Below are positions 1 through 64,000 of a stretch of DNA of 64,000 bases, one piece after another; positions within the stretch are counted from its first letter, which is position 1, and each line of letters opens with the position of its first letter. The stretch lies in NCBI GenBank assembly GCA_016209015.1, contig JACQWY010000027.1:62001-126000 (forward strand). Direction: 5' to 3'. The notes beneath the pieces were generated by a model. It searched no databases. It was not told the DNA's origin and was given only the letters and a program-made list of their open reading frames with translations. The stretch comes from Gammaproteobacteria bacterium. Its GTDB lineage: Bacteria; Pseudomonadota; Gammaproteobacteria; Ga0077536. The translations under genes and the position numbers were made by a program.

Positions 1-88
1 GGAGCTCGAACGCGACATGGCGCTGCTCGGTGTTCGCCGTGTGGAGGAGATTACGCGTGAGTACGTCCGCGCCCGAACTCGAATTTGA
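1..88 (+). CDS. C-terminal fragment of an alpha-hydroxy-acid oxidizing (FMN) dehydrogenase
   Basis: Reading from base 2, 28 codons end at a TGA at 86-88. The peptide begins ELERDMALLGVRRVEEIT. A 'x-MALLGVxxxxEL' tail is typical of the C-terminus of FMN-dependent alpha-hydroxy-acid oxidases (L-lactate dehydrogenase / glycolate oxidase family), so this is probably the end of such a gene entering from the left. It overlaps the start of the next gene by about 30 bases, which suggests co-transcription. The fragment is short, so the assignment rests on one motif only. Confidence 0.55.
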   Translation, partial: ELERDMALLGVRRVEEITREYVRARTRI

Positions 89-557
89 CAGCGACATCCC
101 GCTGCTCCGGCGCATTCTCGCCGAGTGCCGCACGATCGCCGTCGTCGGCCTCTCGCAGAACTGGAGTCGGCCCAGCAATTTCGCCGCGAAATACATGCAG
201 GAGCACGGCTACCGCGTCATCCCGGTGAATCCGATGTACGAGGAAGTGCTGGGCGAGCGCTGCTATCCGAACTTGCGCGCCATCCCCGGGCCCGTCGACA
301 TCGTGGACTGCTTCAGGGCTGCCTCCGAGATCCCGGCGATTGCCGACGACGCGATCGCGATCGGCGCGAAAGTGCTGTGGCTGCAGCTCGGCATCGTCAA
401 TGTCGAAGCGGCACGCAAGGCGCGCGCCGCGGGGCTCGAAATCGTCATGGACCGCTGCGTGAAGATCGAGCACGCAAGGCTCTTCGGCGGCCTGAATTTC
501 GTCGGCGTCAACACCAAGGTCATCTCGGCGAAGCGGCCGAAGTACATCGCGAACTGA
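57..557 (+). CDS. CoA-binding domain protein (YccU-like)
   Basis: Small Rossmann-fold protein of about 166 residues. The core has the glycine-containing nucleotide loop TIAVVGLSQNWSRPS, then VIPVNP, and ends with a conserved block around a Cys (MDRCVKIEH). These are the hallmarks of the CoA_binding (succinyl-CoA synthetase alpha-like) family, whose physiological role is unknown. The GTG at 57 is chosen because GGAGGAG lies just upstream at about 43-49; an earlier in-frame GTG at 30 would overlap more of the preceding gene. It sits 3 bases before the O-acetylhomoserine sulfhydrylase gene; the two families are often neighbours. Confidence 0.85.
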   Translation: MSTSAPELEFDSDIPLLRRILAECRTIAVVGLSQNWSRPSNFAAKYMQEHGYRVIPVNPMYEEVLGERCYPNLRAIPGPVDIVDCFRAASEIPAIADDAIAIGAKVLWLQLGIVNVEAARKARAAGLEIVMDRCVKIEHARLFGGLNFVGVNTKVISAKRPKYIAN

Positions 558-1847
<1,290 letters not shown>

Positions 1848-1931
1848 GCCCCGGGTGCTCGGGCGGTCCGCCGGCTGCCCCGAGCACGTATAATTCCCGC
1901 ACATCCCACTTCCACCTCGGGCAGGCCCACC

Positions 1932-3314
1932 ATGAGCGAGTTGATTGCAGAGTTCCGCGCCATCGTCGGCGCAGCCGGCGTCCTCACGGGTGACGACGTC
2001 GGTAACCGCACGATTCACGTCTGGCGGCAGGATCCGATCCGCGCGAAGTGCATCGTGCGTCCGGCGAGCACGGAAGAGGTGTCCGCGATCTTGAAGCTCT
2101 GCAACGCGCGCGGGCAGCGCGTCGTCCCGCACGGCGGTCTCACGGGACTCGTCCAGGGCTGCAACTGCTCGCCCGACGACGTCGTGCTCTCGCTCGAGCG
2201 CATGAACAGAATCGAGGACCTCGACACCGCGGGCCGCACGATGACCGTCCAGGCCGGCGTGCCGCTCGAGAAGCTGCAACAGGAAGCCGAGCGCAACGGC
2301 CTCATGTTCCCGCTCGATCTAGGTGCGCGCGGCTCGTGCCAGATCGGCGGCAACGTCTCGACGAATGCGGGCGGCAACCGCGTCATCCGCTTCGGCATGA
2401 CGCGCGAGAACGTGCTGGGTCTGGAGGCCGTGCTCGCCGACGGCACGATCATCACCGCGCTGAACGACATGCTGAAGAACAACGCGGGCTACGACTTGAA
2501 GCAGCTATTCATCGGCACCGAGGGCACGCTCGGCATCGTCACGCGCGTCGTCATCCGGCTCCGTGAGGCGACACACGGCGCGCATACGGCCTTCGTGGGC
2601 TGCACCGATTTCCCGCAGGTCGCGCGCTTCCTCAAGTACATAGACCGCGAGCTCGCCGGCTCGCTGTGCGCGTTCGAGGTGATGTGGAAGGATTATTTCG
2701 AGCTCGTCACGACGCCGCCCGCGACGAACGTGCGCCCGGTGCCGCTCGACTACGAGATCTACATCCTCACCGAATCGCTCGCGACGGCGCACGCCTCGGC
2801 GAGCGAGCACTTCGAGGCCGTGATGGCCCAGGCGCTCGAAGACGGCATCATCGCGGATGCCGCGGTTGCGAAGTCCGAGAACGACCGGCGCGCGATGTGG
2901 CGCATTCGCGATTCCGTGGATCAGTTCTTCCGCTTTGGACCGGCCTTTCTCTACGACGTGAGCCTCGGCATCCGGTATATGGATGAATACGTGCGCGAAG
3001 TGAAGACGCGCCTCGATGCGCGCTTTCCGGATCATCACTGCTTCACGCTCGGCCACATCGGTGACGGCAACATCCATTTCGCGATCAACGTCGCGAAGGA
3101 GCACGATCAGGACATGCACCGCGCCGTGAACGAGTGTGTCTACGAGCCCCTCGCACCGTTCAACGGTTCGATTTCGGCGGAGCACGGTATCGGCACGGAG
3201 AAGAAGGCGTATCTGCGCCTGAGCCGCAGCGAGGCCGAGGTCGAGCTGATGCGGCGCCTGAAGCGTGCGCTGGACCCGAACGGCATCCTGAATCCCGGCA
3301 AGGTCTTCGACTGA
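1932..3314 (+). CDS. FAD-linked 2-hydroxyacid dehydrogenase (GlcD / D-lactate dehydrogenase type)
   Basis: Flavoprotein of 460 residues in the VAO/PCMH oxidoreductase family, which oxidises D-2-hydroxyacids such as D-lactate, glycolate or D-2-hydroxyglutarate. The N-terminal half has the FAD pyrophosphate-binding loop (HGGLTGLVQGC) and GGNVSTNAGG; the C-terminal half has GHIGDGNIHFAI and the terminal SAEHGIGTEKK and LDPNGILNPGK blocks of the FAD-oxidase C domain. The substrate cannot be read from the sequence. It is preceded by an 84-base gap and followed 17 bases later by the ligase gene, so co-transcription with the next genes is possible. Confidence 0.88.
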   Translation: MSELIAEFRAIVGAAGVLTGDDVGNRTIHVWRQDPIRAKCIVRPASTEEVSAILKLCNARGQRVVPHGGLTGLVQGCNCSPDDVVLSLERMNRIEDLDTAGRTMTVQAGVPLEKLQQEAERNGLMFPLDLGARGSCQIGGNVSTNAGGNRVIRFGMTRENVLGLEAVLADGTIITALNDMLKNNAGYDLKQLFIGTEGTLGIVTRVVIRLREATHGAHTAFVGCTDFPQVARFLKYIDRELAGSLCAFEVMWKDYFELVTTPPATNVRPVPLDYEIYILTESLATAHASASEHFEAVMAQALEDGIIADAAVAKSENDRRAMWRIRDSVDQFFRFGPAFLYDVSLGIRYMDEYVREVKTRLDARFPDHHCFTLGHIGDGNIHFAINVAKEHDQDMHRAVNECVYEPLAPFNGSISAEHGIGTEKKAYLRLSRSEAEVELMRRLKRALDPNGILNPGKVFD

Positions 3315-3331
3315 GCGATCCGCGCCTACCG

Positions 3332-4702
3332 ATGACTGCGACTGCGAGCGGCCCCGACACTGCGTCCGAAGTGCTCGCGGCCGCGCACGCGCGCGGCCTC
3401 TCTCACGTCTCCGTCGGCTGCTACGACTGGCACGGCCGCTTGCGCGCGAAGCAGCTCCATGTCCGCAAGCTTCCCGGCGCGTTCGCGCGCGGGCTCGCAA
3501 TGACCTCGGCGATCTTCGCGACCGACAGTGCGGAACGTCCCATCGAGAACGGCCCTTTTCAGAATCCCGCGGGCGGCTATCGCGACGCCGATCTCGTCTT
3601 CGACGCCGCGATCTGGCGCGACTTCCCGCTCGAGGCGGGCGGCGAGGGTGTTGTCGTACTGGGTCAGCTCGGCGGCGAGTTCGCGCGTTTCTGCCCGCGC
3701 GCGCTGCTCGGCGCCGAGCTCGCGCGCTATGCCGCGCTCGGATACACGGTGCGCGGTGCGTTCGAGCTCGAGTTCCACCTGTTGCGCGAGACACCTGCAT
3801 CGCTTCGCCGCAAAGTTCCTGCCCGCCTCGAGATCGTCACGGAGCTCGAGCGCATGTACTCGCTCGTCGATCACAGCGCCGCCGCGACGTTCTTCGATGC
3901 GCTGCGCGCACTCGCCGAGCGCGTCGGCGTCGGCGTCGACAGCCTGCACGCCGAATTCACCGCGCTGCTCGAGGCGGCTCTCGCGGCGGAACGAGGGCCC
4001 GCCATCGCCGATAACGCGGTACTGTTCAAGACGGCGGCGAAAGCGCTCGCACGCCGGCACGGGCTGCTCGCGAGCTTCATGGCGAAACTGAGCAATCAGC
4101 ACGAAACGGCGGGCGGGCATCTCAACCTCTCGCTGGAGCGCGACGGTGAAGCCGTGTTCGGCGTCGACAGCACGGGCGGTGCGACACCTGCGCTCGCGCA
4201 TTTCATCGGCGGTCTGCAGCGCCACACTCCGGAGCTGATGCTGCTGCACTGTCCGTACGTGAACTCCTTCAAGCGGTTCGCCGGCGAATCGTTCGCACCG
4301 CGCACGAACCGCTGGGGCATCGACAACAAGACCTGCGCCTATCGCGTCGTCGAGAGCGGGGCGGACGGCGTGCGCATCGAATTGCGTCTGCCCGGCGCCG
4401 ACGTCAATCCCGCGCTCTGTCTGCTCGCGGCTCTCGTTGCCGGACGTCGGGGTCTCGAGAGGCAGCTCGCACCGAGCGCGCCTGCCACGGGTAATGCCTG
4501 GGCCGCACCGGAGCCGACGATGCCGGCGTTCCCGGGCGGCTTCGCGCGCGCGATTGCGGAGTTCCATCGTTCGCAGCTCGCGCGCGAGGCGTTGGGCACG
4601 CCTTTCGTCGAGGCCTTCACGCAGAGCCGGGAATGGCAGCTCGAACAATTGGATCGTACAGTGACGGATTGGGAGCTCAGACAGTACGGGGAGTGTGTAT
4701 GA
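3332..4702 (+). CDS. Divergent glutamine synthetase family protein (gamma-glutamyl ligase)
   Basis: About 456 residues with the glutamine-synthetase beta-grasp and catalytic folds. The first metal-binding pair FELEFHLL (Glu145/Glu147), the ATP-proximal ATFM-like block (LLASFMAKL), WGIDNK, and RIELRLPGADVNPAL are present. Two standard motifs are altered: the GPGQxE segment is replaced by HAEFTALLEAAL, and the NR of the ATP/phosphate site reads NK. This fits a gamma-glutamyl-amine or other amide ligase of the PuuA/GlnA-like group rather than the assimilatory enzyme. The ATG at 3332 follows the preceding stop by 17 bases. The stop overlaps the next start (ATGA at 4699). Confidence 0.8.
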   Translation: MTATASGPDTASEVLAAAHARGLSHVSVGCYDWHGRLRAKQLHVRKLPGAFARGLAMTSAIFATDSAERPIENGPFQNPAGGYRDADLVFDAAIWRDFPLEAGGEGVVVLGQLGGEFARFCPRALLGAELARYAALGYTVRGAFELEFHLLRETPASLRRKVPARLEIVTELERMYSLVDHSAAATFFDALRALAERVGVGVDSLHAEFTALLEAALAAERGPAIADNAVLFKTAAKALARRHGLLASFMAKLSNQHETAGGHLNLSLERDGEAVFGVDSTGGATPALAHFIGGLQRHTPELMLLHCPYVNSFKRFAGESFAPRTNRWGIDNKTCAYRVVESGADGVRIELRLPGADVNPALCLLAALVAGRRGLERQLAPSAPATGNAWAAPEPTMPAFPGGFARAIAEFHRSQLAREALGTPFVEAFTQSREWQLEQLDRTVTDWELRQYGECV

Positions 4703-5196
4703 CCGACAGGCCGGTGCCTGTGCCCTACGAGGGATTCTTCCAGGTACGCGACGACTGGCTGGACGACAACGGCCACATGAACGTCGCCTTCTACATCCGC
4801 GCTTTCGACGAGGGCAGCAATCCGTTCTTCGACGACATCGGTCTCGGCTGGGATTACACGCGCAGCGGCGTCGGCTCGGTGTTCATGGTGAACTGCAATC
4901 TCGACTTCAAGCGCGAGCTCTTCGCGGGCGACGCGCTGCGCGTCACGACCCGGCTCATCGACTGGAACGACAAGCTGCTGCATCTCCACCTCGCGCTCTA
5001 CAACGTCGACAAGGGCTATCTCGCCGCGGTGAGCGAGACGATGTTCATCCACATCTCGTTCGCCACGCGACGCGGCACCGCGATGCCCGAATCCGCGACG
5101 ACGCGGCTCGACCGCGTCATGCGCGCGCACGCGGCGATGGGCCGGCCGGCGAACCTCGGCCGGCCGCTCGGCATTCGCCGCCAGTTGCCGCTGTGA
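4699..5196 (+). CDS. Thioesterase family protein (4HBT-like hot-dog fold)
   Basis: 165 residues with the hot-dog signature DDNGHMNVAFYIRAFDEGS, where the conserved Asp-x-x-Gly-His-x-Asn arrangement is that of 4-hydroxybenzoyl-CoA thioesterase relatives and betainyl-CoA thioesterases. It probably hydrolyses an acyl-CoA, but the substrate is unknown. Both junctions are overlapping stop/start pairs: ATGA with the ligase upstream and GTGA with the gamma-glutamyltransferase downstream. This implies tight translational coupling of all three. An upstream in-frame ATG exists at 4633 but would bury 69 bases in the ligase gene. Confidence 0.82.
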   Translation: MTDRPVPVPYEGFFQVRDDWLDDNGHMNVAFYIRAFDEGSNPFFDDIGLGWDYTRSGVGSVFMVNCNLDFKRELFAGDALRVTTRLIDWNDKLLHLHLALYNVDKGYLAAVSETMFIHISFATRRGTAMPESATTRLDRVMRAHAAMGRPANLGRPLGIRRQLPL

Positions 5197-6848
5197 ACGC
5201 GCTGCGCCCGCCCGCGCTCGGCCGCTACGGCATGGTGGCGACGAGCCAGACTCTCGCGACCCAGGCCGGCATCGACATCCTCCGCAGCGGCGGCTCGGCG
5301 GTCGACGCCGCGCTCGCCGCGAACGCGATGCTCGCGCTGACCGAGCCCCACATGTGCGGTCCGGGCGGCGATCTGTTCGCGCTGGTCTGGGATCCCCGTG
5401 AGCGTCGTCTGCATGGTCTGAACGCGAGCGGACGCAGTCCCCGCGGACAGTCGTTCGCGACGCTCGAGGCGCGGCTCGAAGGACGGCATACGATGCCCGG
5501 CCGCGGCCCGCTCGCCGTCACCGCACCCGGCGCTGTCGACGGCTGGTGCAAGTTGCACGATCGTTTCGGCCGCCTGTCGCTGCGCGAGATATTCGCGCCG
5601 GCGGTCGAGTACGCACACGCCGGTTTCCCGGTCGCGACGCGGACGAGCGGAGCCTGGCGTCGCGTCGCCGCGGAGCTCGCGCGCGAGCCGGCCATCGCCC
5701 GCCAGCACGCGGCGTTCGCCGCGACGTTCCTGCACGAAGGCGAAGGACCGTCGCCGGGGCAGGTCATGAGCAACCGCGGCCTCGCGCGCACGCTCGATGC
5801 GATCGCCGAGGGCGGGCGGCGCGAGTTCTACGCGGGCGAGATCGGTGAAGCGATGCTTGCCTGCCTCACGGCCGCGGGCGGTGCATTCACCGCCGACGAT
5901 CTCACGCGCGACCACGCGGAGTGGGTCGAGCCGCTGACCACGCGTTATCGCGGCCACGACGTCTACGAGCTGCCGCCGAACGGGCAGGGCGTGTCCGTGC
6001 TGCAGATGCTGAACATCCTCGAGCACTTCCCGCTCGCGCGATTCGGCATCGGCAGTGCCGAGTGGTGGCATGCATTCCTGGAAGCGAAGAAGCTCGTGTT
6101 CGAGGATCGCGCGCGCCACTACGCCGATCCCGCGTGCATGGAAGTCTCCTGCGCGGCGCTGCTCGACAAGGATTACGCAGCGCGTCGTGCGGCGCAGATC
6201 GATCCGGCGCGTGCCGGCAGCAGCTACGCCTGCGGCGACGTCGCGGTGCCGGGCGGCGACACGACGTATCTCGCGGTCGCGGATCAGGACGGCATGATGG
6301 TGTCGTTCATCCAGAGCATCTTTCAGGCGTTCGGCTCCGGGCTCGTCGTGCCGGAAGGCGGCTTCGCGCTGCAGTCGCGCGCCGCCGGCTTCAATCTCGA
6401 TGCCGCGCATCCGAATGGCTATGCACCCGGCAAGCGCCCGTTCCACACCATCATCCCGGGCTTCGCGATGCGCGACGGCGAGCCCTGGCTCGCGTTCGGC
6501 GTGATGGGCGCGGACATGCAGCCGCAGGGACAGGTGCAGGTGCTCGTGAATCAGATCGATTTCGGACTCGACGTGCAGGCCGCGGGCGACGCACCGCGCC
6601 TGCGCCACGTCGGCGGCGCGCAGCCGAACGGCGAGCGGCTCGACGGACTCGGGGTCGTGCAGTACGAAGCGCGCATTCCCGCCTCGCTCGTCGCCGCACT
6701 GAGCGCGCGCGGCCATCGCCTGCAGCCGATCGTCGACGAGCCACTGCACGTCGTCGGTGGTTATCAGGCCGTCGAGCGCGACGCGGCGCGCGGCGTCTGG
6801 CGCGGCGCGACGGAATCGCGCTTCGACGGCGTCGCACTGGGGTATTGA
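5193..6848 (+). CDS. Gamma-glutamyltransferase family protein, cytoplasmic form
   Basis: Ntn-hydrolase of about 551 residues that self-cleaves to expose a catalytic Thr and transfers or hydrolyses gamma-glutamyl groups. The large-subunit signatures [13 protein letters not shown] and [12 protein letters not shown], and [13 protein letters not shown], are present. The cleavage site is [11 protein letters not shown] with Thr357 as the expected nucleophile. No signal peptide is visible, unlike periplasmic Ggt, so it should be cytoplasmic like other GgtA/oxoprolinase-associated paralogues. The GTG at 5193 overlaps the thioesterase stop (GTGA). With the upstream gamma-glutamyl ligase this suggests one cell-internal gamma-glutamyl pathway. 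Confidence 0.88.
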
Positions 6849-6850
6849 GC

Positions 6851-8245
6851 ATGGCGAAGAGGAAATCGTCGAAGCGCGCGGACACGACCCCGAAAGTCGG
6901 CTTCGTGAGCCTCGGCTGCCCGAAAGCACTCGTCGATTCCGAGCGCATCCTGACCGAGCTGCGCCGCGGCGGTTACGAGATCTCGCCGAGTTACGAGGCG
7001 GCCGACGTCGTCGTCGTGAACACCTGCGGTTTCATCGACAGCGCGAAGGCCGAATCCCTGGAAGCGATAGGCGAAGCGCTCGCGGAGAACGGCCGCGTGA
7101 TCGTCACGGGCTGTCTCGGCCACGACGAGGCGGCGATCCGCGCCGTGCACCCGGACGTGCTGTGCGTGACCGGCCCGCATCAGTACGAAGCAGTCGTCTC
7201 GGCGGTGCACGATCACGTGCCGCCGCCGGCGGCTCACGATCCTTACGTCGATCTGCTGCCGCCGCAGGGGATCAGGCTCACGCCGCGGCATTACGCGTAT
7301 CTGAAGATTTCCGAAGGCTGCAACCACGGCTGCACGTTCTGCATCATCCCCGATCTGCGCGGCACGCTCGTCAGCCGGCCGATCGGCGAGGTGATGGCCG
7401 AGGCCGAGCGCCTCGTCGCGGCCGGGGTGCAGGAGCTGCTCGTGATCTCGCAGGACACGAGTGCCTACGGCGCGGACATCCGCTATCGCACCGGCTTCTG
7501 GCAGGGGCGGCCGCTCAAGGCGGATTTCGCGGGGCTCTGCCGGGCGCTCGGCGAGCTCGGTGTGTGGGTGCGCCTGCACTACGTCTATCCCTATCCGCAC
7601 GTCGACGACGTGCTGCCGCTGATGGCCGGGGGCCGCATCCTGCCGTATCTCGACATTCCTCTGCAGCACGGCAGTCCGCGGATCCTGAAGCTCATGAAGC
7701 GGCCCGCGGCTGCCGAGGACACACTCGCCCGCATCGCCGCCTGGCGCCGGCTCTGTCCGGAGCTCGCCCTGCGCAGTACGTTCATCGTCGGCTTCCCCGG
7801 TGAGACCGAGCGGGACTTCGAGATCCTGCTCGAATTCCTGCGCGAGGCGGCACTCGATCGCGTCGGCTGTTTCACCTATTCGGCAGTCGAGGGCGCGCGC
7901 GCGAACGCGCTGCCCGATGCAGTGCCCGGGGAAGTGAAGCAGGAACGCTGGGAGCGCTTCATGGTGGCCCAGCAGGAAATCAGCCGCGCCCGGCTCGCGA
8001 ACCGCATTGGCAGCACGCTCGAGATCCTGGTCGACAGCGTGGACGGCAGTACCGCGATCGGACGGAGCTACGCCGACGCCCCGGACATCGACGGGGTCGT
8101 ACATGTCGACGAAGTCGCGGATCTGACACCCGGCCGGCGCGCGACCGTAGTGATCGAGGGGGCAGACGATTATGATCTTTTCGCCCGGCAGGTGGTGCGC
8201 TCGCCGGGCAGCCCGCGCGCCGCGTCCACACGGCGGGCCCGCTGA
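6851..8245 (+). CDS. rimO: Ribosomal protein S12 methylthiotransferase
   Basis: Radical-SAM enzyme that adds a beta-methylthio group to the conserved Asp of ribosomal protein S12. The N-terminal UPF0004 domain holds the three cluster ligands Cys23, Cys59 and Cys88 ([15 protein letters not shown] is diagnostic of RimO rather than MiaB). The radical-SAM motif is CNHGCTFC (Cys157/161/164), and a TRAM-like C-terminal domain follows at about 380-450. Length (464 residues) is normal. It starts 2 bases after the gamma-glutamyltransferase stop, so it probably shares that transcript. A short basic tail follows the TRAM domain. Confidence 0.95.
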
Positions 8246-8320
8246 ACTGATACGGCTCTCATCCTGCGCCCGCCGGCCCCGGTCGGCACACCACGATAAT
8301 CACGAGCCGACACGAGGTCG

Positions 8321-8341
8321 CGACGCGCCGTGAGCGCGTCG
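8321..8341. other. Inverted repeat between rimO and the next gene
   Basis: Eight-base arms CGACGCGC and GCGCGTCG separated by a 5-base loop. It lies 75 bases after rimO and 53 bases before the next start. No T-run follows, so it is at best a Rho-assisted or attenuating hairpin. Confidence 0.3.
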
Positions 8342-8394
8342 GCGCGGAGTGTGCCCGACCGGCTCTGGGCGACGTACCGTTCAATGGAGGGGAC

Positions 8395-9264
8395 ATGAGC
8401 ACACTCGCTTTCATCGGACTCGGCGTCATGGGCTTTCCCATGGCCGGCCACCTCGCGCGGGCCGGCCACGACGTCGCGGTTTACAACCGGACGCGCGCGA
8501 AAGCCGAGCGCTGGGTCGCGACGTACGGCGGGCGCTCGGCTGCGACGCCGCGGGAAGCGGCAGCCGGCGCCGAAATCTGCTTCACGTGTGTCGGCAACGA
8601 CGACGATCTACGCGCCGTCGTGCTCGGCGCCGACGGCGCTTTCGCCGGCCTCGCGTCCGGCGCGCTCCAGGTCGATCACTCCACGACCTCCGCCACGGTT
8701 ACGAAGGAGCTCGCCGCGGCGGGCGCCCCTGCGGGCATCCATTTTCTCGACGCGCCGGTGTCCGGCGGTCAGAGCGGCGCGGAGCAGGGCATCCTGACCG
8801 TCATGTGCGGCGGCGACGCTGCGCCGTTCGCGCGCCTCGAGCCCGTGCTGCGGGCCTACGCCCGCACGGCGCTGCTGCTCGGCCCCGTCGGCGCCGGCCA
8901 GCTCACGAAGATGGTGAACCAGATCTGCATCACCGGGCTCCTGCAGGGACTCGCCGAGGCCATGAATTTCGGCCAGCGCGCCGGGCTCGACATGGAGCGC
9001 GTGGTCGCCGCAATCAGCCGCGGTGCGGCGCAGTCCTGGCAGATGGACAACCGCGCGCTGACGATGTGCCGCGGCGAATTCGATTTCGGTTTCGCCGTCG
9101 ACTGGTTGCGCAAGGATCTCGGGATCGTGATCGACGAGGCGCGGCGCAACGGCGCTTCGGTGCCGGTGACCGCGCTCGTCGACGAGCTCTACGCGCTCCT
9201 GGAGGCCGCCGGCGGCGGACGGCGCGATGCCTCCAGCCTCATCGAAGTTCTGAGGAGGCGCTGA
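8395..9264 (+). CDS. NAD(P)-dependent beta-hydroxyacid dehydrogenase (3-hydroxyisobutyrate dehydrogenase family)
   Basis: 289 residues, full length. The Rossmann fold starts at once with FIGLGVMGFPMAGHL (dinucleotide loop, residues 7-20). The substrate-binding DAPVSGGQSGAEQG (about 119-132) and the catalytic block GAGQLTKMVNQ with Lys172 and Asn175 are all intact. Family members oxidise 3-hydroxyisobutyrate, tartronate semialdehyde, or reduce glyoxylate and succinic semialdehyde; which one applies here is not readable. GGAGGGG precedes the ATG. The next gene starts 2 bases after the stop. Confidence 0.88.
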   Translation: MSTLAFIGLGVMGFPMAGHLARAGHDVAVYNRTRAKAERWVATYGGRSAATPREAAAGAEICFTCVGNDDDLRAVVLGADGAFAGLASGALQVDHSTTSATVTKELAAAGAPAGIHFLDAPVSGGQSGAEQGILTVMCGGDAAPFARLEPVLRAYARTALLLGPVGAGQLTKMVNQICITGLLQGLAEAMNFGQRAGLDMERVVAAISRGAAQSWQMDNRALTMCRGEFDFGFAVDWLRKDLGIVIDEARRNGASVPVTALVDELYALLEAAGGGRRDASSLIEVLRRR

Positions 9265-9266
9265 AG

Positions 9267-10553
9267 ATGTCCACTGTCGTCGCGAAGACCACACCCGCCA
9301 TCCGCGACATGATCGCGGCCGCCGAGACCGGCGATCCCGAAGCGCAGTACCGGCTCGCCGAGCGGCTGCGCCAGCGCGGCAGCCTCGACGTCGATACGAA
9401 GCAGTCCGTCGTCTGGTATCTGCGCGCCGCGAAGGCGGGGCACGTCGCGGCGCAGTATCGCCTCGGCTGCTGCTTCATCGAGGGCCTGGGTTGTCCGCGC
9501 GAGGCGGAGCGCGCGCTGACCTGGTTCCTGATGGCGGCGGAGCAGAACCACGGCGAGGCGCAGGCGCTCGCCGCGTGGTGCTATCACACCGGCACGGGCA
9601 CCGAACGCGACATGGATCGGGCGCTCACCTGGTATTACGCGGCGGCCGCGAACGGCAATCTAGTCGCGCAGTTCAATCTCGGGGAGATCTTCGCGAAAGG
9701 ACTCGGCGTCGCGCAGGATCAGGCCGCCGCGCTGCGGCACTGGGAAATTGCCGCGATGGGGGGCTATGCGAAGGCGCAGCTCAATCTCGCACTCGCCTAT
9801 GCGAACGGCGAGGGCACGCTCCGCGATTTCGAGCAGGCGATCTACTGGTGCACGCGCGCCGCGGACACGGGGTATGCGAAGGCCCAGTACAACCTCGGCC
9901 TGATCTATGCGAGCGCGTCTTACCGTCCCGACTATCTCGAGCAGGCGGAGCGCTGGCTCGAAATGTCGGCGAAGCAGAATTTCGCGCCGGCCCAGTACGC
10001 GCTCGGGCGCTTCTATCAACGCGGCCGACGCAGGGAGAAGGGCCCGGCGGAAGCCGTCGCGTGGCTGCGCAAAGCCGCGGACCAGGGCCACATGAAAGCC
10101 GTCTATCGCATCGCGCTTGCCTACGAGGAAGGCTACGGCATCGGGATGAACCGGCCGCGCGCGATGGCCTGGCTCAGACATGCCGCGGAGCTCGGCTACG
10201 CAGTTGCACAGTACGAAATCGGTCGGCGCAGCCTGTTCGGTCAGGCACCCGGCGTGGTGAAGGAAGAGGGCATCCGCTGGTTCGAGAAGGCCGCCATGCA
10301 GGGCCACGTCCGCGCCCAATACGGTCTCGGCATCTGTTATGCGAGCGGTGTCGGCGTAACGCGCGATCTCCCGCGCGCTTATTCGTGGCTCGCGATCGCC
10401 GCCGACAACGGTCTGCCGAAGGCCCAGCATCGGCTCTCGCTGCTCGAGGAGCAGCTCGATCCGCTCGCGCTCGCGGAAGGGCGGCGCCGTCTGCAGGCGA
10501 AGCTCCGTCAGATCGCCGGGCATCGCGAAGGCGCCGACGGCGAAGTCGGGTAG
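9267..10553 (+). CDS. Sel1-repeat (tetratricopeptide-like) protein
   Basis: 428 residues made almost entirely of about ten 36-residue Sel1-like repeats, with the recurring pattern A-x-x-Ala-Gln-Tyr/Phe-x-Leu-Gly-x-x-Tyr. No signal peptide or membrane segment is visible, so it should be a cytoplasmic adaptor. Its partner is unknown. It begins 2 bases after the dehydrogenase gene with GAGGAGG as ribosome-binding site inside that gene's end. Confidence 0.85.
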   Translation: MSTVVAKTTPAIRDMIAAAETGDPEAQYRLAERLRQRGSLDVDTKQSVVWYLRAAKAGHVAAQYRLGCCFIEGLGCPREAERALTWFLMAAEQNHGEAQALAAWCYHTGTGTERDMDRALTWYYAAAANGNLVAQFNLGEIFAKGLGVAQDQAAALRHWEIAAMGGYAKAQLNLALAYANGEGTLRDFEQAIYWCTRAADTGYAKAQYNLGLIYASASYRPDYLEQAERWLEMSAKQNFAPAQYALGRFYQRGRRREKGPAEAVAWLRKAADQGHMKAVYRIALAYEEGYGIGMNRPRAMAWLRHAAELGYAVAQYEIGRRSLFGQAPGVVKEEGIRWFEKAAMQGHVRAQYGLGICYASGVGVTRDLPRAYSWLAIAADNGLPKAQHRLSLLEEQLDPLALAEGRRRLQAKLRQIAGHREGADGEVG

Positions 10554-10557
10554 ACGC

Positions 10558-11415
10558 TCAGCCGCGTCGTGCGCGCCACGCGGTCGCGGCGAGGATCAGC
10601 ACGCCGCCGGCGAGGCTCGTCGCACCCGGTACTTCGCCGAGGACGAACCACACCCACACCGGGCTCAGCACCGGTTCCAGGAGCAGCAGTAACGCGCTCT
10701 CCAGCGCCGAGAGCCGCTGCATGGCGCGCGAGATGAGCAGGAACGCGGTGCCGAGCTGGACGATCCCCATGTAGACCACCCAGCCCGCGTCGGTCACGCC
10801 CGCACGTGCCGGCCAGCCGAGCGCCGGCAGCAGCGTCGCGGCGAGCGCGGCGTTCGCGACGATCACCGCGGCGATCGTGCGCTCGAAGCCGTCGGCGCGG
10901 CGCGCCAAGCTGCGCATCGCGAGCGTGCTCAAGCCCCAGCAGCAGCCCGCGCCCGCTGCGACGATCGCACCCAGCGCCGGATTCGGAGCGGTTCGCGATG
11001 CATCACCCGGGTGCGCGACGAGCAGCGCCATGCCGCACAACAGCACGGCGACGTAGGCGAGATCGCGCGGCCGCACCGCCTCGCCCAGCACGAGCGGCGA
11101 GAGCAGCAGGACGTAAACCGGCGCGGTGTATTGCAGGAAAACTGCGGTCGCCGCGCTCGCGAGCTTGTTCGCCCACATGAGGAGGAGCGTCGTCGCGACG
11201 TGGGTCGCGATCGCCGGCAGCAACGAATTGTCGAACACCGTCAGGCGCGGCCGCACCGCGAGCGCGAGGAACGACGCGATCACGAGCGCGCGCCAGCCGG
11301 CGAGCTCGAGCGCGCCGAGTGTCGTCGCCTTGATGACGGTCGCGCCGGTCGACAGCAACACGGTCCCGAGGACGAGCTCGACGTAGGCCGCGCGCGGCGC
11401 GCGTTCACAATTCAT
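10558..11415 (-). CDS. EamA/DMT-family transporter
   Basis: 285 residues, very hydrophobic, with about ten predicted membrane segments arranged as two EamA repeats (the first opening with VELVLGTVLLSTGATVIKA, the second after residue 145 with ALGAIVAAGAGCCWGLSTLA). Members export amino acids, nucleosides or other small metabolites from the cytoplasm. The substrate cannot be told. It converges on the Sel1-repeat gene with only 4 bases between stops, and points away from the aminotransferase gene with a 110-base divergent spacer. Confidence 0.87.
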   Translation of the reverse strand: MNCERAPRAAYVELVLGTVLLSTGATVIKATTLGALELAGWRALVIASFLALAVRPRLTVFDNSLLPAIATHVATTLLLMWANKLASAATAVFLQYTAPVYVLLLSPLVLGEAVRPRDLAYVAVLLCGMALLVAHPGDASRTAPNPALGAIVAAGAGCCWGLSTLAMRSLARRADGFERTIAAVIVANAALAATLLPALGWPARAGVTDAGWVVYMGIVQLGTAFLLISRAMQRLSALESALLLLLEPVLSPVWVWFVLGEVPGATSLAGGVLILAATAWRARRG

Positions 11416-11525
11416 GGAGTCGTTCGCTGTCCGGTAGGCGCAGGCCGGTGAAAACGTCTAGAATGGTGCAGCGTTCCGCCGCTCGGGCGGAATCCTAGCA
11501 GCAGATTCCACGAAGGAGAAAGCAC

Positions 11526-12920
11526 GTGAGCTTGAAACCCGGCAGCAATGCTGCGCGTGACGTCGCAGCCGTTCTTCATCCGATGATCAATCTCGGCATG
11601 CTCGAGGAGAAGGGCCCGCTGATGATCTCGCGCGCCAAGGGCGTGTACATCTGGGACGATCAGGGCAAGCAATACATCGAAGGTCTCGCGGGCCTGTGGT
11701 CCACCGCGCTCGGCTACGGCAACGAAGAGCTCGCCGACACCGCCTATCAGCAGCTCAAGGATCTCTCGTTCCAGCACATGTTCATGGGCAAGAGCCACGA
11801 GCCCGGCATGCTGCTCGCGGAGAAGCTGAAGGAGATCGCGCCGCTGAACGCCTCGCGCGTGTTCTTCGGCTGCTCCGGCTCCGATGCGAACGACACCCAG
11901 GTCAAGCTGATGTGGTTCTACAACAATGCGCTCGGCCGTCCGAACAAGAAGAAGATCATCGGACGCGTGAAGGGCTATCACGGCATCACGGTCGTCGCCG
12001 GCAGCCTGACGGGTCTCGCGCCGATGCACACCGGCTGGGATCTGCCGCTCGATTGCGGCCGCTTCCTGCACACCGATTTCCCGCATCACTACCGTCATGC
12101 CGAGAAGGGCGAGTCCGAGGAGGATTTCGCGACGCGCTGCGCGAACAATCTCGAGCAGATGATCCTCCGCGAAGGGCCGGACACGGTCGCGGCGTTCATC
12201 GCCGAGCCGGTCATGGCCGCGGGCGGCGTGATCATTCCGCCGCGCACTTATTTCGAGAAGATCCAGGCCGTCTGCACGAAGTACGACGTGATCTTCATCG
12301 CCGACGAAGTCGTGTGCGGCTTCGGGCGCACGGGCAACGCGTTCGGCTCGCAGACGTTCAACATCAAGCCGGACAGCGTGACGTTCGCGAAGGCGCTGAC
12401 GTCGTCGTACCAGCCGCTCAGCGCGGTCGTCATCAACGACAAGATCTACCAGGCGTGCCTGGACGGCAGCAAGAAGCTCGGCACGTTCGGCCACGGCTAC
12501 ACCTACAGCGGCCATCCGGTGTGCTGTGCGGTCGGGCTCAAGACGATCGAGATTTATCAGCGCGACAGGATCTTCGAGCACGCCGCGAAGATGGCGCCGA
12601 AGTTCCGGGCCCGCCTCGAAGGCTTCCAGGATCATCCGCTAGTCGGCGAAGTGCGCAGCGTCGGTCTCATCGGCGCGATCGAGTTCGTCTCGAACAAGGC
12701 GACGAAGGCCGGCTTCACGCCCGCCGGCAGCGTCGGCGCGTATGCCTTCGATCGCTGCCACGCGCACGGCCTCGTCGCGCGCAACGTCGGTGACGGCGTT
12801 GCATTCTGTCCGCCGCTGATCGTCAACGAGGCGCAGATCGACGAGATCTTCGACAAGTTCGCGCTGGCCCTGCAGGACACGCTGGACCACGTCACGCGCG
12901 AAGGCCTGCTCGCCGCCTGA
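11526..12920 (+). CDS. Class III PLP aminotransferase (omega-amino acid/diamine:pyruvate type)
   Basis: 464 residues. Signatures of subgroup II omega-transaminases are complete: IEGLAGLWSTALGYG near the N-terminus, CSGSDANDTQVKL (about 116-128), FIADEVVCGFGRTG (about 257-270) and the Schiff-base lysine in TFAKALTSSY (Lys289). This group includes putrescine/spermidine (SpuC) and beta-alanine:pyruvate aminotransferases. The GTG at 11526 has AAGGAG about 8 bases upstream. With the gamma-glutamyl ligase (3332) and gamma-glutamyl hydrolase (15154) it could serve polyamine breakdown, but it is not in an operon with them. Confidence 0.88.
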   Translation: MSLKPGSNAARDVAAVLHPMINLGMLEEKGPLMISRAKGVYIWDDQGKQYIEGLAGLWSTALGYGNEELADTAYQQLKDLSFQHMFMGKSHEPGMLLAEKLKEIAPLNASRVFFGCSGSDANDTQVKLMWFYNNALGRPNKKKIIGRVKGYHGITVVAGSLTGLAPMHTGWDLPLDCGRFLHTDFPHHYRHAEKGESEEDFATRCANNLEQMILREGPDTVAAFIAEPVMAAGGVIIPPRTYFEKIQAVCTKYDVIFIADEVVCGFGRTGNAFGSQTFNIKPDSVTFAKALTSSYQPLSAVVINDKIYQACLDGSKKLGTFGHGYTYSGHPVCCAVGLKTIEIYQRDRIFEHAAKMAPKFRARLEGFQDHPLVGEVRSVGLIGAIEFVSNKATKAGFTPAGSVGAYAFDRCHAHGLVARNVGDGVAFCPPLIVNEAQIDEIFDKFALALQDTLDHVTREGLLAA

Positions 12921-12925
12921 TGCTG

Positions 12926-12953
12926 CGGGTGCCGCGCTCCGGCACGGCACCCG
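12926..12953. terminator. Hairpin after the aminotransferase gene
   Basis: Nine-base perfect arms (CGGGTGCCG / CGGCACCCG) with a 10-base loop start 6 bases after the aminotransferase stop. Only a short pyrimidine tract (TTCTCCC) follows, so it is a weak intrinsic terminator candidate just before the hydrolase start. Confidence 0.4.
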
Positions 12954-12962
12954 TTCTCCCCG

Positions 12963-13757
12963 ATGCCCATGTCGAATTACGCGAACACGCCGCCGCTGCT
13001 CGCCGTCGGCGATCTCGAGCTCGAATACCGATATCTCCCGCGCGGCGCACGTCCGACGCTCGTGCTGCTGCACGAGGGGCTCGGGTGCTGTGCATTGTGG
13101 CGCGATTTCCCGGAACGTCTGCAGGACGCGACGGATCTGCCGGTGTGGCTCTATTCGCGCGCGGGCTACGGGCGTTCGAGTCCGATACGCCTGCCGCGTC
13201 CGCTCGACTTCATGACGCGTGAGGCCGAGCTCCTGCCCGCCATTCTCGATGCCGCCGGGATCGCGGAGTGCATTCTCGTCGGCCACAGCGACGGCGCTTC
13301 GATTGCGCTCGTGAACGCCGGCAAGGTCCACGACCCGCGCGTGCGGGGCATCGTGCTGATGGCGCCGCACGTGATGACGGAGCCGATGGGTCTCGCCAGC
13401 ATCGCCGCCGCGCGCGCGGCTTACGAGAGCGGTGATCTGCGCGCACGGCTCGCGAAGTATCACGGTGCGAATGTCGACTGCGCGTTTCGCGGCTGGAGCG
13501 GTGCCTGGCTCGATCCGGATTTCGTGCGCTGGAGTCTGGAGCACTACGTCGACGATATCGAAGTGCCCGTACTGCTGATTCAGGGAGCCGACGATCAGTA
13601 CGGTACCCCCGAACAACTGCGGCGCATCGAGCGCCGTCTGCGTGTGCCCTTCGAAACGGCTCTGCTCGACGACTGCCGGCATGCACCGCAGTTCGACCAG
13701 TCGGCGCGGACGCTGGAATCGATTGCCGCGTTCGTGGCGCGCGTGCGGGCGGGCTGA
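12963..13757 (+). CDS. Alpha/beta-fold hydrolase
   Basis: 264 residues with a standard alpha/beta-hydrolase layout: oxyanion segment LLHEGLG (about 35-41), a GYGRSS turn, nucleophile elbow GHSDGAS (Ser109), acid in the block IQGADDQYGT and a terminal His in DDCRHAPQFD. It resembles the small serine hydrolases that cleave esters or C-C bonds of organic acids; no substrate can be assigned. It is a cytoplasmic protein without a signal peptide. The alternative ATG two codons downstream (MSNYAN) is equally possible. Confidence 0.82.
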   Translation: MPMSNYANTPPLLAVGDLELEYRYLPRGARPTLVLLHEGLGCCALWRDFPERLQDATDLPVWLYSRAGYGRSSPIRLPRPLDFMTREAELLPAILDAAGIAECILVGHSDGASIALVNAGKVHDPRVRGIVLMAPHVMTEPMGLASIAAARAAYESGDLRARLAKYHGANVDCAFRGWSGAWLDPDFVRWSLEHYVDDIEVPVLLIQGADDQYGTPEQLRRIERRLRVPFETALLDDCRHAPQFDQSARTLESIAAFVARVRAG

Positions 13758-13770
13758 GGAATAGCGAGGG

Positions 13771-13791
13771 CCGGCGGCGTTGCGCCGCCGG
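13771..13791. terminator. GC hairpin between convergent genes
   Basis: A perfect nine-base stem (CCGGCGGCG / CGCCGCCGG) with a TTG loop lies in the 46-base gap between the convergent hydrolase and thiolase genes. No T-run follows on either strand, so it would act, if at all, as a bidirectional Rho-assisted stop. Confidence 0.4.
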
Positions 13792-13803
13792 ACCCGGTGA
13801 GAC

Positions 13804-14982
13804 TCAGAGGACTTCGAACAGACCCGCGGCGCCCATGCCGCCGCCGATGCACATCGTGATGACGACGTTCTTCGCGCCGCGGCGCTTGCCTTCGATCAAC
13901 GCGTGGCCGATGAGGCGGCTGCCGGTCATGCCGTAGGGATGACCGACGGCGATCGCGCCGCCGTTCACGTTCAGCCGCTCGTTCGGTATGCCGAGCTTGT
14001 CGCGGCAGTACAGCACCTGAACCGCGAACGCCTCGTTCAGCTCCCAGAGATCGATGTCCTCGATCTTGAGCCCGGTGCGCTTCAGGAGCTTAGGGATCGC
14101 GAATACCGGACCGATGCCCATCTCGTCGGGCTCGCAGCCGGCGACCGCGAAACCGCGGAAGACGCCCAGCGGCTTCAGACCCTTCTGTGCGGCCAGCCTG
14201 TCGCTCATGACGACCTGCGCGGACGCGCCATCCGAGAACTGGCTCGCGTTGCCGGCGGCGACGACGCCGCCCTCGACGGCCGGCTTGATCTGCGAGATGC
14301 CTTCATACGTCGTGTCGGCGCGGATGCCTTCGTCCTCGGCCGCGGTCACCGCCTTGATGGATTCCTGGCCCGTGCCTCTGTCGACGATTTTCATCTTCGT
14401 GGAGATCGGGACGATCTCGTCCTTGAACCTGCCGGCTTCGCGCGCCGTCGCGGCCTTCTGCTGGCTCTCGACGCCGAAGCGATCCTGCGCTTCGCGTGAA
14501 ATCTTGTAGCGCCTCGCGACGTTCTCGGCGGTCGCGAGCATCGGCAAGTAGATGCCGGGCTTGTGCTCCTTCAGCCATTCATCCTCGAACATGTGACGAT
14601 TCATCTCGTTCTGCACGCAGGAGATGGATTCCACGCCGCCCGCGACGAAGCACTCGGCCTCGCCGACGATGATGCGCTGCGCGGCGAGTGCGACGGTCTG
14701 GAGGCCCGAAGAACAGAAGCGATTGATGGTCATGCCGGAAACCTCGATCGGCATGCCGGCGGCGAGCGCAATCTGACGCGCGATGTTCCAGCCGGTCGCG
14801 CCCTCGGGATTCGCGCAGCCCATGATCACGTCCTCGACTTCGGCCGGGTCGAGGTTCGCGCGCTCGAGCGCGGCTTTCACCACGTGTCCGCCCATCGTCG
14901 CGCCATGGGTCAGGTTCAGGGCCCCGCGCCAGCTCTTGCAGAGCGGGGTTCTTGCGGTGGATACGATCACGGCCTCGGTCAT
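13804..14982 (-). CDS. Acetyl-CoA C-acyltransferase (thiolase)
   Basis: 392-residue thiolase, either degradative (beta-oxidation) or acetoacetyl-CoA forming. The acyl-accepting Cys is in [10 protein letters not shown] (Cys90), the His in [14 protein letters not shown], and the second Cys in [12 protein letters not shown] near the C-terminus. The inserted loop with [15 protein letters not shown] is characteristic of the FadA/AtoB-like acetyl-CoA acetyltransferases of proteobacteria. The start is placed at 14982 because CGAGGAG stands 6-12 bases upstream and the family begins at this point. It is single-gene, divergent from the C26 hydrolase. Confidence 0.93.
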
Positions 14983-15153
14983 CGTCGATCTCCTCGGAGT
15001 GCGTTGTGTCGGTGGGACCCGCACTTTAGCGCGCCGGGCCGTCCGCGTCACGCCGCCGGACCGGCAGCTCCGGGCGCCCGATCCGGTAGAATGAGCGGCA
15101 TGTTCACTTTCCCGGACGAGGGCGGCGATGTGCAGACGAACGGCTGAAACGGC

Positions 15154-15888
15154 ATGAAACCGGTGGTCCTGATTCTGGCCGATCGCGTGACGAGTACCGG
15201 CCTCCCGAAGCAGATCGTCTACGAGAAGTACGTCACTCCGATCGTCGAGATCGGCGGGGCCCTGCCGTGGGTGCTGCCGGCGCTGCCGGAAGGGATCGAC
15301 GTCGCCGAGCTGCTGCCGCGCATCGACGGGGTACTGCTGCCGGGCAGCGTGTCGAACATCGAGCCGTGGCGCTACGGCGCGGAGCCCGCCGACGAAAGTC
15401 TGCGCGATCCGGCGCGCGATCACCTCACGTCGGAACTCGTCCCGGCCGCCGTCGCGCGCGGCATCCCGGTGTTCGGCATCTGTCGCGGTCTGCAGGAGAT
15501 GAACGTCGCGCTCGGCGGCTCGCTGCACCAGGACGTGCGCGCCGACCCGCGCTTTCACGCGCATCCACCCGGCGACTACGGGGCGCTGCCGATCGACGAG
15601 CAGTACGCGCCCGTGCATCACATCGAGCTCGTGCCCGGCGGCTGGCTCGCGGCAAGCTGCGGCGGACTCGACACGCACGTGAACTCACTGCACGGTCAGG
15701 CCATCGATCGCCTCGCGCCCGGTGCGGTGATCGAAGCGACCGCCGCGGACGGTATGGTCGAGGCGATCGCGTTTCCCGACGCCGCCGCGCTCACGTTCGC
15801 CGTGCAGTGGCATCCGGAGTGGGATTTCCGCACGCAGGCACTCAATCGGCGTCTGTTCGAGCTCTTCGGCGCCGCGTGCCGGCGTTGA
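15154..15888 (+). CDS. Gamma-glutamyl hydrolase, peptidase C26 (glutamine amidotransferase class I)
   Basis: 244 residues. The nucleophile elbow [15 protein letters not shown] has Cys110, and the rest of the triad is QWHPEW (His220, Glu222). This C26 group contains gamma-glutamyl-GABA hydrolase, which releases the free amine or acid from gamma-glutamyl intermediates of the polyamine pathway. The substrate here is inferred only from family. Its stop lies 13 bases before the stop of the convergent SCO::MauG gene. Confidence 0.87.
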
Positions 15889-15903
15889 TTGCCGCTGCCG
15901 GAT

Positions 15904-17742
15904 TCAGCGATCGCCGATCGGGGCCGCGAACGCGTCGCGCACGAGCGCTTCAACGTCGCCGCCGGTGAGACTCTCCAGGAACGCACGCAGATCCGCGCGC
16001 TCGCCGGCCGTGAGCCCGAGCGGGCGGATGCGCGCATCGAGTCCTTCGTTCGGCACGCCGCCCGCATCGTAGTAGGCAATCACGGCGTCGAGATCCGGCA
16101 GCGAGCCGTCGTGCATGTAAGGCGCCGTGAGCGCGACGTTGCGCAGCGGGGGCGTGCGATAGCGCCAGCGATCCGCCGGGTCCTGCGTAATTTCGTAACG
16201 GCCCAGATCGTTGCCGTCGGGGGGCGGCGTGTGCGCTTCGACCGCGAGCCGCGTACCGGGTGCGAGCAGCACCTCGCGCTCAGCGGGCGCTTCCGCCATC
16301 GCACGCGCATAGCCCAGGCCCGTGTTGTGGAGCGCCTGATCCGAGAACAACGCGCTGTCCGCGCCGATCGTATGGCAGCCGGCGCAGCCCGCCTTGCCGG
16401 TGAAGAGCGCGAAACCGCGCTGCGCGGCCTCGCTCATCGCCTGCGCATCGTGCGCGTAGTGCCAGCGGTCGAAGGCGCTGCCGCCCGCGACCAGCGTGCG
16501 TTCGTAGGCTGCGAGCGCCGCGCCGAGCGTCTCGACGCCGAGACCACGACCGGGAAATGCTGCTTCGAACTCCGCGGTGTAGTCGGGCAATGCCGAGAGC
16601 TTGTCGAGCACGACCCCGATCGCGGGATTGCCCATTTCGTTCGTTGCGAGCAGCGGCCCCCAGATCTGTTGGTCCAGCGATCGCTCGCGTGCGTCGTGGA
16701 ACAATCGGTCGAGCAGACCGACATTGAGAATCGTCGGTGCATTGCGGCGCACGTTACGGCCCTCGATGCCGACGGGCGTGCTCGTCTCGTTGCTCGTGAA
16801 GCCCTGCTCGGGCACGTGGCACATCGCGCACGACAGCGTGTCGTTGAGCGAGAGCCGGCGGTCGTAGAACAGCCGGCGGCCGAGCGCGATCTGCGCGGCG
16901 CCCGGCAGCGGCGCGCGCAGCGGCGGCAGGCCGAGTTGCGGGACCTGCAGCCGTGCGAGCAGATCGAGCGCCGCGCCGCGCCGCGACGCGATGGCCTGCG
17001 AGTGCGTGCGATAGTCCGGTCCGGCGTAGCCGTGCTTGTCGTCACCCGCCCCCAGCGCGGGACCGGGGCCAGTCGGCGCGGAGTCCTCGGGCGCGTCGGT
17101 CAGCAGCGTGCGCAGGTCGGCGAGCAGCGTATCGGCGTGCAGATAGGCCGCGCTGTAGATGTTCCGGATCCGCCGCTCGCGATCGACGAGGTAGACGCGC
17201 AGTGCGTGCGCGATGCTGCCGTCGCTCAGGGTGGAGAGGTGTTGCCCGTAGGCCGCGAGCAGCGGCGCGAGCGTGGTCGCGTCCAGGCCGGTGTAGAACG
17301 TCCACTCCGTGCCGGGCGGGCGCAGGCTCTCGGCGAAGGGCGCGAGCACCGCCGGCGTGTCGCGGCCGGGATCGAAGCTCAGGCTCACGAAGCGTACCGC
17401 GCCGGCGAGCGCCGGATCCGCGGCGACGCGCCGCGCCGCTTCACGCAGTACGTGGTTCGCGAGCGGACAGCCGTTCGCGTCCTCGCAATGCGTGTAGATG
17501 AAGCTCAGGACGACGAGGCGATCGCCGAATGCCGCGTGGAGCCGTGTCGCGGCGCCGCCGTCCGTGAGCACGGGACCGTCTGCGGCGGGCCCGAGCAGCG
17601 GCAGCGCGTAGCTGCCGGGCTCGGGCGCGGCGTAGGGCAGGGGTCCGTAGCCGGGTGCCGCCGCTTCGTGTGCGGCCCCGTCACGGAGCATCGCGAACAC
17701 GAGGACCGCGACGGCGGCCGCGCGCCAGCCGCGGCGGAACAT
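15904..17742 (-). CDS. SCO copper-chaperone / MauG-type dihaem peroxidase fusion protein
   Basis: 612 residues in two domains after a short Sec-like signal. Residues about 45-215 are a SCO1/SenC thioredoxin fold with Cys86 and Cys92 and His179 as likely copper ligands; the Cys spacing is CX5C instead of the usual CX3C. Residues about 265-600 are a dihaem cytochrome c peroxidase/MauG domain with haem sites CAMCH (305-309) and CAGCH (453-457) and the distal block PYMHDG (540-545). SCO and MauG-like genes usually stand as separate genes beside methanethiol oxidase, where they are thought to mature it; here they are fused. It lies 20 bases downstream of the oxidase gene on the same strand. Confidence 0.88.
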   Translation of the reverse strand: MFRRGWRAAAVAVLVFAMLRDGAAHEAAAPGYGPLPYAAPEPGSYALPLLGPAADGPVLTDGGAATRLHAAFGDRLVVLSFIYTHCEDANGCPLANHVLREAARRVAADPALAGAVRFVSLSFDPGRDTPAVLAPFAESLRPPGTEWTFYTGLDATTLAPLLAAYGQHLSTLSDGSIAHALRVYLVDRERRIRNIYSAAYLHADTLLADLRTLLTDAPEDSAPTGPGPALGAGDDKHGYAGPDYRTHSQAIASRRGAALDLLARLQVPQLGLPPLRAPLPGAAQIALGRRLFYDRRLSLNDTLSCAMCHVPEQGFTSNETSTPVGIEGRNVRRNAPTILNVGLLDRLFHDARERSLDQQIWGPLLATNEMGNPAIGVVLDKLSALPDYTAEFEAAFPGRGLGVETLGAALAAYERTLVAGGSAFDRWHYAHDAQAMSEAAQRGFALFTGKAGCAGCHTIGADSALFSDQALHNTGLGYARAMAEAPAEREVLLAPGTRLAVEAHTPPPDGNDLGRYEITQDPADRWRYRTPPLRNVALTAPYMHDGSLPDLDAVIAYYDAGGVPNEGLDARIRPLGLTAGERADLRAFLESLTGGDVEALVRDAFAAPIGDR

Positions 17743-17762
17743 GCGCTTCCCGGCGAGCCTCG

Positions 17763-19121
17763 TCAGGGTGCCGTCGCCACCGCGGCCTCGGGCGCGGTGC
17801 CGGCGTAGAGCGCGCGGGCGCCCAGGCGGATTTGATGCGGCAGCCCGAGCTTCTCGGCGAGGAAGTCGATCGAGAACGTGGGCTTCAGCGCCGTGCCGTC
17901 CCAGGTATAGCCCTTGAAGTACTCGAGATCGCCCCCGCCGCCCGCGTCTTTCTTGTCCCAGTTCGAGAGCAGCGAGGACGCGACGTACATCCGTTTGCCG
18001 TCCCAGCTCTGCGCCAGCATGTTGGTCTGGGCACCGATCTTCTCGCTGTAGATCTGCTTCGGCGCATCGGGGTTCGTGATGTCGAAAAGCCGCGCCGTAC
18101 CGTCATTCCAGGTGTTCACCCACAAGCGCGTATCGTCGGCGGTTATCGAGATGTCGACGGGCAGCGGGACCTTGGACGCGTCCCCGATGTCCGCGACGTC
18201 CTTCGCCTGCCAGTCGCCGTCGGGGGTGCGACGGATGAGCCAGATCTTCGAGGTCAGGGCGGTCGTCGTGAAGCAGTAGTCGTGATTCGCGCCCCACGCG
18301 CAGCGCACTTCGAGCGGCGCGCCGGGAACGTCGAGGACCTTCTTCGGCTTCAGCGTGTGCAGATCCCAGACGACCACGGTATTGCCGAACCGCTTCATCG
18401 CTTCGCCGTCCGCCATGAGCTTGCCGAGATCCATCATGTAATTGTTCCAGCCGGTGAACGACGAGGACACGAGCGCATTCACGCGCGGCAGTGCGCGCAC
18501 GTCGTAGCTATAGCCGTCGGCGTATTTACCGCCTTTCACGGCGCCACGCAGGTCGTCGTCGGTCGGAACCCAGTGCGTGGCGACGTAGCGGCCGTCGTTC
18601 GTGTACTCCACGAGCGCCGTGCGGCCGCCGTGATCGCGATTGTTCGACAGGCCCGTGATCAGCATGCGTCCCGGCAGCGCATACGTCGAATGCGGGCCCA
18701 CCACGCCGCCGGTTTTCTTCACGAAGTCGTCGATCGTCTTGGTGAGCTTCGGATGGCCCGGGTCGCTGTGGACGTCGAACACGAAGATCTTGCTCGTATC
18801 GAGCGTCGCCGCCCAGAGATAGTGCCGATCGTCGGTGAAGTCGGAATGATGCGCCTCGTTGCGGCCGCCGACGGACACGGAGTGGACGACCTTGCCGAAC
18901 TGCGGCGAGCCCGGATTGACGTCTACGGTCACGAGCTTGTCCTGCTCGTCGCCGATGCCTTTGCGGCCGAGCGTCCAGATGTAGGCGAAATCCTCCTGGC
19001 CGACGATTTTCGCCATGTAGGGCGAAAGACAGGTCTCGTCCGCGGTCGCGGGGCCGGAGAACAAGGGAACGGTGAGCGGTACGGCAAGGGCCACGAGCGT
19101 CGCAAAGTGTTTCGGATTCAT
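17763..19121 (-). CDS. mtoX: Methanethiol oxidase, selenium-binding protein (SBP56) family
   Basis: 452 residues with an N-terminal signal peptide (cleavage near ATA-DET, residue 28). Periplasmic SBP56 proteins of this type are methanethiol oxidases that convert CH3SH, O2 and water to formaldehyde, sulfide and peroxide, using copper. Conserved blocks seen are CLSPYMAKI (Cys31), GGRNEAHHSDF (about 86-95), GVVGPHSTYALPGRM, LSNNRDHGGRTALVEY and NTWNDGTARLFDI. The next gene is a SCO::MauG fusion, matching the known mtoX-SCO-MauG neighbourhood, which supports the enzymatic call over a plain 'selenium-binding' label. AGGAGGAAGG immediately precedes the ATG. An inverted repeat lies just upstream. 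Confidence 0.88.
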   Translation of the reverse strand: MNPKHFATLVALAVPLTVPLFSGPATADETCLSPYMAKIVGQEDFAYIWTLGRKGIGDEQDKLVTVDVNPGSPQFGKVVHSVSVGGRNEAHHSDFTDDRHYLWAATLDTSKIFVFDVHSDPGHPKLTKTIDDFVKKTGGVVGPHSTYALPGRMLITGLSNNRDHGGRTALVEYTNDGRYVATHWVPTDDDLRGAVKGGKYADGYSYDVRALPRVNALVSSSFTGWNNYMMDLGKLMADGEAMKRFGNTVVVWDLHTLKPKKVLDVPGAPLEVRCAWGANHDYCFTTTALTSKIWLIRRTPDGDWQAKDVADIGDASKVPLPVDISITADDTRLWVNTWNDGTARLFDITNPDAPKQIYSEKIGAQTNMLAQSWDGKRMYVASSLLSNWDKKDAGGGGDLEYFKGYTWDGTALKPTFSIDFLAEKLGLPHQIRLGARALYAGTAPEAAVATAP

Positions 19122-19454
19122 CCTTCCTCCTGAGTCCTAATCAGGACTGTGTATTATCAGGGCACGCTGTCCACGCTAGCTTAACAAATGTCCGGGTGAC
19201 GGTCGGTCATCGGGGGATCCGAGCGCGGGACGCGCGCACTTTTCGGAATGCTCGGTTCCATGTTCTCGCGGCCCAGCGATGCGCGCACGGAAAGCGGGAA
19301 TAACGCACGTTTTCCCCCATGCATCGTAAGGTTGCCCCGCTGCGCGAGTACGATCCGTCTAATACATTCCGGACGGGGCAGCGGGGTGTCCTGTGCGCTG
19401 TCCTCCGAGACCGAACCATAGCACGATCGGGACGAAAGCCGTCGGGGGCGCGGA
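19122..19454. other. Divergent intergenic region between methanethiol oxidase and GGDEF genes
   Basis: A 333-base stretch without a convincing gene. Next to the methanethiol oxidase start it holds an inverted repeat (19133-19148, listed separately) and a short AT-rich patch (about 19149-19190). It must contain promoters for both divergent genes, but no clear -35/-10 pair stands out. Shadow reading frames across it have no ribosome-binding sites. Confidence 0.6.
19133..19148. promoter_or_regulatory. Inverted repeat upstream of the methanethiol oxidase gene
   Basis: Arms AGTCCT and AGGACT separated by AATC, 12 bases from the start codon and directly upstream of its ribosome-binding site. It could be an operator, or an RNA hairpin in the leader that modulates translation. 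Nothing identifies a regulator. Confidence 0.4.
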
Positions 19455-20759
19455 TTGACGAACACAAGCGACATCGAGACTCCACAGGTCGTCCAGCCGA
19501 CCGCGATCGACGTCGCCCGACTCGTGCAGCAGCGTCATGTCGAGATCGCGCACGCCAATGCCCGCCGCGGCCTCGTTCCTCTCCTCGTCGTCAGCGTCTG
19601 CTATGCACTCTTCTTCTCCCGCTTCGTGCCACCGCGTCTGGCCTTCATCTGGCTCGGCGCCGTCATCGCGCTGCTCGGCGTGCGCGGCATGCTCGTCGCG
19701 GCCAGTTCGCGTCGGGCGATTCCGGCGCGCGCATGGTGGATCTATGCGAACACGGCCGTTCTGACCGCGATTGGCGTGGCCTACGGGATCACGCCGATCT
19801 GGCTCTACGAGCACGGTGACATCTGGCTGCTCGCGGTAGCGAATCTCTGGATCGGCGGCCTCGCGGTGACCATGCTCGTCGATCAGGGACTCGTGCGCCC
19901 GATCGGCATTGCGTTCGGCCTGCCGGCCCTCGCGCCGCTGCTCGCCGCCCTGCTGTCCAGCGGCGAACCGGTCGAGACCTTCCTCGGCATCGGCAACGTG
20001 CTCTTCTTCTGCTACGTCTACATCGCGATTGCCCACGCCCAGGCGCATACCATCGGCGAGGCGCGGCAGCGGCTGATGAATTCGCTGTTGATAGAACGTC
20101 TCGAGGCCCAGCGCCGCGAAACCGACCGGCTCGTCGAAGATCTCACGGGGGAGATCGAGCGGCGCAAGCAGACCGAGGTCGAACTGTTGCGCGCCCGGCG
20201 CGTCGCGGAATCGCTCTCGCGGATGGATCACCAGACGGGTCTCGTGAACCGGCGGGTTTTCGACGAAGCGCTGAAGCGGGAATGGGAGCGCGCACGCAGC
20301 CTGCACAAACCGCTGTCGCTCGTGTTGTGCGACATCGACCGCTTCCGTGCCTACAACGATCGCTACGGTCACCATGCCGGTGACCAGTGCCTCACGCGCA
20401 TTTCCAACGTGGCGGCCTCGCACGCCACCGGGGAGCGCGCTTTCATCGCCCGTTACGGCGGCGAGGAATTCGCGATCCTGCTTCCGGAGACGGGCGAACT
20501 CGAGGCGCTCGAGATCGCCGAGGCAATACGCTCCGACGTGCAGGAACTGACGATCATGCACGGGGCCTCGGAAGTCGAGCACGTCGTGACGGTGAGCTGT
20601 GGTGCGGCGACGATTCTCCCCGGCGAGTCCGGCCGCGAAGCGGATCTGGTCGAAACGGCCGCGAATGCGTTGCAGCGCGCGAAACGCACCGGCCGCAACT
20701 GCGTCTACACGATCTACGGCACGTTCGCCGAAGAGAGTGTTCCCGGCCGCGACCTGTAG
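19455..20759 (+). CDS. Membrane-anchored diguanylate cyclase (GGDEF domain)
   Basis: 434 residues. Residues about 40-205 form five or six membrane helices of an unnamed sensor module (VPLLVVSVCYALFF begins the first). A short coiled coil rich in Glu/Arg (about 210-258) leads to a GGDEF domain at about 265-430 with DHQTGLVNRR, DIDRFRAYND and the active-site RYGGEEFAILLP. It should synthesise cyclic di-GMP from GTP. No RxxD inhibitory site is seen before GGEEF, so product inhibition may be absent. The start is a TTG with GGGGGCG upstream; an upstream alternative start is possible. Confidence 0.87.
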   Translation: MTNTSDIETPQVVQPTAIDVARLVQQRHVEIAHANARRGLVPLLVVSVCYALFFSRFVPPRLAFIWLGAVIALLGVRGMLVAASSRRAIPARAWWIYANTAVLTAIGVAYGITPIWLYEHGDIWLLAVANLWIGGLAVTMLVDQGLVRPIGIAFGLPALAPLLAALLSSGEPVETFLGIGNVLFFCYVYIAIAHAQAHTIGEARQRLMNSLLIERLEAQRRETDRLVEDLTGEIERRKQTEVELLRARRVAESLSRMDHQTGLVNRRVFDEALKREWERARSLHKPLSLVLCDIDRFRAYNDRYGHHAGDQCLTRISNVAASHATGERAFIARYGGEEFAILLPETGELEALEIAEAIRSDVQELTIMHGASEVEHVVTVSCGAATILPGESGREADLVETAANALQRAKRTGRNCVYTIYGTFAEESVPGRDL

Positions 20760-20766
20760 GCGCGGC

Positions 20767-21642
20767 TCATTCCCCGGTCCCAGCCCGCAGTGCAGCGATC
20801 CGCACCGCGAGGGGCGGATGCGAAGCGAGCAGGGCACCGAGCATGCCGGTCAATTCACCGGTTATCCCGAATGCCGCCATCGCCGGCGGCAGATCGGACG
20901 GTTGCTCGAGCCGTTGCAGGCGTTCGAGCGCCGCGATCATCGCGGCTCGACCGGCGAGTGTCGCGCCGCCGGCGTCGGCGCGGAATTCGCGGCGCCGGCT
21001 GAACCACATCACGATCAGGGACGCGAGGAAGCCGAGTACCGCCTGCGCGACCATGTAGGCCGCGAAATATCCGATGCCCCCGCCGCGATAATCACCGCCA
21101 CGTCCGCCGCGATCGATCGCTGCCGCGACGAGCCGGGCGAAGACCATCACGAAGGTGTTCACGACGCCCTGGATGAGGGTCAGCGTGACCATGTCGCCGT
21201 TCGCGACGTGGCTGATCTCGTGGCCGAGAACGGCTTCCACTTCGCTCTCCCCCATGTTTTGCAGCAGCCCCGTGCTCACTGCCACGAGCGCGTGATTGCG
21301 ATCGGCCCCCGTGGCGAACGCGTTCGGCGTTGGGGAGTCGAACACGGCGACGTCCGGCATGCCGATGCCGGCTTTCGTCGCGTGGCGTCGCACCGTCTCG
21401 ACGAGCCAGCGCTCGGCGGACGAGGCGGGCTGCTCGATCAATCGCGCACCGGTCGCGCGAAGGCTCATGGACTTCGAGAGCCAGAGCGAGACGAAGGCGC
21501 CCCCCATGCCGAAGATCGAGGTGACGACGATGATCGGCAGGAGATTCTGCCCCTGCTGGTCGACGCCGAGCAGGTGGAGCACGACGGACAGCACCAAGAC
21601 GACGGCGAAGTTCGTGGCTAGAAACAGCAGGACGCGGTTCAT
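20767..21642 (-). CDS. htpX: HtpX-type M48 membrane zinc metalloprotease
   Basis: 291 residues. Two N-terminal membrane helices (residues 3-24 and 35-55) are followed by the zinc site HEISH (His141, Glu142, His145), the GATASP-like SPTPNAFATG strand, two more hydrophobic segments (about 155-205) and the third ligand in RREFRADAGG. HtpX degrades misfolded inner-membrane proteins as part of envelope quality control. The length matches the family. It converges on the GGDEF gene with 7 bases between stops. Confidence 0.92.
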   Translation of the reverse strand: MNRVLLFLATNFAVVLVLSVVLHLLGVDQQGQNLLPIIVVTSIFGMGGAFVSLWLSKSMSLRATGARLIEQPASSAERWLVETVRRHATKAGIGMPDVAVFDSPTPNAFATGADRNHALVAVSTGLLQNMGESEVEAVLGHEISHVANGDMVTLTLIQGVVNTFVMVFARLVAAAIDRGGRGGDYRGGGIGYFAAYMVAQAVLGFLASLIVMWFSRRREFRADAGGATLAGRAAMIAALERLQRLEQPSDLPPAMAAFGITGELTGMLGALLASHPPLAVRIAALRAGTGE

Positions 21643-21842
21643 GGCGTGTATTCCTTGTCTCGAGGCAATCGGGTGCGGCGTAAGACGGCGATTCCTATAT
21701 GGTAACTCGCGGGTCGCCGATCAAGCCCGCCCGAGGACGATTACGTCCGTGCTGTCCGGCTGGATTTCGAGGCGTGGGTAACGGACAATTCTTACGATAC
21801 TTCCCGTAGTGCCACCGCCGCTCGCGCCTCCCGGATTCATTT

Positions 21843-22661
21843 ATGCCCGACGTCGACGCCCTCGAAGGGCAATTGATCGCTTTCCTCCACGAGCTCGCCG
21901 ACATCGCGGGGGAGGCGGCCCTGCCGTATTTCCGTGCCGAGCTCGAGGTCGAAGACAAGAGCGGCGGTGCGCGCTTCGATCCGGTCACTGCGGCCGATCG
22001 CGCAGTCGAGACCGCCCTGCGCACTGCCATACTCGGGCGCTTCCCGGACCACGCGATCCAGGGCGAGGAATTCGCGGAGCGTGTCTCGAGCTCGCCGTAT
22101 CGCTGGGTGATCGATCCCATCGACGGCACGAAGGCATTCGTCTGCGGACTGCCGACCTGGGGCACGCTCATCGGCGTCTGCAGGGACGGCGTGCCTATCG
22201 TCGGCATGATGAGCCAGCCTTTCGTCGGCGAGCGTTTCATCGGCGGCAGCTCCCGCGCGGTGTGGTCACGGCGCGGCGAGGAGCGTGTGCTGCATGCGCG
22301 TGCGACGCGCGAGCTCGGCGCCGCATATCTGTTCGCGACCGCGCCCGACATGTTTCAGCGCGACACCGAGTGGCCCGCCTTCTCGCGCCTTTCCGAGCGC
22401 GTGCGAATCACGCGTTACGGCGTCGACAGCTATGCCTATTGCATGCTCGCCGCCGGCTATGCCGATCTCGTCGTCGAAGCGGGGCTGGGATTCTACGACG
22501 TCGCCGCGCTCCTGCCGGTCGTCGCGGCGGCCGGTGGCGTGATGACCGGCTGGCGCGGCGAACCCGTGCGCCAAGGCGGCAGGATCATCGCCGCAGCAAA
22601 CGCGGATCTGCATGCGCAAGCGCTCGCAGTCCTCAACGGCGAGCACGATCCCGCGCTATGA
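21843..22661 (+). CDS. hisN: Histidinol-phosphatase, inositol-monophosphatase family
   Basis: 272 residues. Metal-binding motifs of the lithium-sensitive phosphatase superfamily are complete: QGEEFAE (Glu75/Glu76), VIDPIDGTKAF (Asp91, Asp94) and the C-terminal AGLGFYDVAALLPVVAAAGG that supplies the last Asp. The SS/GLPTWGTLIG and DSYAYCMLAAGYADLV blocks match the HisN group, which dephosphorylates L-histidinol phosphate, better than SuhB. Its stop overlaps the start of the Nudix fusion gene (ATGA), so the two are translationally coupled. An inositol- or other sugar-phosphate substrate cannot be excluded. Confidence 0.82.
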   Translation: MPDVDALEGQLIAFLHELADIAGEAALPYFRAELEVEDKSGGARFDPVTAADRAVETALRTAILGRFPDHAIQGEEFAERVSSSPYRWVIDPIDGTKAFVCGLPTWGTLIGVCRDGVPIVGMMSQPFVGERFIGGSSRAVWSRRGEERVLHARATRELGAAYLFATAPDMFQRDTEWPAFSRLSERVRITRYGVDSYAYCMLAAGYADLVVEAGLGFYDVAALLPVVAAAGGVMTGWRGEPVRQGGRIIAAANADLHAQALAVLNGEHDPAL

Positions 22662-23665
22662 CTCGGCCGCGACTCATCGTCTGCGTCGGACGTTTCCAGC
22701 CGCCCGACCGCCGCCATCTCGCCTGCATCGAGGCCGCGCTCGCCGCGGCCGACGAGGTGCTGGTCGTGGTCGGCGGGGCGGATCGACCGCGCGCCGTGCC
22801 GGATCCGTGGGCTGCGGACGAGCGTGCCGCGATGCTGCGCGCGTGCTTTCCGAAGGCCGGCGCAAAGCTCGCGATCGAGACGGTGCGCGACGTGGTCTAT
22901 GACGACGAGCGCTGGGCGGAGGTCTTGCGTGCGCGCCTCGCGCAGACCGGGGCGACCGACATCGGGGTAATGCCCTGCGGGCGCCGCGGCGCGGACGTCT
23001 ACGCGGCGCTGTTCCCCGAATGGCGCGTCGTCGCGCCGCCTGACGGCGACACCGCGAATGAAGGGCTCGCGCTCGCGATCTTCGAAGCCGGCGGCCTCTC
23101 GCCCGCGCTCAGGGCGCGTGTTCCTGCCGGGCTCCACGAAATCATCGCGTGCGATCTCGCGACGGCGCCGTTCCAGGAGCTCGCCGCGGAATGGGCCCAC
23201 ATCGTCGAATATCGACAGACCTGGTCCGCCGCGCCGTTCCCCCCGATCTTCGTCACGGTCGATACCCTCGTCACGCACGGCGATGCCGTGCTGCTGATCC
23301 GGCGCGGCCGGCGCCCCGGGCTCGGGCTGGGCGCACTGCCGGGCGGCTTCATCGATCGGGGCGAATACCTGTTCGATGCCGCGTTGCGCGAACTCCTCGA
23401 GGAGACCGGCATCGCCCTGCCGCGCGAGGTCATCGCGGCCGCGTGCGTCGCGAACCGCGTGTTCGATGCGCCCTACCGCTCACTGCGCGGCCGGACGATC
23501 ACGCATGCCTTCCACTTCGATCTGCCGCCGGCGCTCGAACGACCGAGCGTGACGGGGGGTGACGATGCCGCGGACGCGCATTGGGTGGCGTTGCGCGACA
23601 TCGACTCGCGCGAGCTGTTCGAGGACCACCACGCCATCCTGCAGGTCGTGCTCGGGATCGACTGA
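22658..23665 (+). CDS. NMN adenylyltransferase-like / Nudix hydrolase fusion (NadM-Nudix type)
   Basis: 335 residues. Residues 1-180 have the nucleotidyltransferase fold and open with VGRFQPPDRRHL, equivalent to the GRFQPxHxGH signature of NadM. Here the first His is Asp17 and the Gly is Arg19; only His20 of the HxGH motif remains, and the later ISxTxxR motif is not recognisable (region around 130-145). Residues about 195-335 are a Nudix domain with a complete box from Gly230 to Ile252. In intact relatives the two domains make and recycle NAD. Here only the Nudix (ADP-ribose pyrophosphatase-like) half looks active. Confidence 0.82.
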   Translation: MTRPRLIVCVGRFQPPDRRHLACIEAALAAADEVLVVVGGADRPRAVPDPWAADERAAMLRACFPKAGAKLAIETVRDVVYDDERWAEVLRARLAQTGATDIGVMPCGRRGADVYAALFPEWRVVAPPDGDTANEGLALAIFEAGGLSPALRARVPAGLHEIIACDLATAPFQELAAEWAHIVEYRQTWSAAPFPPIFVTVDTLVTHGDAVLLIRRGRRPGLGLGALPGGFIDRGEYLFDAALRELLEETGIALPREVIAAACVANRVFDAPYRSLRGRTITHAFHFDLPPALERPSVTGGDDAADAHWVALRDIDSRELFEDHHAILQVVLGID

Positions 23666-23708
23666 GCGCGCGGCCGTGCCGTCCCCCGATTTCGCCTACG
23701 CCGTGTCG

Positions 23709-24626
23709 ATGCGCCGTGTGCGCGCCTGCCTGGCGGGACTCGCGCTCGTGATGGCGGCTGCGGTGCAGGCCGACGGCGCCGCGCCGCACGTCTCGCACTA
23801 CGGCCGCGTCGTCGCGCTCGTCGTGAAGAGCGACGCGGCCGCGCGCGGCGTGTTCGCCGAGGAAGCGATTGCGGCACTCGTCGCGGCGTACCGTGCCGAA
23901 ATCGGGAAAGCGGCGAAGGGCAAGCGTCCGGGCTGGCAGAACGGGGCGTATGCATTCATTGCCGATCTGGAACGTACCGCGTCGCGTGTAGCGGACGCTC
24001 GGCGCATCGACGTGCTGTACGAATCCCATGGCGTCGTGCGCGTGATCGTCGACAACGAACAGGTCATCGTCACGGCGCCGCGCCTCAGCCGCCAGCAGAA
24101 CCTCGAGTCGGAGATCGCGGCACGCGTCTGCGATCGCATCCTCTGCGAGACCGGGACGCCGAGCATCGAGGAGCAGGTGGCGGCGAGTGCGCCGGAGATA
24201 AAGCACGCGTGGAGCTTCGAGGACAAGGCGCCTCCTGCGTATCAGAGCTCCGACGGCCTCGAATGCGTGTTCCCCGACCCGCGGCATCTCAAGCTCAAGA
24301 AAGCGGCCTGTGATGCGCTAACCCGTGAACTGCGCCTGCTCGCCGAAGCGTTGAAAGCGCTGCTCGCCCGCGGCGTCGCGGTCGACTGGGGCAATCTGAT
24401 GGTGGGCCACGGCGCCGACGGAGACGTGCGGAAGGTCGTCTATGATCGCAGCGGTCACTATTTCCAACTCGACCTGCCGTATCTGCGGCACGCGCCGAAC
24501 GTCTGGCTGGACGGTATTCCGTGGCTGCAGTCGTACGCGCGCGGCCACGCCCTGGGCTACGTCGTCGCGCTCGACGATCGGCTCGTGTACACGTCGGATC
24601 TCCCCCACAATAGTCCGCCACCTTGA
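23709..24626 (+). CDS. Secreted protein of unknown function
   Basis: 305 residues with a clear Sec signal (MRRVRACLAGLALVMAAAVQA). I recognise no family. The mature part has four cysteines, among them the CDRILC pair at about 144-149, a basic patch GKAAKGKRPGWQNG, and a C-terminal half rich in Tyr/Leu with LPYLRHAPNVWLDGIPWLQS. It is probably periplasmic. The ATG at 23709 is preferred because it places the signal at the N-terminus; a GTG at 23676 is possible. It follows the Nudix gene by 43 bases and precedes another small secreted protein by 28 bases, so an operon is likely. Confidence 0.65.
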   Translation: MRRVRACLAGLALVMAAAVQADGAAPHVSHYGRVVALVVKSDAAARGVFAEEAIAALVAAYRAEIGKAAKGKRPGWQNGAYAFIADLERTASRVADARRIDVLYESHGVVRVIVDNEQVIVTAPRLSRQQNLESEIAARVCDRILCETGTPSIEEQVAASAPEIKHAWSFEDKAPPAYQSSDGLECVFPDPRHLKLKKAACDALTRELRLLAEALKALLARGVAVDWGNLMVGHGADGDVRKVVYDRSGHYFQLDLPYLRHAPNVWLDGIPWLQSYARGHALGYVVALDDRLVYTSDLPHNSPPP

Positions 24627-24654
24627 TCGTTGATCTCAGCCGGAACGAATCGCC

Positions 24655-24966
24655 ATGACCAGACTTCCGATCGCATTCTTCTCGACGCTGCTAGTCGCGT
24701 GGTCCGCGGGCGCCGCCGCGGGCGACCGCTATCAGGCCGTGCCGCTCAATCCCGGCTACGAATTCGGCACGGAGAAGGCGCTCATCCTCGACACCGTGGC
24801 GGGTCACCTGTGGATCTGGACCGAGAGCCCCGCGACCGACGAGCGCCCGGGCGGGCGTTACGTCATCTACCAGGGCCAACTCGTGCCCGGTCGCGAAATG
24901 GGCGAGGTCGTCATGAAGCAGGAGTGGCCCGCGCAACGCGAAGCGCCGGTGAAGGCGACGAAGTGA
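24655..24966 (+). CDS. Small secreted protein of unknown function
   Basis: 103 residues with a signal peptide (first 22 residues, ending AGAAAG). The mature part contains KALILDTVAGHLWIWTES and RPGGRYVIYQGQL, a pattern seen in small conserved hypothetical proteins without assigned function. Its stop overlaps the SDR start (GTGA at 24963), which makes it a real coding sequence in an operon. Confidence 0.68.
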   Translation: MTRLPIAFFSTLLVAWSAGAAAGDRYQAVPLNPGYEFGTEKALILDTVAGHLWIWTESPATDERPGGRYVIYQGQLVPGREMGEVVMKQEWPAQREAPVKATK

Positions 24967-25727
24967 CGACCCCGCGTCTCGCCGGCAAGCGCGCCGTCGT
25001 CACCGGCGCGAGCACGGGCATCGGGCGCGCAGTCGCGCTGGCCTGCGCCCGCGAAGGGGCGGCCGTCATCGTCAACTACCGCAATTCACGTGATGCGGCT
25101 CTCGACTGCGTCGCCGCGGTCCGCGCCGCGGGGGGAATTGCCGAAGCGGTAGGCGCCGACGTTGCGGATCGCGCGGCGGTCGCCTGCCTCGTCGACGAAT
25201 CCGTCGCCTTGCTCGGCGGCATCGACCTCTGGGCGAACGTCGCGGGCGCGGACATCCTCACCGGCGGCGGCGCGCTGCTCGACGATTTCACGAAGCTCGA
25301 ACGGCTCATCGACACCGATCTGCGCGGCACGATGCTGTGCTGCTGGGCGGCGACGGACGCGCTGCGCGCCGGTCGTGGTCCGGCGATCGTCAATATGTCC
25401 TGGGATCTCGCGCTGCGCGGTCTCGAAGGGCGCAATCCGCAGCTCTTCGCGGCGGTGAAAGCAGGCATTTCGGGATTCACGCGCTCTCTAGCGCGCACAC
25501 TCGCGCCCGAGATCCGCGTCAACGAAGTCGCACCCGGATTCATCGCGACCGCCTTCGCCGAGCACGACATGCGCGACGACTACCGGCAGTGGGTGATCGA
25601 CTCGACGCCGCTGAAGCGTTTCGGGACGCCGGAAGACGTCGCGGAGGCCGTGGTCTATCTCGGTTCCGACGCCGCATCCTTCGTCACGGGACAGACGTTG
25701 CGCGTGAACGGAGGCGTGTGCAGCTGA
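24963..25727 (+). CDS. SDR-family oxidoreductase lacking the catalytic tyrosine
   Basis: 254 residues with a classical short-chain dehydrogenase fold: TGASTGIG cofactor loop (14-21), NVAG (92-95), NMSWD carrying Ser146, and the C-terminal GQTLRVNGG. In the YxxxK active site the Tyr is replaced by Phe: LFAAVKAG gives Phe162 and Lys166. The TTC codon at 25446-25448 is unambiguous. The enzyme may be inactive, use another proton donor, or bind rather than reduce a substrate. The closest functional group is 3-oxoacyl-ACP reductase/glucose dehydrogenase-like SDRs. Translation is coupled to the upstream small secreted protein. Confidence 0.85.
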   Translation: MTTPRLAGKRAVVTGASTGIGRAVALACAREGAAVIVNYRNSRDAALDCVAAVRAAGGIAEAVGADVADRAAVACLVDESVALLGGIDLWANVAGADILTGGGALLDDFTKLERLIDTDLRGTMLCCWAATDALRAGRGPAIVNMSWDLALRGLEGRNPQLFAAVKAGISGFTRSLARTLAPEIRVNEVAPGFIATAFAEHDMRDDYRQWVIDSTPLKRFGTPEDVAEAVVYLGSDAASFVTGQTLRVNGGVCS

Positions 25728-25743
25728 CGGATACCGCGGCGCG

Positions 25744-26511
25744 TCAGCCGACGGACTCGAATTCGAAGCGGCTCTCGCCGGTGCATGCGCCGCCTTCGGC
25801 ATACCGGCGCTCGACGAATCGCACGGCGCCGCCGCGATCGATCAACACGACGCTCGAGCAGCGCGTACCGTAGTGTTCCCCCACGATGAAGATCGACGAC
25901 AGAAGCCGTTCCCAGGCGAGCCCGAGACCGGTATCCGGCAATTCGTGATCGTGCGGGCGCGCATCGTCGCGCAGCACCTGGAAGAGACTCGTCACACACT
26001 CCGCCTCGCTGTCGAGCGGCAGATCGCCGAACGCGGCTTTCAGGCGCGTGACCTTCGGCCAGGGTGTCTCGAGCAGGTGGTTGCTCAGCCCGTACACGCC
26101 GGGCGCCAGCACCTGCGGCTCGGCGATGTGATTCGACCCCCAGCACAGCTTCGAGCCGTCGGCAGTCAGCAGATTGAAGCCGTCGTAGTGAAGCTTCGAC
26201 GGCACGAGCGCCTGTTGGTAGGCGAGGGCTCCGTCGTCTCCCGAGAGATATTCCGACACCAGCAGGCCGCGCGAGCGCACGCGCGGCGAAGCCGCCGCAT
26301 TGCGCACGTTCGTCAGCGCCGCGAAGCGGCCGCGCCGGTCGACGCCGAGCCAGGTGCCGCCGTGCTCGAGATCGCGTCCGGCGAGTATGTCCGGATCGTC
26401 GCGCCAGAATGCGGCCGCTGCGGTCGGCCGCGCATAGAACTCGTCGCGGTTCGCGGCGACGATGAGCTCGTAGCGAGGATGACTGCGGTAGGCGATGAGC
26501 AGGATACACAT
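25744..26511 (-). CDS. NRDE-family protein (TANGO2-like)
   Basis: 255 residues starting MCILLIAY, with the family-defining ANRDEFYARPT at residues 20-30 and the following GRDLEHGGTWLGVDRRGRFAA split over 44-65. Cys2 would be the N-terminal residue after Met removal, as in Ntn hydrolases. Bacterial members have no firmly assigned reaction; the eukaryotic relative TANGO2 is linked to lipid and haem handling. The start at 26511 is chosen over an upstream ATG at 26550 because the conserved MC begins there. It converges on the SDR gene. Confidence 0.82.
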   Translation of the reverse strand: MCILLIAYRSHPRYELIVAANRDEFYARPTAAAAFWRDDPDILAGRDLEHGGTWLGVDRRGRFAALTNVRNAAASPRVRSRGLLVSEYLSGDDGALAYQQALVPSKLHYDGFNLLTADGSKLCWGSNHIAEPQVLAPGVYGLSNHLLETPWPKVTRLKAAFGDLPLDSEAECVTSLFQVLRDDARPHDHELPDTGLGLAWERLLSSIFIVGEHYGTRCSSVVLIDRGGAVRFVERRYAEGGACTGESRFEFESVG

Positions 26512-26572
26512 GGCGGTGCCGGCCGGAGAGGGGCGGCGGGATCCTAACATCCCGGACGCGCGTCGCGGACGC

Positions 26573-28051
26573 TCAGGTCGGCGAGTAGACGAGGATATCC
26601 TGGCCGGGCCGGAGCTGCTGCGTGTGTTCGAGGTTGTTCCAGGAGAGCAACTGCTCGATCGTCACTTTGAAGCGGCGCGAGATCGTCCAGAGCGAATCGC
26701 CTTCCCGCACGCGATAGTGCACGACGTCGTTGTTCACGACCGGGGCGTGCTGCGCTTTCGCAGCCTTCGGCGCGGCGGCGATGGTCTTTGCCGCGGGCTT
26801 CGCGTCGGCTGCAATCTTCTCGTTGTGGTCCGGTGTCTTGCCGCCTGGAATGCTGAGCTTCTGCCCGAGCTTGAGCTTGGGCTTCTTCGCCAGCTTGTTC
26901 AGGCTGATCAAATCCGCGACTTTGACCTTGTGCCGGTTCGCGATCGTCCAGACGGAATCGCCGCTACGCACGGTGTAGACCCGGGTCGTGCCGGAGGCGG
27001 CACGCTTCTCGTCGGATTCGTCAGCGAGCTTCGGGAAATCCTCGTTCGGCGTCAGCGCGGCGACGGCACGGCTGGCCGCTTCCATGGCCGCCACGGGAAC
27101 GAGCAGGTTGATCCCGCCGCTCACCGGACCCGTATGCCAAGTGCGGAAACCGGGATTCAAGGCTTTGAAATCGTCTTCGGAGATTCCGGCCTGCACCGTC
27201 AGCGCCCGCAGATCGGTCGGTTTGTCGAGCGTCAATTCGGCGAAGTAGGGGCGGTCGGGGATCGCCTGGAAGGCCTTGCGCAGCGGTCCCTCGTGACGGA
27301 CGAGTTCGGCGAGCGCGAGCGTGCGCGCGACGAGCTGGCGCGTTTCGGGCTTCAGGTCGAGCGCCCAGAAATCCGTCGGGCGGCCACGGCGGCGATTCAT
27401 CTCGACGGCCCGCTCGATGTTGCCCCAGCCGGCGTTGTACGCCGCGAGCGCCGTCAGCCAGTCGCGGTCGAAGCGCTCGTGCAAAGCAGCGAGATAGTCG
27501 AGCGCCGCGCGTGTCGAGGCGACGACGTCTTTGCGTCCGTCGTACCACTTGGAGCGCGGCAGCGAGAGTCGGGTGCCGGTGTCGCGCATGAACTGCCAGA
27601 GGCCCGCCGCGCCGTTCCGAGATTTGATTCCCGGCCGGTAGCCGCTCTCGAGAATCGGCAGCAGTGCGAGCTCGGCCGGCATGTCGCGACGCTCGAGTTC
27701 AGCGGCGACGAAGTGGAGATACGGCGCGGCGGACCGCGACGACTGTTCGAGAACTTTCGGCTGCGCTTCGAACCACTGCAGTTCCTTGCGGACGCTCGCG
27801 TGTTCGATCCCCGCGTAACGGAAACGCGTGCTCAGACGCTCCCAGACGTCGCCGCCCGACGCATTCGGCGTCGATGCGGAAGTGTTCTGGACGGGCGCGG
27901 AGGGGACTTCGGTGGGCTCGGAACGCGGAGCGGAAGCCGTCTGCGGTGCGGGGGGCGCGTCGGTCTTCACGAAGTCATACGAGCAGCCGGACAGTCCCAT
28001 GACGACTGCCCCGACCATGCCCCGGATGGCTTGTTTGCTCCCCCAATCCAT
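26573..28051 (-). CDS. mltD: Membrane-bound lytic murein transglycosylase D
   Basis: 492 residues. A lipoprotein signal ends in LSGC (Cys23), followed by a Pro/Ser-rich linker. The transglycosylase (SLT/GEWL) domain has ESGYRPGIKSRNGAAGLWQF with catalytic Glu135, and NAGWGNIERA. Two LysM peptidoglycan-binding repeats follow at about 357-402 (YTVRSGDSVWTIANRHKV) and 444-489 (YRVREGDSLWTISRRFKV). It cleaves glycan strands from the outer membrane inner face. It is divergent from the methyltransferase-rnhA-dnaQ group, the usual gammaproteobacterial neighbourhood, but gloB, often found between them, is missing. Confidence 0.93.
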   Translation of the reverse strand: MDWGSKQAIRGMVGAVVMGLSGCSYDFVKTDAPPAPQTASAPRSEPTEVPSAPVQNTSASTPNASGGDVWERLSTRFRYAGIEHASVRKELQWFEAQPKVLEQSSRSAAPYLHFVAAELERRDMPAELALLPILESGYRPGIKSRNGAAGLWQFMRDTGTRLSLPRSKWYDGRKDVVASTRAALDYLAALHERFDRDWLTALAAYNAGWGNIERAVEMNRRRGRPTDFWALDLKPETRQLVARTLALAELVRHEGPLRKAFQAIPDRPYFAELTLDKPTDLRALTVQAGISEDDFKALNPGFRTWHTGPVSGGINLLVPVAAMEAASRAVAALTPNEDFPKLADESDEKRAASGTTRVYTVRSGDSVWTIANRHKVKVADLISLNKLAKKPKLKLGQKLSIPGGKTPDHNEKIAADAKPAAKTIAAAPKAAKAQHAPVVNNDVVHYRVREGDSLWTISRRFKVTIEQLLSWNNLEHTQQLRPGQDILVYSPT

Positions 28052-28159
28052 GCGGCTATGCTAAAAGCCCATTTTTGGAATCGTCAAGAAAAACCTCATC
28101 CTGTGCTAGAGAAATCGCCGGAATAATTTTTATAAACAATCAGATAGGGGAATTTTCTC

Positions 28160-28975
28160 ATGAAGCATGCACAGGAAAAGCCGCTGACGCCCGGGGCGGG
28201 TTCGACCCTGACGAAGCTCCGCGAATGGTTCGAGACGGACACCGGCCGGGTGTTCGCAGACATCGAATGTGAGCTCGCGCGCAGCGTGCTTCCGAATCTC
28301 TTCGGCTATCACCTCGTCCAGCTCGGCATGTGCCAGGGGCCGGCATTCAGCGCCTCGAGCCGCATCTCACTCCAGTTGTGCGTCGGGCTCGACTCCGCCT
28401 GTCCTCAGGACTGTGCACTGGTGTGTGCCGAAGACGCGCTGCCGTTTGCCGAAGCCTCGATCGACGTGCTGGTCCTGCCGCATGTGCTCGAGTTCGGGCG
28501 CGATCCGTATGGCGTACTGCGCGAGGCCGAGCGCGTACTGATCGGCGAAGGTCATCTCTTGATCCTGGGCTTCAGCCCGTGGAGTCTCTTCGGCCTGTGG
28601 CGTCTGTCGCTCGGCTGGCGCAGTCATGCACCGTGGTCCGGCCGGCACCTGCGTCTCGCGCGGGTCAAGGACTGGCTCTCCCTCCTCGGATTCGACATCG
28701 TACTCACCGCCAAAGCGTCCTACCGGCCGCCGCTCGGCAGGATGCGCACGTTCCGCGGGCTCGATTTCCTGGAGCGCTTTGGCGCGTACTTCTGGCCCTT
28801 CTTCGGAAATATCTACATGATCGTCGCCAAGAAGCGCGTGTTGCGGGTCCGGCCGGTGAAATCTGCCTGGCTCAAGCGTCGCAGCCTGGTCGCGGGCGGT
28901 GTGGCCGAACCGAGTATCCGCAGCGAGGCGGACGCCGGCGCAGAGGCCGCGTGCCGGGTGGACCCCGGACCTTGA
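28160..28975 (+). CDS. Class I SAM-dependent methyltransferase-like protein
   Basis: 271 residues. The order of secondary structure and the blocks [20 protein letters not shown] and [20 protein letters not shown] are those of Methyltransf_11 proteins. Motif I, usually (V/L)(L/V)(D/E)xGxGxG, is weak here: [11 protein letters not shown]. This degenerate form also occurs in the conserved gene beside rnhA in gammaproteobacteria. Substrate unknown. AGGGGA precedes the ATG. The 108-base spacer upstream is AT-rich compared with the rest, and separates it from mltD. Confidence 0.78.
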
Positions 28976-29016
28976 TCCGGGCCGCACCAACCCTGGTTAT
29001 CCATCGAAAGGGCAGC

Positions 29017-29511
29017 ATGACGAACGAGAGCGCGGACGGCGGCGTCGTCGAGATCTATACGGACGGCGCCTGCCGCGGCAATCCGGGACCCGGCGGCTGG
29101 GGATCCTTGTTGAGGTTTCGCGGCCGCGAACGTGAACTCTGCGGAGCGGAGCCGTCGACGACGAACAATCGCATGGAGTTGATGGCGGCGATCCGGGCGC
29201 TGGAGACGCTGACGAAGGAGAGTCACGTCGCGCTCTACACGGATTCGCAGTACGTGCAGAAGGGTATTTCCGAATGGATCGCCGGCTGGAAGGCGCGCGG
29301 CTGGCGAACGGCCGCGAAGCAGCCGGTCAAGAATGCCGATCTGTGGCGGCGTCTCGATACGGCGGCGTCCCGGCATCGCATCACCTGGCATTGGGTGAAG
29401 GGCCATGCCGGTCACGTGGAGAATGAAAGAGTCGATGCGCTCGCGAATCTCGCCATCGATGCCCAGCAGGGCAAGGTGCCGTGGCCGGACGCGATGGACG
29501 GAGAGGCTTGA
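29017..29511 (+). CDS. rnhA: Ribonuclease HI
   Basis: 164 residues. The DEDD active site is complete: [16 protein letters not shown] (Asp16), [12 protein letters not shown] (Glu54), [11 protein letters not shown] (Asp76) and ERVDALAN (Asp140), with His130 in KGHAGH. It degrades the RNA strand of RNA:DNA hybrids. The ATG at 29017 has AAGGGC upstream. dnaQ follows after 3 bases, and the pair is a standard gammaproteobacterial arrangement. Confidence 0.96.
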
Positions 29512-29514
29512 ACC

Positions 29515-30237
29515 ATGCGGCAGATCGTGCTCGACACGGAAACGACCGGCCTCTCCACGGAGGACGGACACCGCATCATCGAAATCGGCTGCATCGAGCT
29601 GCGCAACCGCCGCGTCACTGAGCACCATTTCCACTATTACCTGAATCCTGACCGGGAGATCGACGCCGGTGCGATCGAGGTCCACGGCATCACGAACGAG
29701 CGTCTGCAGAATTCACCGCGCTTCCGCGATATCGCCTCCGAACTCGTCGAATTCCTGCGCGGCGCGGAGGTGATCATCCACAACGCTCCGTTCGACGTCG
29801 GCTTTCTCAACGCCGAGCTCGCCCTGCTCGGACCGGCGTGGGGGCGGCTCGAGGACTACTGCCATGTCGTCGACACGCTCGTGATGGCGCGCGAGCTGCA
29901 CCCGGGACAACGCAATAGTCTGGACGCGCTCTGCAAGCGTTACGACATCGACACCACCCACCGCGCACTTCACGGGGCGCTCCTCGATGCCGGCCTGCTG
30001 GCCGATCTCTTTCTCGCGATGACGGGGGGCCAGACGGACTTGATCCTCGACGCAGCAGCGCCAGGAACGGCGACGCAGGCGGAGCACCTGCCGGTGGCGC
30101 CGCTGAACCGGACGTACGAGCTCGCGGTAATCCTGCCTACGGACGCCGAGCTCGAGGCGCACCACAAGCGCCTGGAGGCGATCCAGAAGAGAAGCGGCGG
30201 GAAGTGTGTGTGGCTTGCCGCGGCCGGACAGTCGTGA
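29515..30237 (+). CDS. dnaQ: DNA polymerase III epsilon subunit (3'-5' proofreading exonuclease)
   Basis: 240 residues. DEDDh exonuclease motifs are VLDTETTGL (Asp7, Glu9), HNAPFDVGFLNAEL and HRALHGALLDAGLLADL. The C-terminal extension after about residue 180 would bind the polymerase alpha subunit and matches proofreading epsilon rather than RNase T. Located 3 bases after rnhA. Confidence 0.95.
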   Translation: MRQIVLDTETTGLSTEDGHRIIEIGCIELRNRRVTEHHFHYYLNPDREIDAGAIEVHGITNERLQNSPRFRDIASELVEFLRGAEVIIHNAPFDVGFLNAELALLGPAWGRLEDYCHVVDTLVMARELHPGQRNSLDALCKRYDIDTTHRALHGALLDAGLLADLFLAMTGGQTDLILDAAAPGTATQAEHLPVAPLNRTYELAVILPTDAELEAHHKRLEAIQKRSGGKCVWLAAAGQS

Positions 30238-30271
30238 CCGGCCGCGGGAAGCGGGGAAGCCCGATTCGGAG

Positions 30272-30589
30272 CTAGTGCGCGGTGGCCTCTGCCGTCATCT
30301 TCTGCAACTCCCCGCTCTGGTAGAGATCCATCACGATGTCGCAACCACCGACGAGCTCGCCGTTGATGAAGACCTGCGGGAACGTCGGCCAGTTCGAGAA
30401 CTTCGGCAGGGCCTGCCGGAATTCCGGATCCGCGAGGACGTCGACGGAGTGGAACTTCGCACCGCAGGCTTGCAACACCTGCGCCGTGCGCATGGAGAAG
30501 CCGCACTGCGGAGCCTGTGGGGTGCCCTTCATGAAGAGCACGATGGGGTTGGCGTCGATGATCTGCTTGATGCGTTCAGCGGTATCCAT
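30272..30589 (-). CDS. grxD: Monothiol glutaredoxin, CGFS type
   Basis: 105 residues with the PQCGFSMRTAQVL site (Cys29, CGFS), KGTPQAPQ before it, WPTFPQVFINGELVGGCDI after it. CGFS glutaredoxins carry [2Fe-2S] clusters bridged with glutathione and work in iron-sulfur delivery and iron sensing rather than as reductases. Monocistronic, converging on dnaQ with 34 bases between stops. Confidence 0.95.
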   Translation of the reverse strand: MDTAERIKQIIDANPIVLFMKGTPQAPQCGFSMRTAQVLQACGAKFHSVDVLADPEFRQALPKFSNWPTFPQVFINGELVGGCDIVMDLYQSGELQKMTAEATAH

Positions 30590-30705
30590 GATTCGAGGTT
30601 CCTCGGCCTGAAGGTCGTTCGCCGCACGCCGACGACGTGCGACTCATACATATGAGTGGTGGCCCCATTCTAGTGGCGGTCCCGGTCCAATAAAACCACG
30701 CCGGG

Positions 30706-32238
30706 CTAGGGATAATCCGCGCTGCCCCAGCCACCGCCGCCCGGCGTCATGAGACGCAGCCGATCGCCGGTCTCCACTTCGACTTCCGCTTTCGGCGGCA
30801 GCGTCCGGCCGTTCAGCACATTCAGCCCGCGTGCGCCTGGCCCGCCTCCCGCGGCGCCCCAGGGCGCGAAGCTCCGCCGCTCGGTGAGCAGCGTGATGGA
30901 GGCCGGCGCGAGGAATTCGAATTCCCGGATCATCCCGTCACCCCCGCGGTGCCGTCCCGCGCCGCCGGAATCCCCGCGCACCCCGTAGGCCCGGATCCGG
31001 AGCGGGAAATTGCTCTCCAGCACCTCGATCGGTGTGTTGAGCGTGTTCGTCATGTGCGTGTGCACGGCATCGAGGCCGCGGCCTCCCGCGTGGCCGCCGG
31101 TGCCGCCGCCGATCGTCTCGTAGTAGTCCCAGCCGGCACCGCCGAGCGCGAGGTTGTTCATGGATCCGCAGGCTGCGGCCGGAATGCGCTCCGGCAGCGC
31201 GGCCGCGAGCGCGCCGAGGAGGGCATCGACGATGCGTTGGCTCGTCTCGACGTTGCCGGCAGCTACGGCAGCGGGACGACGCGCGTTGACGAGCGATCCC
31301 GCGGGCGCAGTAATGCGGATCGGTCGGGCGCTGCCGGCGCATGCCGGCGTGCCCGTCGGCATGAGGCAGTAGAACACATAGAACACTGCAGCGGCGGTGA
31401 CCGACAAGGGGCAGTTGATGTTGCCGGTGACCTCGGCCGACGTGCCGGTGAAATCGACCTCGATCGTGCCTTGGTCGACACGCACGGACACGCTGATGGG
31501 GACCGCCGCGGCATCGAAGCCGTCGCCGTCCATGTAATCCGTGTGGCGATAGACGCCGGCGGGGATCTGGGCGAGCGCCTTTCGCGACAGGGTCTCGGCA
31601 TAATCGTTCACGCCTGCGAGTGCCGCGGCGAACGCGGACGTGCCGAGTGCGGCGCACACCGCGGCGAGCCGCTCGACGCCCACGCGGTTGGCGCTGATCT
31701 GAGCGCTGAAATCGCCCAGCGTGGCGCGCGGATTGCGCAGGCCGCGCTCGAGCGTTTCGAGCATCACGGGATTCATCCCGCCGCGCACGAGAAGCTTCGC
31801 GGGCGCGATCACCATCCCTTCCTCGGCGAGCGTACGCGAGAGCGGCATGGATCCGGGACGCGCGCAACCGATGTCAGCGTGGTGCGCGCGGTTCGCGACG
31901 AACGCGACGCGCCGCCCCGCCACGAACACCGGCGCGATCAGCGTGACGTCGGGGAGGTGCGTACCACCGAGATAGGGATCGTTGACGATCACCATGTCGC
32001 CTTCGTCCCAATCACTCCCGGCGACGATATCGCGCATCGCGTAGGCCATGCTGCCGAGGTGCACGGGAATGTGCGCGGCCTGCGCGCAGAGCTCGCCGCG
32101 GGTGGAAAACACGGCGCAGGAGAAGTCGAGGCGATCCTTGATGTTCGGAGAGAACGCCGTCCGGCGCAGCGTCGCCCCCATCTCGTCGCACACCGCCTGA
32201 ATGCGGCTCAGCAGGAGGCCCAGTTCGAGTGCGTTCAT
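30706..32238 (-). CDS. Hydantoinase B / 5-oxoprolinase beta-type protein (HyuB)
   Basis: 510 residues. Conserved HyuB features seen are [23 protein letters not shown] split around 40-65, [30 protein letters not shown], and [15 protein letters not shown] near the end with a glycine-rich tail GGGGWG. HyuB works with HyuA as an ATP-dependent amide-ring (hydantoin, oxoproline) hydrolase or as part of acetone/acetophenone carboxylases. No HyuA gene stands next to it: downstream is grxD and upstream is a divergent gene. The partner may be elsewhere, or the function differs. Confidence 0.88.
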
Positions 32239-32376
32239 GACGTCTCGACGCCCGATAACACGCTGAAAAGCAGGCTTGAATCTTCTTGTCGGGTCAATGA
32301 CAATCTAGATGCAGTGCGCAAAAAGCCGTGCTGCCCAGACACGAAATCAAAACGCATAACTCGGGAGACCTGACTG

Positions 32377-32472
32377 ATGAATCCACTCGATACGCTTACT
32401 GGCACCATCATATCCGGAGTCGTACTCGCCGTCATTTTGGCGTTCGTCGCAAAGGCAATCTCCGGGGCTTGA
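32377..32472 (+). CDS. 31-residue single-pass membrane micro-protein
   Basis: An ATG at 32377 opens a 31-codon frame ending in TGA at 32470-32472. The product starts MNPLDTLTGT and contains one hydrophobic stretch IISGVVLAVILAFVA (about residues 11-25) followed by KAISGA. A GGGAG ribosome-binding site lies about 9-14 bases upstream. It sits 41 bases before the urate-hydroxylase-like membrane protein gene and probably shares its transcript and terminator. The small size and membrane span suggest an accessory subunit or stabiliser of that protein. No homologue is recognised. Confidence 0.62.
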   Translation: MNPLDTLTGTIISGVVLAVILAFVAKAISGA

Positions 32473-32513
32473 GGCCCGGCCGTTCTTCGAACCATACAAT
32501 CAGGGGACTCATC

Positions 32514-33056
32514 ATGGAACACATTGCGATGCTCGATCGCTGGCTGCACATCGTTGCCGGCGTCATGTGGATCGGACTGCTTTATTACTTCAACTTCGTA
32601 CAGGTGCCCGCGCTCGCCGCGGCGAACGCGGAAGCCAACAGCGGCGGCCCCGGGCCGGCGGCGATCACGAAATACGTCGCGCCGCGCGCGCTGTTCTGGT
32701 TCCGTTATGCCGCGCTCGTCACCTGGCTGAGCGGCATGGCGTATCTGTCGATCTGGCCGGATTACTCGGTCTTGAACGTCTTCTCGTTCGGCTATGCCGC
32801 ACCGCTGCCGCCGGACGTGCCGCACATCCGGTTGACGAACATCGGCTTCGGCACCTGGCTCGGCACGATCATGGCGTTCAACGTCTGGTTCCTGATCTGG
32901 CCGAACCAGAAGAAGATTCTGGGTATGGTCCCGGCCGACGACGCCACGAAAGCGAAGGCCCGCCGGGTCGCCTTCCTGGCCTCGCGGACGAACACCATGC
33001 TGTCCATCCCCATGCTGATGTTCATGCAGAGCGGGACCCACGGCTTGCCGTTCTGA
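32514..33056 (+). CDS. Urate hydroxylase PuuD-like integral membrane protein (N-terminal domain only)
   Basis: 180 residues, with membrane segments near 8-26, 59-82 and 112-130 and probably one more. The motifs WLHIVAGVMWIGLLYYFNFVQ and FWFRYAALVTWLSGMAYL, and NVWFLIWPNQKKILGM, match the membrane domain (Urate_ox_N) of PuuD-type urate oxidases, in which conserved His residues may bind haem. The cytochrome c domain that follows in full-length urate hydroxylases is missing, so the reaction is uncertain; many proteobacteria carry this short form. AGGGGA precedes the ATG. A strong terminator follows at 33108. Confidence 0.8.
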   Translation: MEHIAMLDRWLHIVAGVMWIGLLYYFNFVQVPALAAANAEANSGGPGPAAITKYVAPRALFWFRYAALVTWLSGMAYLSIWPDYSVLNVFSFGYAAPLPPDVPHIRLTNIGFGTWLGTIMAFNVWFLIWPNQKKILGMVPADDATKAKARRVAFLASRTNTMLSIPMLMFMQSGTHGLPF

Positions 33057-33107
33057 GCGAACGTCGCGAAAATAGCCTCATAAGTACGACTATGGGGACG
33101 CCACGAG

Positions 33108-33135
33108 CCCGGCCGCATGGCCGGGTTCTTCTTTT
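33108..33135 (+). terminator. Intrinsic terminator after the PuuD-like gene
   Basis: Perfect seven-base stem CCCGGCC / GGCCGGG with a GCAT loop, followed at once by TTCTTCTTTT. It is the clearest Rho-independent terminator of the window together with the one after pnp. Its T-run abuts the first possible argD start codon (33136). Confidence 0.88.
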
Positions 33136-33156
33136 ATGGAGCCCGAGCGCGACACC

Positions 33157-34341
33157 ATGAACACGACGCCGGTCGATGCACTGATGACTACCTACAAGCG
33201 GATGGACGTGACGTTCGTCCGCGGCGAGGGCGCATGGCTGTGGGACTCCACGGGCCGCCGTTACCTCGATGCGCTGAGCGGGATCGCGGTGTGCGGCCTG
33301 GGGCACGCGCATCCGCAGATCGCCGCGGCGCTCTGCGAGCAGGCGCAGCTGCTCTGGCACACGTCCAATCTCTACCGCATCGCACACCAGGAGGAGCTGG
33401 GCCGCAGGCTCGCGCTGCGTTCCGGACTCGAGCGCGTGTTCTTCGGCAACTCCGGCGCCGAGGCGAACGAGGCGGCGATCAAGGTCGCGCGTCTCTACGG
33501 CCGCAAACGCGGGCTCGAGCTGCCGCACGTGATCGTGATGGAAGGCAGCTTCCACGGCCGGACAATGGCGACTCTGAGCGCGACGGGCAACGCGAAAGTC
33601 CAGGCGGGCTTCGAGCCGCTCGTGCAGGGATTCCTGCGCGTGACCTATGGGGATCTCTCGGCCGTCGAGGCCTTGTTCGCGTCACGTCGCGACATAGTCG
33701 CCGTACTCGTCGAGCCCGTGCAGGGCGAGGGTGGCATCGTCGTGCCGCCGGCGGGCTATTTGCGCGGGCTGCGCGAACTCTGCACGCGGCACGAGGCGCT
33801 GCTGATGTTCGACGAGATCCAGTCCGGGATGTGCCGCACCGGAACGTGGTTCGCGTTCCAGCACGAGGGCATCGTGCCCGACGTCATGACGCTCGCGAAG
33901 TCGCTCGGCAACGGTTTTCCGATCGGCGCCTGTCTTGCGGCCGGCGCCGCCGCCGAGGTGCTGCAGCCCGGCACGCACGGCTCGACGTTCGGCGGTAATC
34001 CGCTCGCCACGCGAGTCGGAGTTGCCGTGATGGACGCGCTCGAGGCGGCAGGGCAGCCGGCACGCGCCGCGGAGCTCGGCACACGCATGCTGGCCGGCTT
34101 CCGCGCGCGGTTCGCCGGCGTCGACGGCGTCAGCGTGCGCGGTCTCGGTCTGATGCTCGGTATCGAGCTCGATAGGCCTTGTGGAGACCTCGTCGGTCAG
34201 GCGCTGGCCGCCGGTCTGCTCATCAACGTGACCGCCGATCGCGTCGTCCGACTCCTGCCGCCACTCGTCATCAGCGACGCCGAGGCGGATGAAATCATGG
34301 ACACGGTGAGCGAGCTCGTTCGCCGCTTCGTCGCCGCCTGA
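33157..34341 (+). CDS. argD: Acetylornithine aminotransferase
   Basis: 394 residues from this start. The class III PLP enzyme signatures are [31 protein letters not shown] (about 95-112), [13 protein letters not shown] and the lysine in [13 protein letters not shown] (Lys248). It converts N-acetylglutamate semialdehyde to N-acetylornithine in arginine synthesis and often also serves lysine synthesis. An in-frame ATG at 33136 directly follows the terminator T-run; the ATG at 33157 matches the usual family N-terminus better but has only a weak ribosome-binding site. argF follows after 19 bases. Confidence 0.92.
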
Positions 34342-34360
34342 GCGACCGGGAGCAGCCACC

Positions 34361-35272
34361 GTGGCCTTACGACACCTGCTCAGCCTCGACGATCTCTCGC
34401 CGGACGAATTGCGCCGCATCGTCGCCCGTGCTTCCGAGTTGAAAGCGATGCGCAGGCGCGGCGAGCGGCCGCTGCTGTTCGCGCAGCGCGTGCTCGCGAT
34501 GATTTTCGACAAGTCCTCGACACGCACGCGCGTGTCGTTCGAGGCCGCGATGATCGAAGGCGGCGGCGGGGCAATCTTCCTCTCGCCGAAGGACGCTCAG
34601 ACCGGTCGCGGCGAGCCCATCGAGGACACGGCGCGGGTGCTCTCGGAAATGTGCGACGTGATCATGGTGCGAACGTTCGCGCACTCGACCGTGGAAACCT
34701 ACGCCGCCTACGCCACCGTGCCGGTGATCAACGGCCTGACGGATCGCAGCCACCCGTGTCAGGTGCTCGCGGATCTGCAGACCTTCGGCGAGCATCGCGG
34801 CGAGATCGCCGGCCGGCGCGTCGCCTGGATCGGCGACGGCAACAATATGTGCCATTCCTATATCGAGGCCTCGCGTCTCCTCGGCTTCGAGCTCGCGATC
34901 GCCTCGCCTGCGGAATTCGCACCGGATCCCGCGCTCTGTGCGGCGGCACCAGGTGTCGTCGTCACGCGCGATCCCGCCGAGGCGGCGCGTGGCGCCGACC
35001 TCGTCGTAACGGACGTCTGGGTCAGCATGGGACAGGAAGACGAGGCGGCGGAGCGGCTGCGCATCTTCGCGCCCTATCAAGTCAATCGCGCGCTGATGTC
35101 GCTTGCCCGTCCCGATGCGCTCTTCATGCACTGCCTGCCGGCGCATCGCGGCGAGGAAGTGACGGCCGAAGTGATCGACGATCCGCGCAGCGTCGTGTGG
35201 GACGAGGCGGGCAATCGGCTGCATGCGCAGAAGGCGCTGCTGGAATTCCTGCTCGAGGCCGCGCGTGCATGA
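34361..35272 (+). CDS. argF: Ornithine carbamoyltransferase
   Basis: 303 residues. Carbamoyl-phosphate site STRTRVSFE, the [11 protein letters not shown] block, ornithine-loop region [11 protein letters not shown] and the C-terminal [12 protein letters not shown] are all present. It makes citrulline from ornithine and carbamoyl phosphate, directly after argD's pathway. The start is GTG at 34361, 19 bases after argD. Its stop overlaps the surE start (ATGA), so arginine genes and the surE cluster are probably one transcript. Confidence 0.96.
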
Positions 35273-36027
35273 AGATACTCGTCAGCAATGACGATGGATA
35301 CCGTGCACCCGGAATCGCCGCCCTCGCCGCGGCGCTCAGCGAGCTCGCCGAAGTCGTCGTCGTCGCGCCCGAACGCAATCGGAGCGGCGCGAGCAATTCA
35401 TTGACGCTCGATCGGCCGTTGCGCATCACGCGCGCGGAGAGCGGCTTCTATTCCGTGGATGGCACGCCCGCCGATTGCGTATATCTCGCCGCGCGCGAGA
35501 TCCTCGGTCAGAAGCCGGATCTCGTCGTCTCCGGCATCAATGCCGGCGAGAACCTCGGCGACGACGTGTTGTATTCCGGCACCGTGGCCGCGGCGATGGA
35601 AGGTGGCTTCCTCGGCTGTCCAGCGCTCGCGGTCTCGCTCGCCGGATCCGAGCATCGACACTTCGACACCGCGGCGACCGTCGCGGTGAAACTCGTCCGC
35701 CAGATCCTCCGCGCAGCCGGTCTGAAGCGCTGGCTGCTGAACGTCAACGTTCCCGATTGCCCTTACGACGAACTGAACGGCGTGCGCGTCACGCGGCTCG
35801 GTCAGCGCCACAAGGAATCGGAGTGCGTGCGCCAGAACGATCCGAAGGGCCGGCCGATTTTCTGGATCGGACCGTCCGGACCGCCGGGCGCGGATGCGGG
35901 ACCGGGCACCGATTTTCATGCGGTGGAGAACGGCTTCGTGTCCGTGACGCCCCTGCAGACGGATCTCACGGCCTACGCGATGCTCGAAGACGTCACTGAC
36001 TGGGTCAGCGCCATTCCGCATTCATGA
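35269..36027 (+). CDS. surE: 5'/3'-nucleotidase SurE
   Basis: 252 residues starting [15 protein letters not shown], with the metal-binding Asp8/Asp9 pair, SGASNSLT, and [18 protein letters not shown]. It dephosphorylates nucleoside monophosphates in stress survival. First gene of the surE-pcm-nlpD-rpoS group; both ends overlap neighbours by 4 bases (ATGA). Confidence 0.96.
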
Positions 36028-36683
36028 GTCCCGATCGTCGCGGCATCGGCATGACGTCCCAGCGGGCCCGCAACCGCCTGGTGGAGCATCTGCGTGGCAT
36101 GGGCGTGAGCTCCGAGCGCGTGCTCGAAGTGATCCGGACGACGCCGCGTCATCTCTTCGTCGACGAAGCGCTGGCGAGCCGCGCCTACGAGAACACCGCG
36201 CTGCCCATCGGCTATGGCCAGACGATTTCCCAGCCCTTCGTCGTCGCCGCGATGACGCAGGCGCTGCTCGAATCGGGGCCGATGAACAAGGTGCTCGAGA
36301 TCGGGGCCGGTTGCGGCTATCAGAGCGCGATCCTTGCTCAGGTGGCGACTCAGGTGTTCTCCATCGAACGCATTGCCGCGCTCGTGAACAAGCTTCGCCA
36401 GCGGCTGCACGAGCTGCGCGTCACGAACGTGCGGGTGCGACACGGTGACGGCCGACGCGGGTGGAGCGCGCATGCGCCGTACGACGCAGTGCTGATTGCC
36501 GCCGCAGCCGGCGACATTCCGGCGGATCTCGTGGATCAGCTCGCGCCGGGCGGCCGCCTGGTGATGCCCGTCGGGCGCCCGGGCGATCAGGAACTCGTGC
36601 TCCTCACGAAGCTCGAAGCAGGATTGAAAGTCGAGCCGTTGCATCGCGTGAGCTTCGTGCCGCTGGTGGAGGGCCTCGGTTGA
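36024..36683 (+). CDS. pcm: Protein-L-isoaspartate O-methyltransferase
   Basis: 219 residues. SAM motif [17 protein letters not shown], the pre-motif [18 protein letters not shown] and post-motif [16 protein letters not shown] are diagnostic. It starts repair of isoaspartyl residues in aged proteins. The start overlaps surE's stop; nlpD follows after 10 bases. Confidence 0.96.
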
Positions 36684-36693
36684 GGTCGGGCAC

Positions 36694-37545
36694 ATGATCA
36701 CCCGGGCTATGCGGCATGTTGTGTGGATGGTTGCGGCGCTGTCGTTGCTCGGCGGCTGCTCCAACACGCGTCGTGCGCCCGTCGTCGAAGGTTCGGCGAC
36801 AGCGGGCAGCCCGGAGGCGGCGAAGCCGAAGCCGCGCGCGGCGCCGCCCCGGGACGAAGTGGAGACTGCACCGCGCACCTATCGCGTGAAGCAGGGCGAT
36901 ACGCTCTACACGATCGCCTGGCGCTTCGGTATCGATCATCGCCAGATCATGGCGTGGAATCGCATTTCGAATCCTGATCGCATCCTCGTCGGTCAGACAC
37001 TCGCACTCACGCCGCCGGGCGGCGCGAAGAGCGGCACTTCGCAGACTGTCGCACGCCCCGCGACGCAAGCGGTCAAGCCGGCGCGTCCGGAGGCCGATAC
37101 GCCCGATCGCATACCGGCGCGAACTGCCGCGGCAACTGCACCTGCGACAGCGAAGCCTGCACCAGCGTCGTCGGGCGACGAGTTCGAATGGCGGTGGCCT
37201 GCGGAAGGCGCCGTATCGCGATCGGTGTCCGCGTCGGGTGCGGAAGGTGTGGACATTCGCGCGCAGCGCGGCGCACCGGTGCTCGCTGCGGCAGCCGGCA
37301 AAGTGGTGTACAGCGGGAGTGGACTGCGGGGATATGGCCAGCTTATCATCATCCAGCACAACGATGCGTTCCTCAGCGCCTATGCACACAACGATCAGCT
37401 CCTGGTCACGGAAGGCGCAAACGTGCGGGCCGGACAGAAAATAGCGGGCATGGGCGATTCCGAGGCCAGAGAAGTGATGCTGCATTTCGAGATCCGCCGC
37501 AACGGCAAAGCCGTCGAACCCACCCAATATCTCCCGAAGCGCTAG
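36694..37545 (+). CDS. nlpD: Amidase-activating lipoprotein NlpD (LysM + degenerate M23 domain)
   Basis: 283 residues. Lipoprotein signal ending LLGGC (Cys22); one LysM repeat at about 63-107 ([18 protein letters not shown]); an Ala/Pro-rich linker; and an M23/LytM domain from about 180. The zinc ligands are partly lost: the first His of the HxxxD motif is missing ([10 protein letters not shown]) and HLHF reads MLHF. That is normal for NlpD/EnvC, which activate cell-division amidases instead of cutting peptidoglycan themselves. As in other gammaproteobacteria, part of rpoS transcription may start within this gene. Confidence 0.93.
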
Positions 37546-37555
37546 GAATGGCGCA

Positions 37556-38623
37556 ATGACGGGTACGCGAAACAAAGGCAAGAACACCGCGCCCGGCAAC
37601 GACAGGATCATTCCCGAGACGGACTTATCCGATAGCGCGGCCGGCGACGGCTCCTCCGCCGATTTCGACTTCGACTCTTCCGAGCTCGACGGCGCGGCGC
37701 CGGAAGAACTTTCCACGCTGGAAGATTCGGACAATGACGAACCGGATGTCGTAGCGCCCGTCATCATCGGCGAAGTGTCCGACGGCGAGCTCGATGCGAC
37801 ACGGCTGTACCTGAGCGAGATCGGCTTCTCGCCGCTGCTCACGGCGGAAGAGGAAGTGCACTTCGCGCGACTTGCGCAGAAGGGCGAGGCCGCAGCCCGG
37901 CGTCGCATGATCGAGAGCAACCTGAGGCTCGTGGTCAAGATTGCCCGGCGCTACATGAACCGCGGTCTCGCACTGCTCGACCTGATCGAGGAAGGCAACC
38001 TCGGATTGATCCGCGCAGTGGAGAAATTCGACCCGGAGCGCGGGTTCCGCTTCTCGACCTACGCGACCTGGTGGATCCGTCAGACGATCGAACGGGCGTT
38101 GATGAACCAGACGCGCACGATCCGCCTGCCCATCCACGTCGTCAAGGAGATCAACATCTACCTCCGCGCAGCGCGCAAGCTCGCGCAGACGCTCGACCGC
38201 GAACCGAGCCCGGAGGATGTCGCACAGATGCTGGACCGGCCGCTCGAGGACGTGAAGCGCATGCTCGGTTTGAATGAACGGATCGCTTCGGTGGACGTGC
38301 CGATCGATCGCGATTCCGATCGCTCCCTTCTCGACACGATCCCTGACGAGCAGAACCGCGACCCCGCCACGCTCCTCCAGGACACCGACGTCCAGCGGCA
38401 CATCGACGCCTGGCTTGCGCAGCTGAACGACAAGCAGCGGGCAGTGGTGGAACGGCGATTCGGCCTCGACGGTCGCGAGATCGCGACGCTGGAGGAAGTG
38501 GGCAACGAGATTGGCGTCACACGCGAGCGCGTGCGGCAGATCCAGATCGAGGCTCTCAAGCGGCTGCGCAGTATTCTCGAGCGGGAGGGCTTCTCGGTGG
38601 ATGCGCTGTTCGCGGAGATGTAG
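37556..38623 (+). CDS. rpoS: RNA polymerase sigma factor RpoS
   Basis: 355 residues. An acidic N-terminal extension (about 1-75) precedes region 1.2 ([20 protein letters not shown]), region 2 ([17 protein letters not shown], and [14 protein letters not shown] for promoter melting), region 3 and region 4 with the helix-turn-helix [19 protein letters not shown]. Position after nlpD confirms RpoS rather than another sigma-70. It directs the general stress/stationary response. The acidic extension is longer than in E. coli RpoS. Confidence 0.96.
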
Positions 38624-38667
38624 GACCCGGTCACCGAAGGTCTGGCCGGCGCTGCCCAGCGTCCGGC

Positions 38668-39045
38668 TCAGGAATCCATCATGTAGAATGCCGCCGCCAC
38701 CGCGCGGTTCTCCGCCACCAGCACGTTGTAGCAACGGCACGCCGCGGCGGTGTCCATCGCCTCCAGGCCGATTCCCTTCTCGAGCAACGGGACCGTGAGT
38801 TCGGCGCGCAGGAACATCTGGCGGGAGCCGGTGCCGATAATCAGGATGTCCGCCCCGAGGTCGGCGAGACGGCGGAGATGTTCGGCGGTGAGATCCGCCG
38901 GGCGTGCGGGCAGGATTTCCAGATCGATGGAGCTGCCGACGATGACGAACGGCCGGTCGAGCGTACGATCGCCCACGGCAATCACGCCCGCACCATAGGA
39001 ACGGATGAGCGGTGCACTGGTGTCGGAATCGAAATCGAGCTTCAT
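38668..39045 (-). CDS. Mth938-like domain protein
   Basis: 125 residues of the DUF498/Mth938 fold, with YGAGVIAVGDRTLDRPFVIV and ADILIIGTGSRQMF and a C-terminal NVLVAENRAVAAAFYM. Related human protein NDUFAF3 assists complex I assembly; bacterial members are uncharacterised. The start at 39045 is supported by AGG 8-10 bases upstream and is typical (MKLDxD). It converges on rpoS and diverges from adk. Confidence 0.83.
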   Translation of the reverse strand: MKLDFDSDTSAPLIRSYGAGVIAVGDRTLDRPFVIVGSSIDLEILPARPADLTAEHLRRLADLGADILIIGTGSRQMFLRAELTVPLLEKGIGLEAMDTAAACRCYNVLVAENRAVAAAFYMMDS

Positions 39046-39127
39046 GGTGAAAATTACCTGGACATCGCCGACGTGCATCGGCGCGCGATGGGCCGGAAAT
39101 GCATTGTAACGTCAACGAGGACCTAAC

Positions 39128-39775
39128 ATGAGAGTGATATTGCTCGGCGGCCCCGGTGCGGGCAAAGGTACGCAGGCCGACTTCATCTGCAGCCACTACG
39201 GCATTCCCAAGATCTCCACCGGCGACATGTTGCGGGCCGCAGTGAAGGCCGGTACGCCGCTCGGCCTCGCGGCGAAACAGGTGATGGATGCGGGCGGCCT
39301 CGTCTCCGACGAATTGATCCTCGGCCTCGTCGCCGAACGACTGCACGAACCCGACTGCACCAAAGGTTTTCTGTTCGACGGTTTCCCTCGCACCATTCCC
39401 CAGGCGGAAGGTCTGCGCGCCGCTGGCATCGAGATCGATCGCGTGCTCGAAGTCGCGGTGAGCGACGACGAGATCGTGCGCCGCATGTCAGGTCGCCGCG
39501 TTCATCCTGGTTCGGGGCGCACTTACCACGTCGAGTTCAATCCGCCGCGCATTGCCGGCAAAGACGACCTCACCGGCGATGAACTCGTTCAGCGCGACGA
39601 CGACAAGGAAGCGACGGTGCGTAATCGTCTCCACGTCTACCACGAGCAGACCGAACCGCTCGTGCGCTTCTATCAGGATCTCTCGAAGCTGCAGCCGAGC
39701 CTGCGCTTCGCGCGCGTCGATGGCATCGGCAGCGTCGAAGAGATCCGCAAGCGTGTGATGGAAGCGTTGGCGTGA
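39128..39775 (+). CDS. adk: Adenylate kinase
   Basis: 215 residues. P-loop [10 protein letters not shown] (residues 7-16), NMP-binding [16 protein letters not shown], and the long LID domain [16 protein letters not shown] with no zinc cysteines, as in gammaproteobacterial enzymes. It interconverts ATP+AMP and 2 ADP. GAGGACC precedes the ATG. Confidence 0.97.
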
Positions 39776-39877
39776 TGCGACGCGTCTCAGTGATGATCGA
39801 TCGTCATCGCATGTGCGATCGTGTTGCGGATACAACACACGATGATTGAGAAGCTGAGAATTTTTTTACATTACTTG

Positions 39878-39907
39878 TTTACACATCGCTAGAGAGTGAT
39901 GTATATA
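39878..39907 (+). promoter_or_regulatory. AT-rich promoter of the histone-like gene
   Basis: TTTACA (39878-39883), an 18-base spacer, and TATATA (39902-39907), with TATAAG overlapping at 39904, inside an AT-rich block (about 39840-39945) that contrasts with the GC-rich surroundings. It lies 56 bases before the histone-like gene and probably drives high expression. Confidence 0.55.
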
Positions 39908-39962
39908 AGCAAATGTGGTGTTGCATTTTATTTCAACCAAATGTTGAAGGGGGAATCGTCAT

Positions 39963-40106
39963 ATGGCGACAGCTAAAAAGAAAGCGTCCAGCAAGAAGGC
40001 CGTGAGCAAGAAGCCGGCTGCCAAGAAGAAGGCAGCTGCGAAGAAGCCGGCCAAGAAGAAAGCCGCGAAGAAGGTGGCTAAGAAGGCTGCGGCGAAGAAG
40101 AAGTAA
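39963..40106 (+). CDS. Small histone H1-like, lysine/alanine-rich DNA-binding protein
   Basis: 47 codons from ATG at 39963 to TAA at 40104. The product is almost only Lys, Ala, Pro, Ser and Val in KKxA/KKPA repeats (start MATAKKKASSKK, end KKAAAKKK), like the C-terminal tails of eukaryotic H1 and bacterial AlgP/HctB-type proteins. It should bind and compact DNA through charge. AAGGGGG stands about 11 bases upstream. Its very high Lys content uses AAG almost throughout. A six-base hairpin (40107-40121) follows the stop. Confidence 0.82.
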   Translation: MATAKKKASSKKAVSKKPAAKKKAAAKKPAKKKAAKKVAKKAAAKKK

Positions 40107-40121
40107 TCGGATCTAATCCGA
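40107..40121 (+). other. Small hairpin directly after the histone-like gene
   Basis: TCGGAT / ATCCGA arms around CTA, immediately after the TAA. No T-run follows. It may protect the 3' end or act as a weak terminator. Confidence 0.35.
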
Positions 40122-40514
40122 GAACTTCCGCGATGGTGTCCGACCGGTTCGCCGGCGGGCACCACCGCGACAGCCGCGCCCCACCTTGTAGTCCGAGTGC
40201 TCGCTACGCAAAGTAGCCGTAATTAGAAAAAAGCATCGCGAAACGGACTCCGGCGAATTGAAGCTGGGACTTTCGACGAAGCAGTGCCCGCGAAGCTCGC
40301 GCCAACGAGCTGACCAGCAGACAGACAGTACGCCAGATCGCATGCTGGTCGATGAATCAGTTTCGGGTACGCTTCGGCTCGACCCTGGTGAGACGAAGGG
40401 CCGGCCCCGTTCGACGAACGGGGCCGGACTCCCTCAGAAACCCCAAGCCCCCCATCCTGTCAAAAGCGGCGTTTTCGCCGGTAATTTTCGCAGTTTTCCC
40501 GGAGCGTCCCTCGC
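40122..40514. other. Gene-free stretch between the histone-like gene and mrcB
   Basis: About 390 bases with no convincing gene. It contains a perfect 27-base palindromic hairpin (40401-40427, listed separately), an AT-rich patch at 40208-40233 and a C-rich run near 40441. An 86-codon frame from 40258 has no ribosome-binding site and runs into mrcB. The stretch may encode an untranslated RNA or only mrcB's leader; nothing decides this. Confidence 0.5.
40401..40427. repeat. Long perfect hairpin upstream of mrcB
   Basis: Arms CCGGCCCCGTTCG and CGAACGGGGCCGG around a single A (effectively 12 pairs with a GAC loop). It is followed by ACTCCCTC, not a T-run. It stands about 90 bases before the mrcB start and could be a terminator of an unseen upstream RNA or a leader structure. 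Confidence 0.55.
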
Positions 40515-42794
40515 GTGAAAGCGCGCCTGATATTTCTGTTCAAACACCTCCTGTTCTGGTTCGTGCTCGGGGTGGCGGGCTATTGGATCTGGCTCGACCG
40601 CACCGTCATCGAAGCTTTCGAGGCCAGGCGCTGGGATCTTCCTGCGCGCATCTATTCGAGTCCGCTGGAACTCTATGCAGATCGGCAGATCGAGCAAGCC
40701 GCATGTCAGGACATGCTCGGCGAACTCGGTTACCGGAAGGTGAGCGCTCTTGGCGGACCCGGCGAGTACACGACCAGCAGCGGCGCCGTCACGATTCATA
40801 CTCGGGGCTTTCAGTACACGGACGGTGCCGAGCCCTCGCGCGAGATCACGGTCTCTTTCCGCGATGGACGAATCAATCGCATCTCTGCGCCTGGCGCGGC
40901 AGAAGCTGTGGGTATCGCGCGCCTCGAGCCGGTCGAGATCGGACGCATCCATGCGGAGGAGTTCGAGGACCGCATCCTGGTGCGCATCGACGAGGTACCC
41001 GAGTTCCTCCTCAACGCACTCGTCGCCACCGAGGATCGTCGCTTCTACCAGCACATCGGCGTCGACGCTCTCGGCATCGCCCGCGCGATCTTCGAAAACC
41101 TGCGGGCCGGCGCAGTGACGCAAGGAGGCAGCACGCTCACGCAGCAGCTCGTGAAGAATCTCTACCTCTCGCATGAACGTTCGCTGCGCCGGAAATTCAA
41201 CGAGGCGCTGATGGCGCTGTCCCTCGAGCGCAAGTATTCCAAGCGCGAGATCCTCGAAACGTATCTCAACGAAGTCTTCCTGGGTCAGGACGGTAACCGT
41301 GCCGTGCACGGCTTCGGACTCGCCGCCCGCTTTTATTTCGGACGCCCGCTCGCGGAATTGTCGGTGCCCGAGTACGCGCTCCTCATCGGGCTCGTGAAGG
41401 GGCCGACGAGTTACAACCCCCTGCGCAACCCCGATGCCGCGCGGGATCGGCGTAATACCGTGCTCAAGATTCTGCTCGATGCGGGAATGATTGCCGCCGA
41501 TCGCTACGAAGCTTACGTGCAGGCACCGCTCGGCACGCGCCACGGGGAATGGGCAGGCGCCCGGCCGTATGCGGCGTTTCTGGATCTGGTGCAGCGCCAG
41601 TTGAAGAGGGACTATCGCGAGGCGGATCTGCAGACCGCGGGGCTGAAGATCTTCACGACGCTGGACGTGCTCGCCCAGCATGCCGCCGAGAATGCGACCG
41701 AGCGTGTCGTCGCGACGCTCGGGTCGCGCACCAAGGGACGATCCGTGCCGCTGCAGGCCGCGCTCGTGGTGACCGACGCCCGCACGGCGGAGATCAAGGC
41801 GCTGGTCGGCGACCGCTCACCCGCGGCCCAGGGGTTCAACCGGGCGCTCGATGCGCGGCGGCCCATCGGCTCACTCGTCAAACCGTTCCTCTACATGACC
41901 GCGCTCGATGATGGCACGCGCTTCAACGTCATGACCCAGCTACACGACGAACCACGCACCTGGAAGATGAGCGACGGGCAGGTGTGGCAGCCTCACAACT
42001 ACGACGGCGAAGAGTACGGCCCGATCGCTTTGCGCGACGCCATCGCCAAGTCGCTCAATCTGGCAACGATCGATCTCGGGTTCCAAATCGGCATTCCGCG
42101 CATCGTGCAGACGCTGCGCAAGCTCGGCTTCACGGGCGAAATCTCGCCGTACCCGTCGCTGTTCCTCGGCGCCGTCGACATGTCGCCGTACGACGTGGCA
42201 CAGCTCTATCAGGTCGTTGCGAATGACGGTTTCCGGGTGCCGCTGCGCGCGATCCGCGCCGTGGTAGATCCGCAGAATCACCCATTGAAGAGCTATGGAC
42301 TGGAAGTCGAGCAGGTCGTCGGCGCCGCGTCGGCATTCCTCACCCGCTATCTGATGACACGCGTCGTCGAGGTGGGCACTGCGCGATCGCTCGCGAACAT
42401 GTTCCCGGCTGCGCTGCCTCTCGCCGGCAAGACGGGCACGTCCGACGACGCGCGCGACAGTTGGTTCGCGGGTTTCGGCGGCAACTATCTTGCCATAGTC
42501 TGGATTGGTCGGGACGACAACAAGCCCGCCGGCCTCACCGGCGCGACCGGTGCGCTACGCGTGTGGACGGAGATGATGCGTAAAATCGGACTCGCGCCTC
42601 TGAACATGGACCCTCCACCGGCTGTCGACATGCGGTGGGTGGCGGCCGATGGCAGCGGGCTGGTCGCACAGGATTGTCCGGGTGCGGTGCGCGTACCCGT
42701 CAACGTCGACTCGCCGCCGCTGACTGCGGCATGCGCTTCGGCATCAGATGATTCTCCGAACCTCATCGACCGTCTGAAAGGAATGTTCCAATGA
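40515..42794 (+). CDS. mrcB: Penicillin-binding protein 1B (bifunctional class A PBP)
   Basis: 759 residues. A short cytoplasmic start and membrane anchor (about 6-27) lead to a UB2H-like domain (about 45-130), then the glycosyltransferase with ATEDRRFYQHIGVD (Glu173) and GGSTLTQQLVKNLYL, and the transpeptidase with IGSLVKP (Ser453, Lys456), SLN (513-515) and KTGTS (639-643). It polymerises and cross-links peptidoglycan in the periplasm. The start is GTG at 40515. Its stop overlaps the following lipoprotein gene (ATGA), as in pseudomonads where the neighbour activates it. Confidence 0.95.
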   Translation: MKARLIFLFKHLLFWFVLGVAGYWIWLDRTVIEAFEARRWDLPARIYSSPLELYADRQIEQAACQDMLGELGYRKVSALGGPGEYTTSSGAVTIHTRGFQYTDGAEPSREITVSFRDGRINRISAPGAAEAVGIARLEPVEIGRIHAEEFEDRILVRIDEVPEFLLNALVATEDRRFYQHIGVDALGIARAIFENLRAGAVTQGGSTLTQQLVKNLYLSHERSLRRKFNEALMALSLERKYSKREILETYLNEVFLGQDGNRAVHGFGLAARFYFGRPLAELSVPEYALLIGLVKGPTSYNPLRNPDAARDRRNTVLKILLDAGMIAADRYEAYVQAPLGTRHGEWAGARPYAAFLDLVQRQLKRDYREADLQTAGLKIFTTLDVLAQHAAENATERVVATLGSRTKGRSVPLQAALVVTDARTAEIKALVGDRSPAAQGFNRALDARRPIGSLVKPFLYMTALDDGTRFNVMTQLHDEPRTWKMSDGQVWQPHNYDGEEYGPIALRDAIAKSLNLATIDLGFQIGIPRIVQTLRKLGFTGEISPYPSLFLGAVDMSPYDVAQLYQVVANDGFRVPLRAIRAVVDPQNHPLKSYGLEVEQVVGAASAFLTRYLMTRVVEVGTARSLANMFPAALPLAGKTGTSDDARDSWFAGFGGNYLAIVWIGRDDNKPAGLTGATGALRVWTEMMRKIGLAPLNMDPPPAVDMRWVAADGSGLVAQDCPGAVRVPVNVDSPPLTAACASASDDSPNLIDRLKGMFQ

Positions 42795-43534
42795 ATCGCG
42801 GCTTGACGCTCTGCTCTTCACTCCTCGTCGCGCTCGTGCTCGTCGGCTGTACCGAAGCGCCTCGGAAGCCCGCGCCAGTGGAGGACCGCACGTCGCGTGG
42901 CGCAGCACCGACCACGAGCAGTACAGCCAGGAAGCCGGCGCCGTTAGCAGCCCCCGACCCGACGAAGCCGGCGGTCGCGGTCGTCAAACCGCTCGCCATG
43001 CCGGCCGAGCCGAAGCTCATTCCGATCCCGGTCCCCGAAAGCGCGCCGGCTCCCGCGCCAGTGCCTGCGACACCGGGCGTGCCGACGGCACCGGCCGCAG
43101 CGCCGGGCATGGAGCTCGCCGCGATTCCGCCCGCGCTGTCATCCTCGGCGGTGAGCCCGGAGCAGTCCGCCGCTGCGGGCGAGGGAGACAAGCAGTACCG
43201 CCCGAATGCCGCAGTGGGGGAACTGCTCAGCAAGGCGAAGGGTTTCGAGCAGAAGCGTGATTTCCCGGGCGCTATCACGATCCTCGAACGCGGCGTGCAG
43301 GTGGCACCCAACGACCCGATGCTCTGGCACCAGCTCGCGCGCATGCGTTTTGCGAACGGTGAGCTGGCGCAGGCGAAGCGTCTCGCCGAACGCTCCAACT
43401 CGCTGGCACGCAGCTTTCCGGCCATCACGACGGGCAACTGGATGCTGATCGGGCAGGTGGAGAAGCTCGCTGGAAATGCCGAGGCCGCGCAACGCGCGTT
43501 CTCGAACGCACAGCCGGGTCACGCGACACAGTAG
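42791..43534 (+). CDS. TPR lipoprotein, probable PBP1B activator (LpoP-like)
   Basis: 247 residues. Lipoprotein signal ends LVLVGC (Cys20). A long Pro/Ala-rich disordered linker (about 25-130) would span the periplasm, and a C-terminal TPR region (about 145-245) has the helix pattern LLSKAKGFEQKRDFPGAITI and LARMRFANGELAQAKRLAER. In Pseudomonas the TPR lipoprotein LpoP is encoded beside the PBP1b gene and activates it. The same domain order and a 4-base overlap with mrcB make this the likely role here, as inference. Confidence 0.8.
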   Translation: MNRGLTLCSSLLVALVLVGCTEAPRKPAPVEDRTSRGAAPTTSSTARKPAPLAAPDPTKPAVAVVKPLAMPAEPKLIPIPVPESAPAPAPVPATPGVPTAPAAAPGMELAAIPPALSSSAVSPEQSAAAGEGDKQYRPNAAVGELLSKAKGFEQKRDFPGAITILERGVQVAPNDPMLWHQLARMRFANGELAQAKRLAERSNSLARSFPAITTGNWMLIGQVEKLAGNAEAAQRAFSNAQPGHATQ

Positions 43535-43544
43535 ACGCGTGCGA

Positions 43545-43841
43545 TCAACGACGCCGGGTGCCGTCCGGGCGATTCGGCGGCTGCTTGCCGCTCACCGTGT
43601 AGGCGAAAGCGATGACTTCGGCGACGACGAGATAGAGACTCGCGGGGATCTCCTGATCGAGCTTCAAACCGCTGAGCAGCGTCACGAGCTCCGGATTCTC
43701 CTTCAAGGGGACGCCGTGCTGGTTTGCGAGCGCGATGATCCGCTCGGCGATGTCGCCGCGGCCTTTCGCGGTGACGCGGGGTGCACCGTCGCCGTCCCAC
43801 TGCAGGGAGACCGCGGCACGACGTTCGGGCTCGTTGTTCAT
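43545..43841 (-). CDS. FlhB C-terminal-domain homologue (EscU/YscU export-switch family)
   Basis: 98 residues that correspond only to the cytoplasmic tail of FlhB: AVSLQWDGDGAPRVTAKG, then ERIIALANQHGVPLKENPELV, and LYLVVAEVIAFAYTVSG. The membrane domain and the NPTH autocleavage site are absent. Such stand-alone tails (FhlB/YlqH type) accompany a FliK-like gene. The ATG overlaps the fliK stop (ATGA), confirming coupling. Function is unproven. Confidence 0.85.
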   Translation of the reverse strand: MNNEPERRAAVSLQWDGDGAPRVTAKGRGDIAERIIALANQHGVPLKENPELVTLLSGLKLDQEIPASLYLVVAEVIAFAYTVSGKQPPNRPDGTRRR

Positions 43842-45094
43842 CAGACTTTCGCGTCTATCAACCGGGATGGCAGCCTGCTGCCGGCTTCGATGCGCGTGAC
43901 GCGGCCGAGGTGCACGCCGCCCACGATGAAGCCGGCCGCGGCGAGGTTCGTCTCGAGCTCGACGCTGCGCGCCTGGATACGCTGCTGCAGCTCCGCGTCG
44001 TCGGACCACAGTGTCACTGCGACGCTCTGATCGAAGAGACGGATCCGTGCGGCAATGGTCTGCGTCGCGGTGACCGGTACCTCGAGCACGACGTTGAGGA
44101 CCTTGTCGGGCTCGTCACTTGCGCCTGTCTTTCGTTGCTCGTTCTCGATCTCGAGACGGACGAATTGCAGGCTATCGTTCGCGAGACGGACCGGAATTTC
44201 GGCGACTGCATAGATCTGTCCCGACATCTGCGCATTCGCCGCATTCAACTGATGCGTCTCGATGCGGGCGAGTGCACCGTCGACCGCCTGACCGAGCTTC
44301 GGCAGCAGGGGCTCGTGGGCCAACGGTTTCGTCTCGTCCGTGGTCGGCGGCGCAGCGGCCGAAGGGCGTGAGGCGTCGGGCGTGGCCGGCTTGTCAGCGG
44401 CGAGCGTCGTTTGATGCGGCATCGACTGCGGCACGGCAGGCGACGCTTGCGGTGCGGATGCAGGGGTTTCCGACGCTCGCGTCTGCGCCGGGAGCTGGCT
44501 CGCCAGATCGGCGATTGCCGCGCGCAATTGCAGGAGTTGCCATTTCAAATCCGCAGTCGGAGGCTGGGGCGCGCCGTTCTGCACCTGCTTCGCGAGTGTG
44601 GCTTCCAGCAGAAGTCCCGACTGCGCGACTGCCTTACGCAGAGTCTGCGGCGTGTCGACCGGTTCGCTGACAGGGAGCTCTTTCAGCATCGTGCGCGCGA
44701 GGTCGGCCAGTTTCGTCGAGGCGCCCGGATCGGATTTCGGTTCCGTCAATGCCGCCGAGACCGCGGCGGTCAGGGCATTCATCGGCAATTGCTTCGGCAA
44801 CGACTCGTTCATGGCTGAAGAGATCACGTCCTGCGGCGGCGTCGTGGAAGCGACGATGGAGAGCAGGGTGCTCGGTACGGTATTGACGACGCGCAACGTG
44901 AGTTGCTGACCCGCATTCAGCGGCTGCCGCGATTGGGCCCGGATCGTCTCGCCGCCGACATCGAGCAGAATAGAGTTTTCGGTGCCACGGCCGATAACCG
45001 TCGCTGAGAAAATCTGTCCAATCGACCAGCTCTGCAGCGCCGATACCTTGACGAGCGCTGTGTTGGCAAGCTGACTGTAGCCTTCGATGCGCAT
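43838..45094 (-). CDS. FliK-like flagellar hook-length control protein
   Basis: About 417 residues. A Pro/Ala/Thr-rich middle (about 200-265) separates an N-terminal domain (LLDVGGETIRAQSRQPLNAG) from the conserved C-terminal Flg_hook domain (about 310-400: RLANDSLQFVRLEIENEQRK, then VVLEVPVTATQTIAARIRLF). FliK measures hook length and switches export specificity through FlhB's tail; the FlhB-tail gene follows directly. No other flagellar gene lies in the window, so the pair is away from a flagellar cluster. The TGA is the one at 43841-43843 read on the minus strand; the 43838 end includes the overlap zone and the exact stop is at 43841. Confidence 0.83.
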
Positions 45095-45203
45095 GGTCCG
45101 GTAGAGCGGCGCGCGTACTCAAAACTGAAGGTGCCGCGGCGGGCTGCCCGGTGCGCGGTCAGGGCTTCAACGACATTCAAAGGACGAGCAGGCAGGAATC
45201 GCG

Positions 45204-46085
45204 GTGACTATCGGTCGACTCTGGTACGTGAGGCGCGGACAGGACAAGAAGGGGCCGTTTCCCGCGGCTCAGATCGAGCGCAACATCTCACTCGGACGGA
45301 TCCGGGCTTCCGATCAAATCAGCCACGACGGTGACCACTGGGAGCCGGCCCATACGTATCCCTTTTTCGAGGAGCTCGCCAAGAATCTCCAGTTGCCCCA
45401 AGTCCAAGCCCGGCTCGATGAGCGGCAGGCCGAGCGCCGGGCATCGCGTCCCGTGGGAACTGCGTACGATAGCGAGCAGCGCCAGGGCGCGGATCGACGC
45501 CAACCCGAGGATCGCGAAGTCGTGGCGCGTCGGGCCCGTGCACAGCGGGTCTGGAAGAGCCTGCATCACGAGCAGCACAACAAGCGCCGGATCGTCGAAG
45601 CGCTCGTCTTGATCGGTCTCGTTCTCGGCCTCGTCAGCATCCTGGGGCGCGGACCGTCACCGCGCAGCGTGTCGCAGTGTGCTCACGTACCGGCACCGGG
45701 CGTGAACTGGGATTTCTGTCAGAAGCCGGCAGCACCGCTGAAGGATGCCGACCTCGCCGGAGCCAGTCTGCGCAACGCGGGCCTCGTCGGCAGTGACCTC
45801 GGCGGCGCCAATCTCGCAGCGGCGGATCTGTCCTACGCCGATCTCTCCCTGGCGAAGCTACCCCAGGCGAAGCTCGCTCAGGCCCGGCTCGTCGGTGCGA
45901 CGCTGCGCGGCGCGGCGCTGAACGACGTCGATTTGCGGGACGCCGACATGACTTATGTCGATCTGAAGGGTGCCGACATCACCGGCGCACGGCTGGAGGG
46001 CGCCCGGCTCGCGAACGCAATCTGGATCGACGGCACAGTCTGTAGCCGCGACTCGGTCACCCGCTGCAGCCCGGTCACCAAGTAG
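45204..46085 (+). CDS. GYF_2-domain / single-pass membrane / pentapeptide-repeat protein
   Basis: 293 residues from a GTG start (AGGAATCGCG upstream is weak). Residues 5-55 form a GYF_2 (DUF4339) domain (LWYVRRGQDKKGPFPAAQIE). A charged stretch (about 70-125) leads to one membrane helix (IVEALVLIGLVLGLVSIL, about 129-146). The outer part starts with two Cys and carries pentapeptide repeats of the A(D/N)LxxA type (about 178-265: DADLAGASLRNAGLVGSDLG and on), ending with a CSRDSVTRC loop. The topology puts the GYF domain in the cytoplasm and the beta-helix in the periplasm. Role unknown. Confidence 0.82.
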   Translation: MTIGRLWYVRRGQDKKGPFPAAQIERNISLGRIRASDQISHDGDHWEPAHTYPFFEELAKNLQLPQVQARLDERQAERRASRPVGTAYDSEQRQGADRRQPEDREVVARRARAQRVWKSLHHEQHNKRRIVEALVLIGLVLGLVSILGRGPSPRSVSQCAHVPAPGVNWDFCQKPAAPLKDADLAGASLRNAGLVGSDLGGANLAAADLSYADLSLAKLPQAKLAQARLVGATLRGAALNDVDLRDADMTYVDLKGADITGARLEGARLANAIWIDGTVCSRDSVTRCSPVTK

Positions 46086-46305
46086 CTTCCGCAGCAGCGG
46101 CTCCGCTCATATCCGCTCATATATATGTCAGACGCGCGCACCGGAGCGGAGGGCCTTCTGTAGGCTCCAGGGAATCAAGGCCTTGGCCGCCCCGCCTGGC
46201 GAAATTCCTCGGTTCCTCGCGATGTTGATTCGGCAGATCCCACGCACCTCGGACCACGACTCCGGACCAGCGCAGCGAAAAGTTTGAGGAGTCATGTGTT
46301 CTTGC

Positions 46306-46334
46306 TTGATTCATCACGTGTTAGTCAGTAACAT
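46306..46334 (+). promoter_or_regulatory. Promoter of the initiator tRNA
   Basis: TTGATT at 46306-46311, a 17-base spacer and TAACAT at 46329-46334, with the tRNA 16 bases downstream of the -10 box. The spacing is ideal for a sigma-70 promoter and probably also feeds the rimP-nusA-infB operon by read-through. Confidence 0.6.
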
Positions 46335-46349
46335 CGCCGGCTCATCGAA

Positions 46350-46426
46350 TGCGGGGTGGAGCAGTCTGGCAGCTCGTCGGGCTCATAACCCGAAGGTCGC
46401 AGGTTCAAATCCTGCCCCCGCTACCA
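46350..46426 (+). tRNA. tRNA-fMet (initiator, CAT anticodon)
   Basis: 77 bases with encoded CCA. Anticodon CAT is at 46384-46386 in loop CTCATAA. The anticodon stem has the three consecutive G:C pairs (GGG/CCC) that mark initiator tRNAs, and the acceptor 1-72 position is unpaired (T against T), another initiator feature. T-stem GCAGG/CCTGC encloses TTCAAAT. Its place before rimP-nusA-infB is the classical metY locus. Confidence 0.95.
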
Positions 46427-46436
46427 GCGACCTAAT

Positions 46437-46468
46437 AAAGGCCCCGGGAATTCGGGGCTTTTTGTTTT
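46437..46468 (+). terminator. Intrinsic terminator between tRNA-fMet and rimP
   Basis: GCCCCG / CGGGGC arms (46441-46458) flanked by AAAG on the left and followed by CTTTTTGTTTT. It would end the tRNA transcript, with partial read-through or antitermination needed to reach rimP as in the E. coli metY-nusA operon. Confidence 0.82.
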
Positions 46469-46477
46469 GAAGAGACG

Positions 46478-46945
46478 GTGGTGTCAGCGTACGACAATCT
46501 CGAACAGATGCTGGGGCCCACGATCGAGGGCTTGGGCTACGAATTGCTCGGCATCGAGCGGCGGCGATCCGACGGTGCGCTGCTGCTGCGTCTCTACATA
46601 GATTCCCCCGAGGGGATCTCGCTCAGCGACTGCGAGCGCGTGAGCGGACAGGTCGGTGATGTGCTGGACGCCGAGGACGCCGTCGCGGGGACGTACACGC
46701 TCGAAGTGTCGTCGCCGGGCATGGATCGACCGCTCTTCACCCTGGAGCACTATCGGAAGTACCTCGGCGCCCAGGTGCAGACCCGGTTGCGCGGTCTGGT
46801 CCAGGGGCGTCGGCGGCTGGCGGGAACTTTGACGGCCGTCGCCGGCGAATCGGTCACGATTCGCTGCGAGGACGAGGATTACACGATCCCACTCGCGATG
46901 ATCGAACGGACACGTCTGGTTGCGGAGTGGCCGGCAAAGAAGTGA
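46478..46945 (+). CDS. rimP: Ribosome maturation factor RimP
   Basis: 155 residues. Conserved GLGYELLGIE, LLLRLYIDSPEGISLSDCE and TYTLEVSSPGMDRPL are present, with the C-terminal SH3-like domain after about residue 90. It assists 30S assembly. Start is GTG at 46478 or the adjacent GTG at 46481; AGAGACG lies just upstream. nusA follows after 63 bases. Confidence 0.95.
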   Translation: MVSAYDNLEQMLGPTIEGLGYELLGIERRRSDGALLLRLYIDSPEGISLSDCERVSGQVGDVLDAEDAVAGTYTLEVSSPGMDRPLFTLEHYRKYLGAQVQTRLRGLVQGRRRLAGTLTAVAGESVTIRCEDEDYTIPLAMIERTRLVAEWPAKK

Positions 46946-47008
46946 ATCGGTTGAGCGGAGCGCGGGATCGCAAGTGCGCTGTTGCGCCGAGCTGAAGGTA
47001 GAGATGGC

Positions 47009-48568
47009 ATGAACAAAGAAATCCTGACGGTTGTGGACGTCGTCTCGAACGAGAAGGGCGTCAGCAAGGAAGTCATCTTCGAGGCACTCGAAGCCGCGCT
47101 CGCGAGCGCGACGAAGAAGCGCTTCGTGGAGGACGTCGACGTACGCGTGGCCATCAACCGCACTTCCGGCGACTACGACGCGTTCCGGCGTTGGGAAATC
47201 ATCGACCCGGTCGAACAGCGCAAAGCCTTCGAACTCGACGACGACGACCCCATTGCCCTCGAGTATCCGCAGCGTCAGATCTGGCTCGCGGACGCCCAGG
47301 CTCGCAACCCCGCACTGAACGCCGGAGAATTCGTCGAGGAACCGCTCGAGGCCGCGGACTTCGGCCGCATTGCCGCCCAGACCGCGAAACAGGTCATCGT
47401 GCAGAAGGTGCGCGAAGCAGAACGCGCGCAAGTCGTCGAAGCCTTCCAGGGACGCATCGGCGACCTCGTGATGGGCATCGTCAAGCGCGTCGAGCGCGGC
47501 AACATCTATCTGGACCTCGGCGGCAATGCCGAGGCGCTGATCCCGAAAGACCATGTCATCCCCCGTGAGATCGTCCGTCCCGGCGATCGGATCCGCGGCT
47601 ACCTCTTCGACGTCCGTCCGGAGAAGCGTGGCCCGCAGCTCTTCGTCAGCCGTACCGCCCGCGAACTGCTCATCGAGCTCTTCAAGCTCGAGGTGCCGGA
47701 AATCGGCGAGGGCGTAATCGAAGTGCTCGGTGCAGCCCGCGATCCCGGTCTGCGCGCGAAGATCGCAGTACGCAGCCGCGATGCGCGTATCGACCCGGTC
47801 GGTGCCTGTGTCGGCATGCGCGGCTCGCGCGTACAAGCCGTCTCCAACGAACTCGGCGGCGAGCGCGTGGACATCATCCTCTGGGACGAGAACCCCGCGC
47901 AGTTCGTCATCAACGCGATGTCGCCCGCCGAGGTGGTTTCGATCCTGGTCGATGAGGACGCAATGAGCATGGACGTCGCAGTCGTCGAAGATCAGCTCTC
48001 GCAGGCCATCGGCCGTAATGGCCAGAACGTCAGGCTCGCGAGCCAGCTTTCGGGCTGGGAGCTGAACGTGATGACCGAAGCCGATGCCGAGAACAAGAGC
48101 GAGGCCGAAACCCAGAAAGCGCAGAAGACTTTCATGGATCTGCTCGACGTCGACGAGGAGATCGCGGGCATTCTCGTGCAGGAGGGCTTCACGACCATCG
48201 AGGAAGTCGCCTATGTGCCGGAGCACGAAATGATGGATATCGAGGAATTCGACGAGACGCTCGTCGCGGAGCTCCGCCAACGTGCGAAAGACCTGTTGCT
48301 GACGCGGGCAATCGCCTCGGAAGAAAAGCTCGGTGACACGCGGCCGGCCGACGACCTTCTCGGTATGGAAGGCATGAACGAGTCACTCGCCTACCAGCTC
48401 GCTGCGCGCGGCATCGTGTCCATGGAGGACCTCGCGGAGCAGGCTGTGGACGAGCTCCTGGAAATCGAGGGGGTGGACGCCGAACAGGCAGCCCGCCTCA
48501 TCATGGCCGCGCGGGCACCGTGGTTCGCGGGCCTCGAGAAGCCTGCTGCGGAGGACGTCGATGGCTGA
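47009..48568 (+). CDS. nusA: Transcription termination/antitermination factor NusA
   Basis: 519 residues. N-terminal polymerase-binding domain (1-125), S1 (about 137-200: [25 protein letters not shown] split across), KH1 and KH2 ([40 protein letters not shown]), and two C-terminal acidic repeats that are typical of gammaproteobacterial NusA. It overlaps infB by 8 bases. Confidence 0.97.
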
Positions 48569-51131
48569 TATCACGGTCCAGGAATTCGCGAAAGTCGTCG
48601 GCGTTCCGGTCGAGCGTCTACTGACTCAGCTCGGCGAAGCGGGTCTCGCAGACAAGCAGGCCGCGGACATCATTTCGGATCAGGAGAAGAGCCAGCTCCT
48701 CTCCTATCTGCGCAGGATGCACGGCAAGGACGAGGCCGGCAGCGAACCGAGCAAGATCACGCTCAAGCGCAAGACGGTGAGCGAGCTGAAGATTCCGACC
48801 GGCACGGTCAAGGGCCCGCGCTCCCGCGTCGCCAAGCCCGGTGTAGCGAAAACCGTGAGTGTCGAATTCCGCAAGAAGCGCACTTACGTAAAGCGCAGCG
48901 TGGTCGCCGAAGAGGAGGCCGCACGCATCGAGAAGGAGAGCGCGGAGATCGAGCGCCTGCGTGCCGAGCAGGAGCCGGCCGCCGTCCTCGCGCCCCAGTT
49001 AGTACCGGAAGGCGCCGCGGCGGAAGCCGTCGAAGCGCCAGCGCCGGTCGAAGCGCCCGTTCCTGAAGCACAGGACGCATTCGTCCTCGAACCTGAAGCG
49101 CCGCCGCCCCCCGCGCCCGCTCCCGTCGAGGAAGCCCAGACTCCCGCCCCCGCCGTCGAGCGTCCCGCGGCTGCGCCGCGCCCCGAAGCGGGTCATGGTC
49201 GCCCGGCTCCGTCAGGCAAACGTGAAGAGACCGACGACAAGAACACGCGCTTCGGCCGCAAGGAGCTGCATGTCGCGAGCGACAAGTCCGGGCGCCGCCG
49301 TCGCAAACCCACGCCCACCCGACGCTTCGTCGCACCGACGAACACGAAGCACGGTTTCGAGCGTCCGACCGCACCCGTCATCCGCGAAGTGCTGTTGCCC
49401 GAGAGCCTGACCGTCGCCGAACTCGCGCAGCGCATGTCCGTGAAAGCCGCGGAGGTCATCAAAGTGATGATCAATCTCGGCACCATGGTCACGATCAATC
49501 AGATGATCGACCAGGAGACCGCGGTCGTCGTAGTCGAGGAAATGGGGCACAAGGCGAAGCTGGTCCGCGAGAACGCGCTCGAGGAGGAACTCCTCGAAGC
49601 CGGAGCGGGAGACGAGGATCTCGCCTGGCGCGCGCCGATCGTCACGATCATGGGCCACGTCGACCATGGCAAGACCTCGCTGCTCGACTACATCCGCAAA
49701 TCGCGCGTGGCGGCCGGCGAGGCGGGTGGAATCACGCAGCACATCGGCGCTTATCGCGTCCCGACGGAACACGGCGACATCACCTTCCTCGACACGCCCG
49801 GCCATGAAGCGTTCACCGCCATGCGCGCCCGCGGCGCGAAGGTCACGGACATCGTCGTACTGGTCGTCGCAGCCGATGACGGCGTCATGCCGCAGACCGA
49901 GGAGGCCGTCCGCCACGCCAAGGCAGCGGGTGTGCCCGTAATCGTCGCGATGAACAAAATGGACAAGGGCGGCGCAGATCCCGATCGCATCAAGCAGGAA
50001 CTGTCCGCGCGCGAAGTCATTCCCGAGGAGTGGGGCGGCGATACGCAATTCGTGCCCGTTTCGGCGAAGACGGGGCTCGGTGTCGAGAACCTGCTCGAGG
50101 CGATTTCGCTGCTCGCCGAAGTCCAGGAGTTGCGCGCCATTCCTCATGGTCCGGCCAAGGGCGTCGTCATCGAATCGCGCCTCGACAAGGGACGTGGGCC
50201 GATCGCGACCGTCCTCGTCCAGCGCGGTGAACTCAAGCGCGGTGACGTGTTGCTGACCGGCACCGAATTCGGCCGCGTGCGCGCCATGATCGACGCCAGC
50301 GGCAAGACGGTCGACAGGGCCGGACCCTCCGAGCCCGTCGAGGTGCTCGGCCTGTCAGGAACGCCGAACGCCGGCGACGACGCGATGGTGGTCGACGACG
50401 AGCGCAAAGCGCGCGAAATCGCCGTGTTCCGCCACGAGAAGGATCGCGAGAGCAAACTCGCACGCCAGCAGGCCTCTAAGCTGGAAAACGTCTTCTCGCA
50501 GATGAAGGAAGGCGAGGTTGCCTCGCTCAAGATTCTGTTGAAGGCCGACGTGCAGGGCTCGAGCGAAGCGCTTTCCGATTCGCTCGCGAAGCTCACCAGC
50601 AGTGAAGTGCGCGTCGAGCTCGTCTCGAGCGGTGTCGGCGGAATCAATGAATCCGACATCAATCTTGCGCTCGCCTCGCGTGCGATCGTCATCGGCTTCA
50701 ACGTCCGTGCTGACGCGGCGGCGCGTCGCATAGCGGACGAAGAAGGCATCGACATCCGCTACTACAGCGTCATCTATGACGTGATCGACGACGTGAAGGC
50801 GGCGGTCACGGGCATGCTCGCGCCGGAAGTCCGGGAGACGATCATCGGTGTCGCGCAGGTCCGGGACGTGTTCCGCTCTTCGAAGCTGGGCGCCATTGCA
50901 GGCTGTGTCGTCTCGACGGGTCTCGTGAAGCGCAACAACCCCATTCGCGTGCTGCGCGACAACGTCGTCATCTACGAAGGTGAACTCGAGTCGCTACGCC
51001 GCTTTAAAGACGACGTCAACGAAGTGAAGGCCGGCATCGAGTGCGGTATCGGCGTGAAGAACTACAACGATGTCAAGCCGGGCGATCAGATCGAGGTCTA
51101 CGAGCGTACGGTGGTGTCACGCACCCTCTGA
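48561..51131 (+). CDS. infB: Translation initiation factor IF-2
   Basis: 856 residues. IF2_N domain at the start, then a long Ala/Pro/Glu-rich linker (about 50-230), a second IF2_N ([19 protein letters not shown]), and the GTPase domain with [12 protein letters not shown] (G1), DTPGHEAF (G3), MNKMDK (G4), followed by domains II-IV. It positions the fMet-tRNA in the 30S initiation complex; the initiator tRNA gene heads this same cluster. Confidence 0.97.
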
Positions 51132-51161
51132 GAGGGCGCGTGAGCACCGCTCGGGACGAGC

Positions 51162-51527
51162 ATGGCGCGCGAATTCAGCCGGAATGTGCGGGTCGCGGAG
51201 AGCATCAAGCGCGTTCTCGCGCCGGTATTGAATACGCTCGCTCGCGAAAGCGGCCTCGGGATGGCGACGATTACCGCAGTCGACGTTGCTCCGGACCTCT
51301 CACAGGCCAGGGTGTTCGTCAGCATCTTCGGTGACGACGCAGCGCAAGCCACCGGGCTCGACAAGCTCAATCACCAGGCCCACAGATTCCGCCAGGAGAT
51401 TGCCCGCGAATTGCGCTTGAAGAAGCTGCCGGCTGTACACTTCGAACTCGACCGCGGCGGCGCGCGCAGCGCCCGCATCAGCGAGCTGCTCAACGCATCG
51501 AAGCCCGGCAACCGCCGCCCCGAGTAA
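51162..51527 (+). CDS. rbfA: Ribosome-binding factor A
   Basis: 121 residues. KH-fold protein with RVAESIKRVLAPVLNTLARE and DLSQARVFVSIFG. It binds the 16S 5' helix during cold-sensitive 30S maturation. It lies 30 bases after infB and 5 bases before truB. Confidence 0.95.
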   Translation: MAREFSRNVRVAESIKRVLAPVLNTLARESGLGMATITAVDVAPDLSQARVFVSIFGDDAAQATGLDKLNHQAHRFRQEIARELRLKKLPAVHFELDRGGARSARISELLNASKPGNRRPE

Positions 51528-51532
51528 TCCGG

Positions 51533-52447
51533 ATGAACGTTCAGATGCGACGTGCGCGCGGGCGGGACGTGAGCGGCATCGTGCTGCTCGACAAACCGGA
51601 CGGCATGAGTTCGAACCAGGCGCTGCAGCGGGTCAAGCGCGCATATCAGGCAGCGAAGGCCGGACATACCGGGAACCTCGACGGCGCCGCAACGGGCCTG
51701 CTTCCGGTGTGCCTGGGCGAAGCAACGAAAGTCAGCGGGCTACTGCTCGACGCCGACAAACGCTATGTGTCGGTGTTCAAGCTGGGCGTCACGACACGCT
51801 CCGGCGACCGCGATGGGGAAATCGTCGACACTGCGAGCGTCCCGCCCCTTTCCGCTGGACTGATCGAAGGGGTGCTGGCGCGCTTCGTGGGCGAGATCAG
51901 CCAGGTGCCGCCCATGTACTCGGCGCTGAAGAAGGACGGTCAGCCACTCTATCGCCTTGCCGCGCGCGGTCTCGAAGTGGAACGCGCGCCACGACGGGTG
52001 ACGATCTATGGCATCGATCTGCTGCGGCTGGGGAGTGACGAGCTCGAGGTCGATGTGCGTTGCTCGAAGGGAACCTATATCCGGACGTTGGCCGAGGATG
52101 TCGGCGCCGCGCTCGGGTGCGGGGGCCACGTAGCCAGTCTGCGCCGGACCGAAGCCGGCCCGTTCCGGCTCGCCGAAGCTCATACGCTCGCGAGCTTCGA
52201 CGATCGGCCGCTCGAGGAGCTCGACGCGCGGCTCATGCCCGTCGACGCCGCGCTGGGCGCTTATCCGCTCGTCGAACTGGGGTCTGAAGCGGCATTTCAC
52301 TTCGGACGGGGACAGGCCGTGGTCGCTCCGCACAGGCTGGAGGCGAGTCCGGTCCGGGTTTATGACCAACGTGGCGTGCTGCTCGGCATGGGGCTGGTCC
52401 AGGACGGGGGCCGGATCGCCCCGAAGCGACTGTTCCACCTCTCGTGA
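51533..52447 (+). CDS. truB: tRNA pseudouridine(55) synthase
   Basis: 304 residues. GIVLLDKPDGMSSNQALQRV, the catalytic block AGHTGNLDGAATGLLPVCLG (the nucleophile Asp is in GNLDG; most relatives read GTLDP, so two neighbouring residues differ), and VRCSKGTYIRTLAEDVG. It forms pseudouridine 55 in the T-loop of tRNAs. A C-terminal PUA-like domain follows. Confidence 0.95.
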   Translation: MNVQMRRARGRDVSGIVLLDKPDGMSSNQALQRVKRAYQAAKAGHTGNLDGAATGLLPVCLGEATKVSGLLLDADKRYVSVFKLGVTTRSGDRDGEIVDTASVPPLSAGLIEGVLARFVGEISQVPPMYSALKKDGQPLYRLAARGLEVERAPRRVTIYGIDLLRLGSDELEVDVRCSKGTYIRTLAEDVGAALGCGGHVASLRRTEAGPFRLAEAHTLASFDDRPLEELDARLMPVDAALGAYPLVELGSEAAFHFGRGQAVVAPHRLEASPVRVYDQRGVLLGMGLVQDGGRIAPKRLFHLS

Positions 52448-52484
52448 CGCTTCGGCACGAGCCAGATTGCGGCGTCGAATTCCC

Positions 52485-52513
52485 TTGTCGTGTCGCGGGC
52501 TTGCCGCTAAAAT
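52485..52513 (+). promoter_or_regulatory. Promoter upstream of rpsO
   Basis: TTGTCG (52485-52490), 17-base spacer, TAAAAT (52508-52513), 46 bases before the rpsO start. The position corresponds to the rpsO promoter P1 known in E. coli. Confidence 0.55.
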
Positions 52514-52559
52514 GGCGGGCTAAGCAAAAGGTCAATCATCAGTTTCCAGGAGTCGGTTA

Positions 52560-52829
52560 ATGGCTTTGACGAGCGCTCAGAAGCAAGAAATCATCAGCGG
52601 CTACAAGACGTCCGGTGCGGATACGGGTTCGCCGGAAGTGCAGATTGCACTCTTGTCCGCACGCATCGATGACCTGTCAGAACATTTCAAGCGTCATGCC
52701 CACGACAATCATTCCCGACAAGGGCTCCTGCGCATGGTGAATCGCCGCCGCAAGCTGCTCGACTACCTGCGCAAGTCCGACCTCGAGCGCTATCGAGCGG
52801 TGATTGGCCGCCTCGGTCTGCGCAAGTAG
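52560..52829 (+). CDS. rpsO: 30S ribosomal protein S15
   Basis: 89 residues, standard length. [39 protein letters not shown] and [12 protein letters not shown] are the 16S-rRNA-binding helices. Followed by pnp as in E. coli. Confidence 0.97.
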
Positions 52830-52858
52830 TCGGCCCGTCCGCATACGCTCGCATCACG

Positions 52859-52887
52859 CCGGTCATCGTGGGTTCCAGGATGACCGG
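52859..52887 (+). promoter_or_regulatory. Leader hairpin between rpsO and pnp
   Basis: Nine-base perfect arms CCGGTCATC / GATGACCGG with an 11-base loop, in the 89-base gap before pnp and with no T-run. In E. coli the pnp leader forms a hairpin cut by RNase III, through which PNPase controls its own synthesis; this stem is in the right place for the same role. Confidence 0.5.
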
Positions 52888-52918
52888 TTCAGCACTCTCA
52901 TGACAGGTTAAGGATTCC

Positions 52919-55006
52919 ATGACGCCAATTACAGTTTCGTTCCAATACGGCGACCATCAAGTACGCCTCGAGACCGGCCGCATCGCCAAACAGGCGACCG
53001 CAGCGGTCATGTGCAGTATGGGCGATACGATGGTTCTCACGACGGTCGTCGGTGCGCGCGAAGCTTCGCCGGAGCGCGATTTCTTCCCGCTGACGGTTGA
53101 TTACCAGGAACGCACGTACGCCGCGGGCAAGATCCCCGGCGGGTTCTTCCGTCGGGAAGGCCGTCCGAGCGAGAAGGAAACCCTGACGTCCCGCCTCATC
53201 GATCGTCCCATCCGCCCGCTGTTCCCCGAGGGCTTCACGAACGAAGTCCAGATCATCGCTACCGTGGTGTCGCTCGATCCGACGATCGACCCTGACATTC
53301 CCGCGCTGATCGGCGCCTCCGCGGCCCTCAGCATTTCGGGGATGCCTTTCCAGGGTCCGATTGGTGCGGCGCGCGTCGGCTACCGTGACGGCCAATACGT
53401 GCTCAATCCGAGCTTCGGGCAGTTGAAGGAATCCGACCTCGATCTCGTCGTTGCCGGTACCGCGAGTTCCGTGCTCATGGTCGAATCCGAGGCGAAGCAG
53501 TTGTCGGAGGAAGTGATGCTCGGCGCGGTCGTGTTCGGCCACGAGCAGCAGCAAAAAGTCATCAACGCCATCAAGGAATTGGTGGCGAAGGTCAATCCGA
53601 CGCCGTGGAAATGTCAGCCGGCTGCACCGAACGCTGAACTCATGTCGGCGATGTCCGGACGGTTCCGCGGCGCGCTCGAAGCGGCTTACGGCATCACGGA
53701 CAAGCTCGAACGGCGCGATCGCGTCGGCGCAGTCCGCGGTGAAGTCCAGGCCGCTTTCGCGGGCGGTGAGAATCCGCAGTGGGACTCGAGTCAGGTTGGT
53801 TCCGCATTCGGGCAGATGGAATACGACGTTGTCCGCGGCTCAATCATCTCGGGCAAGCCACGCATCGACGGGCGTGGCAAGGCGGACATCCGCCCGATCA
53901 CGGTCGAAGCAGGCGTCCTGCCCCGCACGCATGGTTCGGCCCTGTTCACGCGCGGCGAGACCCAGGCGCTCGTAGTGACGTCCCTTGGCACGGAACGCGA
54001 TTCGCAGATCATCGATGCGATCGAAGGCGAGCGGCGCGAGCCCTTCATGTTCCATTACAACTTCCCGCCGTTCTCCGTCGGTGAAGTGGGGCGCGTCGGT
54101 TCGCCCAAGCGTCGTGAAATCGGCCACGGCCGTCTCGCGAAGCGCGGCATCCAGGCCGTCATGCCCGACATGACGAAGTTCCCGTACACGATACGCGTCG
54201 TGTCTGAAATCACCGAGTCGAACGGGTCGTCGTCTATGGCCTCGGTCTGCGGATCGAGCTTGGCCCTGATGGACGCGGGCGTTCCGCTCATCGCACCGGT
54301 GGCGGGTATCGCGATGGGCCTCATCCTCGAGGGCGACAAGTTCGTCGTGTTGTCGGACATCCTCGGCGACGAGGACCACCTCGGCGACATGGACTTCAAG
54401 GTCGCGGGCACCACGTCTGGCGTCACGGCCCTGCAGATGGACATCAAGATCAACGGCATCACGAAGGAGATCATGCAGGTCGCGCTGGAGCAGGCAAAGC
54501 ATGGTCGTCTCCACATCCTGCAGGCGATGAATGCCGTACTGCCGACCGCGCGCACCGAGATGTCGGAGTACGCGCCGCGCATCATCACGATTAAGATCGA
54601 CCCGGAGAAGATTCGCGACGTCATCGGCAAGGGCGGCAGCACGATCCGGCAGATCACCGAAGAAACGGGCACGACGATCGACATCAGCGACGATGGCACG
54701 GTCAAGATTGCGTCCGTCGACAAAGCTGCCGGCCAGGAAGCGCGTCGCCGCGTCGAAGCAATCACTGCTGACGCCGTCGTCGGCGAGATCTACACGGGCC
54801 GCGTCTCGAAGCTCATGGACTTCGGCGCGTTCGTGAACATTTTGCCGGGCAAAGACGGTCTCGTGCACATTTCGCAGATTTCCCACGAACGCGTGGAGAA
54901 CGTCAGCGACAAATTGCGCGAGGGCGACACCGTCAAGGTGAAAGTTCTGGAAATCGACAAGCAGGGCAGAATCCGCCTCAGCATGAAGGCGGTCGACAGC
55001 CAGTGA
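52919..55006 (+). CDS. pnp: Polyribonucleotide nucleotidyltransferase (PNPase)
   Basis: 695 residues. Two RNase PH core domains ([39 protein letters not shown]), then KH ([20 protein letters not shown]) and S1 ([20 protein letters not shown]). It degrades RNA 3' to 5' by phosphorolysis and takes part in the degradosome. AGGTTAAGG stands before the ATG. A strong terminator follows. Confidence 0.97.
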
Positions 55007-55038
55007 GTCGGGGCGCGCCGGCTGACCTCGAGTGCAAG

Positions 55039-55067
55039 AAGGGCCGCGATCGCGGCCCTTTTTTGTT
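55039..55067. terminator. Bidirectional terminator between pnp and fthC
   Basis: A ten-base perfect palindromic stem (AAGGGCCGCG / CGCGGCCCTT, loop AT) followed by TTTTTTG on the plus strand. On the minus strand only AA precedes the stem, preceded by GAAC-type sequence, so it mainly ends the pnp transcript while the convergent gene stops 18 bases away. Confidence 0.88.
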
Positions 55068-55084
55068 GGCACAGGAGGCGCGCT

Positions 55085-55663
55085 CTATTCGCCGGGCCGG
55101 TGGAAATGCAATGTGCGATGCTCCGTGATCACGCCGTCCATGATGACGTCATGTGGTTCCGAGAGGATCGTGTCGTCGATCTGGCAATCGTAGGCGATGG
55201 CGATGCGGCGCGTTTCCGGATGCAGCGCAAGCCAACGATCGTAGTAGCCGCCGCCATAACCGAGCCTGTCCCCGCGCGATGAAAAGCCCAATCCCGGGAC
55301 GATGGCAAGCCCGATCGGCGACTCGCAGGGCTCGGTTTCGACCGGTGCCGGAATGCCCAGTGGGCCGGCACGGAGAGCCCCCCAAGCCCGGAACGGCACC
55401 GCAATCATCCGGCTGCGATCAATGATCCGTGGAACGGCGACGAGCGTGCCATGGGCATGCAATGTATCGATGAGCCGGCGGGTATCCGTCTCGGGCTCAA
55501 TGGAAATGTACACGAAGACCGCCTCGAGCCCGGTCAGGAATCCGGTGGCCAACAGCCGCTCGCGCACGCGACCATCGGCGATTTCGCGCTCCGACGAGGT
55601 AAGAGCAGCGCGCCGGGCGGCGAGCCGCCGTCGGGCGCTGGCTTTGTCCGGGACCTGGCTCAC
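55085..55663 (-). CDS. 5-formyltetrahydrofolate cyclo-ligase
   Basis: 192 residues. ATP-binding LGYGGGYYDRWLA near the C-terminal end and the N-terminal ARRRLAARRAAL helix are characteristic, with PGLGFSSRGDRLG preceding the glycine-rich loop. It converts 5-formyl-THF to 5,10-methenyl-THF. It converges on pnp and diverges from rpsP. No 6S RNA gene, the usual gammaproteobacterial neighbour, fits in the 121-base upstream gap. Confidence 0.92.
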   Translation of the reverse strand: MSQVPDKASARRRLAARRAALTSSEREIADGRVRERLLATGFLTGLEAVFVYISIEPETDTRRLIDTLHAHGTLVAVPRIIDRSRMIAVPFRAWGALRAGPLGIPAPVETEPCESPIGLAIVPGLGFSSRGDRLGYGGGYYDRWLALHPETRRIAIAYDCQIDDTILSEPHDVIMDGVITEHRTLHFHRPGE

Positions 55664-55719
55664 CGGCGGCAGGAACGGGAATTCACGATTAAGCCTTTAA
55701 TTCTGCAGTTCAATTCCCG

Positions 55720-55725
55720 TACAAT
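55720..55725 (+). promoter_or_regulatory. -10 box for the rpsP operon
   Basis: TACAAT about 60 bases before rpsP, in an AT-rich patch. The matching -35 is weak (TTAATT at 17 bases), so only the -10 is called. Confidence 0.4.
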
Positions 55726-55784
55726 ACGCGGCCTCGAACCGCCCGAGCCGGGCGCTGGCACAATTCCGGAGGAAACTTTCAGTA

Positions 55785-56033
55785 ATGGTCACCATTCGTC
55801 TTTCTAGAGGCGGCGCCAAGGCGCGACCCTTTTATCATATCGTCGTGTCCGACAGCCGCAATGCACGCGATGGCCGCTTCATCGAGCGCGTCGGCTATTT
55901 CAATCCTCTCGCCGTCGAGACGGAAACCCCCTTCAAAGTCGATCGCCAGCGTTACGATTACTGGCTGTCGGTGGGCGCGCAGCCTTCGGCCCGCGTCGAT
56001 CAACTCGTCAAGCAGTTCGCGGCCGCCGCCTGA
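55785..56033 (+). CDS. rpsP: 30S ribosomal protein S16
   Basis: 82 residues: [37 protein letters not shown]. First gene of the rpsP-rimM-trmD-rplS operon. GGAGGAAA precedes the ATG. Confidence 0.97.
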
Positions 56034-56145
56034 TCGTTTCCGGGGCCCGGTACGGAGGCGAACCGCGAATGCGGTTCGCCATGCCGGCTTCGGATTTCGC
56101 CGTCGTACAGTTCCACGCGCACGTCGCGCGTAAAGCCTCCCGCCG

Positions 56146-56670
56146 ATGACAGAGCCCCAGGCTTCCGATTCCACCGATATCGTAATCGTCGGACGCGTCA
56201 GTGGCGTCTTCGGGACGCGCGGTTGGGTCAAAGTCTGGTCGCATACGCGTCCACCCGAAAACATCCTGCATTTCGACCAATGGCTGCTCGGCGCGCCAGG
56301 CGAGTGGCGCGAGACGAAGCTCGTCACCGGCAAAGAACACGGTTCGACATTGATCGCCCAGATCGAGGGCCTGAACGATCGGGAAGCGGCGGCGGGGCTC
56401 GTCGGAATATCGATTGCGGTGCGGCGCGATCAGCTGCCGCCGATCGCTGAAGACGAATACTACTGGATCGAACTCATCGGCATGCGCGTCGTGAACCGGG
56501 GCGGCATCGAACTCGGCACGGTCCGGCGTTGCCACGAAACGGGCAGTGCCGACGTGCTCGAAGTCGTCGGTGCGCGTGAATACCTCGTTCCATTCGTCCG
56601 CGGCGTCTACATTGACGCAGTGGATCGCGCGGCACGGTCAATTCGGGTGGACTGGAACGAGGAGGATTGA
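56146..56670 (+). CDS. rimM: 16S rRNA processing protein RimM
   Basis: 174 residues. Start [20 protein letters not shown] (RimM N domain) and the PRC-barrel half with [14 protein letters not shown] and [13 protein letters not shown]. It binds S19 in 30S assembly. The start is taken at 56146 with a weak ribosome-binding site; spacing to rpsP is 112 bases. Confidence 0.94.
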
Positions 56671-56674
56671 GGGC

Positions 56675-57436
56675 ATGCGCCGATTCACGGTCATCACCCT
56701 GTTTCCGGAGATGATCGCGGCGTTCGGCCAATGCGGCATCGTGCGCCGGGCCTGCGAAGCAGGCATCGCGCAAATCTCGACCATCAATCCGCGTACTTTC
56801 AGCACGGACGCCCGCGGCACCGTCGACGACAGCCCCTACGGCGGCGGGCCTGGTATGGTCATGCTCGCCCGCCCGTTGCGTGGCGCGCTCGCCGCCGCGC
56901 GCGGGCACCACGGGCCGGACGCGCGGGTGATCTACCTCTCACCGCAGGGCCGACCATTCACGCAGACGGTTGCGGAGGAACTCACCGCCGCACCAGAACT
57001 CGTCCTGCTGGCCGGCCGATATGAGGGCGTCGACGAACGCGTGGTCCAGCGCGACGTCGACGAAGAGCTTTCGGTGGGCGATTTCGTGCTGTCGGGCGGG
57101 GAGATCGCAGCGATGGCGGTCATCGACGCAGTCGTCCGCCTCTTGCCCGGCGCTCTCGGCGACGCCGGCTCGGCAGCAGCAGATTCCTTCAGCTCGGGAC
57201 TGCTCGATCATCCGCACTACACGCGGCCCGAGAATCTCGACGGCGAGCGCGTGCCCGCGGTATTGCTGAGTGGTGACCACGCCGCGATTGGGGCCTGGCG
57301 CCGCAAGCAGGCCCTGGGACGTACGTGGCTGAGGCGGCCGGATCTGTTGCGCGCGGCGTCGCTCGATGCGCGGGATCGGGCCCTGCTCGAAGAGTTCATC
57401 CGGGAATTCCGGGATCATGGCACCGCTCAGGCTTAA
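56675..57436 (+). CDS. trmD: tRNA (guanine-N1)-methyltransferase
   Basis: 253 residues beginning [13 protein letters not shown]. Trefoil-knot SAM site: [30 protein letters not shown]; earlier [10 protein letters not shown]. It methylates G37 next to the anticodon. GGAGGATT lies just upstream; four bases after rimM. Confidence 0.96.
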
Positions 57437-57455
57437 ATACTGGAATTCGTTCGGG

Positions 57456-57461
57456 TATACT
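57456..57461 (+). promoter_or_regulatory. Possible internal -10 box before rplS
   Basis: TATACT 41 bases before the rplS start; TTAAAT stands 17 bases upstream. A secondary promoter inside the operon is possible. Confidence 0.3.
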
Positions 57462-57501
57462 TTCCTGCTTTCATCGACCGGCGTACACGGAGCCAGACAC
57501 A

Positions 57502-57858
57502 ATGACCAATATCGTTCAACAACTCGAAGCCGAGCAGATGTCCCGCACGGTCCCGGATTTCGCTCCGGGCGACACCGTGGTGGTGCAGGTCAAGGTGAAG
57601 GAAGGCAACCGCGAACGGCTGCAGGCTTTCGAAGGCCTCGTGATCGCCAAGCGCAATCGCGGCATGAATTCATCGTTCACCGTCCGCAAGGTCTCGCACG
57701 GCGAAGGCGTGGAGCGCGTGTTCCCGACCTACAGCCCGCTCATCGCCGAAATCGCCGTCAAGCGTCAGGGCGCGGTCCGTCGCTCGAAGCTCTACTACAT
57801 GCGCGATCGCAAGGGCAAGGCGGCGCGCATTCGCGAGAAGCTCACCGCGAAATCCTGA
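57502..57858 (+). CDS. rplS: 50S ribosomal protein L19
   Basis: 118 residues: [49 protein letters not shown] and [17 protein letters not shown]. Last gene of the rpsP operon. AGCCAGA precedes the ATG. Confidence 0.97.
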
Positions 57859-57878
57859 TCCCTCGCGCAAGCTCCCCG

Positions 57879-57915
57879 ACGCCCCGCACCGGTCACGTCG
57901 CCGGTCGCGGGGCGT
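57879..57915. terminator. GC hairpin at the end of the rpsP operon
   Basis: Arms ACGCCCCGCACCGG-like (57879-57892) and CCGGTCGCGGGGCGT (57901-57915) pair with one bulged base. It lies between rplS and the convergent glutaredoxin-like gene, whose stop it includes. No T-run. Confidence 0.5.
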
Positions 57916-58180
57916 TGCCGTAATGGCGTCTCAACCAGGCGCAGATATCGTCGGATTCGTACATCCATTCGACCCGTCCGTCCGGATACTGCATCCTCAG
58001 GCAGGGCACTTGTCCCTTGCCGCCGCCCGCGATGAGCTCCGCCCGATTGCCGGCCTCGCCGACCACGTCGCGTAACGCGATGTCGAGCCGCAAATCGTCG
58101 AGGCATTTGCGGACCTTGTGGCAGAAGAAGCAGAAATCCGAGTAATAGAGCGCGAGCTGCTGCGGTACGGGGGCGTCCAA
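57893..58180 (-). CDS. Glutaredoxin/GST N-terminal-domain protein
   Basis: About 95 residues from a TTG start at 58180, chosen because AAGGAG lies 7-12 bases upstream of it; no ATG occurs nearer than 58255. The thioredoxin-type site is YSDFCFFCHKVRK, followed by ADV-like LRDVVGE, the cis-Pro block GQVPCL and a terminal SDDICAWLRRHYG helix. The CxxC suggests a glutaredoxin-like reductase; the fold ends after one domain, so it is not a complete GST. Confidence 0.78.
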   Translation of the reverse strand: MDAPVPQQLALYYSDFCFFCHKVRKCLDDLRLDIALRDVVGEAGNRAELIAGGGKGQVPCLRMQYPDGRVEWMYESDDICAWLRRHYGNAPRPAT

Positions 58181-58329
58181 TTCAATCTCCTTCGTGAAGC
58201 GGCGGCGCAGAGGCGTCGTTGCGGTCAAAGTAGCGGTGCAACCGGCCGGCTTCAAGCGTCACTTCGCTCTGGCCGGGCCGCGACGCATGGGCTAGCATCA
58301 GCCGAATCTCTTCGCCGGCGACGCCGACC

Positions 58330-59217
58330 ATGTCCGATACCGAGCCTCTCATCGAGCGCTTCCTCGATCATCTGTGGGCCGAGTTCGGACTCAGTGACCA
58401 CACCGTGGCCGCCTATCGCAACGACCTCCTGACTTTGCAGCGCTTTCTCCATGCACGTGGCCGCCGCCTCGAAGCTGCCGAAGAATCGGATTTGTACGGC
58501 TTTCTGAGCGAAGCCACGCGTCATTCGGCCCGTACGGCGTCGCGACGTCTGTCGGCCGTCCGGCGTTTCTACCGTTATCTCCTCCGTGAACGGATCGTGA
58601 CCGTGGATCCCACGCTGCGCGTGACGGGCCCCCGGCTCGGACGGCACTTGCCTAAGTCGATCACCGAGGAGGAGGTTGAGCGCCTGCTCGGAGCTCCGGA
58701 CGTGAATGAAGCGCTCGGCGTGCGCGATCGCGCCATGCTGGAAACCCTCTACGCGACTGGACTGCGGGTCTCCGAACTCGTCACCATCAAGCTCGGTCAA
58801 ATGAATCTCGCGCAGGGAGTCGTACGCGTCATCGGCAAGGGCAGCAAGGAGCGGCTCGTCCCGCTGGGTGACGAAGCCCTCGCCTGGTTGCAGCGTTTCC
58901 TTGCCGGTCCGCGGCAGGACCTGCTGCGTGGCCGGCTCACCGAAGCCTTGTTTCCGACCGCGCGCGGCGATGCCATGACCCGTCAGATGTTCTGGCATCT
59001 GATCAAGAAGCACGCCGCCAAAGTCGGGATCCAGGCGCAGCTCTCGCCGCATACGCTGCGCCATGCCTTCGCGACGCATCTGCTCAATCACGGCGCGGAT
59101 CTGCGTGTGGTGCAAATGCTGCTCGGACACAGCGACATCTCGACGACCCAGATTTACACGCATGTGGCGCGCGAGCGCCTGAAGGAACTCCACGCTCACC
59201 ACCATCCGCGCGGGTGA
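58330..59217 (+). CDS. xerD: Site-specific tyrosine recombinase XerD
   Basis: 295 residues. The N-terminal SAM-like DNA-binding domain (about 1-90) and a catalytic domain with ATGLRVSELV (first Arg), LSPHTLRHAFATHLL (His-x-x-Arg), GHSDIS and TTQIYTHV (Tyr nucleophile). With XerC it resolves chromosome dimers at dif; no dif-like site was noticed here. In E. coli dsbC follows xerD; here two genes on the other strand lie between. Confidence 0.95.
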   Translation: MSDTEPLIERFLDHLWAEFGLSDHTVAAYRNDLLTLQRFLHARGRRLEAAEESDLYGFLSEATRHSARTASRRLSAVRRFYRYLLRERIVTVDPTLRVTGPRLGRHLPKSITEEEVERLLGAPDVNEALGVRDRAMLETLYATGLRVSELVTIKLGQMNLAQGVVRVIGKGSKERLVPLGDEALAWLQRFLAGPRQDLLRGRLTEALFPTARGDAMTRQMFWHLIKKHAAKVGIQAQLSPHTLRHAFATHLLNHGADLRVVQMLLGHSDISTTQIYTHVARERLKELHAHHHPRG

Positions 59218-59226
59218 GTGCGTCGA

Positions 59227-61071
59227 TCAGCGTTCGACGTGGGGGAGCGGATGATCGACGTCGGAGGGCGGCACCACGCTGATGACCTCACCGAGCGTGG
59301 TCTTGCCGGTCGCGACTTTGAGTGCGCCGGCCATGCGGAGCGGCACCATGCCGTGTTCCAAGGCGTGCCGGCGCAGGATCAGCGCCTGCGCATGAGGACG
59401 GATCATCTCACGCATCTCGTCGTCGACCGTCAGCATCTCGTAGAGTCCTTCCCGGCCGCGGAATCCGGTATGGCGGCACTCGTCGCAGCCCACGGCCTCG
59501 TTCACGGACTTCGGCGGATCGAGCGGGTAGGCGAGCACGAATTCGCGCCAGGCCTTCGGATCCATGCGCGTCGGTTTCCGGCAATGCGGGCACAGCGTCC
59601 GCACCAGCCGCTGAGCGACCGCGCCGAGCAGGGTCGCGCCGATCAGATACGGTTCGACGCCGAGGTCCATCAGGCGGGTGATCGCCGATGGCGCATCGTT
59701 CGTGTGCAGCGTCGAGAGCACGAGATGCCCCGTGAGCGCCGCCTGGATGGCGACGTTCGCGGTCTCGCGATCGCGGATCTCGCCGACCATGATGACGTCC
59801 GGATCCTGGCGCAACAGCGTGCGCACGCCGCCCGCGAAATCCAAATCTATCGCCGGCTGAACCTGCATCTGGTTGAACGCCGGCTCGACCATTTCGATAG
59901 GATCCTCGATCGTGCAGACGTTGATCTCCGGGCGCGCGATCTGGCGCAGCGCGGAATACAGCGTCGTGGTCTTGCCGGAGCCTGTCGGACCCGTGACCAG
60001 GATGACGCCGTGCGAGTGCGAGGTCATGCCGTGCCAGTTCTCGAGATCGTGTGGGGAGAACCCCAGTGTCTCGAACGGCTGTTCGAGTTTGTCGGGATCG
60101 AAGATGCGCATGACGAGCTTCTCGCCGAACGTCGTCGGCATCGTCGACAGTCGCAACTCGATCTCGCGGCCGTGCGGGGTCTTCGTCTTCAGCCGACCGT
60201 CCTGCGGGCGGCGTTTGTCGGCAACGTCCATGCGACCCAGCGACTTGATCCGGCTGATGATGGCACCGACCACCGGCGTCGCGATTTGATTGACGAGGTG
60301 CAGTACGCCGTCGATCCGGAAGCGGATGTTGCTCTCGTCGCGGCGCGGCTCGATGTGAATGTCGCTCGCACGCTGCTCGAACGCGAACTGCAGCAGCCAG
60401 TCGACGAGATGCACGATGTGCTGGTCGTTCGCGTCGGGCTCGCCGACCTGGCCGAGCTGGGTGAGCTGCTCGAAGTTGTCGACGATGCTCGTCCGCTCGC
60501 TTGCCTTGCTGCTCGCCGCCCGGACGATCGAGCGGCTGACGCCGTAGAACTCCTTCAGATAGCGTTCGATGTCGACCGGATTGGCAAGCACGCGCTTGAT
60601 GCGGCGCTTGAGGATCGGCGCTATTTCGGGCTCCCACTCCGAGATGTAGGGTTCGGCGGAAGCGATGACGACCTGCGCGTCGCTGACCTCGACGGGCAGG
60701 AACTGGAAGCGCGTCGCATAGGCTTGCGAAACCAACCCGGTCACCGCCTCGACGTCGATCTTCAGGGGATCGATACGGTAGTAGGGCACGTTGCACGCTT
60801 CGGCGACGAGGCGCGTGATCACTTCCAGCGTCAGAGGATAGCTCGGCGTCGTGTCCGTCTGCAGAGTCTGCGTGGCGAGTTGAACGAAAGGATGGCGTTC
60901 GTCCTTCGGACTGTGCGCCGCCTTGAGGCGCTGCAGCGTGCGCACGCCGAGTACGCCCTTCTGCTGCAGCAGCGTCAGCGTCTCGAGAAAGGACAGCTTG
61001 CGATTCGAGGAGGGCGGCTGCTTCGCCGCCGCGCCGCGACCCTGTTGCGGCACCTCGCCTGGCGCGGTCAC
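59227..61071 (-). CDS. GspE/PilB-family secretion ATPase, orphan
   Basis: 614 residues from GTG at 61071. An N-terminal GspE_N-like region (about 25-180), then the hexameric ATPase with SDIHIEPRRDESNIRFRIDG, Walker A VTGPTGSGKTTT (Lys367), Asp box TIEDPIE, Walker B DPDVIMVGEIRDRETA (423-438), His box LSTLHTNDA, and the tetracysteine zinc site C494/C497 and C529/C532. Such motors power type II secretion or type IV pilus assembly. No pseudopilin, platform or secretin gene is near. The start overlaps the kinase stop (GTGA), so the two proteins are made together. Confidence 0.92.
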   Translation of the reverse strand: MTAPGEVPQQGRGAAAKQPPSSNRKLSFLETLTLLQQKGVLGVRTLQRLKAAHSPKDERHPFVQLATQTLQTDTTPSYPLTLEVITRLVAEACNVPYYRIDPLKIDVEAVTGLVSQAYATRFQFLPVEVSDAQVVIASAEPYISEWEPEIAPILKRRIKRVLANPVDIERYLKEFYGVSRSIVRAASSKASERTSIVDNFEQLTQLGQVGEPDANDQHIVHLVDWLLQFAFEQRASDIHIEPRRDESNIRFRIDGVLHLVNQIATPVVGAIISRIKSLGRMDVADKRRPQDGRLKTKTPHGREIELRLSTMPTTFGEKLVMRIFDPDKLEQPFETLGFSPHDLENWHGMTSHSHGVILVTGPTGSGKTTTLYSALRQIARPEINVCTIEDPIEMVEPAFNQMQVQPAIDLDFAGGVRTLLRQDPDVIMVGEIRDRETANVAIQAALTGHLVLSTLHTNDAPSAITRLMDLGVEPYLIGATLLGAVAQRLVRTLCPHCRKPTRMDPKAWREFVLAYPLDPPKSVNEAVGCDECRHTGFRGREGLYEMLTVDDEMREMIRPHAQALILRRHALEHGMVPLRMAGALKVATGKTTLGEVISVVPPSDVDHPLPHVER

Positions 61072-62378
61072 GAGCGCGCCGGCTCCGCGAGTTGGGACAT
61101 GCGCTCGGTCGCGATCTCGAGGCGTTCTATCAGCGCGGCCAGGAAATTCCGCTGGAAGCGGAGTTGGCAGTTCACCGAGGTCCGGTCGATCACCGAGCCG
61201 CGGACCTTCATCACGGTCACGTCGGTCTTCGAGACGATCGTCGCGCTGCGGTGGCGGCCGGAGACGAGTCCCATTTCGCCGAAGCAATCGCCGCGCTTCA
61301 GGGAAATTATCTCGCGCCCGTTCTTCAGCACCACCACCTCGCCGCTCACCACGATGAAGAACGAAGCCTCGCTCTCGCCCTCGCCGATGATTTTCTCATC
61401 CGGGCCGAGTTTGAACCACTCCGCCGCGTTGATCACTTCCCAGAGCTCGAGGTCCTGGAATTCCGCGAAGAATGGCAGGTCGTGGACGCGCGCATATTTC
61501 TCCTGCTGCGTCGTGCGCCCGTCCTGTTTGCGCAGGAAATCGTTCACGAGTGCGAGATCGCCCGCGAGGTCGGCGCCGGTCTTGTAGCGGTGCTTGGGCT
61601 TCTTGGCGAGCACCTTGTCGATGATGCGTTCGAAGATGGGCGGAATTTCCGCCCGGTAGTCCGCCAGGGGCCGATGCCGCGCCGTCACGGTCAGATGATT
61701 GATCGCTTCCAGGTTGCGACCTTCGAACGGGTGTTTGCCGGTCAGGAGCTCGTAGGCGACGATACCGAGCGAGAAGAGATCCGACTGGCCGGTGACGGGT
61801 TCCTGCTTCACCTGCTCGGGCGACATGTAGAGGGGTGAGCCCGCATGTTCGGGCAGGTGGTCGTCCGCGAGGTGGGCAACTACCGCGACGCCGAAATCGG
61901 TGATCTTGACGTCGAAGCTGTCAGTGAGGAGCAGATTGCGCGGTTTGATGTCCCGATGCACCACGCCTTTGCGGTGCGCATAGTCGAGCGCGAGCGCGCA
62001 CTGATAGCAGATGCTCGTGATGCGCTCGATCGGCAGGAGCTTGGAGACGCTCGTGAATTCCTCGAGCGTGCGGCCGCCGTGGACGTATTCCATGACGATG
62101 TAGAAGTGCCCGTTGTCGCTGCCGGCGTCGTAGATCGCGGTGATGTTCGGATGCTTGAGCATCCCGGCCGCCTGCGCCTCGTTGAAGAAGAGACGCCTGT
62201 AGATCTGCGCGTTGTCGCCGTCTTCGACGTGCTCGCTGCGCGCGACCTTGATCGCGACCGGACGATCGATGAAAGGGTCCTGGGCGAGGTAGACGGTCGC
62301 CATGTTCCCTTCGCCGATCTTTTTCAGGATCTGGTACTTCCCGAGCGCTTTGCCTTCGAGTGTGGACTCCGAGCTCAT
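61068..62378 (-). CDS. Serine/threonine protein kinase with C-terminal cyclic-nucleotide-binding domain
   Basis: 436 residues. Hanks-type kinase at about 15-285: KIGEGNMATVYLA loop, VAIKV (Lys44), VVHRDIKPRNLLL (Asp143), DFG (161-163) and MSPEQ. A cNMP-binding domain follows at about 303-415 with GEGESEASFFIVVSGEVVV and the phosphate cassette FGEMGLVSGRHRSAT, where Arg377 is the expected phosphate ligand. No membrane segment. It is thus a soluble kinase probably gated by cAMP or cGMP. It is translationally coupled to the secretion ATPase downstream, a likely substrate or partner. The start at 62378 (MSSEST) is preferred to 62393. Confidence 0.92.
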   Translation of the reverse strand: MSSESTLEGKALGKYQILKKIGEGNMATVYLAQDPFIDRPVAIKVARSEHVEDGDNAQIYRRLFFNEAQAAGMLKHPNITAIYDAGSDNGHFYIVMEYVHGGRTLEEFTSVSKLLPIERITSICYQCALALDYAHRKGVVHRDIKPRNLLLTDSFDVKITDFGVAVVAHLADDHLPEHAGSPLYMSPEQVKQEPVTGQSDLFSLGIVAYELLTGKHPFEGRNLEAINHLTVTARHRPLADYRAEIPPIFERIIDKVLAKKPKHRYKTGADLAGDLALVNDFLRKQDGRTTQQEKYARVHDLPFFAEFQDLELWEVINAAEWFKLGPDEKIIGEGESEASFFIVVSGEVVVLKNGREIISLKRGDCFGEMGLVSGRHRSATIVSKTDVTVMKVRGSVIDRTSVNCQLRFQRNFLAALIERLEIATERMSQLAEPARS

Positions 62379-62735
62379 GCGCACCCCGTGCACGACGCGC
62401 GCTGCCGCGCGCTTCCCGACCCGAGACCCTCGAATTCCTGCCGATATCTGCGACGCTTCACACCTGCTCCTTGCGGCCAGCCCGGTTTCGAGCCTTCGGG
62501 TTCATAGCGGCCATGGGCATCAGCGCTTGACGGATGCCGGCGCGCGGTCCCCGACCGCGCCGGATTGTAGGCCATTACCGGTGCCCCAACCACGACTCGC
62601 GACGCGATTCGCCACGTTTCCGGCGGGAACGCCCCCGCGCCTCCGGGGTCTCAGTTCGAGTCAATCCTGGCCGGCGGCGTGAAGTGCCTCTACACTTGCA
62701 CGCGCGCGAACGCCCACCCACGACGAGGTCCCCTG
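62379..62735. other. Divergent gene-free region between the kinase and dsbC
   Basis: About 357 bases, GC-rich. It holds an imperfect hairpin near 62537-62562 (CCGGCGCG ... CGCGCCGG around a C-rich loop) and no strong promoter match on either strand. The region should hold promoters of both divergent genes. Confidence 0.5.
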
Positions 62736-63464
62736 ATGAAGCCGAGTAAACTCCTTGCCGCCCTCTGCCTGCTTGCTGTCGCCTGCGCGACGCGTGCCGA
62801 GGACGATCTCCAGAAACGGCTGACGGCACGTATCCGCTCCGTGCTCCCGGACGCCAAAGTCACCAGCGTGAAGCCGGCCCCGATCGCGGGCCTCTACGAG
62901 ATCATGATCGGTCCGTCACTGCTCTACATGACCGAGGACGGCAAGTTCATCGTCAAAGGCGACATCTTCGACGTGGCCGCGAAGCACAACGTCACCATGA
63001 GCCGCCGGGCCCAGGCCCGCGTGGAGGGCTTCAAGTCGCTGGGCCCGGATTCGATGATCGAGTTCGCCCCCGCCAGTGGACAGGCCAAGCGTACGCTCTA
63101 CGTGTTCACGGACATCGACTGTGGTTATTGCCGCAAACTGCACAAGGACATCAAGACGCTCACCGATGCCGGCATCGCGGTGCGCTACCTGGCGTTCCCG
63201 CGTACCGGACTGAACAGTGAGTCCTACAACAAGGCCGTCGCGGTCTGGTGCGCGCCCGATCGCAAACAGGCCCTGACCGACGCGAAGAACGGCAAGACCG
63301 TCGAATCGAAAGAGTGCCCGAACCCGGTGAAGGACCACTTCAGAATGGGCGAGGCGATGGGCGTGCACGGCACCCCGGCCGTCTATCTCGACACCGGCGA
63401 GGAACTGGGCGGCTACATCCCGCCAGGTGAAATCGTCCGCATGCTGAACGAGGGCGAGATCTGA
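62736..63464 (+). CDS. dsbC: Thiol:disulfide interchange protein DsbC
   Basis: 242 residues. Signal peptide (first 20-21 residues, ending ATRA), dimerisation domain (about 22-85) and thioredoxin domain with TDIDCGYCRKLH (Cys129, Cys132) and cis-Pro loop GVHGTPAVYL. A second Cys pair (CAPDRK... KEC) lies in the helical insert as in E. coli DsbC. It isomerises wrong disulfides in the periplasm. The ATG at 62736 has GAGGTC upstream; a longer start at 62679 would hide the signal. Usual neighbour of xerD. Confidence 0.94.
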   Translation: MKPSKLLAALCLLAVACATRAEDDLQKRLTARIRSVLPDAKVTSVKPAPIAGLYEIMIGPSLLYMTEDGKFIVKGDIFDVAAKHNVTMSRRAQARVEGFKSLGPDSMIEFAPASGQAKRTLYVFTDIDCGYCRKLHKDIKTLTDAGIAVRYLAFPRTGLNSESYNKAVAVWCAPDRKQALTDAKNGKTVESKECPNPVKDHFRMGEAMGVHGTPAVYLDTGEELGGYIPPGEIVRMLNEGEI

Positions 63465-63517
63465 CGGAAGTCCCGGTTCGGGCCCGACCCGGGCGCTCGC
63501 AGGGACGGCGCAGCCGA

Positions 63518-64000
63518 TGTTCGAAAAATTGTTCTCGAGGCGTCGGCGTTCCAGCCGGCGCCGCAGTCACCGCCAGCGCCGCATCCTTGCGATTGCGGCT
63601 CTCGCCATCAGCCTCGGTGCCGCCGCGTACTGGCGTCTGCATCGCGACTCACCGGACGAACTGCTGTCGCGCGGCCTCGAACGTGCCGCCCAGGGTGATC
63701 TCCGTGGCGCTCTCGTCGATCTGAAGGCCGGCCTCGCCGCCGCGCCCGGCCGCGCCGCAGCGCGTTTCGAGCTCGGTAAAGTCGAACTGCGGCTCGGTGA
63801 CGCCGCCTCCGCGTTGAAGGAGTTCGATGCTGCCCGCGGCCTCGGTCTCAACAGCGACGCCCTCGCGCAGGCGGCAGTCGGTGCCGCCATCGCAGCGGGC
63901 AGGCTCGATCGCGCGGGGGCCGATTTCGCGCTCTATGCGCGGGCCGATCAGGCCGGGTGGCTGTTGTTGAAGGGCGAGCTCGAATTTGCCGGCGGACGTC
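63518..64000 (+). CDS. TPR-repeat protein, N-terminal part (PrsT-like?)
   Basis: Open to the window edge: 161 codons from ATG at 63518. An Arg-rich start (RRRRSSRRRSHRQRR) leads to a membrane helix (ILAIAALAISLGAAAYW, about 24-40), then TPR-like helices: DELLSRGLERAAQGDLRGAL, FELGKVELRLGDAASALKEF and so on. The order and wording resemble TPR proteins of the PEP-CTERM/exopolysaccharide system (PrsT), but no PEP-CTERM gene is in view, so that is a guess. It follows dsbC by 53 bases. Confidence 0.65.

Follow-up and report, generated by a model that had tools for sequence, protein, structure and literature searches.

The kinase–tfpB locus

In the window (the whole stretch of 64,000 nucleotides analysed), the gene of a Hanks-type kinase with a C-terminal cyclic-nucleotide-binding domain (cNBD) directly precedes that of a TfpB-family ATPase, between genes of the xerD and dsbC types. 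The features are as follows.

58330..59217, + strand: xerD-type recombinase (Phage_integrase and SAM-like domains), convergent neighbour
59227..61071, − strand: TfpB-family type IV pilus extension ATPase, 614 aa, GTG start (assigned by NF053534 and tree)
59281..60429, − strand: T2SSE catalytic domain (T2SSE, 1e-125), with P-loop GPTGSGKT and four-Cys motif intact
60532..60792, − strand: MshEN domain of TfpB (MshEN, 8.6e-16)
61068..61071, − strand: GTGA overlap of kinase stop and ATPase start
61068..62378, − strand: Hanks-type kinase with C-terminal cNBD, 436 aa, ATG start; orthologue starts at about the same place
61191..61409, − strand: cyclic-nucleotide-binding domain, residues 324-396 (Pfam PF00027, 5e-15)
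61242..61283, − strand: phosphate-binding cassette FGEMGLVSGRHRSA with Glu368 and Arg377
61581..62336, − strand: protein kinase domain, residues 15-266 (Pfam PF00069, 8.8e-54)
61935..61958, − strand: catalytic loop HRDIKPRN, residues 141-148, complete in this protein but without its Asp in a sister lineage
62679..63464, + strand: dsbC-type disulfide isomerase (DsbC_N and thioredoxin domains), divergent neighbour

The TGA of the kinase gene (61070-61068) overlaps the GTG of the ATPase gene (61071-61069) as GTGA. The VAIK Lys, HRD Asp and DFG Asp that define Hanks-type Ser/Thr kinases are all present, and the cNBD scores 55.7 bits on PF00027 (cut-off 27.5) with phosphate-binding residues E368 and R377 in place. 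Neither protein contains a transmembrane-like stretch; the 19-residue Kyte-Doolittle mean peaks at 1.23 for the kinase and at 1.44 for the ATPase. A preliminary description of the locus as a soluble kinase with an intact cNBD, ending in a GTGA overlap with a complete GspE/PilB-type ATPase, is thus borne out with exact coordinates. Its statement that no other type II secretion or pilus genes lie nearby also stands: the 190-kb contig carries no other GspE/PilB ATPase gene and no GspF/PilC gene. In pattern scans, sigma-70-like promoters numbered 0 (0.3 in shuffled sequence), and the single terminator-like site, located inside tfpB, fell below the shuffled mean of 2.3. No CRP-like site was found on the + strand of the window.

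AlphaFold2 (16 sequences) modelled the kinase protein with a mean pLDDT of 83.4 and a pTM of 0.64. The predicted model combines a kinase fold with successive strands resembling a cNBD beta-roll; its last helix (402-430) is long. The best Foldseek matches were PknB kinase domains, followed by other kinase domains, with no convincing match to the whole two-domain chain. The nearest solved relatives of the cNBD are the cNBDs of PKG and of the PKA regulatory subunit, in which a cNBD is likewise joined to, or acts on, a protein kinase. Here, however, the kinase is bacterial and PknB-like, with a single cNBD on its C-terminal side, whereas in PKG the cNBDs precede the kinase.

Identity of the ATPase

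The best NCBIfam model for the ATPase is TfpB (NF053534), with 849.3 and 849.6 bits, which is under the curated cut-off of 850 bits by less than 1 bit. Full-length relatives in its clade score 807-860, on both sides of that cut-off. Across 58 relatives the TfpB scores form two groups, with full-length members at 674-907 bits, one truncated member at 620 and everything else at or below 486; PilB and GspE of the same genome reach 430-435 bits on this model. By these scores the window ATPase is TfpB, grouping apart from PilB and GspE. What had been described as an orphan secretion ATPase is instead a member of the family known from Acinetobacter as a further type IV pilus motor. In Acinetobacter baylyi, pilus extension has TfpB as its second motor, and efficient piliation requires both TfpB and PilB (PMC8213720). 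That protein belongs to the same NCBIfam family and is likewise an orphan PilB-like ATPase encoded away from pilC in a genome with PilB (PMC8213720). The window tfpB gene is not beside pilC either, and its genome also has PilB. In contrast to the Acinetobacter case, TfpB here is coupled to a kinase-cNBD protein; the main text of the Acinetobacter paper does not contain the word 'kinase' (PMC8213720).

The window genome encodes five other GspE/PilB-type ATPases: PilB (810.8 bits; cut-off 675.65), GspE (667.9 bits; cut-off 630.25) and three more that carry no assignment by curated cut-off. The preliminary description had proposed a search for a pilus or secretion cluster lacking its own ATPase; such a cluster was ruled out, as each of the five has a GspF/PilC gene close by. 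Three PilT/PilU-family ATPase genes lie in tandem (L070:8284-11781), one more than in the usual pilT-pilU pair. Judged by sequence, the motors of a T4aP set are present in this genome.

Conservation of the pair within the order

The order searched comprised 36 genomes from a single family. In 21 of them TfpB was matched at 1e-180 or better, and two more genomes (G007 and G026) have tfpB genes cut by contig ends, giving 23 tfpB loci. The kinase gene is directly upstream of tfpB in 21 of these loci (the window, 19 of 20 further loci inspected, and G007). The exceptions are G015, which has no kinase, and G026, which has only a remnant with stops; in G025 the reading frame of the kinase is broken near residue 40, possibly through an assembly error. 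At 22 of 22 loci, tfpB has a candidate start at a distance of −29 to +54 nt from the stop of the kinase gene. Conservation of gene order and spacing in relatives thus excludes a chance pairing.

None of the 13 tfpB-less genomes of the order has a kinase of the tfpB-linked clade. In all 12 of those where dsbC was found, xerD lies directly beside it, as an empty site. The hypergeometric p for the pairing is 4.5e-8, a value uncorrected for kinship and too optimistic, because losses are few events and neighbouring genes can be lost together. Four of the 13 tfpB-less genomes have a PilB over cut-off and all four lack the kinase; it is therefore TfpB, not PilB, that the kinase accompanies.

Distribution and history outside the family

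Scoring the best three or four candidates per genome, we found TfpB in 93 of 370 genomes of the class, with the kinase adjacent by coordinates in five (G000, G008, G146, G159 and G264). The single genome in the family of G146 and the four in that of G264 yielded no new pair. Four loci outside the family (G351, G255, G145 and G160) have the order xerD-tfpB-dsbC without the kinase. The preliminary description had named regular occurrence of the ATPase without the kinase as evidence against it. This was found outside the lineage, where 57 of 60 TfpB loci lack the kinase and three have it (4 + 56 inspected directly), but not inside it, where 21 of 23 loci have it. The survey of co-occurrence divides in the same way, with a coupled module kept as a unit in the lineage but a mostly kinase-free TfpB elsewhere. 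None of 80 loci in the matches listed, which were paralogues, has TfpB directly beside the kinase; at one (L229), a 35% identical ATPase lies about 2 kb from a kinase paralogue.

Both trees were quick ones with SH-aLRT support only. In the kinase tree, the 24 tfpB-linked kinases all fall into a single clade (support 99) that spans three families, the window's and two others, and tfpB adjoins every one of them. Their sister group is formed by TfpB-less kinases of family f103 (L164-L166; G248, G137 and G339). The TfpB tree covered TfpB sequences only, from genomes other than A. baylyi. In it, all tfpB genes of the xerD-dsbC gap and the relocated genes of G159 and G264 form one branch (support 97), and the gap branch covers five families (f1, f111, f112, f125 and f126). 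In G159 and G264 the kinase-tfpB pair lies outside the gap, having moved together. The simplest history on these trees would be that tfpB settled in the gap once, that the kinase joined it once, and that the kinase was later lost several times. The suggestion of an insertion between xerD and dsbC therefore holds for an old event, for which tfpB-less relatives display the empty site, but not for a private one, given a single clade over five families.

We found no published report of a kinase-cNBD/TfpB pair in a search that had most subscription journals outside its range. The parts are ordinary and their arrangement is well conserved; their function is one that we infer.

Loss of catalytic residues in one branch

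Seven of the linked kinases, all from one genus group (G003, G011, G018, G024, G031, G034 and G035), have lost the HRD Asp. The motif reads HQN, HRN or HRQ, and two of the proteins also have NFG for DFG; K44 and N148 are kept. These dead kinases form one branch in the kinase tree (support 100). No loss of the HRD Asp occurred in the 17 other linked kinases, in 55 unlinked paralogue rows or in the 4 TfpB-less rows of families f103 and f59. The cNBD Glu and Arg are present in 7 of 7 dead kinases and in all 83 aligned kinases. For the unlinked rows, conservation of both the HRD loop and the cNBD residues is partly by construction, as some of them (at most 22 of the 55) were found by HRD-loop/cNBD motifs, the remaining rows coming from whole-protein searches. 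For the three closest dead-dead pairs, dN/dS ranged from 0.09 to 0.18 over the kinase part and from 0.11 to 0.16 over the cNBD part, indicating that the dead-kinase genes are not decaying. In the pairs tested, purifying selection acts on the kinase gene and on tfpB alike.

With catalysis lost and the pocket kept in this branch, the cyclic-nucleotide sensor may be the part that matters, and phosphotransfer appears to be dispensable in some lineages. The ligand residues carry this argument; overall, the cNBD part of the dead lineage is no more conserved than the kinase part. The kinase-motor module of the preliminary description, in which cAMP or cGMP gates a kinase acting on or with the motor, is upheld as a conserved unit, but gating by phosphorylation is weakened by the seven of 24 linked kinases that lack the catalytic Asp and keep the ligand residues of the cNBD.

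Second messengers and kinase paralogues

The residue that follows the key Arg of the cNBD varies among orthologues (S, T, A, C or G), so that the nucleotide, cAMP or cGMP, cannot be predicted from it. Four class III cyclases over cut-off are encoded in the window genome: a GAF-GAF-PAS-cyclase that is close to adenylate cyclases and lies on the same contig as the pair, a CHASE2-cyclase, and two proteins in which the cyclase is followed by a C-terminal FHA domain (G000:C61:60370, L106; G000:C57:249724, L107). FHA domains read phosphothreonine. The cyclase-FHA proteins, taken with the several kinase-cNBD proteins, suggest a phosphothreonine/cyclic-nucleotide loop in which signalling from kinase to cyclase would be possible.

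Further kinase-cNBD paralogues lie beside unrelated genes in the window genome. One such open reading frame (L101) is directly downstream of, and as called overlaps, a same-strand 1383-aa PilZ-DUF1631-GGDEF-EAL frame (8815-10209 and 10160-14311). Two more genes, about 2-3 kb apart (L102:4711-14624), have as neighbours a glucose/sorbosone dehydrogenase-like gene and one for a PAS-MCP protein. About 2 kb from the CHASE2-cyclase gene there is an 858-aa frame that contains a kinase (G000:C20:4471-7772; L103, L105).

MshE is itself a c-di-GMP receptor, with two motifs of 24 residues each for binding (PMC5013675). Another MshEN protein is PA3740 of P. aeruginosa. A relaxed form of the published 24-residue pattern (RLG...Q) matched none of 60 TfpB N-termini, and the N-terminal 260 residues of the window TfpB contain no such motif; the same pattern occurs once in each of two other ATPases of the window genome. 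The MshE/MshEN ATPases resemble the arrangement proposed here in that an extension ATPase of the same superfamily is placed under a nucleotide second messenger (PMC5013675). Unlike MshE, TfpB here is without c-di-GMP motifs, and the sensor would be a separate cNBD protein.

Discussion

Family membership, coupling, co-inheritance, intact cNBD residues and a branch that has lost the catalytic Asp can all be read from the sequences. They are consistent with kinase-tfpB being a regulatory cassette, coupled in translation, that serves type IV pilus extension, with the kinase-cNBD protein as a dedicated regulator of TfpB, a proposal for which we hold the case to be about evenly balanced. TfpB would serve the cell's T4aP machine alongside PilB, as a second motor for extension. 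A cyclic nucleotide, most likely cAMP, would bind the cNBD, and the ligand-bound cNBD would alter the action of the kinase domain on TfpB. In most lineages this action would probably be phosphorylation of TfpB or a partner; in one sublineage, the catalytically dead kinase domain could act by binding only. TfpB as the target, cAMP as the ligand and the sign of the effect are what we infer. Several observations count against the cassette. TfpB is kinase-free at most loci outside the family and in G015, and next to a mere remnant in G026; the f103 sister kinase is kept without TfpB, and the paralogues of the same genome stand beside unrelated genes. A mirror-tree analysis of 14 genomes, drawn from the available pairs with six loci left out on purpose, gave a partial correlation between kinase and TfpB of −0.05 given xerD and dsbC, that is, no excess co-evolution. 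A search for TfpB phosphosites yielded three Ser/Thr columns tied to active kinases, none of them clean.

The kinase might be co-transcribed with tfpB yet act on other targets, the tight spacing reflecting shared expression only. We judge this unlikely. It gains from the mirror-tree result, from TfpB standing alone elsewhere and from the existence of a wider kinase-cNBD family, of which a genome carries several members beside unrelated genes, but it has to accommodate a single kinase clade with tfpB adjoining throughout, in three families and after relocation as a unit, as well as the absence of that clade wherever the order lacks tfpB. Slightly more doubtful is a cyclic-nucleotide-dependent adaptor whose cNBD controls docking on TfpB, the kinase fold being a scaffold and catalysis optional. 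The change of the HRD Asp to N or Q in seven of 24 linked kinases (two losing the DFG Asp as well), the seven intact cNBD Glu/Arg pairs, the low dN/dS of the dead-dead pairs and the lack of such losses among the unlinked paralogue rows all speak for it; yet the 17 other linked kinases, the window's included, retain all catalytic residues checked, and in the dead lineage overall identity of the cNBD part is not above that of the kinase part. The empty xerD-dsbC sites of the 12 readable tfpB-less relatives would also fit a foreign, mobile signalling module that inserted at xerD only recently and has no settled function, but the distribution of gap tfpB as one clade over five families largely excludes this on the trees, and the purifying selection on both genes is a further argument against it; we consider it highly improbable.

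Within the proposal of a dedicated TfpB regulator, a more specific version, which we put forward only tentatively, is that a cyclic mononucleotide controls pilus extension at the motor itself: the cNBD protein would dock on TfpB, and its kinase domain would be in transition from enzyme to pseudokinase scaffold. If true, a pilus motor would here receive cAMP (or cGMP) signals post-translationally, in place of signals from c-di-GMP, for which this TfpB has no binding motif. The PilB-PilZ-FimX system and CpiA are likewise cases of accessory proteins that tune an extension ATPase (PMC11656802). They involve other proteins and other messengers, however, and CpiA acts on PilB, not on TfpB (PMC11656802).

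Why some bacteria need two extension motors is named as an open question in a review of PilB (PMC11656802). A dedicated regulator that is co-inherited with the second motor leads to the hypothesis that TfpB is the point at which a messenger other than c-di-GMP enters. In close relatives, active, dead and lost kinases form a natural series that makes the role of phosphotransfer in this lineage directly testable.
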